Assembly (NCBI RefSeq): GCF_013626205.1
Contig: NZ_QHJE01000001.1
Span: 2,522,501-2,586,500, forward strand
DNA: 64,000 bases
Source: Hyphomicrobium methylovorum
GTDB lineage: Bacteria > Pseudomonadota > Alphaproteobacteria > Rhizobiales > Hyphomicrobiaceae
Direction of reading: 5' to 3'
In this document: positions 1 to 64,000 of the stretch, in pieces
How positions within the stretch are numbered: position 1 is the first letter of the stretch
Layout: every line of letters begins with the position of its first letter
The notes under the pieces: model-generated
Told to the model about the DNA's origin: nothing
What the model saw: the letters and a program-made list of their open reading frames with translations, nothing else
Databases searched by the model: none
Translations under genes and position numbers: made by a program

Positions 1-211
1 TTGCAATGACGACAGTACTGCGATGTGCAGCGTTCGCGCTTCAAATTCTGATGATGAGCGTTACGACGCGCCGCGTACGGATGAGATGAGTATGATAGCG
101 TTTAGCGCGTAAATACTGGGATTTTTGAGCTTTCACGCGTGCAAGGTGTCTCAATCCGCGAACGAAAATGTCGCGGAGGATGTATGCAGCTTACTGTCGT
201 GAAGTGCCCGA

Positions 212-1150
212 TTATACGACCCAGTCGAGCGCGGAATCTTCTTCGTTCGTCGGCAGGACCAACGGATTTAGATTGTTCCAGATGTCCGAGAAGATATCGG
301 GCGGCACTGTGTTCGGTTTGCCAAGCGCGAAGTAATCGATCATCACCGGCTTGCCGTTGTTCTTGATCGGAATTGCACCCGAAGCGTTGGTGTCGAACGA
401 CACTTTTGACGCGGGGAGGATCGCGCAGCCGAGCCCAAGGGACGCCCACTCTTCAATAACGGAGTAGCTGCTTGCCTCACCGGCATAACGCTTGATCGTT
501 AGGTTCTCGGTTTCGAAAATGCGCTTTATGACGTGCGTTAGACCGCAAATGTTAGGGACGAAGACGAAGGTTTCGTCGGCGATGTCGCTAACGCTGACCT
601 CGCTGCGATTGTGCCAACGTGCCTTTTCGGATTTCTTCGGCAGGAACATCAAAGGTTCGCTGCACAGAAGCTGGTAAATGCAATCTGCCGGCTGCGCGTC
701 GATGCTATCGAGCGGCGACAGGATCAAATCGAGCTCTGCGCGTCTCAACGCGTCGGACAGATCCTGCAGATTGCCTTCACGGTAAATTACATTTACGTCA
801 GGTCGAATTTTTCGGAATGCTTCGAGCGCATCTTCAGCTTGGCGAATGCCGACCACAGGCGATACGCCGACCTGCAAAGTGCAGGGTTTCTGAGTTTTTT
901 GCTTTGCAAGCTCTTTAATTTTCTCGAAGGCGTTAAGCGTTTCGAGCACCGCTGGCAGTAGTCGTTCGCCTGCAGGTGTTAGGGAAAGGCTTCGCGTTGT
1001 TCGGCGAAAAATGCGTTGACCAAGCTCTGCTTCGAGCTGCGCAATGCCGTTGGATAACGTTGGCTGAGTCACTGCGCAGCTTCCGGCCGCAGCAACAAAC
1101 GATCCCTCTTCGACGAGCGCTCTAAAGTATCTCAGCTGCTGTAGGTTCAC
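212..1150 (-). CDS. LysR-family transcriptional regulator, probable regulator of the mtoX operon
   Basis: A DNA-binding regulator of 312 residues. The N-terminal winged helix-turn-helix (about residues 1-60, with the family pattern AVTQPTLSNGIAQLE) is followed by a periplasmic-binding-protein-like effector domain (about 90-300). I start it at the GTG at 1150, because AGGG lies seven bases upstream and the protein then begins like most LysR proteins (VNLQQLRYF); the TTG at 1177 has no ribosome binding site. It is transcribed away from mtoX across a 227-base spacer holding LysR-type inverted repeats, the classic layout of a LysR activator and its target. The effector is not visible from sequence; methanethiol or a related thiol is an inference from position. 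Confidence 0.88.
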   Translation of the reverse strand: MNLQQLRYFRALVEEGSFVAAAGSCAVTQPTLSNGIAQLEAELGQRIFRRTTRSLSLTPAGERLLPAVLETLNAFEKIKELAKQKTQKPCTLQVGVSPVVGIRQAEDALEAFRKIRPDVNVIYREGNLQDLSDALRRAELDLILSPLDSIDAQPADCIYQLLCSEPLMFLPKKSEKARWHNRSEVSVSDIADETFVFVPNICGLTHVIKRIFETENLTIKRYAGEASSYSVIEEWASLGLGCAILPASKVSFDTNASGAIPIKNNGKPVMIDYFALGKPNTVPPDIFSDIWNNLNPLVLPTNEEDSALDWVV

Positions 1151-1175
1151 GACATGCCCTAGGGTAGCAAAAACC

Positions 1176-1281
1176 AACCGATTTTCTAATATTGGAACGA
1201 TCTACTAAAATTCCAGATCGGTTAGCAAGCAATGTCTTTGATCTATAGGTTTGCAAAATAAGGGTCATTGTCAAATACAAT
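1176..1281. promoter_or_regulatory. Divergent promoter region with LysR-type operator candidates
   Basis: The spacer between the LysR gene and mtoX holds three inverted repeats: AACCGAT at 1176-1182 with ATCGGTT at 1217-1223, TGGAA at 1193-1197 with TTCCA at 1211-1215, and ATTGT-N5-ACAAT at 1267-1281. The last fits the T-N11-A rule for LysR boxes with symmetric arms. Function is inferred from motif and position. Confidence 0.5.
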
Positions 1282-1377
1282 TTAAGAAGGTGTACGCGCT
1301 CGGCTATGCTCCTCTTAGCTCACTGAAGAGCAATCTTGAATTAAGCCGTCGCATAGTGCGACGGAAGGAGGACCAAG

Positions 1378-2685
1378 GTGAAGAAGCATTTGTTGGCGGG
1401 CGTTTGTGCCCTAGCCATGGGGTTTGCGGTCATTCCCGGAACGTTCGCAGACGAAACCTGCAATTCGCCGTTCACAACCGCGCTGATCACGGGCCAAGAG
1501 CAGTATCTTCATGTCTGGACGCTCGGCATGCCGGGCATGGGCGATGAGTCTGATAAGCTTGTGACGATCAGTGTTGATCCGAAGTCCGACAAGTACGGCA
1601 AGGTCATCAATACACTTTCGGTTGGCGGACGTGGCGAAGCACATCACACGGGCTTCACCGATGATCGTCGCTACCTGTGGGCTGGCCGTCTGGATGACAA
1701 CAAGATTTTCATCTTCGATCTCATCGATCCGGCGAATCCGAAGCTGATCAAGACGATCACCGACTTCGCTGACCGGACCGGCTATGTTGGCCCGCATACG
1801 TTCTACGCTTTGCCAGGCCGCATGCTTATCCAGGCGCTGTCGAACACGAAGACGCATGACGGTCAGACAGGTTTGGCTGTTTATTCGAACGCAGGTGAGC
1901 TGGTTTCACTGCATCCGATGCCCGTCACCGATGGTGGCGATGGATACGGATATGACATCGGCATCAACCCCGCCAAGAACGTGTTGTTGACCTCCTCCTT
2001 CACGGGCTGGAACAACTACATGATGGACCTTGGCAAGATGGTCAAAGATCCTGAGGCGATGAAGCGCTTCGGGAACACGATGGCGATCTGGGATCTCAAG
2101 TCCATGAAGGCTGAGAAGATCCTGAACGTTCCGGGTGCTCCGCTCGAAATCCGTTGGTCGCTGAAGCCTGAACATAACTGGGCTTACACGGCAACGGCGC
2201 TCACCTCGAAGCTCTGGCTCATCAAGCAGGATGAAAAGGGCGAGTGGATTGCGAAGGAAACGGGGACGATCGGCGATCCTTCGAAGATTCCGCTCCCTGT
2301 CGATATCTCGATCACGGCAGATGCCAAGGGTCTGTGGGTCAACACCTTCCTTGATGGAACGACCCGCTTCTACGACATCTCCGAGCCGGAACATCCGAAG
2401 GAAGTGTTCTCGAAGAAGATGGGCAACCAGGTCAACATGGTCTCGCAGTCCTATGACGGTAAGCGCGTGTACTTCACCACGTCGCTCATCGCGAACTGGG
2501 ACAAGAAGGGCGCTGAGAACGATCAGTGGCTCAAGGCCTATGACTGGGACGGCAAGGAACTCGTCGAGAAGTTCACAGTGGACTTCAACGAGCTCAAGCT
2601 CGGCCGCGCTCATCATATGAAGTTCTCGTCCAAGACGAACGCTGCAGAACTCGGCACTAACCAATCGTTCCCCACGCGGCAGTAG
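1378..2685 (+). CDS. mtoX: Methanethiol oxidase (MtoX), SBP56 family, periplasmic
   Basis: Oxidises methanethiol with oxygen to formaldehyde, hydrogen sulfide and hydrogen peroxide; the Hyphomicrobium enzyme is copper-dependent. This copy has 435 residues, starting at a GTG preceded by GGAAGGAGGA. A signal peptide is clear: MKKH, a hydrophobic core, then a likely cut after TFA at residue 24, so the enzyme is periplasmic. It carries the beta-propeller signatures of the selenium-binding-protein-56 family, including MPGMGDESDKLVTI near residue 51. Histidine pairs at about 89-90 and 412-413 and a lone His140 are candidate metal ligands. It is first in an operon with SCO1/SenC and MauG-like genes, the arrangement known for bacterial mtoX. 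Identity is secure from family and context. Confidence 0.93.
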   Translation: MKKHLLAGVCALAMGFAVIPGTFADETCNSPFTTALITGQEQYLHVWTLGMPGMGDESDKLVTISVDPKSDKYGKVINTLSVGGRGEAHHTGFTDDRRYLWAGRLDDNKIFIFDLIDPANPKLIKTITDFADRTGYVGPHTFYALPGRMLIQALSNTKTHDGQTGLAVYSNAGELVSLHPMPVTDGGDGYGYDIGINPAKNVLLTSSFTGWNNYMMDLGKMVKDPEAMKRFGNTMAIWDLKSMKAEKILNVPGAPLEIRWSLKPEHNWAYTATALTSKLWLIKQDEKGEWIAKETGTIGDPSKIPLPVDISITADAKGLWVNTFLDGTTRFYDISEPEHPKEVFSKKMGNQVNMVSQSYDGKRVYFTTSLIANWDKKGAENDQWLKAYDWDGKELVEKFTVDFNELKLGRAHHMKFSSKTNAAELGTNQSFPTRQ

Positions 2686-2701
2686 CCGCTTAAGGTTTGA
2701 T

Positions 2702-3406
2702 ATGTTCCTCCAGAAAATGCCTAGACTTGTGACTCTACTGGCCGGCGGGTTGGCACTTGCTTCTTCACTGCTTCTGCACGTGACGATCGCGGGTGCCGGC
2801 TCTGCCGGCACTATTTATCCGGAGCCCGGAACTTACGAGCTCCACAAGATACAGAAGGCCCCAACGGGTTGGGTCCTCGAGAATAGTGTTTGGCGGCCGC
2901 ATCGGCTTTCGAGCTACATGAGCGGTAAAATTACGCTGTTTTCATTCTTCTATACGAACTGCACTGACCTCAATGGATGTCCGGTCGCTTGGCTGGCATA
3001 CCAGAATGTGCAGGAAGAAATCAGAAAGGATCCCACTCTTCATGGCCGCGTAAGGCTTGTCTTCCTTACGCTTGATCCGGATGTTGATACGCCCGAGCGT
3101 CTTGAAATGTTTGCGCGTTCGTTCGGCGATGCCCCGAAGGTTGCTCCGTGGCACTTCCTCACCACTTGGTCGAACTCTTTTTTGAAACCAATTATCGCTG
3201 ACGCCAACCAGACTGCCTCGCGAGAGGTAGATAAAGACGGAAAAGTGACAGACGTCATCAACCACATGATCAAAGTGTATCTGGTTGATGAAAATCAGTG
3301 GGTGAGAGAGATCTATACGACGGCCTTTCTGGACCCACAGGTAATGCTCAACGATATCCGGACACTGGTTATCGAGAGCGATCTGGAAAAAAAGAGAACG
3401 AACTAA
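2702..3406 (+). CDS. SCO1/SenC-family copper protein of the mtoX operon
   Basis: A membrane-anchored or secreted thioredoxin-fold protein of 234 residues that probably delivers copper to, or maintains thiols for, MtoX. Residues 9-35 form a signal or anchor segment. The copper site reads NCTDLNGCP, with cysteines at 87 and 93; this is CX5C, where canonical SCO proteins have CX3C. The family histidine is present at 188 (INHMIKVYLVDE). It starts 16 bases after mtoX, and its stop overlaps the next ATG (TAATG), so translation of the three genes is probably coupled. A copper role is well founded for the family; which partner it serves here is inferred from the operon. Confidence 0.87.
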   Translation: MFLQKMPRLVTLLAGGLALASSLLLHVTIAGAGSAGTIYPEPGTYELHKIQKAPTGWVLENSVWRPHRLSSYMSGKITLFSFFYTNCTDLNGCPVAWLAYQNVQEEIRKDPTLHGRVRLVFLTLDPDVDTPERLEMFARSFGDAPKVAPWHFLTTWSNSFLKPIIADANQTASREVDKDGKVTDVINHMIKVYLVDENQWVREIYTTAFLDPQVMLNDIRTLVIESDLEKKRTN

Positions 3407-4581
3407 TGGCACATAGGTTTATTGCTGGACTGCGCCCTCCAAGCGTCGGGCGCGTCCAGAAGGTATCAGTCGCGCTCTTAGCGATGGCAGGACTGGCTTT
3501 TGTTTTCACGGCGCCGTTTCAGGCGGCCAATCTAAAAGCGAACACGAATAAGAGTGGTGTTCCTCTCGGATTACCAGAGAAGACCTGGACCGACGGGTCG
3601 CCAGAGCAGATCGCTCTCGGGAAGAAACTTTTCTCCGACCGGCGCCTCTCATTCAACAACACGCTCTCCTGTTCGATGTGTCATCTTACAGAGAACGGTT
3701 TCGCCTCCAATCAGACAAGTCGTGCGATCGGCATCGAGGGGCGCACCGGGCGTCGCAACGCGCCATCGATTCTGAACGTCGCGTATCAGAAGACGTTTTT
3801 TCACGATGGTCGTGAAACCGACTTGGCCCAACAGGCTTGGCTGCCACTTCTCGATCATGCCGAAATGGGCAACACGTCGTTTGGGATGGTGATCGATCGC
3901 ATTCGATCATATTCCGACTATGACAATCTCTTCGAGAAAGCCTTCAATGGTGAAGGCCCGACGATGCACTCCGTCGGGACAGCGATCGCGGCTTTTGAAC
4001 GGACTCTCCTTTCTGGAAATTCGCGGTTTGACCGCTGGTATTTCGGGAAAGATGAGACCGCTTTGACTCAAGCTGAGAAAGACGGCTTCGAAGTCTTTTC
4101 TGGCAAGGGCCGTTGCACGCAATGTCACTTGATCGACTCTGATGGCGCGATTTTCACGGATCATCTCTTCCATGATACCGGGATCGGATATTATCAGACG
4201 CAGTCTCTTGGCACTGGTACTTTCAAAGTCCAGCTGACGCCGGACACATTCATCTCGATCACAGACAAGCTTGTCAGCTCTGCGAGTGAGCCGTGGAAGA
4301 ACGATCTCGGTCGTTTCGAAGTAACGGTCAATCCTGAAGATCGGTGGGCGTTCAAGACACCGAGCTTGAGAGACGTGTCACGCACGGGGCCGTACATGCA
4401 TGAAGGCTCGCTCCAGCACCTTGAGGATGTTGTCGACTTCTATGATCGCGGTGGCATTCCGCATGATGGTATGAGCGACAAGATCGCGCCTCTGGGACTC
4501 ACAGCGACTGAGAAGGCCAACCTGGTTGCCTTCCTCAAAACGTTGGACGGCGATACGAAGCTGCTTCCGCATACCGACTGA
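3406..4581 (+). CDS. MauG-like dihaem cytochrome c peroxidase-family protein
   Basis: A secreted c-type dihaem protein of 391 residues. The start overlaps the SCO stop by one base; a longer frame opening at 3298 would run inside the SCO gene and is rejected. A hydrophobic export segment spans about residues 18-40. Two haem sites are visible, CSMCH at 89-93 and CTQCH at 237-241, with the family segments FFHDGRETDLAQQ and GPYMHEGSLQHLEDVV. The family includes bacterial cytochrome c peroxidases and MauG, which matures tryptophan tryptophylquinone. Two roles are plausible: peroxide removal (MtoX makes hydrogen peroxide) or post-translational maturation of MtoX. The sequence alone does not decide. 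A strong terminator follows. Confidence 0.88.
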   Translation: MAHRFIAGLRPPSVGRVQKVSVALLAMAGLAFVFTAPFQAANLKANTNKSGVPLGLPEKTWTDGSPEQIALGKKLFSDRRLSFNNTLSCSMCHLTENGFASNQTSRAIGIEGRTGRRNAPSILNVAYQKTFFHDGRETDLAQQAWLPLLDHAEMGNTSFGMVIDRIRSYSDYDNLFEKAFNGEGPTMHSVGTAIAAFERTLLSGNSRFDRWYFGKDETALTQAEKDGFEVFSGKGRCTQCHLIDSDGAIFTDHLFHDTGIGYYQTQSLGTGTFKVQLTPDTFISITDKLVSSASEPWKNDLGRFEVTVNPEDRWAFKTPSLRDVSRTGPYMHEGSLQHLEDVVDFYDRGGIPHDGMSDKIAPLGLTATEKANLVAFLKTLDGDTKLLPHTD

Positions 4582-4588
4582 AGTTGAA

Positions 4589-4626
4589 GATGTATTGCGA
4601 TATATCAATCGCAATACATCTTTTCT
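4589..4626 (+). terminator. Rho-independent terminator of the mtoX operon
   Basis: A perfect 13-base stem (4589-4601 with 4608-4620, arm GATGTATTGCGAT) closes a six-base loop and is followed by TTTT. It lies seven bases after the MauG-like stop codon. Confidence 0.9.
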
Positions 4627-4805
4627 CGTTATTGGCGAGAAATGGCGAATATCGCGTGCAGCGCGTTACGCGATTGAATTCTTACATTTGCGCGATCGAA
4701 TAAATCGCCGTCCTTTTTATTCGGCGCACGGAGTAATTGCGTTTACGCTGGCCCCGCATATTGGGATGTCGGACGTATCCTTGCAGCGCGTGCTGATTCA
4801 GGCGC

Positions 4806-5645
4806 TCAAGCCAGCAATAGTGCCGCTGGCAGGCCATTTTGAATGGCTTCGCCCGTTGCTAACTCCATAGCCGGACATAACGCGGACGATAGAATGGACG
4901 TGAGCCAGCTCTTTTTGCGTGGCTTGCTGTCAGCGTGTTGAATTGAGGCCAATGGAAGATGCTCTCTGATAGAGCTCATTGAGCTTTCCAATTCAACGTC
5001 GAGATGCGCGAATCCAACTGCGACCCCGCGTTGCGAAAGTTCTTCGGCGGCGATGAAGCAGCAGTCTGTCAGTTCCGAGATCAAGACTGGCAGGTCTTCC
5101 GTCGGATAATCTTGATAGCCGTTTATCAGACCGCCGCGAGTCAGTGCTCTCTCAGCAATCGTTTCCGGGGCAGCAAGGCAGATGATCAGCTTGTCCGGAA
5201 CGGGTGCAACTCGAAAATACTCTCTCGCATCACGCTCTTTGCATCGTGAAAATGGGAGAACGCTGAGTGCGCGATGGAGCGTCAATTCATCGTGCACGAT
5301 GTGTCTCTCGCCGAGACTGTTGGCTGCGCCATTCTCCAATTTGTATCGTGTGAGCAACGTTTCCCGGCACATATCCAGTGCGAATACGCGTCTGGATACG
5401 CGGAGATCGGATTCCGCGAGAATGTTGAAGACGAGTTCGAAGGCCTGGCGATAGGAACCGCGGTCGAAAGCGGTCTTCTCCTGGTCGTAGCCCAGATATT
5501 GGAGCTGCTTCTCGGAAACGAAGCGGTCCATGTAGTGTTCGCTGACCGCCGGATCTCCGAACAACGCTTTGAGCGTGGTTGATTTGCCCACCCCTGGCGG
5601 GCCCATAACTTCAATCAGACGCGGAGCCGTCTGTTGGACTTCCAT
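4806..5645 (-). CDS. P-loop NTPase/kinase-like protein of unknown substrate
   Basis: A protein of 279 residues with a Walker A motif at residues 15-23 (GPPGVGKST), the fold signature of small-molecule kinases. Later segments (LIICLAAPETIAERALTRGG, then a region ending in EEL and REHL) resemble the lid and C-terminal half of nucleoside- or adenylate-kinase-like proteins, but I cannot name a substrate. Start at 5645 is chosen because GGGGGGAGAAGG precedes that ATG; the longer frame from 5711 has no comparable signal. It is a single gene on the minus strand, converging on the mtoX operon and next to tRNA-Met. A cytoplasmic kinase of unknown pathway is as far as the evidence goes. Confidence 0.7.
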   Translation of the reverse strand: MEVQQTAPRLIEVMGPPGVGKSTTLKALFGDPAVSEHYMDRFVSEKQLQYLGYDQEKTAFDRGSYRQAFELVFNILAESDLRVSRRVFALDMCRETLLTRYKLENGAANSLGERHIVHDELTLHRALSVLPFSRCKERDAREYFRVAPVPDKLIICLAAPETIAERALTRGGLINGYQDYPTEDLPVLISELTDCCFIAAEELSQRGVAVGFAHLDVELESSMSSIREHLPLASIQHADSKPRKKSWLTSILSSALCPAMELATGEAIQNGLPAALLLA

Positions 5646-5789
5646 CAGCCTTCTCCCCCCGATTGAGAAGTGTGCTGACGTTATAGTCGACGTTTGGCCC
5701 AGGATGCGCATTTCTGCGCGCGTTATCCTCAGCCCGTTTCATCCGGGGGATCCGATTAGAATAAAGGGTGACTTTTATAACGGTGTTTT

Positions 5790-5866
5790 TGGTAGCGGGA
5801 GGCGGACTTGAACCGCCGACCTACGGATTATGAGACCGTCGCTCTAACCACCTGAGCTATCCCGCC
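5790..5866 (-). tRNA. tRNA-Met (anticodon CAT)
   Basis: A full cloverleaf of 77 bases including the encoded CCA. The acceptor stem is GGCGGGA with TCCCGCT (G1-U72 wobble), the anticodon loop is CTCATAA, and the T arm is GGCGG-TTCAAGT-CCGCC. CAT can also be the lysidine-modified isoleucine tRNA; the body resembles elongator methionine tRNA, which I prefer. Confidence 0.93.
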
Positions 5867-5993
5867 ACGTCGCGAGCAGTCTGCCGCGAAGAGACCCGTC
5901 TATAGGGAGCGCCGACCGGCTCTGTCAACACGGCAGACGCGCACTGTCTTAAGTGCCGCCGTGATCGGTAACCGGTAAGCTAAGTTCGATTAA

Positions 5994-6725
5994 TTATTCA
6001 GCCGCAATGGGATGCTGCTCCGACACGGCTTCCTTGCGGAAACGCATCATCGTGAAGATGCCCCAGGGCCGCAGCGACTTCCGGTCGATCAGTTTCAGGT
6101 TATCGCAGACCATCACGCGGGAGACGTCGAACACGGAGTGCCAGCCGACGAGGTCGGCAAAGGGCGCCATCTGACGCTCGACCCAGCCGCGGACGCCTTC
6201 GTCCTGGCTGAAGTGGTTGACGAGCATGACCTGGCCACCGGGCTTCGTCACGCGGGCAAGTTCCAACATCACTTTCTGCGGGTCGGGTACGACGGTGATG
6301 ACGTACATGGCGACGACGGAGTCAAAGTGATTGTCCGGGAAGTTCAGATTGCTCGCGTCCATTTCGTGCAAGCCGGAAACGTGCGCCAGCTTTTCGGCTT
6401 TGACGCGTTCGCGGGCCTTGTCGAGCATTTCCGGCGCGAGATCGATTCCAACGATGTCGAGGTGGTTTTTGTATTCGGGAAGGGAGAGGCCGGTGCCGAC
6501 GCCGACTTCCAGAACACGTCCGGAGCCACTGTTGATGATCTCTACGGCGTGCCGGCGGCCGGCTGTTGAGATTGCGCCGAAGGTATAATCGTACACCGGT
6601 GCCCAGCGGCGATACGCATCCTTCACCGCGCCTTCGTCAAGCTGGATGGGCTTCGTCTCGAACCGTCTTTTGGCAACACCCGCTTGTGCCGACGCGCGTC
6701 GAAAGTCCAAGCCGTCTTTACCCAC
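5994..6725 (-). CDS. pmtA: Phosphatidylethanolamine N-methyltransferase, Rhodobacter type
   Basis: Methylates phosphatidylethanolamine stepwise to phosphatidylcholine with S-adenosylmethionine, at the inner face of the cytoplasmic membrane. The 243-residue soluble class I methyltransferase has its SAM-binding motif I at about 71-80 (VLEVGVGTGL), followed by SLPEY and the acidic end of beta-2 (GIDLAPEM). VNHFSQDEG and the C-terminal GIFTMMRF are also typical of the Rhodobacter/Sinorhizobium PmtA group. Phosphatidylcholine is a normal membrane lipid in Hyphomicrobiales. It lies 39 bases downstream of mnmA on the same strand, so the two may be cotranscribed. Assignment rests on family pattern; the generic alternative is another SAM-dependent methyltransferase. 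Confidence 0.8.
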   Translation of the reverse strand: MGKDGLDFRRASAQAGVAKRRFETKPIQLDEGAVKDAYRRWAPVYDYTFGAISTAGRRHAVEIINSGSGRVLEVGVGTGLSLPEYKNHLDIVGIDLAPEMLDKARERVKAEKLAHVSGLHEMDASNLNFPDNHFDSVVAMYVITVVPDPQKVMLELARVTKPGGQVMLVNHFSQDEGVRGWVERQMAPFADLVGWHSVFDVSRVMVCDNLKLIDRKSLRPWGIFTMMRFRKEAVSEQHPIAAE

Positions 6726-6764
6726 CGCTTATCTCCATACTTGCTGCTGCTTAGCCGAGGTCTC

Positions 6765-7964
6765 TTAGCTCCGCGCTTCTACGGCCGGCATCCGGTCGTC
6801 AGCGCGGAAGCTGCTCTGGCTTGCAGCTTCTTTCACCGTTCTCGCAATCCATCCACCCCCGAGGACGCGTGCTCCCGGGCTAGCGTCTGCATAAAACACG
6901 CACGCCTGTCCGGTCGCAATACCTTCTTCTCCATCCTGAAGTGCGACTGTCGCACTGCGATTTGGCCCTGAAGTGACAATTGCTGGACGAAGTGATTGCG
7001 AAGATCTCATGCGAACAAAAAGCGATAAGCCCTGGTCGCAACTGGCATTGAAGGGGTTTTCTCCCAACCAATTTACGTTGCGGAGCTCAAGGCCGATGGT
7101 CGTCAGCGCGGAACGGGGGCCAACGATGACCTCGTTTTTTGCCGCATCCAGGCGAACCACATAAAGAGGCTCCGGCGCTGGGATCTTGATGCCGCGGCGC
7201 TGTCCTACCGTGTAGTGCACAATTCCATCGTGGCGGCCGAGAACGCGGCCGTCGAGATGCACGATGTCACCCGAATCAAGCGCACTCGGCTTCAGGCGTT
7301 CGATTACATCCGTATAGCGGCCGGTCGGCACGAAGCAGATGTCCTGGCTGTCGGACTTATCCGCGACGGGAAGATTGAAAGTGCGGGCAAGTTCGCGGAC
7401 GTCAGCTTTCTGCATGCCGCCGATCGGGAACCACAGCGCTGCGAGCTGTTCCTTGGTAATTCCAAAGAGAAAATAGCTCTGATCGCGCTCGGGATCGGCC
7501 GCACGAGCAAGCTCTGGCCCGTTTGGCGTGTCGCGACGCTGAACATAATGGCCTGTGACCAGTATTTCCGCGCCGAGTTCCTTGGCGGTGTCGAGTAGAT
7601 CGTGGAATTTGATCTCGTTATTGCAGGTTACGCAAGGAATCGGCGTTTCGCCGTTCACGTAGCTTTCTGCGAATGTCTCGATGACCTTGGCGGCAAAGCG
7701 CGCTTCGTAGTCCAGCACGTAATGCGGAATTCCAAGCGTTTCGGCGACGCGGCGGGCATCGTGAATGTCCTGCCCGGCGCAGCAGGCGCCTTTGCGCTGG
7801 GTAGCGCTGCCATGGTCATAAAGCTGAAGGGTGACGCCGATAACTTCATGTCCGGCGGCCTTCATGATGGCTGCTGCAACTGAACTGTCGACGCCGCCCG
7901 ACATCGCCACGACGACGCGTTTCGGTGTGGTGGCTGGGGGAATAGGTGTCAGCGTTTCGCTCAT
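6765..7964 (-). CDS. mnmA: tRNA-specific 2-thiouridylase MnmA
   Basis: Installs the 2-thio group on uridine 34 of tRNAs for Lys, Glu and Gln, using ATP and a relayed persulfide sulfur. The protein is 399 residues. The PP-loop SGGVDSS is at 22-28, and [17 protein letters not shown] marks the tRNA-recognition part of the catalytic domain. The catalytic cysteines lie in [10 protein letters not shown] and DICFVP. The C-terminal beta-barrel domain is present (GQRRGI onward). Length is slightly above the usual 360-380 because of a proline-rich N-terminal lead of about 14 residues and a long C-terminal tail. Housekeeping gene; the assignment is firm. Confidence 0.95.
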
Positions 7965-8303
7965 CGGGGGCCGGGAAAGCTAGGGTTGCGGTGTAGCGCG
8001 GGTCTCGCGCAGTTATACCAAGGTGCCGTGTTTCGGCAAAAGAATATGCTGTATCAAGTACTTGTCAGGCGTTGCGCCAGCTTACCCGTTATCCGCCGCG
8101 AGCGCCGATAGATCAGTAAGCCATTAAATGGTTCTCCCGCAAGGCGACGCAAGCGCCAACCACTTCATTTGGCCCGATATTCGCTACTTCCTGGTTTGGG
8201 TTACTGCGCTGTTTCAAACCGGAACATGGTCTCAACAACGCTTAATCCGAGGCGCTGAATCGTTGAATTGACACGACCCTTTAACTCTTTTTCACTCAAG
8301 GGC
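7965..8303. other. Intergenic region between mnmA and sciP
   Basis: No credible coding frame. It must hold the promoters of mnmA (leftward) and sciP (rightward). A small odd palindrome, CCATT-A-AATGG, is near 8120. I see no terminator or RNA structure. Confidence 0.5.
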
Positions 8304-8318
8304 TTAGTGGTAATTTAA
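8304..8318 (+). promoter_or_regulatory. CtrA-type box upstream of sciP
   Basis: TTAG-N7-TTAA differs at one base from the CtrA consensus TTAA-N7-TTAA. It lies 53 bases before the sciP ATG. CtrA activation of sciP is established in Caulobacter; its use here is inference. Confidence 0.45.
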
Positions 8319-8370
8319 TGGCAAGCCGCTATAACGTGATGATGTGGTCAGAGAGTGTGTATTGAGTATC

Positions 8371-8649
8371 ATGACCGAACAGCAAATGAGAGCGCGCGGG
8401 CGCTACGTGATCGGACCCGATGGGTCGCCGCTCACGGTCGCAGATCTTCCCCCGCGGGATACCAAACGATGGGTGATCCGTCGCAAGGCTGAGGTCGTGG
8501 CTGCGGTTCGCGGTGGCCTTCTCAGCATTGAGGAAGCGTGTGAGCGTTATACGCTGACCGTTGACGAATTCCTGTCGTGGCAGCGGTCAATCGACAAGCA
8601 TGGTCTTCCGGGCCTGCGTGCGACGCGGCTCCAGGATTATCGCGATTAA
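8371..8649 (+). CDS. sciP: CtrA inhibitor SciP (DUF1153)
   Basis: A small helix-turn-helix protein of 92 residues that, in Caulobacter, binds CtrA at promoters and blocks RNA polymerase recruitment, shaping late cell-cycle transcription. The segment from RYVIGPDGSPLTVADLPP through RRKAEVVAAVRGGLLS to LSWQRSIDKHGLPGLRATR is characteristic of the family. I use the ATG at 8371; a TTG at 8362 with GAGAG upstream and a GTG at 8344 are alternatives. It is about 2.3 kb from ctrA, with the FliJ-like gene between, and a CtrA-like box precedes it, consistent with the known CtrA-SciP feedback. Identification is strong; regulation is inferred from family. Confidence 0.92.
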   Translation: MTEQQMRARGRYVIGPDGSPLTVADLPPRDTKRWVIRRKAEVVAAVRGGLLSIEEACERYTLTVDEFLSWQRSIDKHGLPGLRATRLQDYRD

Positions 8650-8736
8650 CCTCGGCCTACGCTGAAGGTATTTGCGCGAGTGGCTTAGCGGCCGCTCGTA
8701 AGCTTATGCGCATGGCAGTTGCCTGACGCCGTATTC

Positions 8737-9468
8737 CTAATTGGAGTGCGGGGCGTTGGCCGTTGCTTCTGCAGCCTTCACTTTCGGCTTTTTCTTCGCC
8801 GCTTTGGTCTTCGGATGCTTCGCTGCGTCCGCAGTTGCTTTTTCGCTTGCCGGTGCGGCGGGCGGCCGAGCAGCCGCGACGACGGATGGCGTCGTGCAGC
8901 TTGGTTCGTCCTGCGCCCAGTGGCGAACGTCCTCCGTCATTGCGCTGGCGAAGGCGTCCGGCATTTTGCGATTTTCCGTGGTGACGTTCGCGGAATCATC
9001 GCCGGACGGGGTGATGTCGATCAGATAGACTTTCGCGCCGCGCGGATTTGGCTGCGTTGGATCGCGCCGATGGATGGCGATTGCTGCCTTGCCACCGCGC
9101 GAGGGTGCATCTGCGGATGCGTGATAGATATATTCCGACTTGAACGGCCCGCCGACAGCGAACCAGCAGCTCATCGCGCCGCTGGCGACACGCGAATAGA
9201 TGGCCGTTGCCGATCCAACTGATCCGCTGATTGGGGTCGTGACCGGAGCCTTGTGTTCGTCCAACGCGTTGGCGGCAGTGGCCGATCCAGACGACGTGGG
9301 CGCGGCTGGCGCTCCATCGGGTGCGCTTTCGGATGATAGTTGAAGTGCGCCGACCGATGGCAAGCTCGGCAGGGTGAAGGATGGCGACTGACCGCCCGAG
9401 CCAGCGCAGCCCGCCGTCGCAACCGACAGCAGCGCAATCACGACCTTCGATGCGCTCCCTTTTGCCAT
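8737..9468 (-). CDS. Probable lipoprotein with Lys/Ala-rich tail, unknown function
   Basis: Predicted exported protein of 243 residues. The N-terminus (MAKGSASKVVIALLSVATAGC) is a signal peptide ending in a lipobox-like TAGC with cysteine 21; threonine at -3 is unusual, so lipidation is probable, not certain. The middle (about 90-190) holds a short globular region with two cysteines (AMSCWF and EPSC). The last 50 residues are rich in Ala, Lys and Pro, like histone-like or PG-interacting tails. The start at 9468 has GGA eight bases upstream; a TTG at 9492 is less likely. I do not recognise a family. It converges on sciP. Confidence 0.65.
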   Translation of the reverse strand: MAKGSASKVVIALLSVATAGCAGSGGQSPSFTLPSLPSVGALQLSSESAPDGAPAAPTSSGSATAANALDEHKAPVTTPISGSVGSATAIYSRVASGAMSCWFAVGGPFKSEYIYHASADAPSRGGKAAIAIHRRDPTQPNPRGAKVYLIDITPSGDDSANVTTENRKMPDAFASAMTEDVRHWAQDEPSCTTPSVVAAARPPAAPASEKATADAAKHPKTKAAKKKPKVKAAEATANAPHSN

Positions 9469-9874
9469 GCGATTTCCGTCGGGCGACTCCAAGGGAATCG
9501 AGAATTAATCCCAATCCAGATCGCGTGTGCCTGCGCTCTCGCTCGTGGGCAAGAGGTTTACCCACCGATAAGCTCGCTTCCGGTGATCGTGACAGGTGAA
9601 AGTGGCGACTATGCGCGGGAAATAGCGTTGGGTCGCGGCGGTTTGTGGCGTTCTGGTGTGCGCTGACGATCCGAATTCTTCGGTGCGTTATCCTCCAGCA
9701 ATTGGAAAGGCGCGCTTTGCGGGACTTGTTCTGGGAGGGCTGGGTGCGGGAGGGCTGGAGAGTCCGCGGGCGGATTTTTTGGATTCTTGCAGACGTATCG
9801 CCCTTGCGATCTTGGGTTGAGCTGGGGGCAGCTTCATCCGTTTATCCCGGTTCGGGACAAAGTGACCCAAAATA
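9469..9874. other. Intergenic region upstream of the lipoprotein gene
   Basis: No convincing gene. An 11-base direct repeat, GGGAGGGCTGG, occurs at 9733-9743 and 9748-9758. A four-base-stem hairpin followed by six T at 9763-9780 is too weak to call a terminator. Plus-strand open frames here have no family features. Confidence 0.4.
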
Positions 9875-9907
9875 AAAGCCCCGCGGGCGCAGGGCCGACG
9901 GGGCTTT
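9875..9907 (-). terminator. Terminator downstream of the fliJ-like gene
   Basis: A nine-base perfect stem, AAAGCCCCG at 9875-9883 with CGGGGCTTT at 9899-9907, is followed on the minus strand by an A/T-rich tail (TTATTTTGG). It lies 22 bases after the fliJ-like stop. Confidence 0.85.
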
Positions 9908-9929
9908 GATTCTTATCTCGGAACGGAGC

Positions 9930-10313
9930 TTAGCGGAGCGCTGTCAGCCCGAACGGACGGTCGCGGCGGTGACCGCGCGGATCGTCCCGGCCTTCCATCT
10001 GCTGAGCGGCGCGGGAAAGCTGTTCTACCGTGTCGTCGCGCTCGCGGACGGCGGCAGCCAGCTTCTCGCGCAGGCCTTCCGTCGACTGGCGGAGGTTGTC
10101 ACGGCGCTGGGCGGCAGCCTTGGCAAAGGTGGAATAGGAGAAATGACCCCGGTCGCGCACGCCGGTACGGTCTTCTTCAAGCTGGATCTGGCGTTCGAGA
10201 TCGGAAGCCATTTGATCAAATTCGCGAATAATTCGCTCAAGGTCTTCAACCTTACGCGATTTTTCGTCGACTGCGTGCTGCTTCACGCGGATGGCCGTGT
10301 CACGTGACTTCAT
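9930..10313 (-). CDS. FliJ-like flagellar export chaperone
   Basis: A coiled-coil protein of 127 residues, probably the FliJ-type stalk or chaperone of the flagellar type III ATPase. It begins MKSRDTAIRVKQHAVDEKSR and is almost wholly helical and charged (VEDLERIIREFDQMASDLERQ, then QRRDNLRQSTEGLREKL), matching the alphaproteobacterial proteins named FliJ. The start at 10313 matches those relatives; the frame upstream to 10406 lacks family character. It lies back to back with ctrA, a neighbourhood I recall from other Hyphomicrobiales. No other flagellar gene is nearby. Coiled-coil similarity is easily misleading, hence moderate confidence. Confidence 0.72.
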   Translation of the reverse strand: MKSRDTAIRVKQHAVDEKSRKVEDLERIIREFDQMASDLERQIQLEEDRTGVRDRGHFSYSTFAKAAAQRRDNLRQSTEGLREKLAAAVRERDDTVEQLSRAAQQMEGRDDPRGHRRDRPFGLTALR

Positions 10314-10854
10314 CGTCCGATACCCCAAACACTTTTCGAACCCGTGACAGCGGCGATACATAAAATGTGCCAACTGAACGGCTAGACTTCGTGGCCGCAG
10401 CAACATGAAGATCGCCGTTAACGGGCTCCGTTAAGGGGCAAGAACTTTCTCGTTGCTACTTCAATACTACGTCTAGCATGTTGCACTTAAGTTGCGGTAA
10501 AGCAACGCGTAACCTTTTCTGACGGATCGTGCCGTGATGGGGCAGTTTTTATCCAAACCTATCTAGGGCTGGGATGCGAATTCTGTTAGCTCTTGATTCG
10601 TACCGAATGCAGGTCGCAAGGCGGTCGAAAAGACGGATTGAGGGGTGGGCGCCCCGATGTCTGGATTTCGCGGCGGGATTTGTGGGCGGACGAGAGGGGC
10701 GCAGTTCTTATTTCTATTTTCGAATCTTAAGCGAGCCGGCCTCGGCACGCGATGAGCCGTCATGGCTTGGCGTGAGAGGATACGCTTATCCGCTTCGCAT
10801 GATGCGAAGGGAGGCACACCGTCCCAGCGGTGTCGGTTCACTTTGATGAAATGG
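10314..10854. other. Long non-coding region upstream of ctrA
   Basis: No convincing gene; a 90-codon plus-strand frame at 10574-10846 has no recognisable features or ribosome site. Notable words are two TTAA in CCGTTAA direct repeats at 10418 and 10431 (spacing nine, not the seven of CtrA boxes) and GANTC methylation sites at 10595-10599 and 10722-10726. Long control regions before ctrA are usual in alphaproteobacteria. Confidence 0.5.
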
Positions 10855-10912
10855 CTAACGCCGCATTAGGGTTTGTTAACCTCTCGTCGCTAAATTCCTA
10901 ACGATCGCTTAG
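10855..10912 (+). promoter_or_regulatory. Paired palindromic CtrA boxes before ctrA
   Basis: Two copies of CTAA-N7-TTAG, at 10855-10869 and 10898-10912, lie 43 bases apart with GTTAAC between them at 10875-10880. Each keeps the half-site spacing of the CtrA consensus TTAA-N7-TTAA, with the outermost base of each half changed symmetrically. They sit 79-136 bases before the ctrA ATG. Autoregulation by CtrA is established in Caulobacter; occupancy here is inferred. Confidence 0.6.
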
Positions 10913-10990
10913 CTCGAGTGTGATGCGTTTCTTTGGGCGAACAGCAGACATGGCGCGGAGACGGGTTGGATTGGCACCAGAGGGACGGCT

Positions 10991-11689
10991 ATGAGGGTTC
11001 TACTCATTGAGGACGACAGCGCGACAGCGCAGAGCATCGAGCTGATGCTACAGTCCGAGGGCTTTAACGTTTACACCACCGATCTTGGTGAAGAGGGCGT
11101 CGACCTCGGTAAGCTTTACGATTACGACATCATCCTGCTTGATCTGAATTTGCCAGATATGAGCGGGTATGAAGTTCTGAAGACACTTCGGGTTTCGAAG
11201 GTCTCGACGCCGATCCTGATCCTTTCGGGTCTGGCAGGCATCGACGACAAGGTTCGTGGTCTCGGCTTCGGCGCCGACGACTACATGACGAAGCCTTTCC
11301 ATAAAGATGAGCTGGTAGCGCGCATCCAGGCGATTGTTCGCCGGTCCAAGGGTCATGCGCAGTCGGTCATCGAGACGGGCGATCTTCGCGTCAATCTCGA
11401 CACCAAGACGGTCGACGTTAACGGCCAGCGGGTGCATCTGACGGGCAAGGAATACCAGATGCTCGAGCTGCTCTCGCTTCGTAAGGGCACGACCCTGACG
11501 AAGGAGATGTTCCTCAACCATCTTTACGGTGGCATGGACGAGCCGGAACTCAAGATCATCGACGTGTTCATCTGTAAGCTTCGCAAGAAGCTGCAGGCTG
11601 CGACCGGCGGTAAGCACTACATTGAAACGGTCTGGGGCCGGGGATACGTCCTGCGCGATCCTGGCCATGAGGGATCTGAAGCCGCTTAA
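10991..11689 (+). CDS. ctrA: Cell-cycle response regulator CtrA
   Basis: Master OmpR-family regulator of alphaproteobacterial cell-cycle, flagellar and division genes, phosphorylated through CckA-ChpT. The protein is 232 residues. The receiver domain (1-120) has acidic residues 8-9, the phospho-acceptor Asp51 in [15 protein letters not shown], and YMTKPF. The winged-helix domain shows [17 protein letters not shown] and the terminal [15 protein letters not shown]. The chain ends in Ala-Ala, as does Caulobacter CtrA, where this end is needed for ClpXP degradation; the adaptor gene rcdA lies at 41.9 kb. Two palindromic CtrA-like boxes precede it and a hairpin terminator follows. Confidence 0.97.
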
Positions 11690-11717
11690 CTCGGTTTCGC
11701 TCAATCTCCGTCATAAT

Positions 11718-11739
11718 ACAGGGGCCTTTCGGCCCCTGT
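11718..11739. terminator. Hairpin terminator between ctrA and the outer-membrane protein gene
   Basis: A perfect nine-base stem, ACAGGGGCC with GGCCCCTGT, closes a TTTC loop. It is shared by two converging genes. The U-tract is short on both strands, so efficiency is uncertain. Confidence 0.75.
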
Positions 11740-11769
11740 CGTGTTTCTGGATATTCGAAAGCTTGGGAG

Positions 11770-13239
11770 CTACTTGAGCGGAGCGGCGTCAGCCGTGCCA
11801 AGCGGATTTCCAAAGCGGTAGTTGATCGACACGCGCCCAGTTTGAATGTCGCTATCGAACTTTGTCGAAATGACCTGGTTGATTTCAGGCTGTTCGTTCG
11901 GCAACAGCGTTGCGCTGCGGGTGCCGAGGTCGATGTAGCGATATTCCGCCTTCAGAGACAGAGCGTCCGTCAACCGTGTTTCGATGCCGCCGCCGATGAA
12001 GCCACCGTCGTAGCGTCTGCCGTCGATCAACGTGATGGACTCCGAGCCCAACGGCACGCCCTCAAAACTTGCTCCAGAGGTCAGGTAGGTGTCTTCCATG
12101 CTGGCGTTGGCGTAACCGCCGCTGACGAAGACGAGCGTGTCTGGCGTGGTGAGATAGCCGAGACGGCCGCCAACCATCAAAATATTACGGAACCCAGTGG
12201 AGGTTCCAAATCCTATTCCAAGGCCATCCGTATTTATTCCGAAGCTGTTTTTCTGATCGACATTGGTCAGATCAGCGTCAGCAAACGCGCCGATCACAAA
12301 GCGCGAATTCATCTGGTAGTCGTATCCGACCGTGCCCGAGATGAAGCCGCCGTCTCCTCCAAAGGGAACGGTGACCCCGAATGCCGAGCCTGGGACTGGT
12401 GAATTCTCGCCAATCTTCAGATCGCTGTTGGCAACGCTGTAACCCGTGCCGACGCCGATGTATCCGCCGGTCCAACTGCTGGTGATCGGAGGAATGGAGT
12501 CATCGACCTTTTCGGTTTTTCCATCGCCGAAGCGATAGTTCAGCGAGACGCGGCCTGTTTGGATTTGCGGCTTGATCGATCCCGTCACTGCGTCGCCGAT
12601 ACCGGATGCTTCAGTAAAGGTGAGAGATTCGGCCTGCAGCGACGTATAGCGATACTCGGCTTTCACGCTGAAGCCGTTCGAGATCATCGTTTCGATGCCG
12701 CCGCCGAGGAAGTAGCCGTCGAAGCTGCCGATGCTTGCGAGCGTGCCGCCGCCTGTCGCGCCACCCAACGACAGTGAAGCGTCGAGGTCGCTCGATTCGG
12801 CGTGCGCGTATCCGAAGGTGGAGTAATACATCGTCGTCGGCGAGATGAGGTAACCGATGCGGCCGCCGACGGAGAGCTGGTTCTTGATCTTGAAGCCTAC
12901 GTTGGCGTCCAAGAACCCGAATGCATTGACGTTGATGTTCGTGTCGATGTCGGAGAAGTCGTAGTCGACGAATGCACCGACGACGAGTGGTCCGAGAAGA
13001 ACGTGATCGTACCCGGCGCCGAGGGTGAAGAATCCTCCGGCTCCGCCAAGGCCGTGGATGCCGACGGATGCGCTGGCATCGGTATCAATCGGTGCGCCGA
13101 GATCGAGATCGTTTTTGGCCATTCCGTAGCCACCGCCAATTCCCAGCGAGAAGCCGCCCCAATCATTGGCGGCTGCTGGTGTGGCTATCCACGCTGCTAC
13201 TCCTGACATCAAAATCAGTTTCATCAGATTGCGTGTCAT
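11770..13239 (-). CDS. Outer-membrane beta-barrel protein with two tandem Omp25-like barrels
   Basis: A secreted protein of 489 residues with a signal peptide ending at about residue 24 (TPAAA-NDWGG). It contains two homologous units of about 230 residues each. Both begin near a GGxSxGxGxGY pattern, contain KAEYRY (near 193 and 430), and end IQTGRVSxNYRFG (near 232 and 475). Each unit resembles the eight-stranded opacity/Omp25 barrel common in Hyphomicrobiales outer membranes, which normally occurs singly. The two barrels are joined by a short linker (KTEKVDDSIPPITSSW). Function is unknown; single-barrel relatives are structural or host-interaction proteins. It converges on ctrA. Confidence 0.82.
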   Translation of the reverse strand: MTRNLMKLILMSGVAAWIATPAAANDWGGFSLGIGGGYGMAKNDLDLGAPIDTDASASVGIHGLGGAGGFFTLGAGYDHVLLGPLVVGAFVDYDFSDIDTNINVNAFGFLDANVGFKIKNQLSVGGRIGYLISPTTMYYSTFGYAHAESSDLDASLSLGGATGGGTLASIGSFDGYFLGGGIETMISNGFSVKAEYRYTSLQAESLTFTEASGIGDAVTGSIKPQIQTGRVSLNYRFGDGKTEKVDDSIPPITSSWTGGYIGVGTGYSVANSDLKIGENSPVPGSAFGVTVPFGGDGGFISGTVGYDYQMNSRFVIGAFADADLTNVDQKNSFGINTDGLGIGFGTSTGFRNILMVGGRLGYLTTPDTLVFVSGGYANASMEDTYLTSGASFEGVPLGSESITLIDGRRYDGGFIGGGIETRLTDALSLKAEYRYIDLGTRSATLLPNEQPEINQVISTKFDSDIQTGRVSINYRFGNPLGTADAAPLK

Positions 13240-13453
13240 GACTTCTATCCCACAAGTGCTAGGTAAATTTGCAATGCGGGCTGGAGTAATGTGATTCTGC
13301 TTCGTGCGGGCACGGGATGCTGCGGATTGCCGATTCGCATGTATCCGAGAGTCCTCGGACCGAGTATTGAGCTACCTGGCGGGCGGCAGAAAACCAATGC
13401 TTTCCGAACAGTGTGCAGATCGCCTAAGTTCTGCGCGTAGCCACAGGACAGCG

Positions 13454-14119
13454 ATGATGACCGATACACGTGCTTCGCCTCTATCTCCTTTGAAAGCCGC
13501 GATCATTCAGGTGACGCCGTTCGAACAGAACTGCACGCTGGTCTGGGATGAGGCGACGAAAGTTGGCGCTGTGATCGATCCCGGCGGCGATCTCGATCGC
13601 ATCGAAAAGGCGATTGCCGACACCGGAATGACGGTGGAAAAGATTCTGCTGACGCACGGTCACATCGATCATGCTGGCGGAGCGGCGGAGCTAAGAGACA
13701 AGCTCGGCGTCAAGATCGAAGGGCCGCATCAGGCCGATAGCATCCTGCTCGATAATCTCGAGAAGCAGGGTGAGGCGTATGGCATTGACGGCGTGCGCAA
13801 CGTTACGCCGGATCGCTGGCTTGACGACGGCGATACGGTCACCCTCGCCGGACATACGTTTGAGATTTTCCATTGCCCCGGGCATTCGCCGGGATCGGTT
13901 GTGTTTTTCGATCGGGACCAACGGTTCGCGCTTGTTGGCGACGTGCTGTTCCGCGGCTCGATCGGCCGCACGGATTTCCCGTACGGCGATCATGATGCGC
14001 TGATTTCGGCGATCAAGACGAAGCTGTTTCCGCTGGGCGACGACGTCGCCTTCATTTGCGGTCATGGCCCGCCGGGCAGGTTCGGGCCGGAGCGGGAGAC
14101 GAATCCGTTTCTCGTCTGA
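13454..14119 (+). CDS. Metallo-beta-lactamase-fold hydrolase, YcbL/glyoxalase II-like
   Basis: Cytoplasmic zinc hydrolase of 221 residues. The metal-binding motif is THGHIDHAGG at about 63-72. Other ligands are in CPGHSPGS, LVGDVLFRGSIGR and the C-terminal CGHGPPGRFGPERETNPF, the last being typical of YcbL-type proteins related to glyoxalase II. The start at 13454 follows AGGA by five bases; the frame open from 13304 lacks family character. The likely substrate is a thioester such as S-lactoylglutathione, and a role in glutathione-linked aldehyde detoxification would suit a methylotroph, but this is inference. The gene is followed by two hairpin repeats. Confidence 0.85.
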   Translation: MMTDTRASPLSPLKAAIIQVTPFEQNCTLVWDEATKVGAVIDPGGDLDRIEKAIADTGMTVEKILLTHGHIDHAGGAAELRDKLGVKIEGPHQADSILLDNLEKQGEAYGIDGVRNVTPDRWLDDGDTVTLAGHTFEIFHCPGHSPGSVVFFDRDQRFALVGDVLFRGSIGRTDFPYGDHDALISAIKTKLFPLGDDVAFICGHGPPGRFGPERETNPFLV

Positions 14120-14133
14120 GGGAGTCTTTGTTG

Positions 14134-14230
14134 GCGCGTGCGACTCCCCTTCGGGGAGCCGGCCGCACGCGCGGCAGGTTGTTTCTCTAGCGGCGTGCGA
14201 CTCCCCTTTTGGGGAGTTGGCCGCACGCGC
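14134..14230. repeat. Pair of REP-like hairpin units
   Basis: Two near-identical hairpins lie between converging genes at 14134-14172 and 14193-14230. Unit 1 pairs GCGCGTGCG with CGCACGCGC around CTCCCC-TTCG-GGGGAG; unit 2 has GCGTGCG with CGCACGC around CTCCCC-TTTT-GGGGAG. The loops and 3' flank differ by a few bases that keep pairing. They could be repetitive extragenic palindromes or tandem terminators. I find no other copy in the window. Confidence 0.75.
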
Positions 14231-14243
14231 GGTAGGGACCTCG

Positions 14244-14618
14244 TTAGAACGAGTATTCCCAGTGCAAGCAGCCGAAGATGCCGCATTCGTTGGCGAGCGT
14301 GCCGTAGCCGCCGTTGCTGAGCGAGTTGGTGCCGTCGCCGAAGATGTCGACGGTTTGAACGCGCAGCGTTTCCTCGCAGCTGCGACGGCAATCGACCCAG
14401 GTGCCTCCGCGCGGAAGACGGACTTGCCAGCCGTAACGGCCCCTGCGGACGACGCTTTGAACGACGCCGTTGCCGAAATGGCTGCGCGCGGTGATGACTT
14501 CACCCGGCTCATAGTTCGAGCGTAGGCGACGGATGCCACCTGCATCCGCGTCTTGTGGGATGGCGGTTGCGAGAATGGCTGCGGCCATCGTTGCGAGGCC
14601 CACTGTAATTGCGCGCAT
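14244..14618 (-). CDS. Small secreted protein with four cysteines, unknown function
   Basis: A predicted periplasmic protein of 124 residues. A signal peptide covers about 1-26 (hydrophobic to DADAGG). The mature part has VVRRGRYGWQVRLPRGGTWVDC and four cysteines in two pairs (DCRRSC and ECGIFGC), suggesting two disulfides. I do not recognise a named family. The GYGTLANECGIFGCLHWE ending is distinctive and could serve as a search probe. It lies downstream of another small secreted protein on the same strand, across a 76-base gap, so they may be cotranscribed. Exported by prediction; role unknown. Confidence 0.7.
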   Translation of the reverse strand: MRAITVGLATMAAAILATAIPQDADAGGIRRLRSNYEPGEVITARSHFGNGVVQSVVRRGRYGWQVRLPRGGTWVDCRRSCEETLRVQTVDIFGDGTNSLSNGGYGTLANECGIFGCLHWEYSF

Positions 14619-14694
14619 TTAGAATCGTTCCCCTGTCAGTCGCCGCCCCTCGCGGCTGCGAACCCCGGCATGAGACCGGAGTCGCTGATATCGA

Positions 14695-15198
14695 TCAACG
14701 CGTCATAGAAATGCTGATGCCTTTCAGCGATGGACCGCTGGTCGCGACGGTCACCGAATGGGACCGGCCGCTGATCGAGACCTGCATCGAACCGGAAATG
14801 CCGCCGCTGATCGCGAGGTTCAAGCGGTTGTTCGATGCTTTGCCGTTCACGCTGCCCGATTGATTGTACGTGCGTTCTTCCCAGTGGCCGCTGACGTTGC
14901 CGTTGCTATCCACGATGTTAGCGCGTAGCTCAACTTTGGCTGACGCATTCGCGCAGCGGATGGAAATCCCGAGATTTTCTTTGCTGTCCTGGCTTGTGTA
15001 GTAGCCCTTGCAGCGCAGGCTTTCAGTTTTGCCGCCATCGAATTTGGCGGTGCCGGAGCCGGTCCACGTGCCAACGAGCGATGGGAATGGGTTATTCCCG
15101 GCGGCTGCTGCGGGCAGAGCGAAGCTAAAAGCGACGGCAGCCAGCATGGCTGGCACGGCCCGGACGAGCCTGCCGGCGGTTCTGTGATTGCAGAGCAC
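14695..15198 (-). CDS. Small secreted beta-rich protein, paralogue of the gene at 15603
   Basis: A predicted exported protein of 167 residues with signal peptide to about AAAAG. The mature part begins LVGTWTGSGTAKFDGG and continues LRCKGYY, ISIRCANAS, then a run of alternating polar and hydrophobic residues (SGHWEERTYN, GSVNGKASNNRLNLAISG) typical of a lipocalin-like barrel. I choose GTG at 15198, which has AAGGGA six bases upstream; GTG at 15222 is the alternative. It is divergent from the 166-residue protein at 15603, which shares the same layout (GxWxG start, two cysteine strands, G-W then GxVxG). Family and function are not known to me. Confidence 0.65.
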   Translation of the reverse strand: MLCNHRTAGRLVRAVPAMLAAVAFSFALPAAAAGNNPFPSLVGTWTGSGTAKFDGGKTESLRCKGYYTSQDSKENLGISIRCANASAKVELRANIVDSNGNVSGHWEERTYNQSGSVNGKASNNRLNLAISGGISGSMQVSISGRSHSVTVATSGPSLKGISISMTR

Positions 15199-15602
15199 GA
15201 GACATCCCTTTCGTGGCGGCACAAGCGGCGCACATTATTGTCTGGCTACTTCTATTTTGCGAGCCATATGGTTGAACTCCAGATGGTCTCGAAAAAGTGT
15301 TGCCCGACAATGACAGTCGGCGGCGCTGGGAGGAACGAATTCCCCCATAAACGAGCGTGACTAAGATTTTGTTGCGCGAGGTGCGTGTCGTGCGTCACTC
15401 GACGGAGATTGGCGTCCGGCCCGCGAGAAACCCAAATCCGGCCCCGAAACTGTCGCTATCCCGCGTCAAAGTCGTTCCATCGCCGGTTGTGGCGAACGTC
15501 GGAGCTGACGGAGCCCGGCCATATGGGGTTCGGATACAACTAGAAGTCGACTTGGCGCGGGAAGCGCTTTGGTTGCGTCCGTTTGTGAGGGAGTTGCGTT
15601 CG
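15199..15602. other. Divergent promoter region between two paralogous secreted-protein genes
   Basis: The plus-strand frame is open upstream from 15357, but that part is basic and low in family character, so I treat it as non-coding. No clear operator or terminator is visible. Confidence 0.45.
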
Positions 15603-16103
15603 ATGCGTCAATCATTCCGCGCCGCCATCTATGTGGCAGTGGCTGCGCTTTCCAGTCTTGCAGCACCTGAAAATCGCGCGGCGCCGCCGTCGGATCCGTT
15701 GGCTGGCTTGGCCGGACGATGGGTCGGCATGGCTACGATGACATCCAACTCAGGTCCCCAGTCGAATTTCAAATGCATCGTGACCTACATTCCGCGGCGG
15801 GATGCGCCCGGCATGCGGCAGACGTTGCGTTGCGATGATGGCGCGAGCTTCAAGCTGCACGCCGCAACGGATTTGGAACTCCAGGGCGAGCGCTTGACGG
15901 GCGCTTGGCAGGACAAGATCAACGATATCGGCGGAACGGTTGAAGGTCAGCTGACGCCGGCGGGTTTCGACATACAGCTTTCCGGGCAGTTCTTTGCTGC
16001 GCATATGGCCGTGGCGGGCGAGGGCTGTGCTCAGTCCGTGAAAGTGCTTCCGAAGAATTCCGATGTGTTCCGCGAGCTTGCGGCAACGCTGAAGAAGTGC
16101 TGA
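15603..16103 (+). CDS. Small secreted beta-rich protein, paralogue of the gene at 14695
   Basis: A predicted periplasmic protein of 166 residues. A signal peptide spans about 1-28 (MRQSFRAAIYVAVAALSSLA). The mature domain starts GLAGRWVGMATMTSN and has FKCIVTY, LRCDDGA, LTGAWQDK, GGTVEGQL and a terminal KKC, giving four cysteines. AGGGAG lies nine bases before the ATG at 15603. Its length and motif order match the divergent neighbour at 14695, although identity is low. The domain resembles lipocalin-like barrels, with no ligand evident. Confidence 0.68.
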   Translation: MRQSFRAAIYVAVAALSSLAAPENRAAPPSDPLAGLAGRWVGMATMTSNSGPQSNFKCIVTYIPRRDAPGMRQTLRCDDGASFKLHAATDLELQGERLTGAWQDKINDIGGTVEGQLTPAGFDIQLSGQFFAAHMAVAGEGCAQSVKVLPKNSDVFRELAATLKKC

Positions 16104-16142
16104 TCCCGCCTAAGGGGGGAGCGAGCGTCCATGTGCGCCGCG

Positions 16143-16196
16143 CACTAGAGCCTGTTCGGGTTCTGAAAAGATCCGGGAGCGGGCTCTAGTGTTTTG
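16143..16196 (+). terminator. Palindromic unit and probable terminator
   Basis: CACTAGAGCC at 16143-16152 pairs with GGCTCTAGTG at 16182-16191 and is followed by TTTT. The 29-base loop contains GGTTCTGAAAAGATCC. CTAGAGC-ended palindromes are common intergenic elements in Hyphomicrobiales, so it may be such a repeat serving as a terminator. Confidence 0.6.
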
Positions 16197-16244
16197 TCAG
16201 TGAATGGTGTCGTCCGCAGCCCCAGGGTCTTTCGCGCGGGGCTG

Positions 16245-17021
16245 CTAGAAGGGTTCGACAACCTGAGTGACCGTAGGCGGGACTTCCGCCGTCGGCGAAT
16301 AGACGAAATCCAAAATCAGATTGAACGTGTCGGGCTGCCAGGGGGATGGGTATGTCCCTTCCGGCGCGCCCAGTAGTGCGGCGATCTCCGGCAACTTGCC
16401 GTGATGCCAGCAGATGACAATAGTTTTGCCGCTATAAACCGGGTTCGAATAAATCTCGGAGACGAGTTCCTCGAAATTTTTGTCCTCGATGTCGTGATGC
16501 ACTTCAAGGCCGAGTGCTTTGGCGAGCGGCGTTACGGTGTCGATCGAGCGGAAAGAATGCTTCGAGACGGCAGCAGCGAAGATGAAGTCCGGCTTTCCGA
16601 ACGTTTCTGGAATGTAGGTGACGAGCCGTTCGGCGCGCGCTTTGCCCGCTTCGGAAAGATGCATATCTGCTTGATCGCCGGTTTTTTCGGCGTGGCGCAT
16701 CAGCAGGATGCGCGCGGGGCCGGAATCGGTGCGCTCCGCCGCAACGACCGGCGTCGAGGAGAGGCCCGCGTAGCGGCAGGAGAGAAAGCCGACGGCATAA
16801 ATGACCAGCGGCATACCGAGCGCGAGCACGGCCGCCTTCAGATAATGCGTGATGAGGGCGGTGCGAAATTCGTAATGGGAGAAGAAGTCGTCCGGGCGAA
16901 CGCTTGATGACAGCAGCGGCGCATCAGTGCTGGCGCGCCAGGCAATAATTGCAATCCAGGCAAGACTCGCAACGGCCCAAACGCGTTGCAGCTGGCGGCA
17001 AGACTTCCGAAGATGTTTCAT
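16245..17021 (-). CDS. Membrane-anchored histidine phosphatase (phosphoglycerate mutase-like)
   Basis: A protein of 258 residues with two predicted transmembrane helices near the N-terminus (about 12-30 and 61-83), followed by a histidine phosphatase domain. The nucleophile motif is LLMRHAEKTGDQ, and the second catalytic histidine is in VICWHHGKLPEI. The family removes phosphate from small molecules or proteins; RHAEK-type members are diverse, so the substrate is open. The start at 17021 follows GAGGGA; the extra residues open upstream to 17063 are not supported. It is monocistronic, with a terminator-like palindrome on its downstream side. Confidence 0.75.
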   Translation of the reverse strand: MKHLRKSCRQLQRVWAVASLAWIAIIAWRASTDAPLLSSSVRPDDFFSHYEFRTALITHYLKAAVLALGMPLVIYAVGFLSCRYAGLSSTPVVAAERTDSGPARILLMRHAEKTGDQADMHLSEAGKARAERLVTYIPETFGKPDFIFAAAVSKHSFRSIDTVTPLAKALGLEVHHDIEDKNFEELVSEIYSNPVYSGKTIVICWHHGKLPEIAALLGAPEGTYPSPWQPDTFNLILDFVYSPTAEVPPTVTQVVEPF

Positions 17022-17264
17022 GCCGATTTTCCCTCGTATGGCCGGTGCTGAGGCTGCCCGCACGTATCGTATACCCCCGTGAGGCGACCAAGTCTTAACG
17101 AGGATTTAACGCTCGCGTCGTTAAAGAACCAGTGTGCAGACTTAAGTGATCCCTGTTCGCTATCGGATTGCCCTGCGTGGATGGGCACCCGCAATGGCGG
17201 CGCAAGGATCAGCGGCGAGTTTGCTTCGACATGAGGATTTTTCGCCAACGGTCGCTGGAATACG

Positions 17265-17570
17265 ATGGAAAGCTCTACACTCGATCGCGATCTCTTAGAC
17301 CAACTCGAACTCATTCCCGAGGTGGAACTGGCTGGATTCAGTGTCCGCGAAGGTCTGGCGGGCTCCGGGGTGACGCTTCTGCGTGGCCGCTCCTACATTG
17401 GAAGCTGGCGGGCAACGGATGAGGAACTGATTTGGGTCCCGGCAAATCTGGCCGAGCCGGGCCGCACCATGCCGACAGTCGAGGAAGCTCTACGCTTTAC
17501 GCTGCTTCTGATCCTCAAGAACATTGAAGACAAATCACCGAAACCGCAAAGGCGCGCGCAGGCTGGCTAA
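17265..17570 (+). CDS. Small hypothetical cytoplasmic protein
   Basis: A predicted protein of 101 residues, acidic at the N-terminus (ESSTLDRDLLDQLELIPEVELAGFSV), with a compact middle (GSGVTLLRGRSYIGSWRATDEELIWVP) and a helical end (TVEEALRFTLLLILKN). No signal peptide, membrane segment or known motif. Codon use and composition resemble neighbouring genes, and the frame has no competing ORF on the other strand. I do not recognise it. It lies 98 bases upstream of a membrane-protein gene on the same strand. Confidence 0.6.
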   Translation: MESSTLDRDLLDQLELIPEVELAGFSVREGLAGSGVTLLRGRSYIGSWRATDEELIWVPANLAEPGRTMPTVEEALRFTLLLILKNIEDKSPKPQRRAQAG

Positions 17571-17668
17571 ACTCCTCCGTGAGGCGGCGGTTGGTTGACC
17601 TTGACGTTCCTGGCCATGCATGCGCGGGATATTGACGTTATCTCGATTCCTTATTTTAGGAGGTGAGC

Positions 17669-18082
17669 ATGGCAGTCAAATCGGGCGGTGTTATTTCGGC
17701 AAGTCTTATTATTCTTATTCTTGTAGCCGCTGTAATCGGTGCAGGCGTTGCGCTTATTCTTCAAGATACCGGACTTGGATCACGGACGATCGCTATCGTT
17801 TCGGGCTTCATCGCTACGGTGATGGCGAGCGTCGCCCGTTACAAAATCATTTTCCTCGGTGCTGGGAAAGGAGCGGATGACTCGAGCGTTCCATCCCTCG
17901 TGTTGATCTATTCCGCGATTGCTTCGTTCGCTGGCAGTCTCGCTGCGCACGATCTTCATCGTCATCTGGCGGATAACATGGGCGTGGCGTTTCTGGGAGC
18001 GCTTGCGGGGCTCTTCTCCGCGATCCTGATGGCCATGCTGATGATTACCTATCACATGAATTCCGGTGCTCCGCGGATCTAA
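17669..18082 (+). CDS. Small four-helix membrane protein, unknown function
   Basis: A protein of 137 residues with about four predicted transmembrane helices: SASLIILILVAAVIGAGVAL, a segment at IAIVSGFIATVMASVA, LVLIYSAIASFAGSLAA, and GALAGLFSAILMAMLMITY. The ATG at 17669 sits five bases after AGGAGG, a strong ribosome binding site; an in-frame GTG at 17663 overlaps that site and is rejected. A polar loop carries HDLHRHLADN. No family recognised. A strong hairpin terminator follows it. Confidence 0.72.
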   Translation: MAVKSGGVISASLIILILVAAVIGAGVALILQDTGLGSRTIAIVSGFIATVMASVARYKIIFLGAGKGADDSSVPSLVLIYSAIASFAGSLAAHDLHRHLADNMGVAFLGALAGLFSAILMAMLMITYHMNSGAPRI

Positions 18083-18100
18083 CCTGCATCACCTTCAAAA

Positions 18101-18147
18101 ACGGCAAAACGCACGCCCTTTTGGAGCGTGCGTTTTTATTTGCCGTT
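18101..18147. terminator. Bidirectional terminator with nested stems
   Basis: An inner stem (ACGCACGC at 18109-18116 with GCGTGCGT at 18126-18133) lies within an outer pairing of ACGGCAAA with TTTGCCGT. T-runs follow on the plus strand and, as A-runs, precede it for the minus strand. It serves the membrane-protein gene and the converging DJ-1/PfpI gene. Confidence 0.88.
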
Positions 18148-18154
18148 TTGTCCG

Positions 18155-18733
18155 TTAGGCGGCGAGGACGGCGCGTTCGTGTTTGCCTTCTTCGATTTCC
18201 TCGATGATCTTGGCGACAAAGGCTTCAAGATCCTGCGGGTTGCGGCTTGTTACGATGCCTTGGTCTGCCACCGCGGGTTCATCGACCCAGTTGGCGCCTG
18301 CGTTGATCATGTCCGTCTTTATCGAACTATAGGACGTTGCCTTGCGTCCGCGCACCGCGTTGGCTTCGATGAGCAGCCAAGGCGCATGGCAAATTGCGGC
18401 GACGACTTTGCCTTCTTCGATGAACGCTTTGATGAGCTTCATAGCTTCCGGCGATTGGCGCAAAGAGTCGGGATTCATCTGGCCGCCTGGAAGAACGATG
18501 GCGTCATACAGCGAAGTCGAAACGTCCGACAGTTCGGCATCCACTTTCACTGGCTTGCCCCAGTCGTGCTTTTGCCATCCGGTGATCGACTCTTTTTGTT
18601 TGCGCTCTTTGGGCGCGGCGACGTGAACAAGCTGCGCAACTGCTTTCAGCTTGTTGAGAGGAACTTCGAGTTCGGATTGCTCAAAGCCGTCCGTCGCAAG
18701 GATGAGAATTTTCGCGTTCTTTATTTTTGGCAT
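18155..18733 (-). CDS. DJ-1/PfpI-family protein (type 1 glutamine amidotransferase fold)
   Basis: A protein of 192 residues. The nucleophile elbow is AAICHAPW with Cys115 and His116, and Glu18 is in the conserved DGFEQSEL. VLPGGQMNPDSLRQ is also a family signature. Members include PfpI/YhbO-type proteins reported as proteases, glyoxalases or deglycases. These claims are disputed, so I assign fold and family only; a role against glyoxal-type aldehydes is possible. I start at the ATG at 18733, which has AAGGAGA at normal spacing; a GTG two codons earlier is too close to that site. Confidence 0.88.
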   Translation of the reverse strand: MPKIKNAKILILATDGFEQSELEVPLNKLKAVAQLVHVAAPKERKQKESITGWQKHDWGKPVKVDAELSDVSTSLYDAIVLPGGQMNPDSLRQSPEAMKLIKAFIEEGKVVAAICHAPWLLIEANAVRGRKATSYSSIKTDMINAGANWVDEPAVADQGIVTSRNPQDLEAFVAKIIEEIEEGKHERAVLAA

Positions 18734-18877
18734 GGTCACTCTCCTTGAAACTTACATTCTAGGAGAACGACGGATATGCGCAGGCGTTCCGCACGTGCGC
18801 GGAAGCGCGCGGAAACGTCCGAAATTTAGCGGGTTTTTCTCGGGAACGCGGTCGATACTGCGCAGACGTGACGTCGC

Positions 18878-21742
<2,865 letters not shown>

Positions 21743-21986
21743 GGTGCAAATATAGATAGGCAAGCGCCCGGTATAAAGCCCGCAATGGATTTCCGCCAAA
21801 ATACCGCGCGGACTGGGTTTTTCGGGAGGGCTCCTTACGGAAGAGTAAGTTCCTCCGGTGTGGAAAAGGGTGATAGCGAAAACATGCGGTCGCGATCCTA
21901 TGGAACGTATCTCGACCGATGCGGTTCAGGGGGATGAGCCGTCAGCAGGCCGGTTGATCCCAACTACGCGAAACACGGAGATTAAG

Positions 21987-22223
21987 ATGATTTCTATTAA
22001 AGCTGTTGCAGCGGCGGCGGTGGCGATGGTTGCTCTTGGCAGTGGCGTTGCCATGGCCAAAACCGCGAAGACGGCAGCGACGCCGGTGGTGCACTCGCCG
22101 GAATCGATCGAATGCTCGAAGCAGGCCGATGCGAAGGGTTTGCATGGCAAGGACCGGAAGAAATTCCGTGCGTCCTGCAAAAAGGATCTCATGAACCAGC
22201 ATAAGGGCGAGAAGAAATCTTAA
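21987..22223 (+). CDS. PsiF-repeat secreted protein
   Basis: A small exported protein of 78 residues. The signal peptide ends at about VAMAK (residues 1-24). The mature part contains one PsiF-type repeat (ECSKQADAKGLHGKDRKKF, then RASCKKDL), the motif of the phosphate-starvation-inducible PsiF family of unknown biochemical role. Two cysteines flank the motif. GGAG lies six bases before the ATG at 21987; the upstream open frame from 21858 is not part of the gene. Phosphate control is known for the E. coli namesake, but I see no clear Pho box here. A strong terminator follows. Confidence 0.8.
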   Translation: MISIKAVAAAAVAMVALGSGVAMAKTAKTAATPVVHSPESIECSKQADAKGLHGKDRKKFRASCKKDLMNQHKGEKKS

Positions 22224-22251
22224 ACGCTTTTCCTCCTGGTATCGATCTTTG

Positions 22252-22280
22252 GCCCCGCCGCGCATAACGGCGGGGCTTTT
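22252..22280 (+). terminator. Rho-independent terminator of the PsiF-repeat gene
   Basis: GCCCCGCCG at 22252-22260 pairs with CGGCGGGGC at 22268-22276 around a seven-base loop, followed by TTTT. Confidence 0.9.
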
Positions 22281-22371
22281 CGTTTGCGGACGCGACACTT
22301 CCGATGGTCGTGCCTCATCACTACGTTGAGACCGTTAAACTGGTGAACGTTGCGATCAGGAGGATGTTTTC

Positions 22372-23094
22372 ATGGCGGACAGCAAGCGAATGAAGACGGC
22401 CCTTGTAACTGGCGCCAACCGCGGCATCGGCTTCGAGATTGCGTGTCAGCTCGCGCGGGCTGGCATCAAGGTGCTCGCCGGTGTGCGGACGAATGAGAGG
22501 GCGCTTACTGCGCGTGAGGCATTCGCCAAAGCGAGCGTAGCAGTCGATCCGGTCGTGCTCGACATCGCGGATGCAGCGGGCATGCCATCCGTGTTGGCGG
22601 ATATCGAGCGGCTGCACGGAGCGATCGGTATTCTCGTCAACAATGCCGCGATCCTGATCGACGAGCCCGGCGGGTTCGATGCGAGTTTCTTCGATATGAC
22701 CGACGAGACTTTGCAGCGGACGTGGACGACGAATGTACTCGGCCCGGCAGTGACGATGCGTACGCTCGTTCCCGGAATGATTGAGCGCGGTTACGGGAGG
22801 GTGGTGAACATCTCCTCGATCGCTGGCCAACTTAGCAGCATGAGTTCAGGGTTTCCGGCGTATCGCGTATCGAAGACAGCGCTCAATGCGTTGACGCGGA
22901 TTGCGGCGGCTGAAGCGCCAGGAGACGTCAAAATCAACGCGTGCTCGCCGGGGTGGGTGAGAACCGACATGGGTGGGCCGTGCGCCGAGCGGACTCCAGC
23001 GCAAGGCGCGGAGACGGCCGTCTGGCTGGCGCAGCTACCCGCAAGCGGACCAACGGGCGGATTCTTTCACGACAAGAAGCCCATTGATTGGTGA
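22372..23094 (+). CDS. Short-chain dehydrogenase/reductase, carbonyl reductase-like
   Basis: A classical SDR of 240 residues. The cofactor motif is TGANRGIG, then NNAAI, the catalytic serine in NISSIAG, and YRVSK with the catalytic Tyr and Lys. The TGANRGIG pattern with R after the glycine region suggests NADPH preference and carbonyl-reductase relatives acting on aldehydes, ketones or quinones. AGGAGGA lies eight bases before the ATG. It is a single gene ending close to a converging membrane-protein gene. Family secure; substrate unknown. Confidence 0.87.
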   Translation: MADSKRMKTALVTGANRGIGFEIACQLARAGIKVLAGVRTNERALTAREAFAKASVAVDPVVLDIADAAGMPSVLADIERLHGAIGILVNNAAILIDEPGGFDASFFDMTDETLQRTWTTNVLGPAVTMRTLVPGMIERGYGRVVNISSIAGQLSSMSSGFPAYRVSKTALNALTRIAAAEAPGDVKINACSPGWVRTDMGGPCAERTPAQGAETAVWLAQLPASGPTGGFFHDKKPIDW

Positions 23095-23162
23095 CTCGCG
23101 TGGGCGAGAGTCGCGGGGCTGATAGCCCAACGATTAAACAGGAATAGCCGGGTCAGACGAGA

Positions 23163-23660
23163 TTAGAGCGTGCGTCCGCCGCGCGATCCCATGACCAGCG
23201 ACGGGTCACCCTGATCAACTTCCATGATGAAGCGGATGGGGCGTGCTGTGGTGTCGGCAGAGTCGCGCGCGGTCACGAGCACGAAGTGCGTCGGCCCGGC
23301 GGCGTTGCTAATCTTGGTCGTCTTGGGTTCGAAGTCTGAGACGGTCGAGACTTCGAGAGTACGGTGCCGGCCGGCCAACGTCATCGACAGCTGATCGCCA
23401 ACCGAGATGGTTTTGGATACGGGACCGCCGCCGCTGCCGTCACGGCGCATGGCCGTCAGCCAAAAATCTTCGGAGCCGGAAATCGGCGCAGCGGAGGCGA
23501 TTCGCTGGTTGACCGTGGATTCAGACTTCGTCAGCGCCGTCGCGAAGCTCGATCGCAGGACATTTTCGCTGCTGGCCAACAAGGATGCACCCGCCAGGGC
23601 GATCATTGCCGCGCCTGAGCAGAGCCCCAGCCAGATTGGGCGAATGTTCTGCCTCGTCAT
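23163..23660 (-). CDS. Signal-anchored protein of unknown function
   Basis: A protein of 165 residues with one N-terminal hydrophobic segment (about 10-32, WLGLCSGAAMIALAGASLLA), either a signal peptide or anchor. The remainder is predicted beta-rich and periplasmic (SVGDQLSMTLAGRHRTLEV, then HFVLVTARDSADTT and RFIMEVDQGDPS). GGAGGT precedes the ATG at 23660 at ideal spacing. No family recognised. It follows the two-helix membrane-protein gene at 23786 on the same strand across a 125-base gap, so joint transcription is possible but unproven. Confidence 0.65.
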   Translation of the reverse strand: MTRQNIRPIWLGLCSGAAMIALAGASLLASSENVLRSSFATALTKSESTVNQRIASAAPISGSEDFWLTAMRRDGSGGGPVSKTISVGDQLSMTLAGRHRTLEVSTVSDFEPKTTKISNAAGPTHFVLVTARDSADTTARPIRFIMEVDQGDPSLVMGSRGGRTL

Positions 23661-23785
23661 GCTTCGGACCTCCACCAATCTTCTGCAATTAATAAAGTAG
23701 GGTAGGGACGAACCGTTTCCGTATCATTGGTACAAATCAGAATGCGGCAATTCAATAGCGATGCCGCAAAGGATTACAGTTATGC

Positions 23786-24232
23786 CTATTCCGCAGCAGG
23801 GGACTGCCGGTTCCGACTGGTGTAAACGCGGCGTAAGTGCCTGAAAAAGAAGAGATCCAAGGCCACAAGGAAAGATAGGGAGAGCCCCAGCAGGGCCCAA
23901 GCGGCGGTTTTCCCTGTGCGCCGGAATACCGCATCTGCCTTTTGGTCGGATGCAGTCGAGATTTGGAAGACGGATGCGGGCTTGGAGCTTGTTACCGCGT
24001 TCGCTCCAAGGGACGTTGGAAGGTGATCAATTCCGTTCACGGCCGCCGAGATCGGATGTGCGTGAACCTTCTCGCTCGTCGTCGTTATGACGGTGAGGGC
24101 AAGGAACACCGAGGCCGCCACCGCCGCATCGAACATCGGACGAATGAGCCGGGACCGGCGGCGGGGCTTTCTCCGCGCAACAGGCGCGGGTTGTTGCCGT
24201 AAATGACGCTTGTACGTGTTTCCATCATCCAT
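23786..24232 (-). CDS. Two-helix membrane protein with basic N-terminus, unknown function
   Basis: A protein of 148 residues. A strongly basic cytoplasmic N-terminus (VARRKPRRRSRLIRP) precedes a first membrane helix (FDAAVAASVFLALTVI), a periplasmic loop of about 50 residues, and a second helix (TAAWALLGLSLSFLVALDLFFF), after which the basic RHLRRVY stays inside by the positive-inside rule. No known domain. It could act with the signal-anchored protein at 23163, since both would face the periplasm, but only position suggests it. Confidence 0.62.
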   Translation of the reverse strand: MDDGNTYKRHLRQQPAPVARRKPRRRSRLIRPMFDAAVAASVFLALTVITTTSEKVHAHPISAAVNGIDHLPTSLGANAVTSSKPASVFQISTASDQKADAVFRRTGKTAAWALLGLSLSFLVALDLFFFRHLRRVYTSRNRQSPAAE

Positions 24233-24495
24233 GCCTGGACATCTCCACCGTCACTCCGCTCGGATCGTACCTGAGCTAAGCGGGAGGTTGGCTGCCGGGT
24301 TGGGCGCTCGTGGGTTCGGAATGTGGCGCTGGACGTGCTATTTTCTGAACCTAAGCCATTCGTGGCCTACAGTTGCGTTGCGGCATCACTGGTTCGAGCG
24401 TCGACTGATAAGCCTCCTCAAGCCCGGAAAAGTCGCGGTTCTGGGCAATTGGTCGACTTGCAGTGTGACGTGCTTGCTATTACGGTCCGCGCCGC
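24233..24495. other. Intergenic region upstream of aatA
   Basis: I see no credible gene or RNA here; it must contain the promoters for the leftward membrane-protein gene and for the aminotransferase. Confidence 0.45.
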
Positions 24496-25755
<1,260 letters not shown>

Positions 25756-25761
25756 GCCAAC

Positions 25762-25788
25762 AAAAAAGCGCGCCAGATGGCGCGCTTG
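25762..25788 (-). terminator. Terminator between aatA and a small minus-strand gene
   Basis: AAGCGCGCC at 25766-25774 pairs with GGCGCGCTT at 25779-25787 over a four-base loop. The run of six A at its left end becomes a U-tract for the minus-strand transcript. Confidence 0.85.
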
Positions 25789-25819
25789 CGTTCGCGTATG
25801 CCCAAAGATCCGATCAGGA

Positions 25820-26068
25820 TCAGGCGGCTGTTGCGCTCCGTCCCGCGACGCGGTCTGTGAGCCAATCCCACGCATGGGCGACATAACCAGAGAGCGGCTT
25901 GCCGTCTATTGCCGGGACCACGGGGCGCCAAATCGCGATTTCCGTAGTCGGCTGCGATTTGAACTCTAGAATTTCCGGCTCCGCACCGAAGTTCGTCGGT
26001 AGCTCTTCCTCGGCCGCCATCACGTAACCGGCAGCTTCGGCAGCGGACATCAGTGTTTTAATACTCAT
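25820..26068 (-). CDS. Small hypothetical protein
   Basis: A predicted cytoplasmic protein of 82 residues. The N-terminal half is acidic (SAAEAAGYVMAAEEELPTNFGAEPEILEF); the second half contains AIWRPVVPAIDGKPLSGYVAHAWDWLTDRV. No signal, membrane helix or known motif. GAGG lies seven bases before the ATG at 26068. It is followed by a clear terminator, which supports a real transcript. I do not recognise the family. Confidence 0.6.
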   Translation of the reverse strand: MSIKTLMSAAEAAGYVMAAEEELPTNFGAEPEILEFKSQPTTEIAIWRPVVPAIDGKPLSGYVAHAWDWLTDRVAGRSATAA

Positions 26069-26435
26069 ACCCAGCCTCGCATTCCTGAGCCGAATACCGT
26101 TCGGCCCCATTTCCGAATTGTACGCTCACGCCTCTTAATACGCGCCAAACACGGAAGAGTTCATGATGAGCTAAGTTGAAAGTTATTCAAGTGATTTTTA
26201 TTTCGTCAGATTTCATTTGACGATTTTGTTATGTCCGCACGCGGACTTAGCGTGCTGCATCGCCGCGCAAACCGGACTTATGCTATCGCACCGCAGTACG
26301 ACAGTTTCACGAAACCGTGCAGCAATTCCCGTTGTGCGGGTTCGGCTTTAGGGACAGCATGGTTGTTGCCGTGCCTTTCCGAGGTGCGGGGTGCGGCCCA
26401 GTGCTGGCGCGCGCCTCGCAATGTCGGAGGCAATC
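26069..26435. other. Divergent intergenic region before the EF-G-like gene
   Basis: No credible gene. A weak CGTCA...TGACG hairpin followed by ATTTTGTT lies near 26207-26230; I do not call it a terminator. Promoters for the flanking divergent genes must be here. Confidence 0.4.
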
Positions 26436-28520
26436 ATGACGAGTTCAGATGGCCCAACGGGCAGAAACGGCGCTCAAGGCAGGAGGAATGGGGTCCGCGG
26501 CGCGCGCTGCATCGCGCTGATCGGGCCCTTCGCAAGCGGCAAGACAACACTTCTGGAAGCTATTCTTGCTCGCACCGGACGTATATCGAGGCCCGGCTCG
26601 ATCGCAGCGAATTCCACGGTCGGCGACAACACTCCGGAAGCACGCAATCATGCGATGAGTGTCGGTCTCAACGTGGCGAGCATTTCGTTTCTCGACGACG
26701 AATTTACTTTCATCGATTGCCCAGGCTCGGTCGAGTTCGCACATGAAGGCGCCCTTGCGCTGCCAGCGTGCGACATGGCCGTGGTGGTGTGCGAGGCTGA
26801 TGCGAAACGCGTTCCGGCCGTGCAACTCATCCTGAAGCAGTTGAACGAGGCGAAGGTCCCCCATCTTCTGTTTTTGAACAAGGTCGACATTTCGCAAGCC
26901 GCGATTGCCGACATCATTCCGAACCTGCAGCCGGCGAGCGAAAAGCCGCTCGTGTTGCGCCAAATTCCGATTTCCGAGAACGGCGTCGCTACAGGATTTG
27001 TCGATCTCGCTTCGGAGCGGGCTTACGTTTATCGCGAACGTGCGCAGAGCGAGATCATCGAGCTGCCGAAGGGTATCGCAAGCGACGAGAAGGTCGCTCG
27101 TTTCCAGATGCTCGAAAAGCTTGCTGACTACGATGACGAGCTCATGGAGCAGTTGCTCAGCGATGTCACTCCGGCCAACGATCGCGTCTTCGACGATCTC
27201 ACGAAGGAGTTGAAGGACGGATTGATCTGCCCGGTTCTGATCGGCTCGGCGGAGAGAGGCAACGGCATTCTCCGATTGCTCAAAGCGCTCCGGCACGAAT
27301 GTCCGTTCGTGGATGAAACTGCGGCGCGTCTCGGATTGAGCGACGTTCCTTCAGCCGCCTATGTGTTCAAGAGCGTGCACACCAAGGCCGGTGGCAAGCT
27401 CTCGTTCGTTCGCGTGCTGACGGGGGAAATTCCGGACGGCGCGATCGTTACGGGTCGCGATGGGCAAGAGGTGCGCGCTGCAGGTATCTTCTCGATCCAG
27501 GGTGAGGAGACGAGTAAGCGCAGCGGTGCGAAAGCCGGTGACACGATTGCGCTTGGCCGGCTCGATGCGATCCATTCGGGTGAAACGATCACTGTTGGGA
27601 AAACGCCCATTCGGCAGATTTCCACGCCGGATGCACCGCAACCCGTTCTGGCAATCGGGCTCGGTCTCAAGGATCGCAAGGACGAGGTCAAGTTGTCAGC
27701 CGCGGCTGCCAAGCTCGTCGATGAGGATCCCTCTCTCGTTCTCGAACACAACGCCGACATGCATCAGATCTTGCTGCACGGTCAGGGCGAGATGCATTTG
27801 CGCGTGTCGCTCGAACGGCTACAGCGCAAGTACGGCATCGAAGTTGTGCGCGAGCGACGGCGTGTCGGTTACAAGGAAACGATCAAGTCGGGAACGGAAG
27901 TGCGCGGGCGGCACAAGAAGCAGTCTGGCGGACACGGGCAATTCGGCGATGTGAAACTCGACATTCAGCCGTTGCCGCGGAGTACGGGCGTGATGTTTGG
28001 TGAGAAGATCACCGGCGGCGCTATTCCCCGGAACTTCATACCGTCTGTTGAGATCGGCGTGCGGGATTATCTCAGCGAGGGACCGCTCGGTTTTCCGGTG
28101 GTGGATGTCTCTGTGACGCTGATGGACGGGTCGTTCCATTCGGTCGATTCATCCGACATGGCGTTTCGGCAGGCGGGGCGGCTCGCGATGACAGAAGGAA
28201 TGCCGAAGTGCAATCCGGTGTTGCTCGAGCCGATCATGTCCGTTTCGATTGTGGTTCCGTCGGAAAGCAATGCGCGCATCAACGGCATTATTTCACAACG
28301 GCGCGGCCAGATTTTGGGCTTCGATGCGCGGCCGGAGTGGCCCGGCTGGGACGTGATTCAAGCGCATATTCCGGAAGCAGAGATGGACAACCTCATCATC
28401 GATCTCAGATCGGCGACGGCTGGTGTCGGCTCATTTACATCTGGCTTCGATCATCTGGCCGAGGTTTCGGGCAGGCTTAAGGATCAGGTGTTGGCGGCGA
28501 GTAAGGCTGTCGCCGCGTAA
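26436..28520 (+). CDS. Elongation factor G-like GTPase (paralogue, not canonical EF-G)
   Basis: A translational-GTPase-family protein of 694 residues with the five-domain EF-G layout. G1 is GPFASGKTT (30-38), G3 is DCPG (94-97) where canonical EF-G has DTPG, and G4 is NKVD (148-151). The switch I region reads EARNHAMSVGLN instead of the usual RGITI, so the Mg-binding threonine seems absent. Domain IV is recognisable (GGHGQFGDVKLDIQPL). Such EF-G-like proteins occur beside true EF-G in many bacteria; their role is unsettled. ATG 26436 follows GGAGG by seven bases. A strong terminator follows. Confidence 0.85.
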   Translation: MTSSDGPTGRNGAQGRRNGVRGARCIALIGPFASGKTTLLEAILARTGRISRPGSIAANSTVGDNTPEARNHAMSVGLNVASISFLDDEFTFIDCPGSVEFAHEGALALPACDMAVVVCEADAKRVPAVQLILKQLNEAKVPHLLFLNKVDISQAAIADIIPNLQPASEKPLVLRQIPISENGVATGFVDLASERAYVYRERAQSEIIELPKGIASDEKVARFQMLEKLADYDDELMEQLLSDVTPANDRVFDDLTKELKDGLICPVLIGSAERGNGILRLLKALRHECPFVDETAARLGLSDVPSAAYVFKSVHTKAGGKLSFVRVLTGEIPDGAIVTGRDGQEVRAAGIFSIQGEETSKRSGAKAGDTIALGRLDAIHSGETITVGKTPIRQISTPDAPQPVLAIGLGLKDRKDEVKLSAAAAKLVDEDPSLVLEHNADMHQILLHGQGEMHLRVSLERLQRKYGIEVVRERRRVGYKETIKSGTEVRGRHKKQSGGHGQFGDVKLDIQPLPRSTGVMFGEKITGGAIPRNFIPSVEIGVRDYLSEGPLGFPVVDVSVTLMDGSFHSVDSSDMAFRQAGRLAMTEGMPKCNPVLLEPIMSVSIVVPSESNARINGIISQRRGQILGFDARPEWPGWDVIQAHIPEAEMDNLIIDLRSATAGVGSFTSGFDHLAEVSGRLKDQVLAASKAVAA

Positions 28521-28530
28521 CGTGAAACGG

Positions 28531-28563
28531 AAAAGGGCAAAGCATGTTGCTTTGCCCTTTTTT
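28531..28563. terminator. Strong bidirectional terminator
   Basis: A 14-base perfect stem (28531-28544 with 28548-28561, inner arm GGGCAAAGCA) has a TGT loop and ends in a T-run on the plus strand and, mirrored, on the minus strand. It separates the EF-G-like gene from the end of the fds operon. Confidence 0.92.
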
Positions 28564-28566
28564 CAT

Positions 28567-28875
28567 TTAGCCCGCATCTCCACCGCCATCGGCAAAGCTC
28601 GGCTCAGCGCCTTTCGGCGCGCCTTTGCGCGGATTGACCGTAACTTTCCGGCCGGTCGACTTCGGACCCTTGTAGTAGTCCGACATGGCTTCGATGAATA
28701 ACGTCGAGAGGCCGTCTCCGCCTTTGTCGAGATAGGCCTTCATCTCATTGCGCATGCGCGGTTCCCAAGAATTGTGGATGTGCTTTGCGATGCCATCCAG
28801 CGCTTCAGCTTTGGGATAAACCGAGAAGTACTGGCTAATTTGGTTCGCCATGCGAACAAGGTCGGAACTTTTCAT
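28567..28875 (-). CDS. fdsD: Formate dehydrogenase delta subunit FdsD
   Basis: Small accessory subunit of the soluble NAD-dependent formate dehydrogenase, needed in related systems for a stable active enzyme, though it carries no cofactor. The 102-residue protein begins MKSSDLVRMANQISQYF and contains HIHNSWEPRMRNEM, the FdsD signature for interaction with the large subunit. The C-terminus is flexible and Gly/Pro-rich. It is the last gene of the operon G-B-A-C-D, 34 bases after fdsC, and is closed by a strong terminator. Identity is secure from sequence and position. Confidence 0.93.
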   Translation of the reverse strand: MKSSDLVRMANQISQYFSVYPKAEALDGIAKHIHNSWEPRMRNEMKAYLDKGGDGLSTLFIEAMSDYYKGPKSTGRKVTVNPRKGAPKGAEPSFADGGGDAG

Positions 28876-28909
28876 TATCTCACCGGTGTCGTTTTGACTG
28901 TTGCTTGGG

Positions 28910-29728
28910 TTAGGCGTTGAAGATCACTGCGCGGCCTTTTGCGAGCGCCGCGAGGAAGAGATTCGATTTTTTCGCGAGGTCGAGCGCGAGCGCGGTTGGT
29001 GCGGAGACGGTGACGAGCCCGCCGATTCCTGCCGTGACCGTCTTTTGCACCAGTTCGAAGCTGCAGCGGCTTGTCATCAAAACGAAGCCGTTCGTCAGAT
29101 CCGTTTCATCGCGCAGCAGTGCGCCGATCAGCTTGTCGAGTGCGTTGTGGCGGCCGACGTCTTCGCGCACGAGTAAAATCTCACCCTCGCGCGAGACCCA
29201 CGCGGCGCCGTGAACGGAGCGATTGAGCTGGTTCATCGGCTGATGCTGATAAAGGCTGCTCGCAGCGCGTTCGATGGCATCGGGCGACGGTGCCCATGTC
29301 CGCGTCAGCACCGGAAGCGGACGCAACGCAGACGAGATGTCTTCGATACCGCACAGGCCACAGCCGGTGCGCCCTTCGACGGTGCGCCGTGCAAGGCGCG
29401 TTGTCTCGAGTTCCGTTTCAGGAATCGCAACGTCGACGGCCACGCCATTATCGACCGGCATCACGAGAACGCCGACAATACTGCGTGGCGACTTGAGAAT
29501 GCCTTCGCCGATGAGGAAGCCGACAGCGAAGTCGCGCAGGTCTGCGGGCGTCGCCATCATCACTGTGTAGGGTTCGGAATTGATCTGCAGCGCGACCGGA
29601 GTTTCCTCCGGCAGTTGCCAAGTGACGCGCTCAGCTTCACCAGCGAGCGACGTCACGCCCGACGCGGGGCGAGAGCAAAGGCTCTCACCGCCGCCGTCAT
29701 GGGTTACTGCTTTCGGCATGACGCTCAT
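28910..29728 (-). CDS. fdhD: Formate dehydrogenase accessory sulfurtransferase FdhD/FdsC
   Basis: Transfers sulfur to, and delivers, the bis-molybdopterin guanine dinucleotide cofactor of formate dehydrogenase. The protein is 272 residues; the persulfide-carrying CxxC loop is GRTGCGLCGIED at about 140-151. LLVREDVGRHNALDKLIG and MTSRCSFELVQK are conserved in FdhD. An alternative start at the second methionine (29719) would shorten it by three residues. It sits between fdsA and fdsD, matching the position called fdsC in fdsGBACD operons. Confidence 0.94.
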   Translation of the reverse strand: MSVMPKAVTHDGGGESLCSRPASGVTSLAGEAERVTWQLPEETPVALQINSEPYTVMMATPADLRDFAVGFLIGEGILKSPRSIVGVLVMPVDNGVAVDVAIPETELETTRLARRTVEGRTGCGLCGIEDISSALRPLPVLTRTWAPSPDAIERAASSLYQHQPMNQLNRSVHGAAWVSREGEILLVREDVGRHNALDKLIGALLRDETDLTNGFVLMTSRCSFELVQKTVTAGIGGLVTVSAPTALALDLAKKSNLFLAALAKGRAVIFNA

Positions 29729-29764
29729 TAGGTGTCACGTCCTCCGTTGAGCGCCGGCAGCGCA

Positions 29765-32683
29765 TTACTCCGCCGGCTCCAACTTCTTTTCCTTGGCAAT
29801 ACGCTTGTTCTCGAGCTCGCGCTCTTCCCATTCCGCCTGCCAATCCGACTGGTGGTTCGAGACCAACACCTGCACCGCCGTCACCTTGTATTCCGGGCAG
29901 TTTGTTGCCCAGTCGGAATTGTCGGTGGTGATGACGTTTGCGCCAGTCATCGGATGGTGGAACGTCGTGTAGACGACGCCCTGGGGCATGCGATCGGAGA
30001 TCTTTGCCTTCAAGGTCGTTGCGCCAACGCGACTTTGCAGCGAGACGATATCGTTCGTCCGGATGCCGCGGACTTCCGCGTCATGAGGATGGATCTCGAG
30101 AACGTCTTCCGGATGCCACGCGCTGTTTTCCGTGCGGCGGGTCTGAGCGCCGACGTTGTACTGCGAGAGGATGCGTCCGGTCGTCAGGATCAGCGGGAAG
30201 TTGCTGTTGGTGCGTTCATCCGTCGGCACGAATGCCGTCAACATGAAGCGGCCCTTGCCACGCGTGAACTCGTCCATGTGCATGATCGGCGTGCCTGTCG
30301 GATGCAGGGTATCGCACGGCCACTGGATCGAACCGAGTTCGTCGAGGCGTTCGAAGGAGACACCTTCAAACGTCGGCGTAACGCGTGCGATCTCGTCCAT
30401 GATCTCGGAAGCCGACGAGTATTGCATCGGGTAGCCCATCGCGGTTGCGATGCGGCTGATGACTTCCCATTCGGGCATGCCCTGCTTTTCCTGCATCACC
30501 TTGCGGACGCGGTTGATGCGGCGCTCGGCGTTGGTGAAGGTGCCGTCCTTTTCGAGGAACGACGTGCCTGGCAGGAAGACGTGTGCGAAGGCGGCTGTCT
30601 CGTTCAGGAAGAGATCCTGGACGACGAGAATATCAAGCGCCTTGAGTGCATGCTCGACGTGATGCGTGTTCGGGTCGGACTGAGCGATGTCTTCGCCCTG
30701 GATGAACATGCCCCGGAAGGAGCCGTCACCCGCAGCGTCGAACATGTTCGGCAGACGAAGGCCCGGCTCCGGATCGAGGTTGGTTTTCCATTCCTTCTCG
30801 AACACGTCGCGCACTTCGGCGTTCGCAACGTGGCGATAACCGGGGAACTCGTGCGGGAACGAGCCCATATCGCACGAGCCCTGCACGTTGTTCTGACCGC
30901 GCAGCGGGTTCACGCCGACGCCTTCACGGCCGATGTTGCCGGTGGCCATCGCGATGTTGGCCATGGACATGACCATCGTGGAACCTTGGCTATGCTCGGT
31001 CACGCCGAGGCCGTAGTAAATCGCGCCGTTGCCGCCGGTTGCGAACAGGCGAGCAGCTTTCCGCACGTCTTCAGCCGGAACACCGGTGATGGATTCAACA
31101 ACTTCGGGCGAATGCTCCGGCTGCTTGATGAATTCTTCCCAGCGTTCGAAATCAGCGGCCTCGCAACGACGCTTGACGAAATTACGATCGATCAAGTTTT
31201 CGGTAGCGATGACATGGCCGATGGCGTTCATCACCGCGACGTTCGTCGATGGCTTCAGCGGCAGATGGTAGACCGCTTCAACGTGTGGCGAGCGCACGAG
31301 TTCGATGCGGCGCGGATCGACGACGATCAGCTTCGCGCCCTCACGAATGCGCTTCTTCATCCGCGAACCGAAGACGGGATGCGCGTCAGTCGGGTTGGCA
31401 CCGACGAGCAGGATGACATCGGACTTGTCGACGCTCTTGAAGTCCTGAGTGCCGGCCGATTCACCGAACGTCTGCTTCAGACCGTAGCCGGTCGGCGAAT
31501 GGCAGACGCGGGCGCAGGTGTCGATGTTGTTCGTTTTGAAGGCCGCGCGGACCATGCGCTGTACGACATAGACTTCCTCGTTCGTGGTGCGCGAGGAGGT
31601 GATGCCGCCGATGGAGTCCTTGCCGTATTTCTCTTGCGTCTCTTTCAGGCGCTTCGCGGCATAGTTGATGGCTTCGTCCCAAGAGACGACCTGCCACGGA
31701 TCCGTGATCTTTTCGCGGATCATCGGTGTAAGAACGCGATCCTTGTGCGTTGCGTATCCGAATGCGAAGCGGCCCTTCACGCATGAATGGCCTTCGTTGG
31801 CGCCGCCATCTTTGTAGGGCACCATGCGCGTGACGTCTTCGCCGCGCATCTCGGCTTTGAACGAGCAGCCTACGCCGCAGTAGGCGCAGGTGGTCACGAC
31901 GGAATGCTCGGGCTGGCCGATTTCGATGACCGATTTCTCGATCAGAGTCGCGGTCGGGCATGCCTGCACGCAGGCGCCGCAAGACACGCACTCGGATGCG
32001 AGGAACTCTTCATCCATTCCAGCTGCAACGTGAGAAGCAAAGCCGCGGCCGTCGATCGTCAATGCGAACGTGCCTTGCACTTCTTCGCAAGCGCGGACGC
32101 AACGCGAGCAAACGATGCACTTCGATGGTTCGAACTGGAAGTAGGGGTTCGAAAGATCCTTCGGCTGATAGAGGTCATTGACCTTGCCATCGGCGCGAGC
32201 GGCGAAGACGTGGTTCTCGCCATCATAGCCGTAGCGGACTTCGCGCAGGCCAACTGCGCCCGCCATGTCCTGAAGTTCGCAGTCGCCGTTGGCGCCGCAG
32301 GTCAGGCAGTCCAGCGGATGGTCGGAGATGTAGAGCTCCATCACGCCGCGACGAAGCTTGGCGAGGCGCTGGTTCTGGGTCGTGACCTTGATGCCAGGCG
32401 CGACCGGTGTCGTGCATGACGCCGGCGTGCCGCGGCGGCCTTCGATCTCGCAAAGGCAAAGACGGCACGAGCCGAACGGCTCAAGGCTATCCGTTGCGCA
32501 GAGCTTCGGAATTTGAATTCCGAGCTGCATTGCTGCGCTCATGATCGATGTGCCTTCCGGCACGGTGATTTCCATGCCGTCGATCTCAAGCGTGACTTGC
32601 TTGGTCGTTTCGTGGAGTTCCGGATTCGGCGTACCGAAATCGGTCTCTTTGATGAGAGTCATCGGCTTAACGTGTTGGTTCAT
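29765..32683 (-). CDS. fdsA: NAD-dependent formate dehydrogenase alpha subunit FdsA (molybdoenzyme)
   Basis: Catalytic subunit oxidising formate to CO2, 972 residues. N-terminal ferredoxin-type [2Fe-2S] domain (CRLCLCEIEG region), then a His-ligated cluster site (HPLDCLTCGANGDC), two ferredoxin [4Fe-4S] motifs (CIVCSRCVRAC and CVSCGACVQACP), and a further cluster before the molybdenum domain (CAYCGVGCSF). The Mo ligand is cysteine, in RVCHSPTGYGLKQTFGES, not selenocysteine. The C-terminal MoCo-binding domain includes RRTENSAWHPED. Electrons pass to FdsG/FdsB and NAD. Cytoplasmic; the last step of methanethiol- or methanol-carbon dissimilation. Confidence 0.96.
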   Translation of the reverse strand: MNQHVKPMTLIKETDFGTPNPELHETTKQVTLEIDGMEITVPEGTSIMSAAMQLGIQIPKLCATDSLEPFGSCRLCLCEIEGRRGTPASCTTPVAPGIKVTTQNQRLAKLRRGVMELYISDHPLDCLTCGANGDCELQDMAGAVGLREVRYGYDGENHVFAARADGKVNDLYQPKDLSNPYFQFEPSKCIVCSRCVRACEEVQGTFALTIDGRGFASHVAAGMDEEFLASECVSCGACVQACPTATLIEKSVIEIGQPEHSVVTTCAYCGVGCSFKAEMRGEDVTRMVPYKDGGANEGHSCVKGRFAFGYATHKDRVLTPMIREKITDPWQVVSWDEAINYAAKRLKETQEKYGKDSIGGITSSRTTNEEVYVVQRMVRAAFKTNNIDTCARVCHSPTGYGLKQTFGESAGTQDFKSVDKSDVILLVGANPTDAHPVFGSRMKKRIREGAKLIVVDPRRIELVRSPHVEAVYHLPLKPSTNVAVMNAIGHVIATENLIDRNFVKRRCEAADFERWEEFIKQPEHSPEVVESITGVPAEDVRKAARLFATGGNGAIYYGLGVTEHSQGSTMVMSMANIAMATGNIGREGVGVNPLRGQNNVQGSCDMGSFPHEFPGYRHVANAEVRDVFEKEWKTNLDPEPGLRLPNMFDAAGDGSFRGMFIQGEDIAQSDPNTHHVEHALKALDILVVQDLFLNETAAFAHVFLPGTSFLEKDGTFTNAERRINRVRKVMQEKQGMPEWEVISRIATAMGYPMQYSSASEIMDEIARVTPTFEGVSFERLDELGSIQWPCDTLHPTGTPIMHMDEFTRGKGRFMLTAFVPTDERTNSNFPLILTTGRILSQYNVGAQTRRTENSAWHPEDVLEIHPHDAEVRGIRTNDIVSLQSRVGATTLKAKISDRMPQGVVYTTFHHPMTGANVITTDNSDWATNCPEYKVTAVQVLVSNHQSDWQAEWEERELENKRIAKEKKLEPAE

Positions 32684-32719
32684 TTTCCGTCCTCGTTGAG
32701 GTCGTGAAGTCCTGGATCG

Positions 32720-34285
32720 TTATTCAGCTGCGTCTGCAAGAAACTTGTTTGGCGCCGGTTTGCGGAAATCTTCAGGGAAGCCGCGAACCGCGCTCATCAC
32801 AGGGAATGGTGTCAACCCTCCCATCGCGCACAACGACCCATCGGCCATCGTCACGCAGAGATCTTCCAAGAGCACCATGTTCTTCTCGCGATCGACGTCG
32901 GCGATGATCCGGTCGATCACCTCCACACCGCGCGTCGAGCCGATGCGGCACGGCGTGCACTTGCCGCAACTTTCGATCGTGCAGAATTCCATCGCGAAGC
33001 GCGCTTGCTTTGCCATGTCGACGGTGTCGTCAAACACGACGAGGCCGCCGTGTCCGACCATCGCGTCGACCTTGGCGAATTCCTCGTAGTCCATCGGAAC
33101 GTCGAATTTGGATTCCGGGATGTAGGCTCCGAGCGGGCCGCCGACCTGCACCGCGCGAACGGGCCGACCAGTCGCTGTGCCACCACCGTAATCTTCGACG
33201 AGCTGGCGCGTGGTGATACCGAACGCCTTTTCGACAAGGCCGCCTTGTTTGATGTTGCCCGCGATCTGGAATGCGAGCGTACCGCGCGATCGGCCGACGC
33301 CGTAGTCGCGATAGAACTCGCCACCTTTCGCGAGAATGATCGGTACGGCGGCGAAGCTCATCACGTTGTTGATGATCGTCGGCTTGCCGAACAGTCCTTC
33401 GATCGCAGGGATCGGCGGCTTGAAGCGAACGATGCCGCGCTTGCCCTCGATGCTTTCGAGCATCGACGTTTCTTCGCCGCAGATGTAGGCGCCAGCGCCC
33501 ATGCGAACGAAGAGGTCAAACGAGTACTGCGAGCCCTGAATGTTGTCGCCGAGCCAGTTCGCCTTGCGAGCGATGTCGATCGCTTCGCGCAGCACATGCA
33601 CGGAGTGGGGGTATTCAGAGCGGACGTAGATGTAGCCCTTGGTGGCGCCGCCAGCGATGGCCGCAATCGTCATGCCTTCGATCAGGCAATATGGATCGCC
33701 TTCCATCAGCATGCGGTCGGCAAAGGTGCCGCTGTCGCCTTCGTCGGCGTTGCAGGCGACGTACTTCTCGTCGCCCTTGAGATCGTGGACGGTTTTCCAC
33801 TTGATGCCGGTGGGGAAGCCCGCACCGCCACGGCCGCGCAATCCGGACGTCGTAACTTCGGTCACGATGTCGATAGGCTTCATTTCAAGAGCTTTGACGA
33901 GACCGTCGAAGCCGCCATGTTTGCGGTAATCTTCAATCGACAGCGGATCGGTGATGCCGCAGCGTGCGAACGTCAACCGTTCCTGGTTTTTGAAATAGGG
34001 GATCTCTTCGGTCAGGCCGTGACCGAGTGCGTGCGATTTTCCTTTGAGGAAGCCGCCGTCGAACAGGCCTGCAACGTCGCGCGTCGATACCGGACCGTAG
34101 GCAACGCGCCCGGCTTCCGTTTCAACTTCGACGAGCGGTTCGAGATAGAGCATGCCGCGCGAGCCGTTGCGCACGATGCGAACGTCTTCGTTGCGGTTCT
34201 TGGCTTCGCGCTCAATCGCTGCTGCAACCTCATCGGCGCCAACGGAAAGAGCAGCAGCATCGCGTGGGACAAATACGGTGATCAT
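32720..34285 (-). CDS. fdsB: Formate dehydrogenase beta subunit FdsB (NADH-binding)
   Basis: Diaphorase subunit that carries FMN and reduces NAD, 521 residues, homologous to complex I NuoF. FMN/NAD-binding glycine-rich motifs are GLRGRGGAGFPTGIKWK and GAGAYICGEETSMLESIEG. The C-terminal [4Fe-4S] site is SCGKCTPCRIG. The N-terminal 120 residues form the thioredoxin-like domain seen fused in FdsB-type proteins. Its start overlaps the fdsG stop by four bases (ATGA), indicating translational coupling. Confidence 0.95.
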   Translation of the reverse strand: MITVFVPRDAAALSVGADEVAAAIEREAKNRNEDVRIVRNGSRGMLYLEPLVEVETEAGRVAYGPVSTRDVAGLFDGGFLKGKSHALGHGLTEEIPYFKNQERLTFARCGITDPLSIEDYRKHGGFDGLVKALEMKPIDIVTEVTTSGLRGRGGAGFPTGIKWKTVHDLKGDEKYVACNADEGDSGTFADRMLMEGDPYCLIEGMTIAAIAGGATKGYIYVRSEYPHSVHVLREAIDIARKANWLGDNIQGSQYSFDLFVRMGAGAYICGEETSMLESIEGKRGIVRFKPPIPAIEGLFGKPTIINNVMSFAAVPIILAKGGEFYRDYGVGRSRGTLAFQIAGNIKQGGLVEKAFGITTRQLVEDYGGGTATGRPVRAVQVGGPLGAYIPESKFDVPMDYEEFAKVDAMVGHGGLVVFDDTVDMAKQARFAMEFCTIESCGKCTPCRIGSTRGVEVIDRIIADVDREKNMVLLEDLCVTMADGSLCAMGGLTPFPVMSAVRGFPEDFRKPAPNKFLADAAE

Positions 34286-34818
34286 TCTGCTGCTTCCTTC
34301 TCGAGTCCGGCGATGATCTCGTCGAAGCGCTGGGAGTCGACTTTACCATACAATTTCTCACCAACCATCACTGCCGGAGAGAGTGCACAGTTGCCGAGGC
34401 AGAATACCTGCTCGATCGTTACCGAGCCGTCAGCGGTCGTGCCGCCGAGGGGGACATTCAACGAGTGTTCCGCGTGCCGACAAAGCTCATCAGTGCCCAT
34501 GGCCTGACAGGCTTCGGCGCGGCAGATCTTGACGACGTTCCGGCCAACCGGATGGCGGTGGAATTCATGATAGAACGTCAACACGCCGTAGATCTCAGCG
34601 CGAGACCTGTTCAGGGCCTGCGCAATAGGCGGTAGTGCCGCATCCGGCACGTAGCCCAGCTCATGTTGGAGTTCGTGAAAAATCTCCAGCAACTCATCCG
34701 GTTTGTTGCCGTGGCGGGCGCACACGGCGACCGCTGCGATTTCGACGGGGGTCAGCGCTGCGGGTTCTTCCCGGCGCGGTCCTTTTTGTTTCTTCCCGAC
34801 CTTTGCCATGCTCAGCAT
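34282..34818 (-). CDS. fdsG: Formate dehydrogenase gamma subunit FdsG
   Basis: Thioredoxin-like [2Fe-2S] subunit of 178 residues, homologous to complex I NuoE. The cluster cysteines are in KICRAEACQAMG and FCLGNCALSPAVMV. A helical N-terminal region (LELFHELQHELGYVPDAALPPIA) and NVVKIC support the family. It is the first gene of the fdsGBACD operon. The upstream spacer holds a LysR-type inverted repeat, and a LysR gene follows on the same strand upstream, suggesting formate-responsive activation as in related operons. Confidence 0.95.
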   Translation of the reverse strand: MLSMAKVGKKQKGPRREEPAALTPVEIAAVAVCARHGNKPDELLEIFHELQHELGYVPDAALPPIAQALNRSRAEIYGVLTFYHEFHRHPVGRNVVKICRAEACQAMGTDELCRHAEHSLNVPLGGTTADGSVTIEQVFCLGNCALSPAVMVGEKLYGKVDSQRFDEIIAGLEKEAAE

Positions 34819-34900
34819 TTCCTCAAGTAACGCCGCGGCATTCGCGCAGTGTTTATAACTTAGATGCGCAGTTCACCGCCTGAATTCTAGTGGGTTACTT

Positions 34901-34915
34901 TTTACTATCGATAAA
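34901..34915. promoter_or_regulatory. LysR-type box upstream of fdsG
   Basis: TTTA-N7-TAAA centred on the palindrome TATCGATA (34906-34913) fits the T-N11-A pattern. It lies about 85-95 bases before the fdsG ATG, a normal distance for a LysR activation site. Confidence 0.5.
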
Positions 34916-35017
34916 ATAGGTTTTGCTTATGTTCTCATCGACGCGGTCGATGGTGCGACGCAAAAAGCCCTACTGTCATCGAGTATACTAGAGCGGAAAG
35001 TGAAGGAATTCGAGCCC

Positions 35018-35923
35018 TCACGTGTTGGTTTTCGACCAAAGCTCTAGAGCGGCCGTGCGAAATGCGCGGACAAGGGGCGACACAGGGTCACGGTCGGCCG
35101 TGAGAAGTCCAACGCTGTGGGCAACTTCTGGCTTCACCAAAGGAATCGCGCAAAGCGTCGAATCGGTTCCGAGCAGCGATACGGTATCGCGCGGCATGAT
35201 GGAGGCGATGCCCATCAGTTGAACGCTGGTGTAGAGGTTAATGATCGAGTTGCTCTCGAGCGCCGGAACGGGGCGCGCGCCGGCTGACTTGAACGCCTGA
35301 TCGATAATCCGGCGATTCTGCATGTTCGATGTTGGCAGCCCAATGGGCAGCTCCGCGGCTTCCTGCCAAGTTATCGAGTCGCGCGTGGAAAGTGCGTGGC
35401 CGGCGGGCAGGAACAGGCAATACCGCTCCGTGTAGAGAGGCAGCGAGAGAAGGCCGTTAATCGGCTCGTTGTCGAGATAGCTGACGCCGACGTCGAGCGT
35501 ATATTCGTCGAGGCCGCGAAGAATTTCCTCGGACGAGAGCGACAGGATCGAAAAGTCGATGTGAGGGTGCAACTTGCGCACTTCCCGCGTGAGACGCGGA
35601 AGCATCGACAGCGCCGAAGGGATCGCGCCGAGTGAGAGGCGGCCGATCAGCCCGAAGTCAGTCGTTGCGAGATGGGCCAGCTCCTGGTGCATGGACGACC
35701 AGTTGTTGAGGATCAACTGCGCCCATTTGAGAATGCGTTCGCCTTCCTGAGTCAGGCCCTGGTAGCGCTGCCCGCGTTCGACGATCGGCACGCCGAGTTC
35801 GAGTTCGAGCTGGCGGATGCGTCCCGACAGCGTCGGCTGGGTGACGCTGCATGCGGTTGCTGCGCGCGTGAAATGCTTCTCACGCGCCAGCGCTACGAGA
35901 TACTGAAGCTGCCGGATATCCAT
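35018..35923 (-). CDS. LysR-family regulator, probable activator of fdsGBACD
   Basis: A LysR protein of 301 residues, starting MDIRQLQYLVALAREKHFTRAA. The helix-turn-helix (SVTQPTLSGRIRQLELELG) is followed by a substrate-binding-like domain with IGLPTSNMQNRRIIDQAF and VALESNS-like segments. It lies directly upstream of fdsG on the same strand with a 199-base gap that contains a T-N11-A box. Regulators of this family sit beside fds operons in other bacteria and respond to formate. The link here rests on position and motif. Confidence 0.85.
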   Translation of the reverse strand: MDIRQLQYLVALAREKHFTRAATACSVTQPTLSGRIRQLELELGVPIVERGQRYQGLTQEGERILKWAQLILNNWSSMHQELAHLATTDFGLIGRLSLGAIPSALSMLPRLTREVRKLHPHIDFSILSLSSEEILRGLDEYTLDVGVSYLDNEPINGLLSLPLYTERYCLFLPAGHALSTRDSITWQEAAELPIGLPTSNMQNRRIIDQAFKSAGARPVPALESNSIINLYTSVQLMGIASIMPRDTVSLLGTDSTLCAIPLVKPEVAHSVGLLTADRDPVSPLVRAFRTAALELWSKTNT

Positions 35924-36007
35924 GGGGGCTCTCGCTCCGTCGAGAGAAGCGAGATCATTGTTGTTTTGCTCAGCAAATGCAACAGGTCCGCGTCTGGCTG
36001 GAGGATT

Positions 36008-36754
36008 TCAGCACTCCATGCCAGCGGCGTCGAAGACGTGGCCTGACAGCGAACGGCCCTTGCGGGATGCGAGATGCAGCGCGAGGGCGGCAACGTCGGT
36101 TTCGTTGGTCAGCACAGCGCCGGTATTGGCGTCGCCCGCATCAATCACCCTCGGACCTACGGCGTTGACGCGAATGCCTTTGTCTGCCCAGTCGCGCGCT
36201 TCGGCTGCGGTCATCGCGGCGAGCGCCGTGCGCAGGTAGCCAGCAACCGCCGCATCGCGCTTGTGGCGCGGGGTGGGCATCTTCAACACGTTGAGGATAA
36301 GGCCATCGGTCATCACGAGGCTCATCCGGTTCGCGAGAACGCGCGTGAGTTGGGCAAGCGAATCCAGCTTTGCGGAGACGAGTGCGTCCAGGTCGTGATC
36401 GAGTTCGATGGCGTCCAGTTCGGCTTCGGATACCGTGGCCATGTTGATTGCCACGTCGAGGCCGCCGAAGACTTGCGCTGACGTTTGCGCAAAGCGTGCC
36501 GCCGCGTTGGCTCCGGAAAGATCGAGCGTGTGCAGGCGAATGTCACCGGCGCTTTGGGTGAGAAACGCGACAAGCTCGATGAGATCTTGAGACGGCTCAG
36601 TCGTCTGGACGACGAGCTTTGCGTTCAGCTCCGCGAAGGAGCGCGCAACGTCTACCCCGGCCGTAGCGGTGAGGCCGGTTACTAGAACTCGTGTATCGGC
36701 AAACTCGCCGGACAAGCTATCCTCAGGACGCGCACTGATACGATCCATATACAT
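36008..36754 (-). CDS. Degenerate short-chain dehydrogenase-like protein
   Basis: An SDR-fold protein of 248 residues whose active-site motifs are altered. The cofactor loop reads TGLTATAGVDVA in place of TGxxxGIG, and the catalytic YxxxK is missing: the matching segment is AGYLRTALAAM, with no lysine four residues after the tyrosine. The later GIRVNAVGPRVIDAG and terminal LSGHVFDAAG are clearly SDR. It is probably catalytically inactive or binds a cofactor differently. GAGGGGGA precedes the ATG at 36754. It is followed, 84 bases on, by the LysR gene on the same strand; no functional link is evident. Confidence 0.7.
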   Translation of the reverse strand: MYMDRISARPEDSLSGEFADTRVLVTGLTATAGVDVARSFAELNAKLVVQTTEPSQDLIELVAFLTQSAGDIRLHTLDLSGANAAARFAQTSAQVFGGLDVAINMATVSEAELDAIELDHDLDALVSAKLDSLAQLTRVLANRMSLVMTDGLILNVLKMPTPRHKRDAAVAGYLRTALAAMTAAEARDWADKGIRVNAVGPRVIDAGDANTGAVLTNETDVAALALHLASRKGRSLSGHVFDAAGMEC

Positions 36755-37082
36755 GACGCTTTTCCCCCTCAATCCACAAACGCAAGACCGGCGAACGCGA
36801 GAGGCGCCGTCGGTTCGCACCATAGCATGCCGATTCGCCTAACGAGACCTAAACAGCCAGCCGATTCGGGTACGCTGGCGACGGGTCAAGGGCGCTTTTG
36901 CGGCTGTGCACCGGCAGAAAATGAACGTGTGTGTGACTGAGGAGCCCCGTCGAAGTATAGAAGTGGGCTTTAGCGCGCCTGCAACTCGGGAAACATGGTG
37001 ATAGGCGTGCCGGCAACATTGCGACTCGCTCGATGAGACTGCGAAGCTCTCAACAGTCGAATCGATTGGCGGCCTTTACACT
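36755..37082. promoter_or_regulatory. Divergent promoter region with four GANTC sites
   Basis: GANTC words, targets of the CcrM cell-cycle methylase in alphaproteobacteria, occur at 36832-36836, 36863-36867, 37023-37027 and 37059-37063. The last lies 20 bases before the TipF-like start. No gene is visible in the region. Confidence 0.45.
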
Positions 37083-39101
37083 ATGAGAAGACAAGACAGT
37101 CCGAAGCCATCCGCAGCGATCGAAGCGCCAGCAGAATCGCGCGTTGATCCGGTGATTGAACCCAAGAAAGCGGCTCCGCGCGATGGGTTTGTGCTTTGCT
37201 GCATACTCGTCGTCTCCGTCGCGCTGGCGACGATGCTGTATTCTCAGTTCGGATTCACGTTTCCTGCCGCGTCGATAGCGGGCGCCTGCGCGTGGGCTAT
37301 TTTCATGCTCATTCACAAGCAGGTGCAGAAGTCGGCGCAGATTGCGCATCTCAAAGCTGAGTTGGCGCGGACGCGTCTGCAGGGGATGAAAGCGCGCGGT
37401 GCTCCGGGGCGCGGGCCGATGCCGGTTGCGCCGGGAGTACCGAATCTCGATGGGCCTCCGTCAGTAGCTCCGCAAGGGATGGCGCAGCAGCGCCACGGTC
37501 CATCTTCGCCGTTGGCTCCCGGCGGCGCGAAGACCGCCCAGCGTGCTGAAGGTGCGCGCCCTAGCGGTGAGCGCGGGGCGGGCGTCCTGTTGCGCGGGTC
37601 GTTGCCGACACCAGAAACGCACTCTGGCGACCGTCATATTGGGCCGGAGGCACCTCCACAGCTTTCCGGGATTGATTTGTCCGGTGCGCACATTCCGGTT
37701 CTCGGCGCCTTGCCGTCGATGGATGAGCCGGCGTTGGAGCCTGCTCGAGGCGACGCTGTGCCTCCCAAGGGCGAGATGGTGCGCGAACAGTGGTCTTTCC
37801 GGCCGCGCTCGGAGGCCGGTGCGTCGCTGCAATCGGGAATGCAGTCCAAGGATTCCGAACTCTCCCTCAATGGCAAGGGCCACGCGTCGGGATCGACTGT
37901 CGAAGCCGACCTTGAGCTTGTGCAGCGGAAAATCCGCGAAATGGCGGATGAAGTGAATGCCGCCGACGTGACGCGTGCGCCGGTCAAGCCGATGCGCACG
38001 GATGGCCGGGGCAACCCGACGACCGACGCGATCGAGCATTCGATTGATGCGCTCAAGGCCGCGGCGTCCAACATGCGCCAGCGGAACGTGCCGCCGGATT
38101 TCATTCCGACGCTGACGTTGCCGTCCAGCGAGAAGGCGCATGCGGCAAAGGCCGCGGAGCCCGCGCAACGGACTGAACCTTCGCTCGGCGAGTTCGTCAT
38201 TCCGGCGACGGCGGAACGTATCGCTGGCTCCGATCCGATCGGTCCGTCGGATTTTTCGACGGCGCATTTCGATCTGCCGCAGCCGGAGCTTCCGGGCCTC
38301 GATTTTTCTCGCCTGGCGGCAAACGAGTCCGAGATGCAGATTGCGCGGATCGCTAGCGCGATCGAAGCCGACGCGATGGATGTCTTTCTGTCACCGATCG
38401 TGAGCCTCTCCGAGCATTCGGTCGTGCATTACGACATGAGCGTCTCGCTGCAGACCGGTGAGGGCAAGGCTGTCAGTCCGCATGATGCCGCGTTTTCCAG
38501 CGCCGACCCGGAATTGCAGACGCGGTTCGATGCGGCTCGTTTGCGCCGCGCGGCAGAGCTGTCGTTGCGAATGGAAGCGCGTGAAAAGGGCGGCATGCTG
38601 TTCGCGCACGTGCTTGGCTCGTCGTTCGGCAACCGTGCGTTCCTCACGACGATCGCCGAAATCTACGAGTCACGGCCCAATATCGCGTCTCAGCTTGTTC
38701 TAACGCTGTCGCAGCGCTCGATCGATGCCACGACGCCCGCGACGATGCAGGCCATTCGCGACATGAATGCCTTCGGGTTCCGTTTCGCGCTTGATGACAT
38801 TGAGCACATGGAAACCGATTTCGGCGCGCTTGCTGCTGACGGCTTCCAGTTCATCCGCATCGATCCGTTGGCTCTGATAAAGGGTATCGCGACGCCGGAA
38901 CGTTTCGTGCCTGGAGAGGAAGTGTACCAGCGCACAACGCTCGCCGGGCTTTCGGTGATTGCCGCGAATATCGCGGATGCGAAAACGCAGAAGCTGCTGC
39001 TCGACGCGGGTGTTGGTCTCGGACAGGGTCCGCTATTCGGCGAGGCTCGAAAGATGCCGATGGATGGCACAAGCGCTCCACGGCGTTCGGCGGCTGCGTG
39101 A
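37083..39101 (+). CDS. Membrane protein with inactive EAL domain, TipF-like
   Basis: A protein of 672 residues with a TipF-like layout: two membrane helices near the N-terminus (about 34-80, GFVLCCILVVSVALATMLYS then a second), a short coiled coil (QKSAQIAHLKAELARTRLQ), a long proline-rich, probably disordered region (about 100-390), and a C-terminal EAL-type domain. The EAL domain lacks the catalytic EAL motif and several metal ligands; the recognisable core is FRFALDDIEHMETDFGAL and FIRIDPLALIKG. Caulobacter TipF binds c-di-GMP without cleaving it and directs flagellar assembly. That role is inferred from architecture. Confidence 0.75.
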   Translation: MRRQDSPKPSAAIEAPAESRVDPVIEPKKAAPRDGFVLCCILVVSVALATMLYSQFGFTFPAASIAGACAWAIFMLIHKQVQKSAQIAHLKAELARTRLQGMKARGAPGRGPMPVAPGVPNLDGPPSVAPQGMAQQRHGPSSPLAPGGAKTAQRAEGARPSGERGAGVLLRGSLPTPETHSGDRHIGPEAPPQLSGIDLSGAHIPVLGALPSMDEPALEPARGDAVPPKGEMVREQWSFRPRSEAGASLQSGMQSKDSELSLNGKGHASGSTVEADLELVQRKIREMADEVNAADVTRAPVKPMRTDGRGNPTTDAIEHSIDALKAAASNMRQRNVPPDFIPTLTLPSSEKAHAAKAAEPAQRTEPSLGEFVIPATAERIAGSDPIGPSDFSTAHFDLPQPELPGLDFSRLAANESEMQIARIASAIEADAMDVFLSPIVSLSEHSVVHYDMSVSLQTGEGKAVSPHDAAFSSADPELQTRFDAARLRRAAELSLRMEAREKGGMLFAHVLGSSFGNRAFLTTIAEIYESRPNIASQLVLTLSQRSIDATTPATMQAIRDMNAFGFRFALDDIEHMETDFGALAADGFQFIRIDPLALIKGIATPERFVPGEEVYQRTTLAGLSVIAANIADAKTQKLLLDAGVGLGQGPLFGEARKMPMDGTSAPRRSAAA

Positions 39102-39107
39102 TTTTTC

Positions 39108-39138
39108 AAGGGGCGAGCAGAATTGTTCGCCCCTTTTT
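39108..39138 (+). terminator. Rho-independent terminator after the TipF-like gene
   Basis: AAGGGGCGA at 39108-39116 pairs with TCGCCCCTT at 39127-39135, extended by GCA with TGT, and is followed by further T residues. Confidence 0.88.
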
Positions 39139-39268
39139 ATTTCCTCACGATGACCGGCGGCTGGCTGAGGCGCTCGCTTCGAGAAACGGCTTCGCGGGTG
39201 GCAAGTGCTGCGCTGAGCGGCTATAGCGACTGCCATCATCCTCAGCCGCATGTGATTGCAGACTTCCC

Positions 39269-40126
39269 ATGACTTCCATTCCTGTTTTGTCGTCGATTGA
39301 GCCGCTCGCCGCGGAGACGGATCTTTGGTTCGTCGATATCTGGGGCGTGATGCATAACGGCGTTCGCCCCTACACCGCTGCTGTTGCCGCGTGCGAAGCG
39401 TTTCGCGCGAAGGGTGGCACCGTTCTTCTCGTCAGCAATGCGCCGCGTCCGCACGATAGCGTTATCCGGCAGCTGGACAGCATCGGCGTCTCCGGCGACG
39501 CGTATGACGCTGTTTTGAGTTCCGGTGATGTTTCGCGGAGTTTGATCGAAGGTTGGGCCGGAAGGCCGATGCTTCACATCGGGCCTGAACGTGACCTGCC
39601 GATTTTCGTCGGGCTCGGTTCGCAGCCTGGAGCGGATGTCGAAGAAGCCGAAGTCGTCGTCTGTACCGGGCTCTTTGACGACGAGACGGAAACGCCTGCC
39701 GACTACGGTGATCGTCTTGGGCGGCTGCATGCGCGTGGTGTGCCGATGATCTGCGCCAATCCCGATCAACGCGTGGAGCGTGGCGGGCGTCTGATCTATT
39801 GCGCTGGGGCGATTGCATCGGCCTATGAGGCGCTGGGCGGACGCGTGCAGTATGCCGGTAAGCCTTACAGGCCGATTTACGATCTGGCTCTCGCAGCGGG
39901 AGCCAAGATGCGTGGAGGGGACGTACCTAAGGAGCGTGTGTTTGCTATCGGCGATGGTGTTGCAACGGACATTCTCGGCGCTTCGCAGTTCGGCATTCGA
40001 TCCGTCTTCGTCGCCAGCGGCGTGCATGTGCGCATCGGTGAAAGCCTGAGCGAGGCATCCTCACGTCTCTTTGCCTCGACGGGCGTTTCGCAACCCGTTG
40101 GCGTGATGGGCGAACTTGCGTGGTGA
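39269..40126 (+). CDS. HAD-superfamily hydrolase, NagD-like (class IIA)
   Basis: A phosphatase-fold protein of 285 residues. HAD motif I is VDIWGVMHNGV, with the nucleophile Asp and a second residue altered as in the group often labelled TIGR01459. Motif II is LVSNAPRP, the conserved GKPYRPIYDLAL supplies the lysine, and motif IV is AIGDGVATDILGA. The class IIA cap lies between. Substrates of this group are not well known. It stands alone between a terminator and a strong inverted repeat. Confidence 0.87.
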   Translation: MTSIPVLSSIEPLAAETDLWFVDIWGVMHNGVRPYTAAVAACEAFRAKGGTVLLVSNAPRPHDSVIRQLDSIGVSGDAYDAVLSSGDVSRSLIEGWAGRPMLHIGPERDLPIFVGLGSQPGADVEEAEVVVCTGLFDDETETPADYGDRLGRLHARGVPMICANPDQRVERGGRLIYCAGAIASAYEALGGRVQYAGKPYRPIYDLALAAGAKMRGGDVPKERVFAIGDGVATDILGASQFGIRSVFVASGVHVRIGESLSEASSRLFASTGVSQPVGVMGELAW

Positions 40127-40127
40127 G

Positions 40128-40166
40128 ACGACGCTCATTCCAGTGATGGCTAGCGATGAGCGTCGT
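40128..40166. repeat. Perfect inverted repeat between converging genes
   Basis: ACGACGCTCAT at 40128-40138 and ATGAGCGTCGT at 40156-40166 form an 11-base stem. It lies immediately after the HAD gene stop and before the end of the converging oxidoreductase gene. There is no U-tract, so termination is only a possibility. Confidence 0.6.
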
Positions 40167-40183
40167 GGCGACGTCGATCAAGC

Positions 40184-41179
40184 TCAGACGGTCAGAACGA
40201 TCTTACCGATGTGCTCGCTCGTCTCCATCCGTTGATGCGCCTTGGCTGCTTCGGCCAGCGGGAAGGTGCTATCGATCGGAACTTCGATCTCGCGCGCTGC
40301 GACGCGCGGAATGACTTTCTCTTCAATTGCGCGCGCAATGCCGCCTTTGAATTCGTCGCTCCGGATGCGGAGCGTTGAACCCGTCAGCGTCAATCGTTTC
40401 AACATCACGCGCATGAAGTCGACGTTCGCTTTCGAGCCCTGCTGGAATGCAATGTTGACGAGGCGGCCATCGTCGGCCAGGGCGCGGATATTCTTTTCGA
40501 TGTAGTCGCCGCCGACCATGTCGAGAATGACGTTGACGCCTCGGCCTTTCGTTTCGGCTTTGACGACTTCGGAGAAATCCTCGGTCCGGTAGTTGATCGC
40601 AACGTCAGCGCCGAAGCTCTTCGCGGCCGCGCACTTGTCATCCGATCCGACCGTCGTGAAAACGCGCGCTCCGAAGGCTTTTGCAAGCTGGATGGCGGTG
40701 ACGCCAATGCCGCCTGTGCCGCCGTGCACGAGGAAGGACTCGCCGGGTGTGAGGCCGCCGCGTTCGAAGACGTTGTGCCAGACGGTGAAAAACGTTTCGG
40801 GGATCGCGCCTGCTTCAACGAAGCTGATCGTATCTGGTTTTTTGATGCAGCAGACTTCGGGCGCGAGTGCATATTCGGCGTATCCGCCACCTGCGACGAG
40901 TGCGAGGACGGCATCTCCCACGGAGAGGCGCGTCACGCCTTCGCCGATCGCTGCCACGACGCCGGACACTTCGAGACCCGGCAATTCCGAATGACCTTTG
41001 GGCGCCGGATAGTTTCCCTGTCGCTGCAGGACGTCCGGGCGATTGACGCCGGCCGCCGCGACTTTGATCAGCACATGTCCGGGCGTGATCGCGGGCAGAG
41101 GCAACTCACGTGGCTGCAAGACTTCGGGGCCGCCTTTGCCGTCGATAACGACCGCGTTCATCGTGGTTGGGAGGGTCAT
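40184..41179 (-). CDS. NAD(P)H-quinone oxidoreductase, zeta-crystallin/PIG3 type
   Basis: A zinc-free medium-chain dehydrogenase of 331 residues. From the ATG at 41179 the protein starts MTLPTTMNAVVIDGKGGPEVL. Signatures are AAAGVNRPDVLQRQGNYPAP, GLEVSGVVAAIG, the NADPH-binding HGGTGGIGVTAIQLAKA and FGADVAINY. The family reduces quinones or alkenals with NADPH and may detoxify reactive carbonyls. The upstream open frame to 41275 is not supported. It is divergent from the DUF1192 gene. Confidence 0.9.
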   Translation of the reverse strand: MTLPTTMNAVVIDGKGGPEVLQPRELPLPAITPGHVLIKVAAAGVNRPDVLQRQGNYPAPKGHSELPGLEVSGVVAAIGEGVTRLSVGDAVLALVAGGGYAEYALAPEVCCIKKPDTISFVEAGAIPETFFTVWHNVFERGGLTPGESFLVHGGTGGIGVTAIQLAKAFGARVFTTVGSDDKCAAAKSFGADVAINYRTEDFSEVVKAETKGRGVNVILDMVGGDYIEKNIRALADDGRLVNIAFQQGSKANVDFMRVMLKRLTLTGSTLRIRSDEFKGGIARAIEEKVIPRVAAREIEVPIDSTFPLAEAAKAHQRMETSEHIGKIVLTV

Positions 41180-41330
41180 GTCGATCTCGCAGATGATAAA
41201 GAGGCGAAAGACCACGGCCGGAGCGTATGAGCAAGGCGGCGCAAGGGCGCCATGCCTCGCGCAATCTCGACCCAAGGTCTTCCATTGGCTAGCATCGTGC
41301 GAATTTGAAAACCCGGATTGGGAGGATGAA

Positions 41331-41522
41331 ATGGACCTTGATGATCTGATGCCTCAGCGCAAATCCAGCGGCGTAACGATTGGCGAAAGTCTGGAGACGC
41401 TCTCGGTCGCGGAGCTTGAAGGGCGCATCAAGGATCTCGAAGCTGAGATCGAACATGTGAAGAGCGAGCTTACGCGCAAGCGCGCTCATGAGGCAGCTGC
41501 GCGGTCACTCTTCAAATCCTGA
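41331..41522 (+). CDS. DUF1192 family protein
   Basis: A small acidic protein of 63 residues beginning MDLDDLMPQRKSSGVTIGES and consisting mostly of one coiled-coil helix (LSVAELEGRIKDLEAEIEHV). GGGAGGA lies five bases before the ATG. DUF1192 proteins are conserved in Hyphomicrobiales and relatives; their function is unknown to me. The longer frame open from 41043 overlaps the oxidoreductase gene antisense and is rejected. Confidence 0.85.
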   Translation: MDLDDLMPQRKSSGVTIGESLETLSVAELEGRIKDLEAEIEHVKSELTRKRAHEAAARSLFKS

Positions 41523-41639
41523 AAACGTGCCGTGTGCGCGCTATCGATGAAAGCGGTGGTCATTATCGCCGCAGCTCGCAAAAAAAATGTCACGATAGAG
41601 CAATGAATCGCAACGTGACCGTGAAGACTCTTAACGCGG

Positions 41640-41797
41640 GCGTCCGTCGGCAGCCGCGGGGCTTAACCCGAACTTAAGCATATCGATGCAAATTTGAGCT
41701 TCGATCCGATCACTTTTGGATTGAAGCGGCACCCCGCCGCTTATTTGACGCCTCCTTATTGACTTCGAGCCGCTCCATCAGGGCGGCTCTTTTTTTG
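41640..41797 (+). ncRNA. Candidate small RNA ending in a strong terminator
   Basis: The 393-base gap between DUF1192 and rcdA ends a putative transcript with an intrinsic terminator (GAGCCGC at 41767-41773 with GCGGCTC at 41783-41789, then seven T). The terminator is 245 bases after the DUF1192 stop, and a second hairpin, AAGCGGC-ACCCC-GCCGCTT, lies just upstream. No coding frame fits. It may be an independent small RNA or a long 3' untranslated region; the 5' end at 41640 is a guess. Confidence 0.4.
41767..41797 (+). terminator. Rho-independent terminator upstream of rcdA
   Basis: A seven-base GC-rich stem, GAGCCGC with GCGGCTC, is followed by seven consecutive T. It ends either the DUF1192 transcript or a separate small RNA. 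Confidence 0.9.
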
Positions 41798-41915
41798 CAC
41801 CGTCCACAGCACATTTTTATTCGCCCCGTTTTGGGCGTTCTTGTTAACTATGGTGCACTAATGTGTGATCGTGTAATCAGTCCCGGACGGGTAGCGTTTT
41901 GTAGTGTTGGGGGTC

Positions 41916-42467
41916 ATGAGTAACCTATATCGCGTCGATGGCGCGCGTTCGGATGGCGCCACAACCGTCTCCTTCGGAGAGCGGTTTCAATTTTCCGGAC
42001 AATTCGATCATATTTTTAAAGAAGGTATGGCTCTCGTCGAACGGACGGCGAGCTATCTCGACGGGCCTGGCCGTAAGGAAGCAAAGTCGCTTACGGGCAG
42101 CGTCGGTGTTCTCTACGCAACGGAGAGCATGCGTCTGACGACGCGTCTTCTCGATCTTGCATCGTGGCTGCTCATTCGTAGAGCGCGCCGTGAAGGTGAA
42201 ATCACTGAGGAAGAAGCGCAGAAGAAGCGCCGGCGCGTTAAGCTCCAGGCCTTCGGTCGCCCTTCGCACGTGAAGGGCTTCAGCGGCCTTCCTGATGGTC
42301 TCAGAGGACTGATCGAAGAAAGCTTCGCGCTGCATGATCGCATCTCGCAGCTCGATCGTGCGATGTCGAGAGATCAGGAGAACGATCCGTTGGCGGCGCC
42401 GATCACGAACCCTGTTGCTCAGCAGGTCGGTTTGCTTGAGCGCGCGTTTGCGACGAAGTTGAGCTGA
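41916..42467 (+). CDS. rcdA: Regulator of CtrA degradation RcdA (DUF1465)
   Basis: Three-helix adaptor of 183 residues that, in Caulobacter, works with CpdR and PopA to bring CtrA to the ClpXP protease at the pole. The conserved block is ALVERTASYLDGPGRKEAK, then YATESMRLTTRLLDLASWLL and REGEITEEEA. I start at ATG 41916 (SNLYRVDG); the run of G before it is a weak ribosome site, and a GTG at 41904 is the alternative. ctrA, whose product ends in Ala-Ala, lies 30 kb away in the same window. A terminator follows. Confidence 0.88.
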   Translation: MSNLYRVDGARSDGATTVSFGERFQFSGQFDHIFKEGMALVERTASYLDGPGRKEAKSLTGSVGVLYATESMRLTTRLLDLASWLLIRRARREGEITEEEAQKKRRRVKLQAFGRPSHVKGFSGLPDGLRGLIEESFALHDRISQLDRAMSRDQENDPLAAPITNPVAQQVGLLERAFATKLS

Positions 42468-42502
42468 GACTTTTCAAGCCCTTCGGGGCGAACCGATACG
42501 AC

Positions 42503-42530
42503 AAAGGCCCGGTCGATGACCGGGCCTTTT
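42503..42530. terminator. Bidirectional terminator between rcdA and rpmE
   Basis: A 12-base perfect stem, AAAGGCCCGGTC at 42503-42514 with GACCGGGCCTTT at 42518-42529, encloses GAT. T-rich ends serve both converging genes. Confidence 0.92.
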
Positions 42531-42572
42531 GCATTTCGGAGATTTCGTTCTGCTCTGCAGCATTCGCTGCGA

Positions 42573-42797
42573 TCAGAACATGCCCTCGAACTTCTTCTTG
42601 AAGCGAGACAGGCGGCCACCGCGGTCCATCAGCTTCTGATCGCCGCCGGTCCAGGCCGGGTGCGTGTTCGGGTCAATATCGAGGGTGAGCGTGTCGCCCT
42701 CTTTGCCGTACGTCGAATAGGTCGTGAACTCAGAACCGTCGGTCATCACCACCTTGATCTGATGATAATCGGGATGTAGGTCGGCATCTTTCTTCAT
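42573..42797 (-). CDS. rpmE: 50S ribosomal protein L31
   Basis: Ribosomal protein of the large-subunit central protuberance, 74 residues. [21 protein letters not shown] and [13 protein letters not shown] are typical L31 sequences. The zinc-binding cysteines of some L31 forms are absent, so this is the cysteine-free type that does not act as a zinc store. It lies divergent from the ABC exporter across a 259-base gap that should hold its promoter. Confidence 0.95.
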
Positions 42798-43056
42798 GGC
42801 TCGCGTCCGCTAATAACAAAATCCGGGTGGCGAAGCTTCGATAGCTCCGGCGGCCTCGGATCGGAAAGGCTGGATTGGCGCGTGTGTAACCGGAAAGGGT
42901 ATCGGGCACAAGGCCGGAAAGTCGCACCTCTTTGGGGTGGGCGCTCATTCGCCAGCGGCCCATTGTCTCTTGAGCCGGGTCTCTGCGTCGGGCATGGTCC
43001 AGCCCGACTTTAGGGTTGAAACGTGTTGTTTGCCCGGACGTTGGAATGAAGAGCCG

Positions 43057-44874
43057 ATGAGCAGCACATTTGCAGACCCCGCCCCCCCTGACGGCTCGGC
43101 CGTGCCTGCGGGTAAGGCGCCGCGCCCCTCTCTTCGGCCGCTGCTGGCTCTGAAGCCTCTGATTCTAGCGCATAAAGGGCCGCTCTGGGGTGCCATTATT
43201 TCGCTCGTCGTGGCGGCGCTGGCCATGCTGTCGGTTCCGATGGCCGTGCGCCGGATGATCGACCAGGGCTTCGGCGCGCACGATACGTCGCTCATCAATG
43301 CCTACTTCCTGACGCTGATTTGCATCGGCCTCGTGATCGCCATCGCCAGCCCGGCGCGCTTCTATTTCGTCAATTGGATTGGCGAACGGACAGTCGCGGA
43401 TCTCCGCGCGAAGGTTTTTGCGAACCTGGCCACACTTGGCCCCGGCTACTTCGACAGCAATCACTCCGGCGAACTGATGAGCCGGTTGACCGCCGATACA
43501 ACGCAAATCAAAGCCGTCGCCGGTTCGGCGCTGAGCCAATCGGCGCGCAACCTCATCATGCTCGTCGGCGCGCTCATCATGATGTTCGTGTCGAGCCCGC
43601 AGCTTTCGGCGATGTTGTTTGTCGCTATTCCGGTGATCGTGCTGCCGCTGGTCGGCTTTGGCCGCGTCGTCCGCCGCCTCTCGCGGGCCGCGCAGGATAC
43701 GCTGGGCGATGCTTCTGCCTATGCTGCTGAAAACCTTGCCGCGCATCGCACGATGCAGGCTTATGGCAACGAGGCGACGGTTTCGCAGCGCTTTGCCGTG
43801 GCGGTCGAGCGTGCGTTCGACGCAGCGCGTGGCCGCATGCGCGCGCGGGCGGCGCTTACCGGCATCGCAATTTTTCTGACGGTGGCGAGCGTTACCGCTG
43901 TGCTTTGGTATGGCGCGTCGGCTGTTATCGCAGGCGAGATGACGGGCGGACGGCTTGGTCAGTTCGTTCTTTATGCGCTCTTCGCGGCGGGTGCGCTGGC
44001 AGAGCTTTCTGAGGTTTGGGGTGAGATCACTCAGGCGGCGGGCGCGGCCGAGCGGCTGACGGAGATGATGTCGACCGTTCCTGAAATCCGTTCGCCGGAA
44101 CACCCCGTTCCGTTGCCGGAACCGGCACAAGGAACGTTGGAATTCAACGACGTCTCGTTCTCTTATCCGGTGAGACCCGGTGAGCTGGCGCTCGATGATG
44201 TTTCTTTCCGTGTCGGCACGGGAGAGACGGTTGCGCTGGTGGGCGCGTCCGGTTCGGGCAAGAGCACGATCCTCAATTTGCTTCTGCGCTTCTACGATCC
44301 CACCAGCGGCATCGTGAAAGTCGACGGCGTGAATGTTGCGGAAGCCGATCTCGCGGCAGTTCGGCATCGTATCGCGGTCGTACCGCAGGACGTGGCGCTT
44401 TTCGCCGACACGATTGCCGAGAATATTCGCTACGGAACGCCGGACGCTTCTATGGCGGAGATCGAGCGGGCGGCCGTCGCCGCGCAGGCGGACGGATTTA
44501 TCCGTGCGCTGCCGGGTGGCTACAATTCCAAGCTTGGTGAGCGGGGCGCTACGCTTTCCGGCGGCCAGCGTCAGCGTATTGCCATCGCACGCGCCATTCT
44601 GAAGAACGCGCCGATCCTGCTGCTCGACGAAGCGACAAGCGCGCTCGATGCGGAAAGTGAAACCGCGGTTCAGCGTGCGCTCGACGGCTTGGTCGAAGGG
44701 CGGACGACGCTCGTGATCGCGCATCGCCTTGCGACCGTGCAGAAGGCGGATCGGATTCTTGTCATGGACAAAGGGCGGATTGCGGAAGCGGGCACTCACA
44801 GCGAACTCGTGCGCCGTGGCGGGATCTATGCGCGGCTCGCCGAACTTCAGTTCGGCCGCGAGGCTGCGGAATAA
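43057..44874 (+). CDS. ABC exporter, fused permease and ATPase (MsbA-like)
   Basis: A half-transporter of 605 residues that would act as a homodimer in the inner membrane. The membrane domain (about 30-330) has six helices, including GAIISLVVAALAMLSVP and the coupling region DSNHSGELMSRLTADT. The ATPase domain shows Walker A (GASGSGKST), signature LSGGQRQR, Walker B (ILLLDEATSALD) and the switch His in VIAHRLATV. Relatives export lipid A precursors, peptides or drugs; without its own substrate cue I leave it generic. ATG 43057 is supported by a purine-rich GAAGAG upstream. Confidence 0.88.
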   Translation: MSSTFADPAPPDGSAVPAGKAPRPSLRPLLALKPLILAHKGPLWGAIISLVVAALAMLSVPMAVRRMIDQGFGAHDTSLINAYFLTLICIGLVIAIASPARFYFVNWIGERTVADLRAKVFANLATLGPGYFDSNHSGELMSRLTADTTQIKAVAGSALSQSARNLIMLVGALIMMFVSSPQLSAMLFVAIPVIVLPLVGFGRVVRRLSRAAQDTLGDASAYAAENLAAHRTMQAYGNEATVSQRFAVAVERAFDAARGRMRARAALTGIAIFLTVASVTAVLWYGASAVIAGEMTGGRLGQFVLYALFAAGALAELSEVWGEITQAAGAAERLTEMMSTVPEIRSPEHPVPLPEPAQGTLEFNDVSFSYPVRPGELALDDVSFRVGTGETVALVGASGSGKSTILNLLLRFYDPTSGIVKVDGVNVAEADLAAVRHRIAVVPQDVALFADTIAENIRYGTPDASMAEIERAAVAAQADGFIRALPGGYNSKLGERGATLSGGQRQRIAIARAILKNAPILLLDEATSALDAESETAVQRALDGLVEGRTTLVIAHRLATVQKADRILVMDKGRIAEAGTHSELVRRGGIYARLAELQFGREAAE

Positions 44875-44878
44875 GCTT

Positions 44879-45028
44879 CGTCATCCTCGGCCGAGCGTGG
44901 CAACGCCACGCCGATCGCTGGGGCTCCAACCCAAGACTTCATCGCGCAGACGCGTTTATTGTGCCTTCGGCGCGCTTTGCGCTGGTTCCCCGATCCGTCT
45001 CGCGTTGCTCGCCGTATCGAGGATGACG
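44879..45028. repeat. Probable intergenic repeat with 11-base terminal inverted repeats
   Basis: CGTCATCCTCG at 44879-44889 and CGAGGATGACG at 45018-45028 are perfect inverted ends 150 bases apart overall. The interior is non-coding and rich in short palindromes (GCGTGGCAACGCCACGC). Similar CGTCATCCTCG-ended intergenic elements are frequent in alphaproteobacteria. It may be a small non-autonomous element or a palindromic unit. No target-site duplication is evident. Confidence 0.6.
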
Positions 45029-45144
45029 ATCCGAGGGGGAAAGAGCGGAGGCTCTTTATCGTTGGCCCCTTCCGACTCTCCTGCGGGGAGGCGCCATTTT
45101 CTTGTTTGCGTTTTCTGACGGTCTGGAGTGCCAGCGTAGTCGCG

Positions 45145-46173
45145 CTAGCGGCTCGTCAGCTTCAGCTCGATGCGGCGGTTCTTCTGCATCGCTTCTTCAG
45201 ACGTTCCGCCATCGACGGGCTGGAACTCGCCATAGCCCGCAGCGACGAGGCGGTCGGCGGGTACACCGCGCACGATGAGGTATTTGACGACGGCTGCAGC
45301 GCGGGCTGTCGATAGTTCCCAGTTCGACGGGAACTGTGCCTTGGAAATTGGCCTGCTGTCGGTGTGGCCGTTGATCTGCAAAGCCCAATCGATGTCATTT
45401 GGAATGCTGCGTTGAAGCTCAACGATAGCTTCGGCGATCTTGTCCATCGCGGACATGCCTTCCGGCGTCAGCGTTGCCGAACCCGACGGGAAAAGGACTT
45501 CGGATTCGAAGACGAAGCGGTCACCAACGACGCGGATGTCTTTTCGATCTTTCAGCAGTTCGCTCAAGCGGCCGAAGAAGTCGGAGCGGTAGCGTTTCAG
45601 TTCCTGAACCTGTATCGCGAGGGCCGCGTTAAGGCGCGCGCCGAGATCCTTGATCGTCTTGTCGCTCTCGTCGCCTTTCTTGTCGGCCGCGTCCAGGGCG
45701 TCATTCAGGGCGGCGATCTGACGGCGCAAAGCGATGAGCTGCTGGTTCAGCAAATCGACTTTCGACAGGGCTTCGGATGAAATGTTTTTCTGAGATTCGA
45801 GATCCGCGCTCAGGCCTGCGATTTTACCTTCGGCTGCTTCCGCGCGCTCGTCGGCACCGAGCCCGGCGCCGGTCAGTTTCTGATTGTCGGCTTTCAGTGC
45901 GGAGAGAGAGGCTTGCAGCGCCGCAAGTTCATCCGCCGCGGATTGCGATTTGCCTTTTTCGAGTGACAGCATCGACGTCAACTCGCTGATCTGGCGCGTT
46001 AGCCGCTTCAGAGCGGAATCCTTGCCAGTCGCTTCCTCGGCCGAGAAATACTGTGCGATCATGAAGATCGACATCAGCAACGTCACGACGAGAAGCAGCG
46101 TCGAGAGCACGTCCACATAGGCCGGCCAGAACTCGCCGTACTCGCCACTGCGCCGCGATCGTCCGCGCGCCAT
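45145..46173 (-). CDS. MotB/OmpA-like stator or peptidoglycan-anchoring protein
   Basis: A protein of 342 residues. One membrane helix (about 18-42) contains an aspartate (Asp21 in YVDVLSTLLLVV), in the position of the ion-carrying Asp of MotB. A long coiled coil follows (about 55-200), then an OmpA-type peptidoglycan-binding domain (INGHTDSRPISKAQF, ELSTARAAAVVKYL, GYGEFQPV, NRRIELKL). It lies four bases after the MotA-like gene and is surely its partner. Together they would form a proton-driven inner-membrane motor fixed to the cell wall. It is not the flagellar MotB by context; the function is unknown. Confidence 0.82.
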   Translation of the reverse strand: MARGRSRRSGEYGEFWPAYVDVLSTLLLVVTLLMSIFMIAQYFSAEEATGKDSALKRLTRQISELTSMLSLEKGKSQSAADELAALQASLSALKADNQKLTGAGLGADERAEAAEGKIAGLSADLESQKNISSEALSKVDLLNQQLIALRRQIAALNDALDAADKKGDESDKTIKDLGARLNAALAIQVQELKRYRSDFFGRLSELLKDRKDIRVVGDRFVFESEVLFPSGSATLTPEGMSAMDKIAEAIVELQRSIPNDIDWALQINGHTDSRPISKAQFPSNWELSTARAAAVVKYLIVRGVPADRLVAAGYGEFQPVDGGTSEEAMQKNRRIELKLTSR

Positions 46174-46177
46174 CTCG

Positions 46178-47242
46178 TCAGCCTCCGCGCTTCATGGCGT
46201 CGGCGAGGCTGCGCAACATGCTCGCGACCTCCGCCTGCTGTTGCGCCTGTTCGTCAACCCATTCGCGAACGACCTTCTGTTCGGAGCGCATCTGCGTCAC
46301 GAGCTGGTTCACGCCGCGAGCGAGATCGCGCACTTCGTCAGGATTTTGGTTCGGGGCGCCCGTGGCGATGCGCGGTGGCGTGACCGGTTCTTCTGTCAGC
46401 CGGTTGGTGAATTCTTCGAGCGCGCGCTGCATGTCTACGACGGCGCCGAGAAGCTGTCGGTTGATGTAATCGCTCGATGCGGTTCCGGTGCCGCCAGGCG
46501 TCAGCTCTGTGATACCCGACAGCCATTCTTCCAGTTCGTTATAGAAGCGGTTGTGGGCGTGGCTTGCTTGCAGTTCGAGGAAACCCAAGATCAGCGAACC
46601 CGCGAGGCCGAGCAGCGAAGACGAGAACGCAGTGCCCATGCCCTTCAGTGGTGCCGACAGTCCGGCTTTCAGGTCGCTGAACAGCTGAACGTTATCGGCG
46701 GCTTTGGTGTCGAGCGTATCGATGGCTTTGCCGACGGACTGAATGGTTTCAAGCAAGCCCCAGAATGTGCCGAGAAGGCCGAGGAACACCAACAGGCCTA
46801 CGAGATAACGGCCCGTGTCGCGCGCTTCATCGAGGCGCGAGCCGATCGAGTCCATGAAGGAGCGCATTGCGGCGGTGGAGATCGAGATGGTGCCCGTGCG
46901 ATCGCGCAGCATCGTTGCCATCGGCGCGAGCAATACGGGCTTGGCGCTGATGCTGAGCCCAGGGTCGGAAATGCGGAACGCATTCACCCAGCGAATTTCC
47001 GGGTAAAGGCGCATGACCTGACGGAAGGCGTAGATGATGCCGAGAAAGAGCGTGCCGATGATTAGCCCGTTCAAGCCGGGATTGTTCAGGAAGGAATGCT
47101 GGAGCTGATCGAACAGGATGGCGGTCAGGAAGCCGACGAGCGTTAGAAATATCGTCATGCGCAGCAGGAAAACACCGGGAGGCGTCAGCCGCCGAGATAC
47201 CGGGTTCAACGCCGCGGGATCGCCCGGACGATTCTTCGCCAT
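46178..47242 (-). CDS. MotA/TolQ/ExbB-family proton-channel protein
   Basis: A protein of 354 residues with several membrane helices: MTIFLTLVGFLTAILF near residue 29, LNGLIIGTLFLGIIYAF, and the pair LVGLLVFLGLLGTFWGLLETI and ALLGLAGSLILGFLEL-like segments that contain the conserved MotA/ExbB region. The C-terminus is cytoplasmic and coiled. It is paired with the MotB/OmpA-like gene downstream. Similar pairs occur in many Hyphomicrobiales outside flagellar clusters. It is distinct from the Zorya ZorA protein, which is longer and has other partners. Confidence 0.8.
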   Translation of the reverse strand: MAKNRPGDPAALNPVSRRLTPPGVFLLRMTIFLTLVGFLTAILFDQLQHSFLNNPGLNGLIIGTLFLGIIYAFRQVMRLYPEIRWVNAFRISDPGLSISAKPVLLAPMATMLRDRTGTISISTAAMRSFMDSIGSRLDEARDTGRYLVGLLVFLGLLGTFWGLLETIQSVGKAIDTLDTKAADNVQLFSDLKAGLSAPLKGMGTAFSSSLLGLAGSLILGFLELQASHAHNRFYNELEEWLSGITELTPGGTGTASSDYINRQLLGAVVDMQRALEEFTNRLTEEPVTPPRIATGAPNQNPDEVRDLARGVNQLVTQMRSEQKVVREWVDEQAQQQAEVASMLRSLADAMKRGG

Positions 47243-47374
47243 TTACAGTCTCCGGAACAGCCCCACGATCATCAGAACGATCTTAGCGTAAGGCTCTTCC
47301 ATGGAAAACGGGCAACATGATGCCGAAAAGCAATCGTTGTTGGCGAATGCTGCGGAAAATGGTGCTGATGAACG

Positions 47375-48169
47375 TCAGTTTGCGGCGGAGAGAGCCGCGC
47401 CCAATGCCTTGTGAAGACTGGCGTTGGCGGCGAGCACGTCTCCGCTCGTCAGCATCTTGTCTCCGCCATTCAGATCGCTGACGAATCCGCCCGCTTCGCG
47501 CACGAGAACGATTCCTGCCGCGACGTCCCACGGCTGCAGGTTATGCTCCCAGTACGCATCGAACCGTCCAGCAGCCACGAATGCGAGGTCAAGCGCTGCT
47601 GATCCGGAACGGCGGATGCCAGCAACTTCCTGCATCAGCAGGCCCATTTCCTTGAGGAAGCGCGGGTGACCTTGCCGGCCGCGATGCGGAATGCCGGTTG
47701 TGACCAGTGCGTCAGCCAAGGTTTTGCGGGCGGCGACACGCAGGCGCCGGTCGTTCATGTAAGCGCCCTTGCCCTTTTCGGCGGTGAAGAGTTCGTCGCT
47801 TGCGGGATTGTAGATGACGCCAGCAATGAGCTGGCCTTCGCGTTCGAGACCGATCGAAATCGCAAACAGCGGATTGGAGTGCAGGAAATTCGTCGTGCCA
47901 TCGAGCGGATCGACGATCCAGCGATGCGTTTTGTCAGCGCCTTCGACCTCGCCGCGCTCTTCCATCAGGAAGCCGTAGCCAGGGCGCGCTTTGGACAGTT
48001 CCTTGAAAATGATGTCCTCGGCCTTGTGATCCGCTGCGGAGACAAAGTTGGCCGGGCCCTTGATCGAGACCTGAAGCTGCTCGACCTCGCCGAAATCGCG
48101 GACGAGGCTGCGGCCCGCCTTTCTTGCAGCGGAGATCATGACGTTCAGGGTCGGCGATACGTTAGCCAT
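47375..48169 (-). CDS. suhB: Inositol monophosphatase family protein (SuhB-like)
   Basis: A magnesium-dependent phosphatase of 264 residues. The metal and substrate motifs are EERGEVEG, WIVDPLDGTTNFLH and LQPWDVAAGIVLVREAGG, all complete. The family dephosphorylates inositol phosphates, and E. coli SuhB also binds RNA polymerase and NusA in rRNA transcription. It could also serve as a fructose-1,6-bisphosphatase in some bacteria. It lies downstream of the Sel1-repeat gene on the same strand and upstream of the MotA-like gene. Confidence 0.9.
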   Translation of the reverse strand: MANVSPTLNVMISAARKAGRSLVRDFGEVEQLQVSIKGPANFVSAADHKAEDIIFKELSKARPGYGFLMEERGEVEGADKTHRWIVDPLDGTTNFLHSNPLFAISIGLEREGQLIAGVIYNPASDELFTAEKGKGAYMNDRRLRVAARKTLADALVTTGIPHRGRQGHPRFLKEMGLLMQEVAGIRRSGSAALDLAFVAAGRFDAYWEHNLQPWDVAAGIVLVREAGGFVSDLNGGDKMLTSGDVLAANASLHKALGAALSAAN

Positions 48170-48260
48170 GGGAGGTCCGAAAGTTTGGGAGGTACTCGGG
48201 GGCTCTAGCGGCTCTTCCCGGAAGTAGCAAGGTTGCCAACGCCGCTGGCTGATCGCGCGA

Positions 48261-49346
48261 TTAAGGAAGAGCGCTCATTTCGGGCTCAGCCTGGATGTGG
48301 TCGCTCCATGCCGCGGCGGCCGCTTCTGCCTTCTTGCGGTCTGCCTTGGACAGCTTGGCGATCATGTCGTCCATGGTTTGATCGATAACGCCGTGGCGCT
48401 TTGCGATCAGGCGCCACTTGGCTCCCTCCACCGGGTTTTTCTCCATCTTGATGCCTTCGAAGCAGATGTAAGCCATGCGGTTCTGGGCGCCGGGGATGCC
48501 CTTTTCGGCGGCTGCTTTCATCAAAACGGGAATCTTCGGCTCGTCCTTTGTGAGTCCGAACCCTTGCAGCAGCTTCACGGCGTAGTCGTACTGCGCGACG
48601 GGAAGACCCTGCTCTGCGGCGCGTGAAAGCCAGCGTGCGGATTCAAGTGCGTTGGGATCTGTTCCTGTGCCCGTCTGATACAACTCGGCGACGTCGTACT
48701 GCGCTTGCGGCAGACCTTTCTCCGCTGCGAAGCGAATATGCTGAAAGGCGCGTATCGGGTTTTCTGGCTTGCCGTCGCCCTTCAGAAAGAGAACGCCGAG
48801 ATTGTAGTTCGCTTCCGCGTGTCCGGTCAGCGCGGCCTTCTCGAACATCACGGCGGCCATCCGGCGGTCTTTCTTGACGCCGTATCCTTGCGCGAGTGCG
48901 AGCGCGATGGCGAATGTTCCCTGTACGTCTCCGAGCTCGGCGGCCTTCGAGAAATACGAGTAAGCTTTGACGGGATCTTTCTTGATGCCGAGGCCTTCGG
49001 TGTAGATGCGTCCGATCAGCGTGTTGGCTTGCGGTTCGCCACGTGCGGCTGCTTCCTCGGCGAGTTTCAGCGCGGTGAGATATTGCCCTTGGTCGAACGC
49101 CATGTACGCCGCGTCGTCGCCCGTCGCGGGGGCGGTGGAGGGGATGTTTTTCTCAATTTCAGAGGTGCCTGCGTGCGATTGCTTCGCGGCGGCCGGTTTG
49201 GTTACAAGCGGTTTTTCCGGTTCCGGCGCCGATTTGCGCGTAATCCAGGAACTCGTTTCGGCGGCGAGCGGAATGGCGCCGACCATCGTGGATATCAATG
49301 CGATAGCTGCACACGGCAGCATGCTCATTGCAGCCGTGCGTTTCAC
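48261..49346 (-). CDS. Secreted Sel1-repeat protein
   Basis: A protein of 361 residues with a signal peptide (about 1-29) and a Pro/Lys-rich stretch, then about six Sel1-like repeats (about 80-320), each of the GxxAQxxLGxxYxxGxGxxKD type, for example ANTLIGRIYTEGLGIKKDP and AKANYNLGVLFLKG-like units. Such repeats form helical scaffolds that bind other proteins. Exported by prediction, so it probably acts in the periplasm. Its start overlaps the stop of the ThiE-like gene by four bases (ATGA), so the two are translationally coupled. Confidence 0.85.
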   Translation of the reverse strand: MKRTAAMSMLPCAAIALISTMVGAIPLAAETSSWITRKSAPEPEKPLVTKPAAAKQSHAGTSEIEKNIPSTAPATGDDAAYMAFDQGQYLTALKLAEEAAARGEPQANTLIGRIYTEGLGIKKDPVKAYSYFSKAAELGDVQGTFAIALALAQGYGVKKDRRMAAVMFEKAALTGHAEANYNLGVLFLKGDGKPENPIRAFQHIRFAAEKGLPQAQYDVAELYQTGTGTDPNALESARWLSRAAEQGLPVAQYDYAVKLLQGFGLTKDEPKIPVLMKAAAEKGIPGAQNRMAYICFEGIKMEKNPVEGAKWRLIAKRHGVIDQTMDDMIAKLSKADRKKAEAAAAAWSDHIQAEPEMSALP

Positions 49347-50020
49347 TGTGCGTCCTCATGCACTGCCGCTGCGGCGGCAAAATCCTTCGCCCGCGCTACG
49401 GCGTCTTCGACAGAGTCATCCGGACCGATCGTCAGCGTTACGAAGTCAGCGCCAGCCGAGAACAGGTTGCGCGCATGCTCTTCACTGGTAACGTCGAAGG
49501 CGGCGCACGGAATCTCAAAAAGTTCGCTCCACCAGGAAACGAGATCGATCTGCCGCTCTGCGGCGCGGACGCGGTCTCCGACATGGGGCGGGACGCCGAA
49601 CGCGACATAGTCTGCGCCGTTTTCGCCGAGTTCCATCGCGTCATGGCGGGTTCGGCCCGCATCCGCGCCGACGATGGCGTCCTGGGCGGCGCTGCGGCGG
49701 GCATTCGCAAACTCGGTGCCGATCTCTTCGGACCAGGGGATGTGGACGCCATCGGCGGAAAGCGCCACGGCGGTGCCGGGATCGGACAGAACGAGCGCGG
49801 CAGCGTCTTTGGACTGCACGAGCGCCACAAGCTCACGCTTTGCCTGGTCGTTCAGGCCGCTACCGTCGAACCGCAGCAGCACACTCGCAATGGGGCTCGT
49901 GGCAAAGACGTGGCTCAGCACGTCTCGTGCGCCCTCAAGTGAACGGGCGCCCACGGCAAAGTCTATGTAGAGGCGGGCATCGCGCGACACGAAAGTCTTC
50001 TCCGGATCAGGTGTGCTCAA
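49343..50020 (-). CDS. Thiamine phosphate synthase-like protein (ThiE/TenI fold)
   Basis: A TIM-barrel protein of 225 residues resembling the thiamine phosphate synthase family. Features are ALVLSDPGTAVALSADGVHIPW, DAIVGADAGRTRHDAMELGENGADYVAFG and DVTSEEHARNLFSAGADFVTLT. True ThiE couples the HMP and thiazole phosphates. Some key residues are diverged, and it is paired with a secreted Sel1 protein and not with thiamine genes, so enzymatic ThiE function is doubtful. The coupling with the Sel1-repeat gene by ATGA overlap suggests a linked but unknown role. Confidence 0.65.
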   Translation of the reverse strand: MSTPDPEKTFVSRDARLYIDFAVGARSLEGARDVLSHVFATSPIASVLLRFDGSGLNDQAKRELVALVQSKDAAALVLSDPGTAVALSADGVHIPWSEEIGTEFANARRSAAQDAIVGADAGRTRHDAMELGENGADYVAFGVPPHVGDRVRAAERQIDLVSWWSELFEIPCAAFDVTSEEHARNLFSAGADFVTLTIGPDDSVEDAVARAKDFAAAAAVHEDAQ

Positions 50021-50273
50021 TCGAAGCCGAATGCGGCAGAAACAAGAAGGACATTCGAGCCAGACCCTTATAGCGCAATGCGAATCGCGTTTTGGGGGTC
50101 ACAGAGCGTTTTTTTCGCCGGATTAAGCGATTGTGGAGGTTTACCCTAGGGAGAGAACGGGCCATGGTTCGGCGCGGTCTCGAGTTTCGGCGTTATTCCG
50201 CCAACATGAGGGCTCACGAACTGCTCGGGGACACCGGCATCTCAGCGCCTCTCGCCTTTCGGAGCCTATCCGC

Positions 50274-52553
50274 ATGAAGAATTTTTCCGCTCTTTGCGTT
50301 CTTGGTGTGAGCGCGCTGGCGCTATCCGTTTTCAATACAGGTGCTGTGCGCGCGACTGACGCGAACGCGCCAGCGGACACCGCTGCACCGGCTGCCTCAG
50401 CCGTACCGGGAGGCGCTCCAGAAGCGCCGGGGGATGCGCCAGCGGCCGCTTCTTCGCCGACAGCACCACAAACCACGGGCGCTATTCACACCGACGATGC
50501 AACTCCGCCGTCTTCAGCTACAGCGGCTGCTCCTGACGCGCCAACGGCTCCGGCCAACGAGCCGAGTGCTACAGCGGCTGAGCCCACTGCCACGCATGAT
50601 GGCCCGTCGACGGCTGCTGCAACTCCAACCGAGTCGACTCCGGCGGCGCCGCCAGCGGCCAGTACGTCGACACCTGCCGCAACACCAGACTCGACGACGG
50701 CGCAACCATCTCAGCCCGCATCGCCTGCTGCTGAGGCCGCCGCGGCGGCAAGCGTGCCAGCAGCGAGCCCTGTCGTGGAAGCTGCACGCAAGCGGCTTAC
50801 CGATCAATCGATCGCGGGTCGAAAGAATTTGGCTTCTGACGTCGCTGCCGCAAGCGCGTTCTACGCGACGCGGACCGATGCGCTCTGGATTGCGAATGAC
50901 GCTTATACCGACAAGGCAAAGAGCGTCATTTCGGAGCTCAAGAAAGCAGGCGACTGGGGACTTGAAGCATCGGATTTCCCCGTCGCTGAGCTTGCGTCTG
51001 GCGCAACGCCTGAAGCCGCAGGCAATGCTGAAGCGGAGTTGACGCTCGCAGCGCTCAAGTATGCGCGGTATGCCCGCGGCGGTCGTTTGGATCCGCTGGC
51101 GCTCAGCAACATCTTCGACATGAAGCCGCCGGTCAAAGACGCCAACGAGGTGATGAAGGAACTTGCGGAAGCTTCTGAGCCGGGCAAGTATCTCGTGCAC
51201 CTCAATCCGAAGCACGACGGCTTCGAAAAGCTGCGCCAGGAATTGATCAAGGCGCGTGGGCCTGAAGAACCTGAAGCGACTGTCGATCCGGCACTGCTCG
51301 TCAACATTCCGAGCGGAAAGCTCATTCGGCCCGGAATGCGAAACGATCAAGTTTCGTTGCTGCGTCAGCGCCTCAAAACGCCGTCGGAAAACGCTGAAGA
51401 CGATGATCTTTACGATGAGAAACTCGTAGGCGCTGTAGAGGATTACCAGCGCGAGCACGGTCTTCGCGTCGATGGGATTGTGGGTGGTCAGCTGCGCACC
51501 GCGCTCAACAACGAGGGCAAGCCCGAGAAGGCCGATCCCGCGCGCAATGTCGATCGTCTCATCGCCAACATGGAGCGCTGGCGCTGGTTGCCGGAGAACC
51601 TCGGCGATTTCTACGTGTTGAACAACACGCCCCAGTTCGTCAGCGAAATCTGGAAGGGAAAAGAGCTCAAGCTGCGCCAGAAGATGATCGTTGGCATGCC
51701 GTCCTGGCCCACGCCGATCATGATGGCGGATATGAAGTACGTCATGTTCCGGCCAAGCTGGGGCATGCCGGACGGAATCAAGCAGAAAGAGCTTCTGCCG
51801 CGTCTTCGCAGAGCTTCGAACTCGGGGAATAACTTCTTCGATCAGCTGTTCGGCGGTGGTGGCGGCGGTGGTGGCGCGCGCGTTCTCGAAGCCTACAAGC
51901 TGCAGGTGTCTTACAACGGACAGAAGATCAATCCGGATTCGATCAACTGGAGCACGGCCGACATTCGTCGCTTCAGCTTCGTGCAGCCGCCGGGGCCTGA
52001 AAATCCGCTCGGCCTCGTGAAATTCCGCTTTCCGAACCGGCATGACGTCTACATGCACGATACGCCGGAACGGAGCCTGTTCGGCCGTAGCGCTCGTGCG
52101 TTGAGCCATGGCTGCATGCGCGTCGAGGAGCCTCGGCGCACGGCGGAAATTCTTCTGCAGGAAGACAAAGGGTATTCGGAGCAGAAGGTCGGTGAACTCT
52201 GGAACAGCGGAGCCGACGTGACGCTCGATCGTCCGGTTCCGGTTTACCTCGCTTACTTCACGGCACGCGTGGACGACAGCGGACGGCTCGCGACCTACGG
52301 AGACATTTACGGTTTCGACTCTCGCGTTATGTCGGCGCTTCGTGGGCGGCCGGTGCGTTACAACGCGCCGGAAGCGATTGATCCGAGCTCTGGCGATGTC
52401 GATAGTTCGTACGTCAGTGATGCAGGCGGTTATTCGGATTCGGTCGCGCCGGCACGCAAGACCAACAACAAGAAGACCGCTCGCAGTAAGCGCGAGCCGA
52501 AGTCGGCCGGTACGACGCTGCAGGATGCACTGTCGAATATCTTCCTGAACTGA
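50274..52553 (+). CDS. Periplasmic L,D-transpeptidase, YcbB-like
   Basis: Forms 3-3 cross-links in peptidoglycan or attaches proteins to it; the sequence gives a YcbB-type layout of 759 residues. A signal peptide (about 1-26) is followed by about 150 residues of Ala/Pro/Thr-rich low complexity. A peptidoglycan-binding repeat (PGMRNDQVSLLRQRL, then AVEDYQREHGLRVDGIVGG) precedes the YkuD catalytic domain. The active-site motif is complete: HDTPERSLFGRSARALSHGCMR, with the nucleophile Cys in SHGCMR. A run of seven or more glycines precedes the domain. ATG 50274 lies ten bases after GGAG. A terminator follows. Confidence 0.88.
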   Translation: MKNFSALCVLGVSALALSVFNTGAVRATDANAPADTAAPAASAVPGGAPEAPGDAPAAASSPTAPQTTGAIHTDDATPPSSATAAAPDAPTAPANEPSATAAEPTATHDGPSTAAATPTESTPAAPPAASTSTPAATPDSTTAQPSQPASPAAEAAAAASVPAASPVVEAARKRLTDQSIAGRKNLASDVAAASAFYATRTDALWIANDAYTDKAKSVISELKKAGDWGLEASDFPVAELASGATPEAAGNAEAELTLAALKYARYARGGRLDPLALSNIFDMKPPVKDANEVMKELAEASEPGKYLVHLNPKHDGFEKLRQELIKARGPEEPEATVDPALLVNIPSGKLIRPGMRNDQVSLLRQRLKTPSENAEDDDLYDEKLVGAVEDYQREHGLRVDGIVGGQLRTALNNEGKPEKADPARNVDRLIANMERWRWLPENLGDFYVLNNTPQFVSEIWKGKELKLRQKMIVGMPSWPTPIMMADMKYVMFRPSWGMPDGIKQKELLPRLRRASNSGNNFFDQLFGGGGGGGGARVLEAYKLQVSYNGQKINPDSINWSTADIRRFSFVQPPGPENPLGLVKFRFPNRHDVYMHDTPERSLFGRSARALSHGCMRVEEPRRTAEILLQEDKGYSEQKVGELWNSGADVTLDRPVPVYLAYFTARVDDSGRLATYGDIYGFDSRVMSALRGRPVRYNAPEAIDPSSGDVDSSYVSDAGGYSDSVAPARKTNNKKTARSKREPKSAGTTLQDALSNIFLN

Positions 52554-52577
52554 TCGGCGCTCTCGCGCATCACATTA

Positions 52578-52607
52578 AAAAAGGGCGGCTCGATAGCCGC
52601 CCTTTTT
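52578..52607. terminator. Bidirectional terminator between the transpeptidase and aldolase genes
   Basis: AAAAAGGGCGGCT at 52578-52590 pairs with AGCCGCCCTTTTT at 52595-52607 around CGAT. The 13-base stem has A/T-rich ends that serve both converging transcripts. Confidence 0.92.
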
Positions 52608-52646
52608 CATTTGTATTCGGTTGTCGGAGAAATCGAGCGCGCGCTG

Positions 52647-53681
52647 TTACGCGGCTTTCTCGAGTTTCTCTGCCCATTTGCCTTCAGCGGCGAGGCCGTT
52701 CATTTTTGCACGGTGTGCGAATGCACGCTGCGCGGCGGCAACGTTTTCCGTCTTGCCGCCCCAGGCCTTGATGGCTGCCGCCTGGAGAGCGCGGCCGTAC
52801 GAGAACGTGAGCGCCCAAGGCAGCGGACCCGCAGCGTTCATCAGCGACAGATGCTCGGTCGCTGCTTCGTCGGACTGGCCGCCCGAGAGGAAGGCGATGC
52901 CCGGAACAGAAGCCGGAACCGTTGCCTTCAGTACAGCGACCGTTTTTTCCGCGACTTCGGCGGCAATGGCCTGCTTGGCCGCCTTTTGACCGGCGATGAC
53001 CATGTTCGGTTTCAGGATCATGCCTTCGAGATCGACGCGCGCATCGTAGAGTTCACGGAACACCGTGCGGAGAACCCATTCCGTCACCCGGTAGCATTCG
53101 TCGATGTCGTGGGACGAATGCGGACCGTCCATCAGGACTTCCGGTTCGACGATCGGAACGATGCCAGCTTCCTGCGCGAGAGCCGCGTAACGAGCGAGCG
53201 CGTGTGCGTTGGCCTTGACGCAATTCCATGTCGGGATGCCGTCAGCGATCGTGATGACGCCGCGCCACTTGGCGAAGCGCGCACCGAGTTTGTGATATTC
53301 GGCGAAACGCTCGCGCAAACCGTCGAGGCCTTCAGTGACCGTCTCGATTTTGACGGTGGGGCCGGGGAGGGGTTTCGCGCCGGTATCGACCTTGATGCCG
53401 GGAATGGAGCCTGCCGCCTTCATAACGTCGACGAGCGGCGTGCCGTCTTTCGCTTTCTGACGGATCGTCTCGTCGTACAGGATGACGCCCGAGACGTTGT
53501 TTTTCATCGCGTCTGTCGTGCGGAACAGCAGTTCGCGATAGTCGCGGCGGCTGTCTTCCGTCGACGTCAGATTGATGGTGTCAAATCGCTTCTTGATCGT
53601 GCTGGTGCTTTCGTCCGCAGCCAGAATGCCCTTACCGGGCGCAACCAGAGCGCGGGCGATGTCTTGAATTTTTTCGCTCAT
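52647..53681 (-). CDS. Class I fructose-bisphosphate aldolase
   Basis: Schiff-base aldolase splitting fructose-1,6-bisphosphate, 344 residues. It starts MSEKIQDIARALVAPGKGILAADEST at ATG 53681; the residues open upstream overlap the GAPDH gene antisense. Family signatures are KWRGVI, IVEPEVLMDG, and the catalytic lysine in GMILKPNMV, with LSGGQSDEAATEHL and ALTFSYGRALQ. It is the eukaryote-like class I form found in several alphaproteobacteria. It lies 80 bases after gap on the same strand, so the two glycolytic genes probably form one transcript. Confidence 0.93.
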   Translation of the reverse strand: MSEKIQDIARALVAPGKGILAADESTSTIKKRFDTINLTSTEDSRRDYRELLFRTTDAMKNNVSGVILYDETIRQKAKDGTPLVDVMKAAGSIPGIKVDTGAKPLPGPTVKIETVTEGLDGLRERFAEYHKLGARFAKWRGVITIADGIPTWNCVKANAHALARYAALAQEAGIVPIVEPEVLMDGPHSSHDIDECYRVTEWVLRTVFRELYDARVDLEGMILKPNMVIAGQKAAKQAIAAEVAEKTVAVLKATVPASVPGIAFLSGGQSDEAATEHLSLMNAAGPLPWALTFSYGRALQAAAIKAWGGKTENVAAAQRAFAHRAKMNGLAAEGKWAEKLEKAA

Positions 53682-53761
53682 AAGAAACTCCGTCGTGCCG
53701 TTTACGTGTTCTGAATATGGATCGGGCGCCGTTACCGGGCGCCCGAATTGAATTGAATGAC

Positions 53762-54769
53762 TTAGAGCAGTTTCCCCATCGCGACGGCAGTATCTGCCAT
53801 GCGGTTCGAGAAACCCCACTCGTTGTCGTACCAGGACAGCACGCGGACGAGGTTGCCGTCCATAACCTTCGTCTGATCAAGGTGGAAGATAGACGAATGG
53901 CTGTCGTGGTTGAAATCCACTGAGACGTTTGGTTGATCCGTAACCCCAAGGATGCCCTTGAGTTCCTGCGACGCGGCGCGCTTCACGGCGGCGTTGATCT
54001 CATCCTTGGCCGTTTCGCGCTTGGAAACGAACTTGAAATCGATAACGGAGACGTTCGGCGTCGGCACGCGAATGGCGGTGCCGTCGAGGCGGCCGTTCAA
54101 TTCGGGCAGGACGAGGCCGACGGCCTTGGCGGCGCCGGTCGAGGTCGGGATCATCGAAAGTGCCGCCGCGCGGCCGCGATAGAGATCCTTGTGCATCGTA
54201 TCGAGCGTCGGCTGATCGCCGGTGTAGGAGTGGATGGTCGTCATGAAGCCTTTGTCGATGCCGACCAATTCGTTCAACACCTTCACGACCGGCGCGAGGC
54301 AGTTCGTCGTGCAGGATGCGTTCGAAACGACGACGTGGTCCTTCGTCAGCTTTTCATGGTTGACGCCGTAGACGACCGTGAGATCGGCGCCGTCAGCAGG
54401 CGCGGAAACGAGAACGCGCTTGGCGCCAGCATCGAGATGCATCTTGGCTTTATCACGCGCGGTGAAAATGCCGGTGCATTCGAGCGCAATATCAACGCCC
54501 ATTGCCTTGTGCGGAAGTTCGGCCGGATTCTTGATGGCCGTTACCTTGATCGGTCCGCGACCAGCATCGATCGTATCGCCCGATACTTTAACTTCGTGAG
54601 GGAAGCGACCGTGCACACTGTCGAAGCGCAAAAGATGTGCATTCGTTTCGACGGGACCGAGATCGTTGATAGCAACGACTTCAATATCGGTCCGGCCACT
54701 TTCAATAATTGCGCGCAGCACATTGCGACCGATACGGCCGAAACCGTTGATCGCCACCTTCACTGTCAT
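53762..54769 (-). CDS. gap: Glyceraldehyde-3-phosphate dehydrogenase, type I
   Basis: NAD-dependent enzyme of glycolysis and gluconeogenesis, 335 residues. The Rossmann start is VKVAINGFGRIGRNVLRA, the catalytic cysteine is in SNASCTTNCLAPV, and the phosphate sites include TGDQPTLDTMH and RAAALSMIPTSTGAAKAVG. ATG 54769 is the family start. A 15-base palindrome (TTGTTA-TCG-TAACAA) lies about 70 bases upstream and may be an operator for a sugar-responsive repressor. It is followed by the class I aldolase gene. Confidence 0.96.
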   Translation of the reverse strand: MTVKVAINGFGRIGRNVLRAIIESGRTDIEVVAINDLGPVETNAHLLRFDSVHGRFPHEVKVSGDTIDAGRGPIKVTAIKNPAELPHKAMGVDIALECTGIFTARDKAKMHLDAGAKRVLVSAPADGADLTVVYGVNHEKLTKDHVVVSNASCTTNCLAPVVKVLNELVGIDKGFMTTIHSYTGDQPTLDTMHKDLYRGRAAALSMIPTSTGAAKAVGLVLPELNGRLDGTAIRVPTPNVSVIDFKFVSKRETAKDEINAAVKRAASQELKGILGVTDQPNVSVDFNHDSHSSIFHLDQTKVMDGNLVRVLSWYDNEWGFSNRMADTAVAMGKLL

Positions 54770-54836
54770 TCTGGGGAATCCTCCGATCAAAGCTGACTTG
54801 CGGCGGAGTTTGGCTCGTGCGCCGCATAACCTCTTC

Positions 54837-54851
54837 TTGTTATCGTAACAA
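54837..54851. promoter_or_regulatory. Palindromic operator candidate upstream of gap
   Basis: TTGTTA and TAACAA flank TCG, a perfect inverted repeat 68 bases before the gap ATG. Its form resembles sites of LacI- or RpiR-type carbon regulators, but the regulator is unknown. Confidence 0.45.
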
Positions 54852-55049
54852 TTGGGGTCTTTGAATGAGACCTAGTGGACATCTGCCCACGTGGCAAGGT
54901 TCGAAGGCTGCGACCCTTCTCGTTCAATTTTTTTGATTTACGCAGTTAAACACACGCTCGTTGTTGACGGCGTTTACGATACGCGTAACGTAGGGAGATG
55001 CACTGGTGATACGCGTCAATCGTGTCGCTCGAGAGGGCGATGAGAGGCC

Positions 55050-55271
55050 ATGACTGAACGCAACACCGCGAAAATCAAAACGGCCGTCGATCTTAAGCCG
55101 GCCCGCAAATCCGTTACGGACGGAAACGTCAGGGCGGAGAACGTTAGGCTTCGCGCGGAGCTGGCAACTGCCCGGCAGCGCATTGCCGAACTGGAACAAC
55201 GCACAGTTGATGCGCTCAATCGGATTGATTGGGCCCTCGATTCGCTTCATAACTTCGCGCACGAAGACTAG
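55050..55271 (+). CDS. Small coiled-coil protein upstream of zapA
   Basis: A protein of 73 residues, basic at the N-terminus then a single heptad-rich helix (NVRAENVRLRAELATARQRIA, then ELEQRTVDALNRIDWAL). It resembles DUF4164-type coiled-coil proteins that accompany zapA in Hyphomicrobiales, but the match is by pattern only. AGAGG is very close to the ATG, giving a weak site. It lies 47 bases before zapA on the same strand, suggesting a shared transcript and a possible division-related role. Confidence 0.72.
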   Translation: MTERNTAKIKTAVDLKPARKSVTDGNVRAENVRLRAELATARQRIAELEQRTVDALNRIDWALDSLHNFAHED

Positions 55272-55318
55272 TGCGCGGCGTTTGAGCGGGAGGGCGGCAG
55301 CGCGTCGCCAACGGCTGC

Positions 55319-55597
55319 GTGGCTCAGGTTGCAATCAATTTTAACGGCCGTAGCTACCGCTTCAATTGCGCGGAAAGCGAAGTCGAGCGCCTGCAAGACA
55401 TCTCCAAGTACTTGATGAGCAAGCTTGAAGCGCTTGTGCGTGAGCACGGGTCGATCGGTGACGAGCGCCTGATGCTCATGGCGGCTCTGGGCGTAACCGA
55501 CGAACTGCTGGACGCTCGCGCCGACATCGACGAACTACTCGAAGGCGCATCGAGCAAAGACTCGAATTCTGTCGTCGGACGGCTTCGCCAAGCCTAA
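55319..55597 (+). CDS. zapA: Cell division protein ZapA
   Basis: FtsZ-binding protein that bundles protofilaments at the division ring, 92 residues. The N-terminal domain reads VAINFNGRSYRFNCAESEVERLQ, then the long dimerising helix (LMLMAALGVTDELLDARAD). It starts at GTG 55319, with no strong ribosome site visible. The neighbourhood zapA, 6S RNA, 5-formyltetrahydrofolate cyclo-ligase is the same as in many proteobacteria. Confidence 0.92.
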   Translation: MAQVAINFNGRSYRFNCAESEVERLQDISKYLMSKLEALVREHGSIGDERLMLMAALGVTDELLDARADIDELLEGASSKDSNSVVGRLRQA

Positions 55598-55664
55598 ACC
55601 CTCAGATCATTTATGGGATTTGTCGCAGCGAGCCTGCTGCGGACAGGCAATCTGGACACTGGAT

Positions 55665-55822
55665 TTTTCCCTTGGCTGTCCTTAGATTCACATTGCTGCG
55701 GGGCTCGTCAGGGGCAATATGACCCGGGGGCCTATAAGATCCGCACGGGTGCTGTCCCTGACCGGAGCCGTGGCTTCGGACACACGGTGCCCACCTACGC
55801 TCGTAGGGACCACGCGGGATCA
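55665..55822 (+). ncRNA. ssrS: 6S RNA (SsrS)
   Basis: Holoenzyme-binding regulatory RNA that mimics an open promoter. It lies between zapA and the cyclo-ligase gene, the usual proteobacterial position. A closing stem pairs GTCCTTA (55678-55684) with TAGGGAC (55804-55810); an inner stem pairs GGGGCTC-GTCAGGG (55700-55713) with CCCTGACCGGAGCC (55756-55769), with CCGGGGGCC and CGCACGGG in the terminal part. No protein fits. The ends are approximate. Confidence 0.85.
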
Positions 55823-55891
55823 TGATCCCAACGGCCTTCGCGGCACTGAATTCACTGTCGGTATCTCGTCAGGATTTGACTGAAAGAGGTC

Positions 55892-56467
55892 ATGTCGGAA
55901 GCTAAAAAGCAGTTGCGTGCCCAGGCATTTGAGCGGCGGAAGGCCGCCTTTTTGTTGCACGGACTGGAATCCAGTCGGAAGATCGCCGCCTATGGGCTCG
56001 ATTTTCTAAACGCGCCGTCCGGGGCAACCGTGTCGGGCTTTGCTGCGATCAACGATGAGATCGATCCGCGGCCGTTGATGATGTGGCTGCAGGCGGAAGG
56101 TTGCAAACTTGCGCTGCCCGTCATGCAGGGCAAAGGCAAACCTCTTTTGATGCGAAGCTGGTCGCCGGGAGACGCTATGGCGACAGCTGCTTGGGGCATC
56201 GCCGAACCGATGGACGACAAGCCGGCTGTCGATCCCGATGTTGTGCTGGTGCCGCTTCTGGCATTCGATGCACGTGGTTATCGTCTCGGCTACGGCGGCG
56301 GTTTCTACGACCGCACGCTGGCACGGTTAAGAAAAATAAAGCCCGTTATCGCTGTTGGATTGGCGTATGACGAACTAAGGGTCGACGCGGTGCCGGTCGA
56401 AAGTTATGACGAAAGACTCGACTGGGTCCTTACGCCCTCTGGCCCTGTACACTGCCTCGATTCCTGA
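55892..56467 (+). CDS. fau: 5-formyltetrahydrofolate cyclo-ligase
   Basis: Converts 5-formyltetrahydrofolate to methenyltetrahydrofolate with ATP, 191 residues. The family motif is GYRLGYGGGFYDRTLARL, with LVPLLAFDARG before it and MSEAKKQLRAQAFERRKA at the start. It returns 5-formyl folate to the C1 pool, fitting methylotrophic metabolism, though it is a housekeeping gene in most bacteria. It follows the 6S RNA and leads into the YmdB-type gene 12 bases downstream. Confidence 0.94.
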   Translation: MSEAKKQLRAQAFERRKAAFLLHGLESSRKIAAYGLDFLNAPSGATVSGFAAINDEIDPRPLMMWLQAEGCKLALPVMQGKGKPLLMRSWSPGDAMATAAWGIAEPMDDKPAVDPDVVLVPLLAFDARGYRLGYGGGFYDRTLARLRKIKPVIAVGLAYDELRVDAVPVESYDERLDWVLTPSGPVHCLDS

Positions 56468-56479
56468 TCCGGACTTTTC

Positions 56480-57316
56480 ATGCGTCTTCTGTTTCTCGGC
56501 GATATCGTCGGTCGCCCGGGCCGTACGGTGGTTTGTGAAAACCTGCCCGGGCTTATCACGCGCCATGCAATCGACTTCGTCGTCATCAATGGCGAGAACG
56601 CTGCTGGCGGGTTCGGCATCACGGAAGCGATATTCAATGATCTGATCGATGCTGGCGCGGACTGCGTGACGCTCGGCAATCATTCGTTCGATCAGAAAGA
56701 GGCGCTGGTTTTCATCGAGCGCCATGACCGGTTGATCCGTCCGCTCAACTATCCCAGAGGTACGCCCGGGAAAGGCGCAACGCTTGTGAAGGGCCGCAGC
56801 GGAGCCGAGGTGCTCGTTATCAATGCGATGGGCCGCGTGTTCATGATGGAGCTCGATTGTCCGTTCCGCGCGGTCGATAACGAACTGGCGGCGTGCGCGC
56901 TCAAGCAAGGCGCGGATGCGATCCTGGTCGATTTCCACGCCGAGGCAACGAGTGAAAAGCAGGCCATGGGTCTGTTCCTCGATGGCCGGGCCAGCGTCGT
57001 CGTCGGGACGCATACACATACGCCGACGGCGGATGCGCGCGTTCTTGCCGGTGGCACGGCGTATATGTCGGATGCTGGTATGTGTGGTGATTACAACTCT
57101 GTCCTAGGGATGGATCCCGAGGAGCCGATCAACCGGTTTTTGACGCGGATTCCGCGCTCGCGATATGAACCGGCGACGGGGCAGGGCACGCTTTCCGGTC
57201 TGGTGGTTGATATCGACGACGCGACGGGCCTTGCCACGCGGGCGCAGCCGCTTCGCAAGGGGCCACATCTCTCTCCGGCACTGCCTGAGGATATTGCGCC
57301 GCCCGGAGAGGCTTGA
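56480..57316 (+). CDS. YmdB-type metallophosphoesterase (TIGR00282)
   Basis: A dinuclear-metal phosphodiesterase of 278 residues. Metal-binding motifs are FLGDIVGRPGR, INGENAAGGFG, LGNHSFDQKE and GTHTHTPTADARVL, all intact. The B. subtilis YmdB relative hydrolyses cyclic nucleotides and affects sporulation and biofilm choice; the role here is unproven. It lies between fau and yebC on the same strand. Confidence 0.9.
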   Translation: MRLLFLGDIVGRPGRTVVCENLPGLITRHAIDFVVINGENAAGGFGITEAIFNDLIDAGADCVTLGNHSFDQKEALVFIERHDRLIRPLNYPRGTPGKGATLVKGRSGAEVLVINAMGRVFMMELDCPFRAVDNELAACALKQGADAILVDFHAEATSEKQAMGLFLDGRASVVVGTHTHTPTADARVLAGGTAYMSDAGMCGDYNSVLGMDPEEPINRFLTRIPRSRYEPATGQGTLSGLVVDIDDATGLATRAQPLRKGPHLSPALPEDIAPPGEA

Positions 57317-57378
57317 CCTGCAGCGGGTGAGTCCGCGAAAAGGGGCGCCAACGACACTTTTTTTGACGGATAGGAGCC

Positions 57379-58128
57379 ATGGCCGGTCACTCGCAATTCA
57401 AGAACATCATGCACCGCAAGGGCAAGCAGGATCAGATCCGCGCCAAGCTCTTCGCGAAGTTTGCGCGTGAGATCACGGTTGCGGCGAAGACCGGTGTTCC
57501 AGATCCCGAGATGAACCCGCGCTTGCGCCTCGCGATTCAGGAAGCGCGCGCCGAGAATATGCCGAAGGACAACATCGAACGCGCCATCAAGAAGGCGTTG
57601 GGCGGCGATTTGGCAAACTATGAAGCGGTTCGCTACGAGGGCTATGCGCCTGGCGGCGTGGCCGTTCTCGTTGAAGCGCTAACGGACAATCGCAACCGCA
57701 CGGGCGGTGTGGTGCGTAGCGTGTTCACGAAGTTCAATGGCAACCTCGGTGCCACCGGCTCCGTCAGCCATATGTTCAATCACATTGGCGAAATCGTCTA
57801 CAAGCCGGAAGCGGGCTCGGCGGAAACAGTGCTCGATGCAGCGATTGAAGCGGGCGCTGACGACGTGCAGTCGGATAGCAACGGGCACGTTATCGTTGCG
57901 GCATTCGACGTTCTGGGTTCGGTCGCATCGGCTCTCGAAGCCAAGCTCGGCGAGGCGACAAGCGTGAAGGCGGTCTGGCGGCCCAATCTGACGACGTCGG
58001 TCGATGAAGACAATGCGCAGACCATCATGAAAATGCTGGCGGCACTGGAAGACGACGACGACGTGCAAAACGTCTATGCGAATTTCGACATCTCCGACGA
58101 TGTGATGAAACGGCTGACGGCGGCTTAA
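57379..58128 (+). CDS. YebC/PmpR-family protein
   Basis: A protein of 249 residues beginning [18 protein letters not shown] with [15 protein letters not shown] and [20 protein letters not shown], characteristic of YebC. The family was first described as transcription regulators; more recent work links YebC proteins to translation of proline-rich tracts. AGGAG lies four bases before the ATG. The gene stands just before ruvC, ruvA and ruvB, separated by the small membrane genes and the hydrolase; a yebC-ruvC neighbourhood is common in bacteria. Confidence 0.95.
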
Positions 58129-58167
58129 GCCAGTGCCGAGCTGGCGTCCGACTGGCAAGCGTACTGG

Positions 58168-58257
58168 CTATGGCCCGACGTAGAAAATGCCGAGAAGCGC
58201 CGCCATCAAACCTGCGATAATCAGAAGAAATCCGACGATGTCGAAGAACTGAGCCAT
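58168..58257 (-). CDS. Tiny single-helix membrane protein
   Basis: A frame of 29 residues that is almost entirely one membrane helix (FDIVGFLLIIAGLMAALLGIF). Two starts are possible: ATG 58257, with GAGG six bases upstream, and ATG 58284, which would give 38 residues. Its neighbour upstream on the same strand is a second tiny membrane gene, 46 bases away. No family known. Its credibility rests on the ribosome site and the helix. Confidence 0.45.
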   Translation of the reverse strand: MAQFFDIVGFLLIIAGLMAALLGIFYVGP

Positions 58258-58303
58258 CGCGCCTCGAAAGCGGTGACCGGACATGGAACGTGCGTCTGCG
58301 CGT

Positions 58304-58483
58304 TCAGCGGAACGGTCGCGCGGCGGGGCGCCGAAGAGTTTGCGGACGGTCGATCGATGTGTCGCCGCCGCAATGTGACCACGGGATTTGTCCCGCGCTG
58401 CCCAGCGAAACGAGCATAATGCCCGCGAAGATGAGCAGAACGCCTGTGGAAATCCAGATGGGGTGGGCGAAAACCGGCTCCAT
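58304..58483 (-). CDS. Small single-helix membrane protein
   Basis: A frame of 59 residues beginning MEPVFAHPIWISTGVLLIF, with one membrane helix (about 10-30) and a basic, proline-rich C-terminus (RPQTLRRPAARPFR). GGGAG lies seven bases before its ATG, an ideal ribosome site. It runs opposite to the hydrolase gene at 58661 and is followed by the 29-residue membrane frame. No family recognised. It would be missed by gene callers with a 60-codon cutoff. Confidence 0.5.
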   Translation of the reverse strand: MEPVFAHPIWISTGVLLIFAGIMLVSLGSAGQIPWSHCGGDTSIDRPQTLRRPAARPFR

Positions 58484-58660
58484 TCGCGCTCCCGGATGGT
58501 CGGTTCGCGCGAGATGCGCAAACTGCGGTTAATGATTGAAAGTAGAAGGAATCGAAGCCGTTGACGAGGCCGTTGACGCGGATGAGTGCGCAATTCACGG
58601 TGCGCGCGGTGCGAAAGACATTATGATCCGGCAAGATTTACCGGTCGCGTGGGGACAGAC

Positions 58661-60760
58661 ATGGCCGTGGAGGGACTGGGCAGGGAGAGCGATCCGCTAC
58701 GCATCGGACTCGTCATCGTGCATGGCGTTGGCGATACCGAACCTGGCGATTGCATCAACGCGGTTCTTGATACCCTAGCGGAGACGCGGCCGGGCTACAC
58801 GGTCTCGCCGTCGAACCTGTACGATCGGATCGAGGAAACTGGGATCGACGAAACGCCGACCGTGTTTCCCGTCGTGCGCCGTGGTGCGCGCCATACCAGC
58901 GGCATCGACATCGAAGCGGTCGAACTTCATTGGGCCGATCTCACACATTTGCAGCCGGGTCGGCTCAACACGATCTTCGGGCTGTTTCGCGTCATCTTTG
59001 AATCGCATCACCTCGTGCATGCGATGCTCGACAGGTCGCTCGGCGCGATGGCGATCCTCGTGCGCGGGATTCTGTGGCTAGCTGCGTGGCTGCTACGCGG
59101 TCCCATTGTCGGGCTTACGGCAGCGGTCTCTCTGATCTGCGCAGTCTATGTGTATGAACCGAAGTGGTTCAGCGTCGATCGTGTCGATGCCCGGCTGCAG
59201 TTCATCGCGGTGGAGGCCGCGTTATGTGTGGCTGCGGTATACCTCTCCTATTCCGTGCTCAAGGGGCGCGATTATTCCTGGTACGACGCGGTCGCCTGGC
59301 TCGTGATCACGAGTGCAGGCTTAGCGCTGCTCGCGACGCACGGATCTCTGATCGGTCTGATGGATCTTTTTCCGCCGTTGCAGGCGCGCGGACATGAACT
59401 CGCAGTCGCGCATCAGAGCTGTCTGGCAAGCGATCCGGTCGCTGCGTGTTACGTCAATGGGCTTTACCGCGTTCTCATCTACGGCTGGCGGCTGTGGGGA
59501 TTTCTGATTCTCGTTGCGACGGCGCTGTTTCTGATTGCGCTCGGGCGGGCCTGGAAATGCGGCGACCGCTCGCGGCTCTCGGCGCTTTCGACCAGCATCG
59601 GCATCCTCGTCATGCAGTTCCTGCTGTGGACGACGATCGTCGTGACGATCATCTACACGATGCTGATGCGCGCTGAGACTGGCTCGGCATTGCAAGTGCT
59701 CAGGGAGCCGATCATGGAGGCTGTCGAGCACGGCGCGATCGCAAATGACGGGGCGATCGTGCAATATCTGCAGATCCCGGACCTGAAGCTCGAGTGGATC
59801 GCGCGGTTTAAGTTCATCTATGCGGCCGCGGCGCTGACGTTGATCGCGTTTCTTTTTGCTGCCTGGGTGTTGATGGCCGTTCGCCGACGGCGTGCGCGTC
59901 TCGGGCTCAATGATCCCGAAAAGACCGCTCGGGAAATGCCCCGCCTTCTCTTCAGTCCGTGGCTTGCCGGTCTCCTCGTCGCCGCGTTCGTGATCGTCAT
60001 CACGTTCGTCTTTTTCCAGCCTGAGCTGGAGATGCGGCCGACGTTCGTTGCCGTCCGCGGTTTGGTGTTGCCCCTTGCGGCGCTTGCCGCGCTTCTCGTG
60101 CCGCTGGCATTTGGGCAACGCGTTGCGAACGTCATCACCATCGCGCGTGACCTGATCGACCATCACTACCGGCCTCGGCTGGAAGCGGCGTTCTTTCTTG
60201 TTCCGGCACGGTTTCGGACGAACCTCGAATGGCCGCGCCGGGCTCGCCTCGCGCGCCGGTTGAAACGGGTGCTCGAAAGCTTCGTCAAAACTCAGAAATA
60301 TGACGGCGTGGTCTTCCTGGCGCATAGCCAGGGCTCAGTGCTGGTCTACGATTACCTTCGTGACAACGCTCCGGCGTATTCCGATCTTGGCGCGGCATCG
60401 CCCGCGTTTCTGTCGTTCGGGTCGCCTCTCGGCAGCATTTATCAGAGGTATTTCCACGAATATGACGCCTCGCGCCCAGTGCCCGTCGGGATGGCGGCGC
60501 GCCTCAAATGCTGGATCAATCTCTATCGCGTCGACGACTACATTGGTGGGCCGATTACAGCGCCCGCTGGGCTGCGAATCGACAACCACGTGATGGGGCT
60601 CGGCGGTCACACCGGCTACTGGTCCAAGCCGGAGATCGCGGAAGCTCTGGACGCCATTCTGATGGGGAAGGTCGCGGATGCGACACAGCCTCCGCCTTTA
60701 CCGCCGCAACCTGCTCCAGCGTCGGCGGCGTACTCGGTTCGTGCTATGCGAAATGCATGA
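58661..60760 (+). CDS. Membrane-embedded alpha/beta-hydrolase
   Basis: A protein of 699 residues in which the hydrolase fold seems interrupted by a membrane domain. The N-terminal oxyanion-type motif [12 protein letters not shown] is near residue 20. About eight predicted membrane helices follow (about 130-500), then the nucleophile elbow [15 protein letters not shown] with Ser556, and near the end a His in [14 protein letters not shown]. The C-terminal tail is Pro-rich. GGGGA lies six bases before ATG 58661; the residues open upstream are not supported. Its stop overlaps the ruvC start (ATGA). A lipase or acyl-transfer role is possible; the substrate is unknown. Confidence 0.72.
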
Positions 60761-61281
60761 ACGGGCGAACGATTCGAATCATCGGTATTGATCCAGGGCT
60801 GAGGCGGACCGGCTGGGGCGTCGTCGAAAGCGACGGCGTGCGGCTGGTTTACGTCGCGTCCGGCGTAATAACGCCGCCGACCGATGACGATCTCGCCTAT
60901 CGGCTTTCGGCGCTGTTCGACGGCATAACGGGAATAATTCAGAGCTTCAGTCCGTCGGAGGCGGCGGTTGAAGAAACGTTCGTCAACGAAAACCCGCGCT
61001 CGACGCTGAAACTTGGTCAGGCACGGGGCGCTGTTCTGCTGGCGCCAGCGCGGCTTGGACTGCGCGTTGCGGAATATACGCCGAACCTCATCAAGAAGTC
61101 GGTTGCGGGAACGGGGCATGCTGAGAAACGGCAGATACAAGCGATGATCGCGTTTCTCTTGCCCAAAGCGACGTTCGAGTCTGCAGACGAGGCTGATGCG
61201 CTGGCGATCGCGATCACACATGCGCATCACCGCGTCAGCCGTGCGCGGGCTGCCGCGCTCCGGCCGTTGAAGGCGGTTTAG
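60757..61281 (+). CDS. ruvC: Crossover junction endodeoxyribonuclease RuvC
   Basis: Resolves Holliday junctions, 174 residues, an RNase H-like dimer. Acidic catalytic residues are in [13 protein letters not shown] (Asp12), [15 protein letters not shown] (Glu) and [15 protein letters not shown] (Asp). It starts at ATG 60757 inside the stop of the hydrolase gene, so the two are translationally coupled. ruvA follows after two bases. Confidence 0.96.
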
Positions 61282-61283
61282 TC

Positions 61284-61913
61284 ATGATCGGGAAACTCAA
61301 AGGCAAGGTTGACGCCATTGGCGAGAGCTTTCTCATCGTCGATGTTCACGGCGTCGGTTACGAGGTTCAGGCGTCCACGCGGACGCTGCGCAATCTAAAA
61401 CCGGGCGATGATGTTTCACTGACGATCGACACGCACGTTCGCGAGGATGCGATCCGTCTGTTTGGATTTCAGAGCGAATTCGAGCGGAACTGGTTTCGCA
61501 CGCTGCAGTCGATTCAGGGTGTGGGTGCGAAGGTGGCGTTGAGCGTGCTCGGCATTCTCAGTCCGCAGGATCTTGCCAGTGCAATTGCGCTCGGGAATTC
61601 GGCGGCTGTCGAGGAGGCGCCCGGAGTCGGCAAGAAGCTCGCGCTGCGCATCGTTGCGGAACTGAAGGATAAGGCGCCCGCGCTGGCGGTTGCGGGGCTT
61701 CACGTCTCCGGGGCGGCGGGAACGGCACAAGGCGCTGGTTCTAGCGCTATGCCGCCCGCTGGCCTTGCGGCGGCAGAGGCCATCTCGGCCCTCACAAATC
61801 TCGGATATAACCCCGCGCAAGCGAGTGCGGCGATCGCGGTAGCGGCGCGCGAACTCGAGGGGGCCGACACGGCCGCGCTGATCAAGCGTGGTCTCAAGGA
61901 GCTGGCGCGATAA
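61284..61913 (+). CDS. ruvA: Holliday junction DNA helicase subunit RuvA
   Basis: Junction-binding subunit of the RuvAB branch migration motor, 209 residues. Domain I starts [28 protein letters not shown]; domain II holds helix-hairpin-helix motifs ([17 protein letters not shown] and [15 protein letters not shown]); domain III ([19 protein letters not shown]) contacts RuvB. It begins two bases after ruvC. A small membrane-protein gene and ruvB follow. Confidence 0.97.
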
Positions 61914-61950
61914 CGACGCGTGCTCGCAATGGAATAAAGGCAGACTGACA

Positions 61951-62376
61951 GTGAATGAAGTGAGCAATGTCCAGCGTGCGATATGGATGACGCTGATTAC
62001 GTCCCTCGCAACGCCCCTATTCGCGAGCCTACTGTTCATGGCGCTGGGGCTTGCCCGGCCTTTTACGGATTTTATGTTGCAGTCAACGGAAGGGCTGCCG
62101 ATCGGCGAAGCGGCCGTTGATGTGTTCACATGGGCGGCGCTGCCTTCGACGGTAGCGGGAATTGGCTTGTCCCCGTTCGTCCTCCAGCATGGCGGCTATA
62201 CGTGGTTGCACGCGGCCGTTGGCGGTGTGCTGGCATTCATGGCCAGCGCGATCATTTTCCCGATCGATGCGGGTGGGGCGATGCCGCTCCTGGCTTTTCT
62301 GGCGGGGCTCATCGCGATCGGCATGCGGCAATTGCTGATTGCGATTGGTATTATCCTCGACCGGTCGGGCCCATGA
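61951..62376 (+). CDS. Small membrane protein between ruvA and ruvB
   Basis: A protein of 141 residues with about four predicted membrane helices (AIWMTLITSLATPLFASLLF, FTWAALPSTVAGIGL, LHAAVGGVLAFMASAIIF, LLAFLAGLIAIGMRQLL). I use GTG 61951, preceded by AAAGG ten bases upstream; the frame is open to 61888, overlapping the ruvA end. The location inside the ruv operon is unusual. No family recognised. It may be a hitchhiker using the operon promoter. Confidence 0.65.
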   Translation: MNEVSNVQRAIWMTLITSLATPLFASLLFMALGLARPFTDFMLQSTEGLPIGEAAVDVFTWAALPSTVAGIGLSPFVLQHGGYTWLHAAVGGVLAFMASAIIFPIDAGGAMPLLAFLAGLIAIGMRQLLIAIGIILDRSGP

Positions 62377-62456
62377 CGCGAGGAGCGGTGCGTAGAAGCA
62401 TCGCCCGGTCGTCTGCCCGCCTTGACGTTGTCAGCGAATAGAGCCACGAACAAACC

Positions 62457-63503
62457 ATGACCGACCGGCTCGTCAGTAGCGCGCGCAAGGAGGTGGACGC
62501 CTTCGAGGCGACGATCCGCCCGCAGTCGCTCGACGAATTCATCGGACAGGAGCAGGCGCGAGCGAACCTTCGCGTCTTCATCCAGGCGGCGCGCGGCCGG
62601 GGTGATGCGCTGGATCACGTGCTGTTCGCCGGACCGCCAGGGCTCGGCAAGACGACGCTGGCGCAGATCATGTCGAAGGAACTCGGCGTCGGGTTCCGCG
62701 CAACGTCGGGGCCTGTCATCTCGAAGGCGGGCGATCTCGCGGCGTTGCTGACCAATCTCGAAGAGCGCGATGTTCTTTTCATCGACGAAATTCATCGGCT
62801 CAATCCGGCAGTCGAAGAAATCCTCTATCCGGCGATGGAAGATTTTCAGCTGGACCTGATGATCGGAGAAGGTCCGGCGGCGCGCTCCGTTCGCATCGAT
62901 TTGCCGAAATTCACGCTGGTTGGGGCAACGACCCGCGCAGGGCTTCTGACGAACCCTCTGCGTGACCGGTTCGGAATTCCTGTGCGGCTCAATTTTTATT
63001 CGATCGACGAACTGGAAGAGGTCGTTGCACGCGGTGCTCGCGTGCTTGGCGCTCCGATGTCGTCGGACGGCGCGCGAGAGATTGCGAAGCGCTCACGTGG
63101 AACGCCGCGGATCGCTGGCCGGCTGCTCAGGCGCGTGCGCGACTTTGCGACTGTCGACGGCGCGAGTGTCGTCAATGCTGCCGTTGCGGACCGTGCGCTC
63201 AAGATGCTGGAGGTGGACGGCGAAGGGCTGGACGCGCTCGATCATCGGTATCTCGCTTGCATCCTCAGAAACTATGAGGGTGGGCCAGTCGGCATCGAGA
63301 CGCTTGCGGCGGCGCTTTCAGAACCGCGCGATGCGCTCGAAGAGATCGTCGAGCCCTATCTTCTGCAGCAGGGTTTCATCGGGCGCACGCCGCGTGGCCG
63401 CGTGCTGACTCTCAAGGCGTACCGGCATCTCGGCGTTAACCGACCCGTGGGTTCGCCAACCCCTGAGCTGCCGATCTTTGACGGAGATGACGGCGAGGCT
63501 TAG
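62457..63503 (+). CDS. ruvB: Holliday junction DNA helicase motor RuvB
   Basis: AAA+ motor of the RuvAB complex, 348 residues. Walker A is [10 protein letters not shown], Walker B is [10 protein letters not shown], sensor 1 is GATTRAGLL, and sensor 2/arginine-bearing sequences include [12 protein letters not shown]. The C-terminal winged helix ends with [17 protein letters not shown]. Conserved start [23 protein letters not shown]. Only the small membrane gene separates it from ruvA. Confidence 0.97.
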
Positions 63504-63686
63504 CCGTTTTGACGATCATGCTTTGGTCAATTTTGCAGCGAACCAGGGTCGCAAAAATTCGGGATAAGACGGGACGTCCATCGATGTCAGATGCTATCGG
63601 CACAGCATTGGGCAGTGCTCTCATCGCCGGCGATGTGGTTCCGATGTCTCTTTCTGCACCCCGTCAGTCATAGCCAGGAGCCTTTG

Positions 63687-64000
63687 GTGTTCAGCCGTCG
63701 CGATGCGCTCAAGATGATTGCCGCGCTGGGCCTGGGGTCCACGGCGCTCAGCAGCTATGCCGTGGCCGAGTCGTTCGGAGGCAGCGTTACCCACTACAGC
63801 TTGACGCCGCCGGGATGGACACCCGGCCTCTCGCTTCGTCTCGCGGTTATTGCCGATATTCATGCGTGCGATCCGTGGATGTCGGTCGCGCGGATCGATC
63901 GCATCGTCGAGCAAACGAATGCGCTGGGTGCAGACGCTATTTTGCTGCTCGGCGATTACGTCGTCGGCCGAAGGCTCGGCAAACTGTCGACAGCAATCAG
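63687..64000 (+). CDS. Twin-arginine-exported metallophosphoesterase (partial, runs off the window)
   Basis: The start of a secreted calcineurin-type phosphoesterase; 104 codons are visible and there is no stop before the window ends. A Tat-like signal begins FSRRDALKMIAALGLGST, and the first metal motif is ADIHACDPW (Asp-x-His), with LLLGDYVV as the second. The GTG start at 63687 has AGGAG seven bases upstream. Relatives are secreted phosphodiesterases/phosphatases such as the YaeI type. It lies 183 bases after ruvB. Confidence 0.82.
   Translation, partial: MFSRRDALKMIAALGLGSTALSSYAVAESFGGSVTHYSLTPPGWTPGLSLRLAVIADIHACDPWMSVARIDRIVEQTNALGADAILLLGDYVVGRRLGKLSTAI

Follow-up and report, generated by a model that had tools for sequence, protein, structure and literature searches.

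The region before ctrA in Hyphomicrobium is, as judged from its conservation, a promoter with CtrA-type sites, which CtrA is predicted to bind. Within the 64,000-nucleotide stretch of the Hyphomicrobium methylovorum genome analyzed here (the window), we lean toward the view that positions 10865–10912 constitute the main ctrA promoter together with an autoregulatory operator, with binding by CtrA, the position of the start, and the assignment of activation and repression to the sites all being predicted. The best reading of the locus is a variant of the known CtrA autoregulation, probably bipartite as in Caulobacter and arranged differently. A candidate 48-bp operator is thereby defined for this master regulator of the cell cycle in a genus of budding bacteria, in which our literature search found no ctrA promoter study; a text search with the exact motifs likewise gave no relevant paper.

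We compared the DNA upstream of ctrA from 20 genus genomes, 49 loci in the other genera of the family, and 44 other Hyphomicrobiales. The last set is an unbalanced sample selected for similarity in CtrA, and 41 of its 44 members have a recognizable core. The source genome encodes CtrA, as identified by its match to NF045991, and the genome-wide motif counts refer to its 3.45 Mb.

Table 1. Features of the ctrA and sciP loci, in window coordinates
Feature	Positions	Strand	Remarks
Promoter core ATTAGGGTTTGTTAACC	10865–10881	+	TTAG (10866–10869), N6, TTAA (10876–10879); putative activating CtrA box, −35 region
Alternative sigma-70 −35, TTGTTA	10873–10878	+	Inside the promoter core
Putative −10, TAAATT	10891–10896	+	15 bp past the TTAA half-site; TA---T conserved
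Upstream palindrome CTAACGCCGCATTAG	10855–10869		N7 form in 3 genomes only; N6 in 11 others; the rest without
Downstream palindrome CTAACGATCGCTTAG	10898–10912		Putative repressing CtrA-type box over the predicted start; conserved in register
sciP CtrA box, TTAG-N7-TTAA	8304–8318	+	Aligned and conserved in the genus and other Hyphomicrobiales with the sciP locus
−10-like TATAAC, sciP promoter	8330–8335	+	15 bp past TTAA; TA at +15/+16 conserved in genus and order
ctrA CDS	10991–11689	+	232 aa; NCBIfam NF045991, 427 bits
sciP CDS	8371–8649	+	92 aa; NCBIfam NF051866, 143 bits

The interpretation of the ctrA upstream region as a promoter is borne out by the conservation of three elements: the core, the −10-like element, and the downstream palindrome. 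The core carries few substitutions across all 20 genus genomes and is near-invariant in the family, and its TTAG is present in 20 of 20 genus genomes and 43 of 49 family genomes. The sequence TTTGTTAAC is near-invariant in the genus, the family, and most other Hyphomicrobiales. In the other Hyphomicrobiales (Rhizobium, Bradyrhizobium, Brucella, Methylobacterium, and others), the counterpart of the core is GAATCAGnnTTTGTTAACC, with TCAG as the first half-site, and the aligned core in most of them reads GAATCAGnnTTTGTTAACCAT, located about 100–140 bp before the ctrA start codon. The −10-like element is similarly constrained. Counted from the TTAA at 10876, the key positions of TA---T at +15 to +20 are 93–100% conserved in the genus and the family, while A at +16 and T at +20 are found in 100% of 40 distinct sequences from other Hyphomicrobiales. 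The −10-like element is separated from the CtrA-type box by a segment that includes GTCGC (10886–10890; GCGAC on the other strand), which is the Caulobacter SciP half-motif; it is largely retained within the genus, whereas the family does not conserve it.

Does the same arrangement occur at another promoter? The original prediction had also placed a TTAG-N7-TTAA box before sciP, and this box was located there, is conserved across the order, and is one of eight such words in the genome. The sciP promoter resembles the ctrA core in its TTAG first half-site, its TTAA second half-site, and its −10-like TA at +15, and the distance from TTAA to TA---T is 15 bp at both ctrA and sciP, across the genus and the order. 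In contrast, the sciP box has the N7 spacing instead of the N6 of the ctrA core, and no box lies over its predicted start. In Brevundimonas, sciP expression was lost when TTAG and TAAA, the half-sites of its sciP box, were mutated (PMC7987155), and therefore TTAG is a working CtrA half-site in that organism.

The downstream palindrome is present in 18 of the 20 genus genomes, and the remaining two carry one extra base. It is also present in 19 of the 49 other family genomes, and hence absent from more than half of them. Measured from the same TTAA, its offset is 22 bp in 31 genomes and 23 bp in six, and the expectation that sister genomes would conserve the site holds for this palindrome, which keeps a fixed register across the genus and the family. 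In the 48.3 kb of upstream DNA, the only other copies of CTAA-N7-TTAG are three, all of which are upstream palindromes. None of the 41 core-bearing other Hyphomicrobiales has the downstream palindrome.

Neither site matches the CtrA-box consensus TTAA-N7-TTAA: the ctrA core has N6 instead of N7, and the downstream CTAA-N7-TTAG deviates at either end. We call them CtrA-type sites rather than consensus boxes, and both deviations have precedents among sites that were footprinted or mutated (PMC3751295, PMC7987155); the footprinted CtrA sites of Caulobacter include N6 spacing and CTAA half-sites (PMC3751295). The genome-wide number of TTAA-N7-TTAA words, 25 as compared to 28 in the control, is uninformative as to the CtrA motif.

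How might these sites control ctrA? We propose that TTAG-N6-TTAACC at the −35 region would be the binding site of phosphorylated CtrA, which would aid RNA polymerase at the putative −10, with transcription predicted to start near 10903. The second CtrA-type box, which is presumably weaker, would then cover the start from about −5 to +9, and a high level of CtrA would block initiation through this box, so that expression would be capped, while a moderate level would activate. The Caulobacter promoter P2 is activated by a full CtrA motif at −39; placed at −14, this motif represses P3, and a CtrA half-site at −14 represses P1 (PMC4287350). The proposed dual effect, in which moderate CtrA activates and high CtrA caps expression, is drawn from these −39 and −14 roles, together with the precedents for the site variants. 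Moreover, the CtrA of H. neptunium binds its own promoter (PMC7200025). Autoregulation is supported by the core, the −10-like element, and the downstream palindrome standing in a fixed register in the genus and the family, and by the 15-bp spacing from TTAA to the −10 element that ctrA and sciP have in common. Against it stand the N6 spacing of the core, the TCAG half-site of other Hyphomicrobiales, and the downstream box, which is off-consensus and missing in more than half of the family outside the genus.

The likeness to Caulobacter crescentus lies in CtrA motifs placed for activation and repression in the ctrA region (P1, P2, P3), and in N6-spaced sites and TTAA half-sites (PMC4287350, PMC3751295). 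The arrangement differs: Caulobacter has separate promoters, with a GANTC near −28 of P1, whereas Hyphomicrobium has both boxes in one block and no overlapping GANTC. Sinorhizobium meliloti calls for caution about the autoregulation reading, because several CtrA sites lie upstream of its ctrA and CtrA binds them at the P1 and P2 promoters, yet it regulates them weakly (PMC4433202).

An ordinary sigma-70 promoter could account for part of this conservation. It would have the −35 element listed in Table 1 and a −10 element near CCTAAC (10897–10902); CTAACGAT..TTAG would be promoter and start sequence, and the CtrA-like words would be incidental. This explanation fits the conservation of TTTGTTAAC throughout the order even where the first half-site is absent, and the Caulobacter RpoD promoters have TTG 34–37 bp before the start (PMC4287350), which would place the start near 10908 here. 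However, the best-conserved −10-like columns in the order are those at +15 to +20 from TTAA rather than those at CCTAAC, and a plain promoter leaves the joint conservation of CTAA and TTAG unexplained. We therefore regard it as unlikely.

Could the downstream palindrome instead be the operator of a regulator other than CtrA? At its position, a TTAA-type box was found in none of the 65 distinct sequences: the site stays CTAA/TTAG, unlike the usual CtrA consensus, and within the genus CTAACGATNNNTTAG recurs before ctrA only, as an operator of this kind might. On the other hand, the N7 spacing and the half-sites match CtrA variants (CTAA in the fliQ and ccrM sites, PMC3751295; TTAG in sciP, PMC7987155), and the center of the palindrome lacks dyad symmetry. 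A different regulator thus seems quite improbable, and a CtrA-type box remains our preferred assignment for the downstream palindrome.

The original prediction started from the two CTAA-N7-TTAG words before ctrA, which it took for a designed cooperative pair on the same helix face. The words are indeed there, with starts 43 bp apart, and they are rare: the pattern occurs four times in the 3.45-Mb genome, as compared to 30 times for the reversed pattern, and dinucleotide-shuffled 64-kb windows contain 0.13 on average, with at least two in one of 100 shuffles. They are palindromes only in their outer CTAA and TTAG, since the seven central bases have no palindromy. GTTAAC (10875–10880) does lie between them, but belongs to TTAG-N6-TTAACC, which is the conserved partner of the downstream palindrome, rather than being an element that the pair flanks. 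In relatives, only half of the pair is retained before ctrA: the downstream palindrome is kept and the upstream one is not. Among the 20 genus and 49 family genomes, the N7-spaced upstream palindrome is limited to the source genome and the two genomes closest to it. In eleven others of the genus, the left half is present but N6-spaced (CTAACGC-GATTAG type), the rest of the genus lacks the left half, and the upstream palindrome was not found in any of the 49 family genomes outside the genus. On this comparison, the upstream palindrome is evidently a product of chance, formed where a CTAA that is not conserved happens to precede the conserved core TTAG at the right distance, and the two palindromes are not a conserved unit, one apparently being family-wide and the other a recent accident. 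We rejected cooperative action of the two palindromes as very improbable, for although both occur 43 bp apart in three genomes, the upstream one is disrupted or missing in the other 17 of the 20 genus genomes and in all 49 of the family, even as the downstream one is kept.

The comparison with other Hyphomicrobiales also bears on methylation. Where the Hyphomicrobium family has AATTAG, they mostly have GAATCAG, which contains a GANTC site. Of the 41 other Hyphomicrobiales with a core, 28 have a GANTC that overlaps it, as compared to none of the 20 genus genomes, and the position of this GANTC reads TTAG in all 20 and in 43 of 49 family genomes. Thus, the usual methylation site appears, from these alignments, to be replaced here by a CtrA-like half-site, the two trading places at the same bases. 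The 300 bp preceding ctrA contain 168 GANTC sites across 43 other Hyphomicrobiales, where 47 would be expected, as well as 32 across the 49 family loci (53 expected) and seven across the 20 genus genomes (23 expected), with no enrichment in the genus. In a published count, 50% of Rhizobiales ctrA promoters have a GANTC within 300 bp (PMC8116508). Several genus members read GAATTAG, one base away from GAATCAG, and a separate sample of the order contained both GAATCAG and AATTAG cores, in hits that are not proven ctrA promoters.

Loss of CcrM or GcrA as the cause of the missing GANTC was rejected: GcrA (PF07750) is encoded in 22 of 22 genus genomes and a CcrM-type protein with a RAMA domain in 21 of 22. 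Of the hallmarks of a P1-type promoter controlled by GcrA and CcrM, the genus therefore has gcrA and ccrM, and lacks the core GANTC. Tentatively, and with some doubt, we suggest that the Hyphomicrobiaceae ctrA promoter may have switched from GANTC methylation timed by replication (CcrM/GcrA) to control by CtrA only: a C-to-T change from GAATCAG to AATTAG would drop the methylation site and make a CtrA-like half-site, and a second CtrA-type box would have been added over the start. Rewiring of GcrA and CcrM as such is already known in Alphaproteobacteria (PMC7987155). The case poses the question of how a core cell-cycle switch can give up a methylation input linked to replication in bacteria that keep GcrA and CcrM. 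The regions upstream of ccrM contained no box of the searched pattern. Two genus genomes (G016 and G020) encode extra divergent GcrA-family proteins beside the main one.

The ctrA leader (10925–10988) can pair with the region of the ribosome-binding site, GCGTTTCTTTGG with CCAGAGGGACG, and this pairing is strong in the source genome and the two nearest genomes. A leader hairpin masking the ribosome-binding site looks plausible by eye but is not borne out across the genus or the family, for which the mean duplex z-scores are −0.8 and −0.08, respectively. A search of the leader against Rfam returned no known RNA family up to an E-value of 5. Elsewhere in the same genome, three CtrA-like boxes lie within 82 bp of non-coding DNA (C1:1329288–1329369), namely two overlapping TTAA-N7-TTAA words and CTAACGATCCGTTAA, and this cluster is a possible CtrA target.
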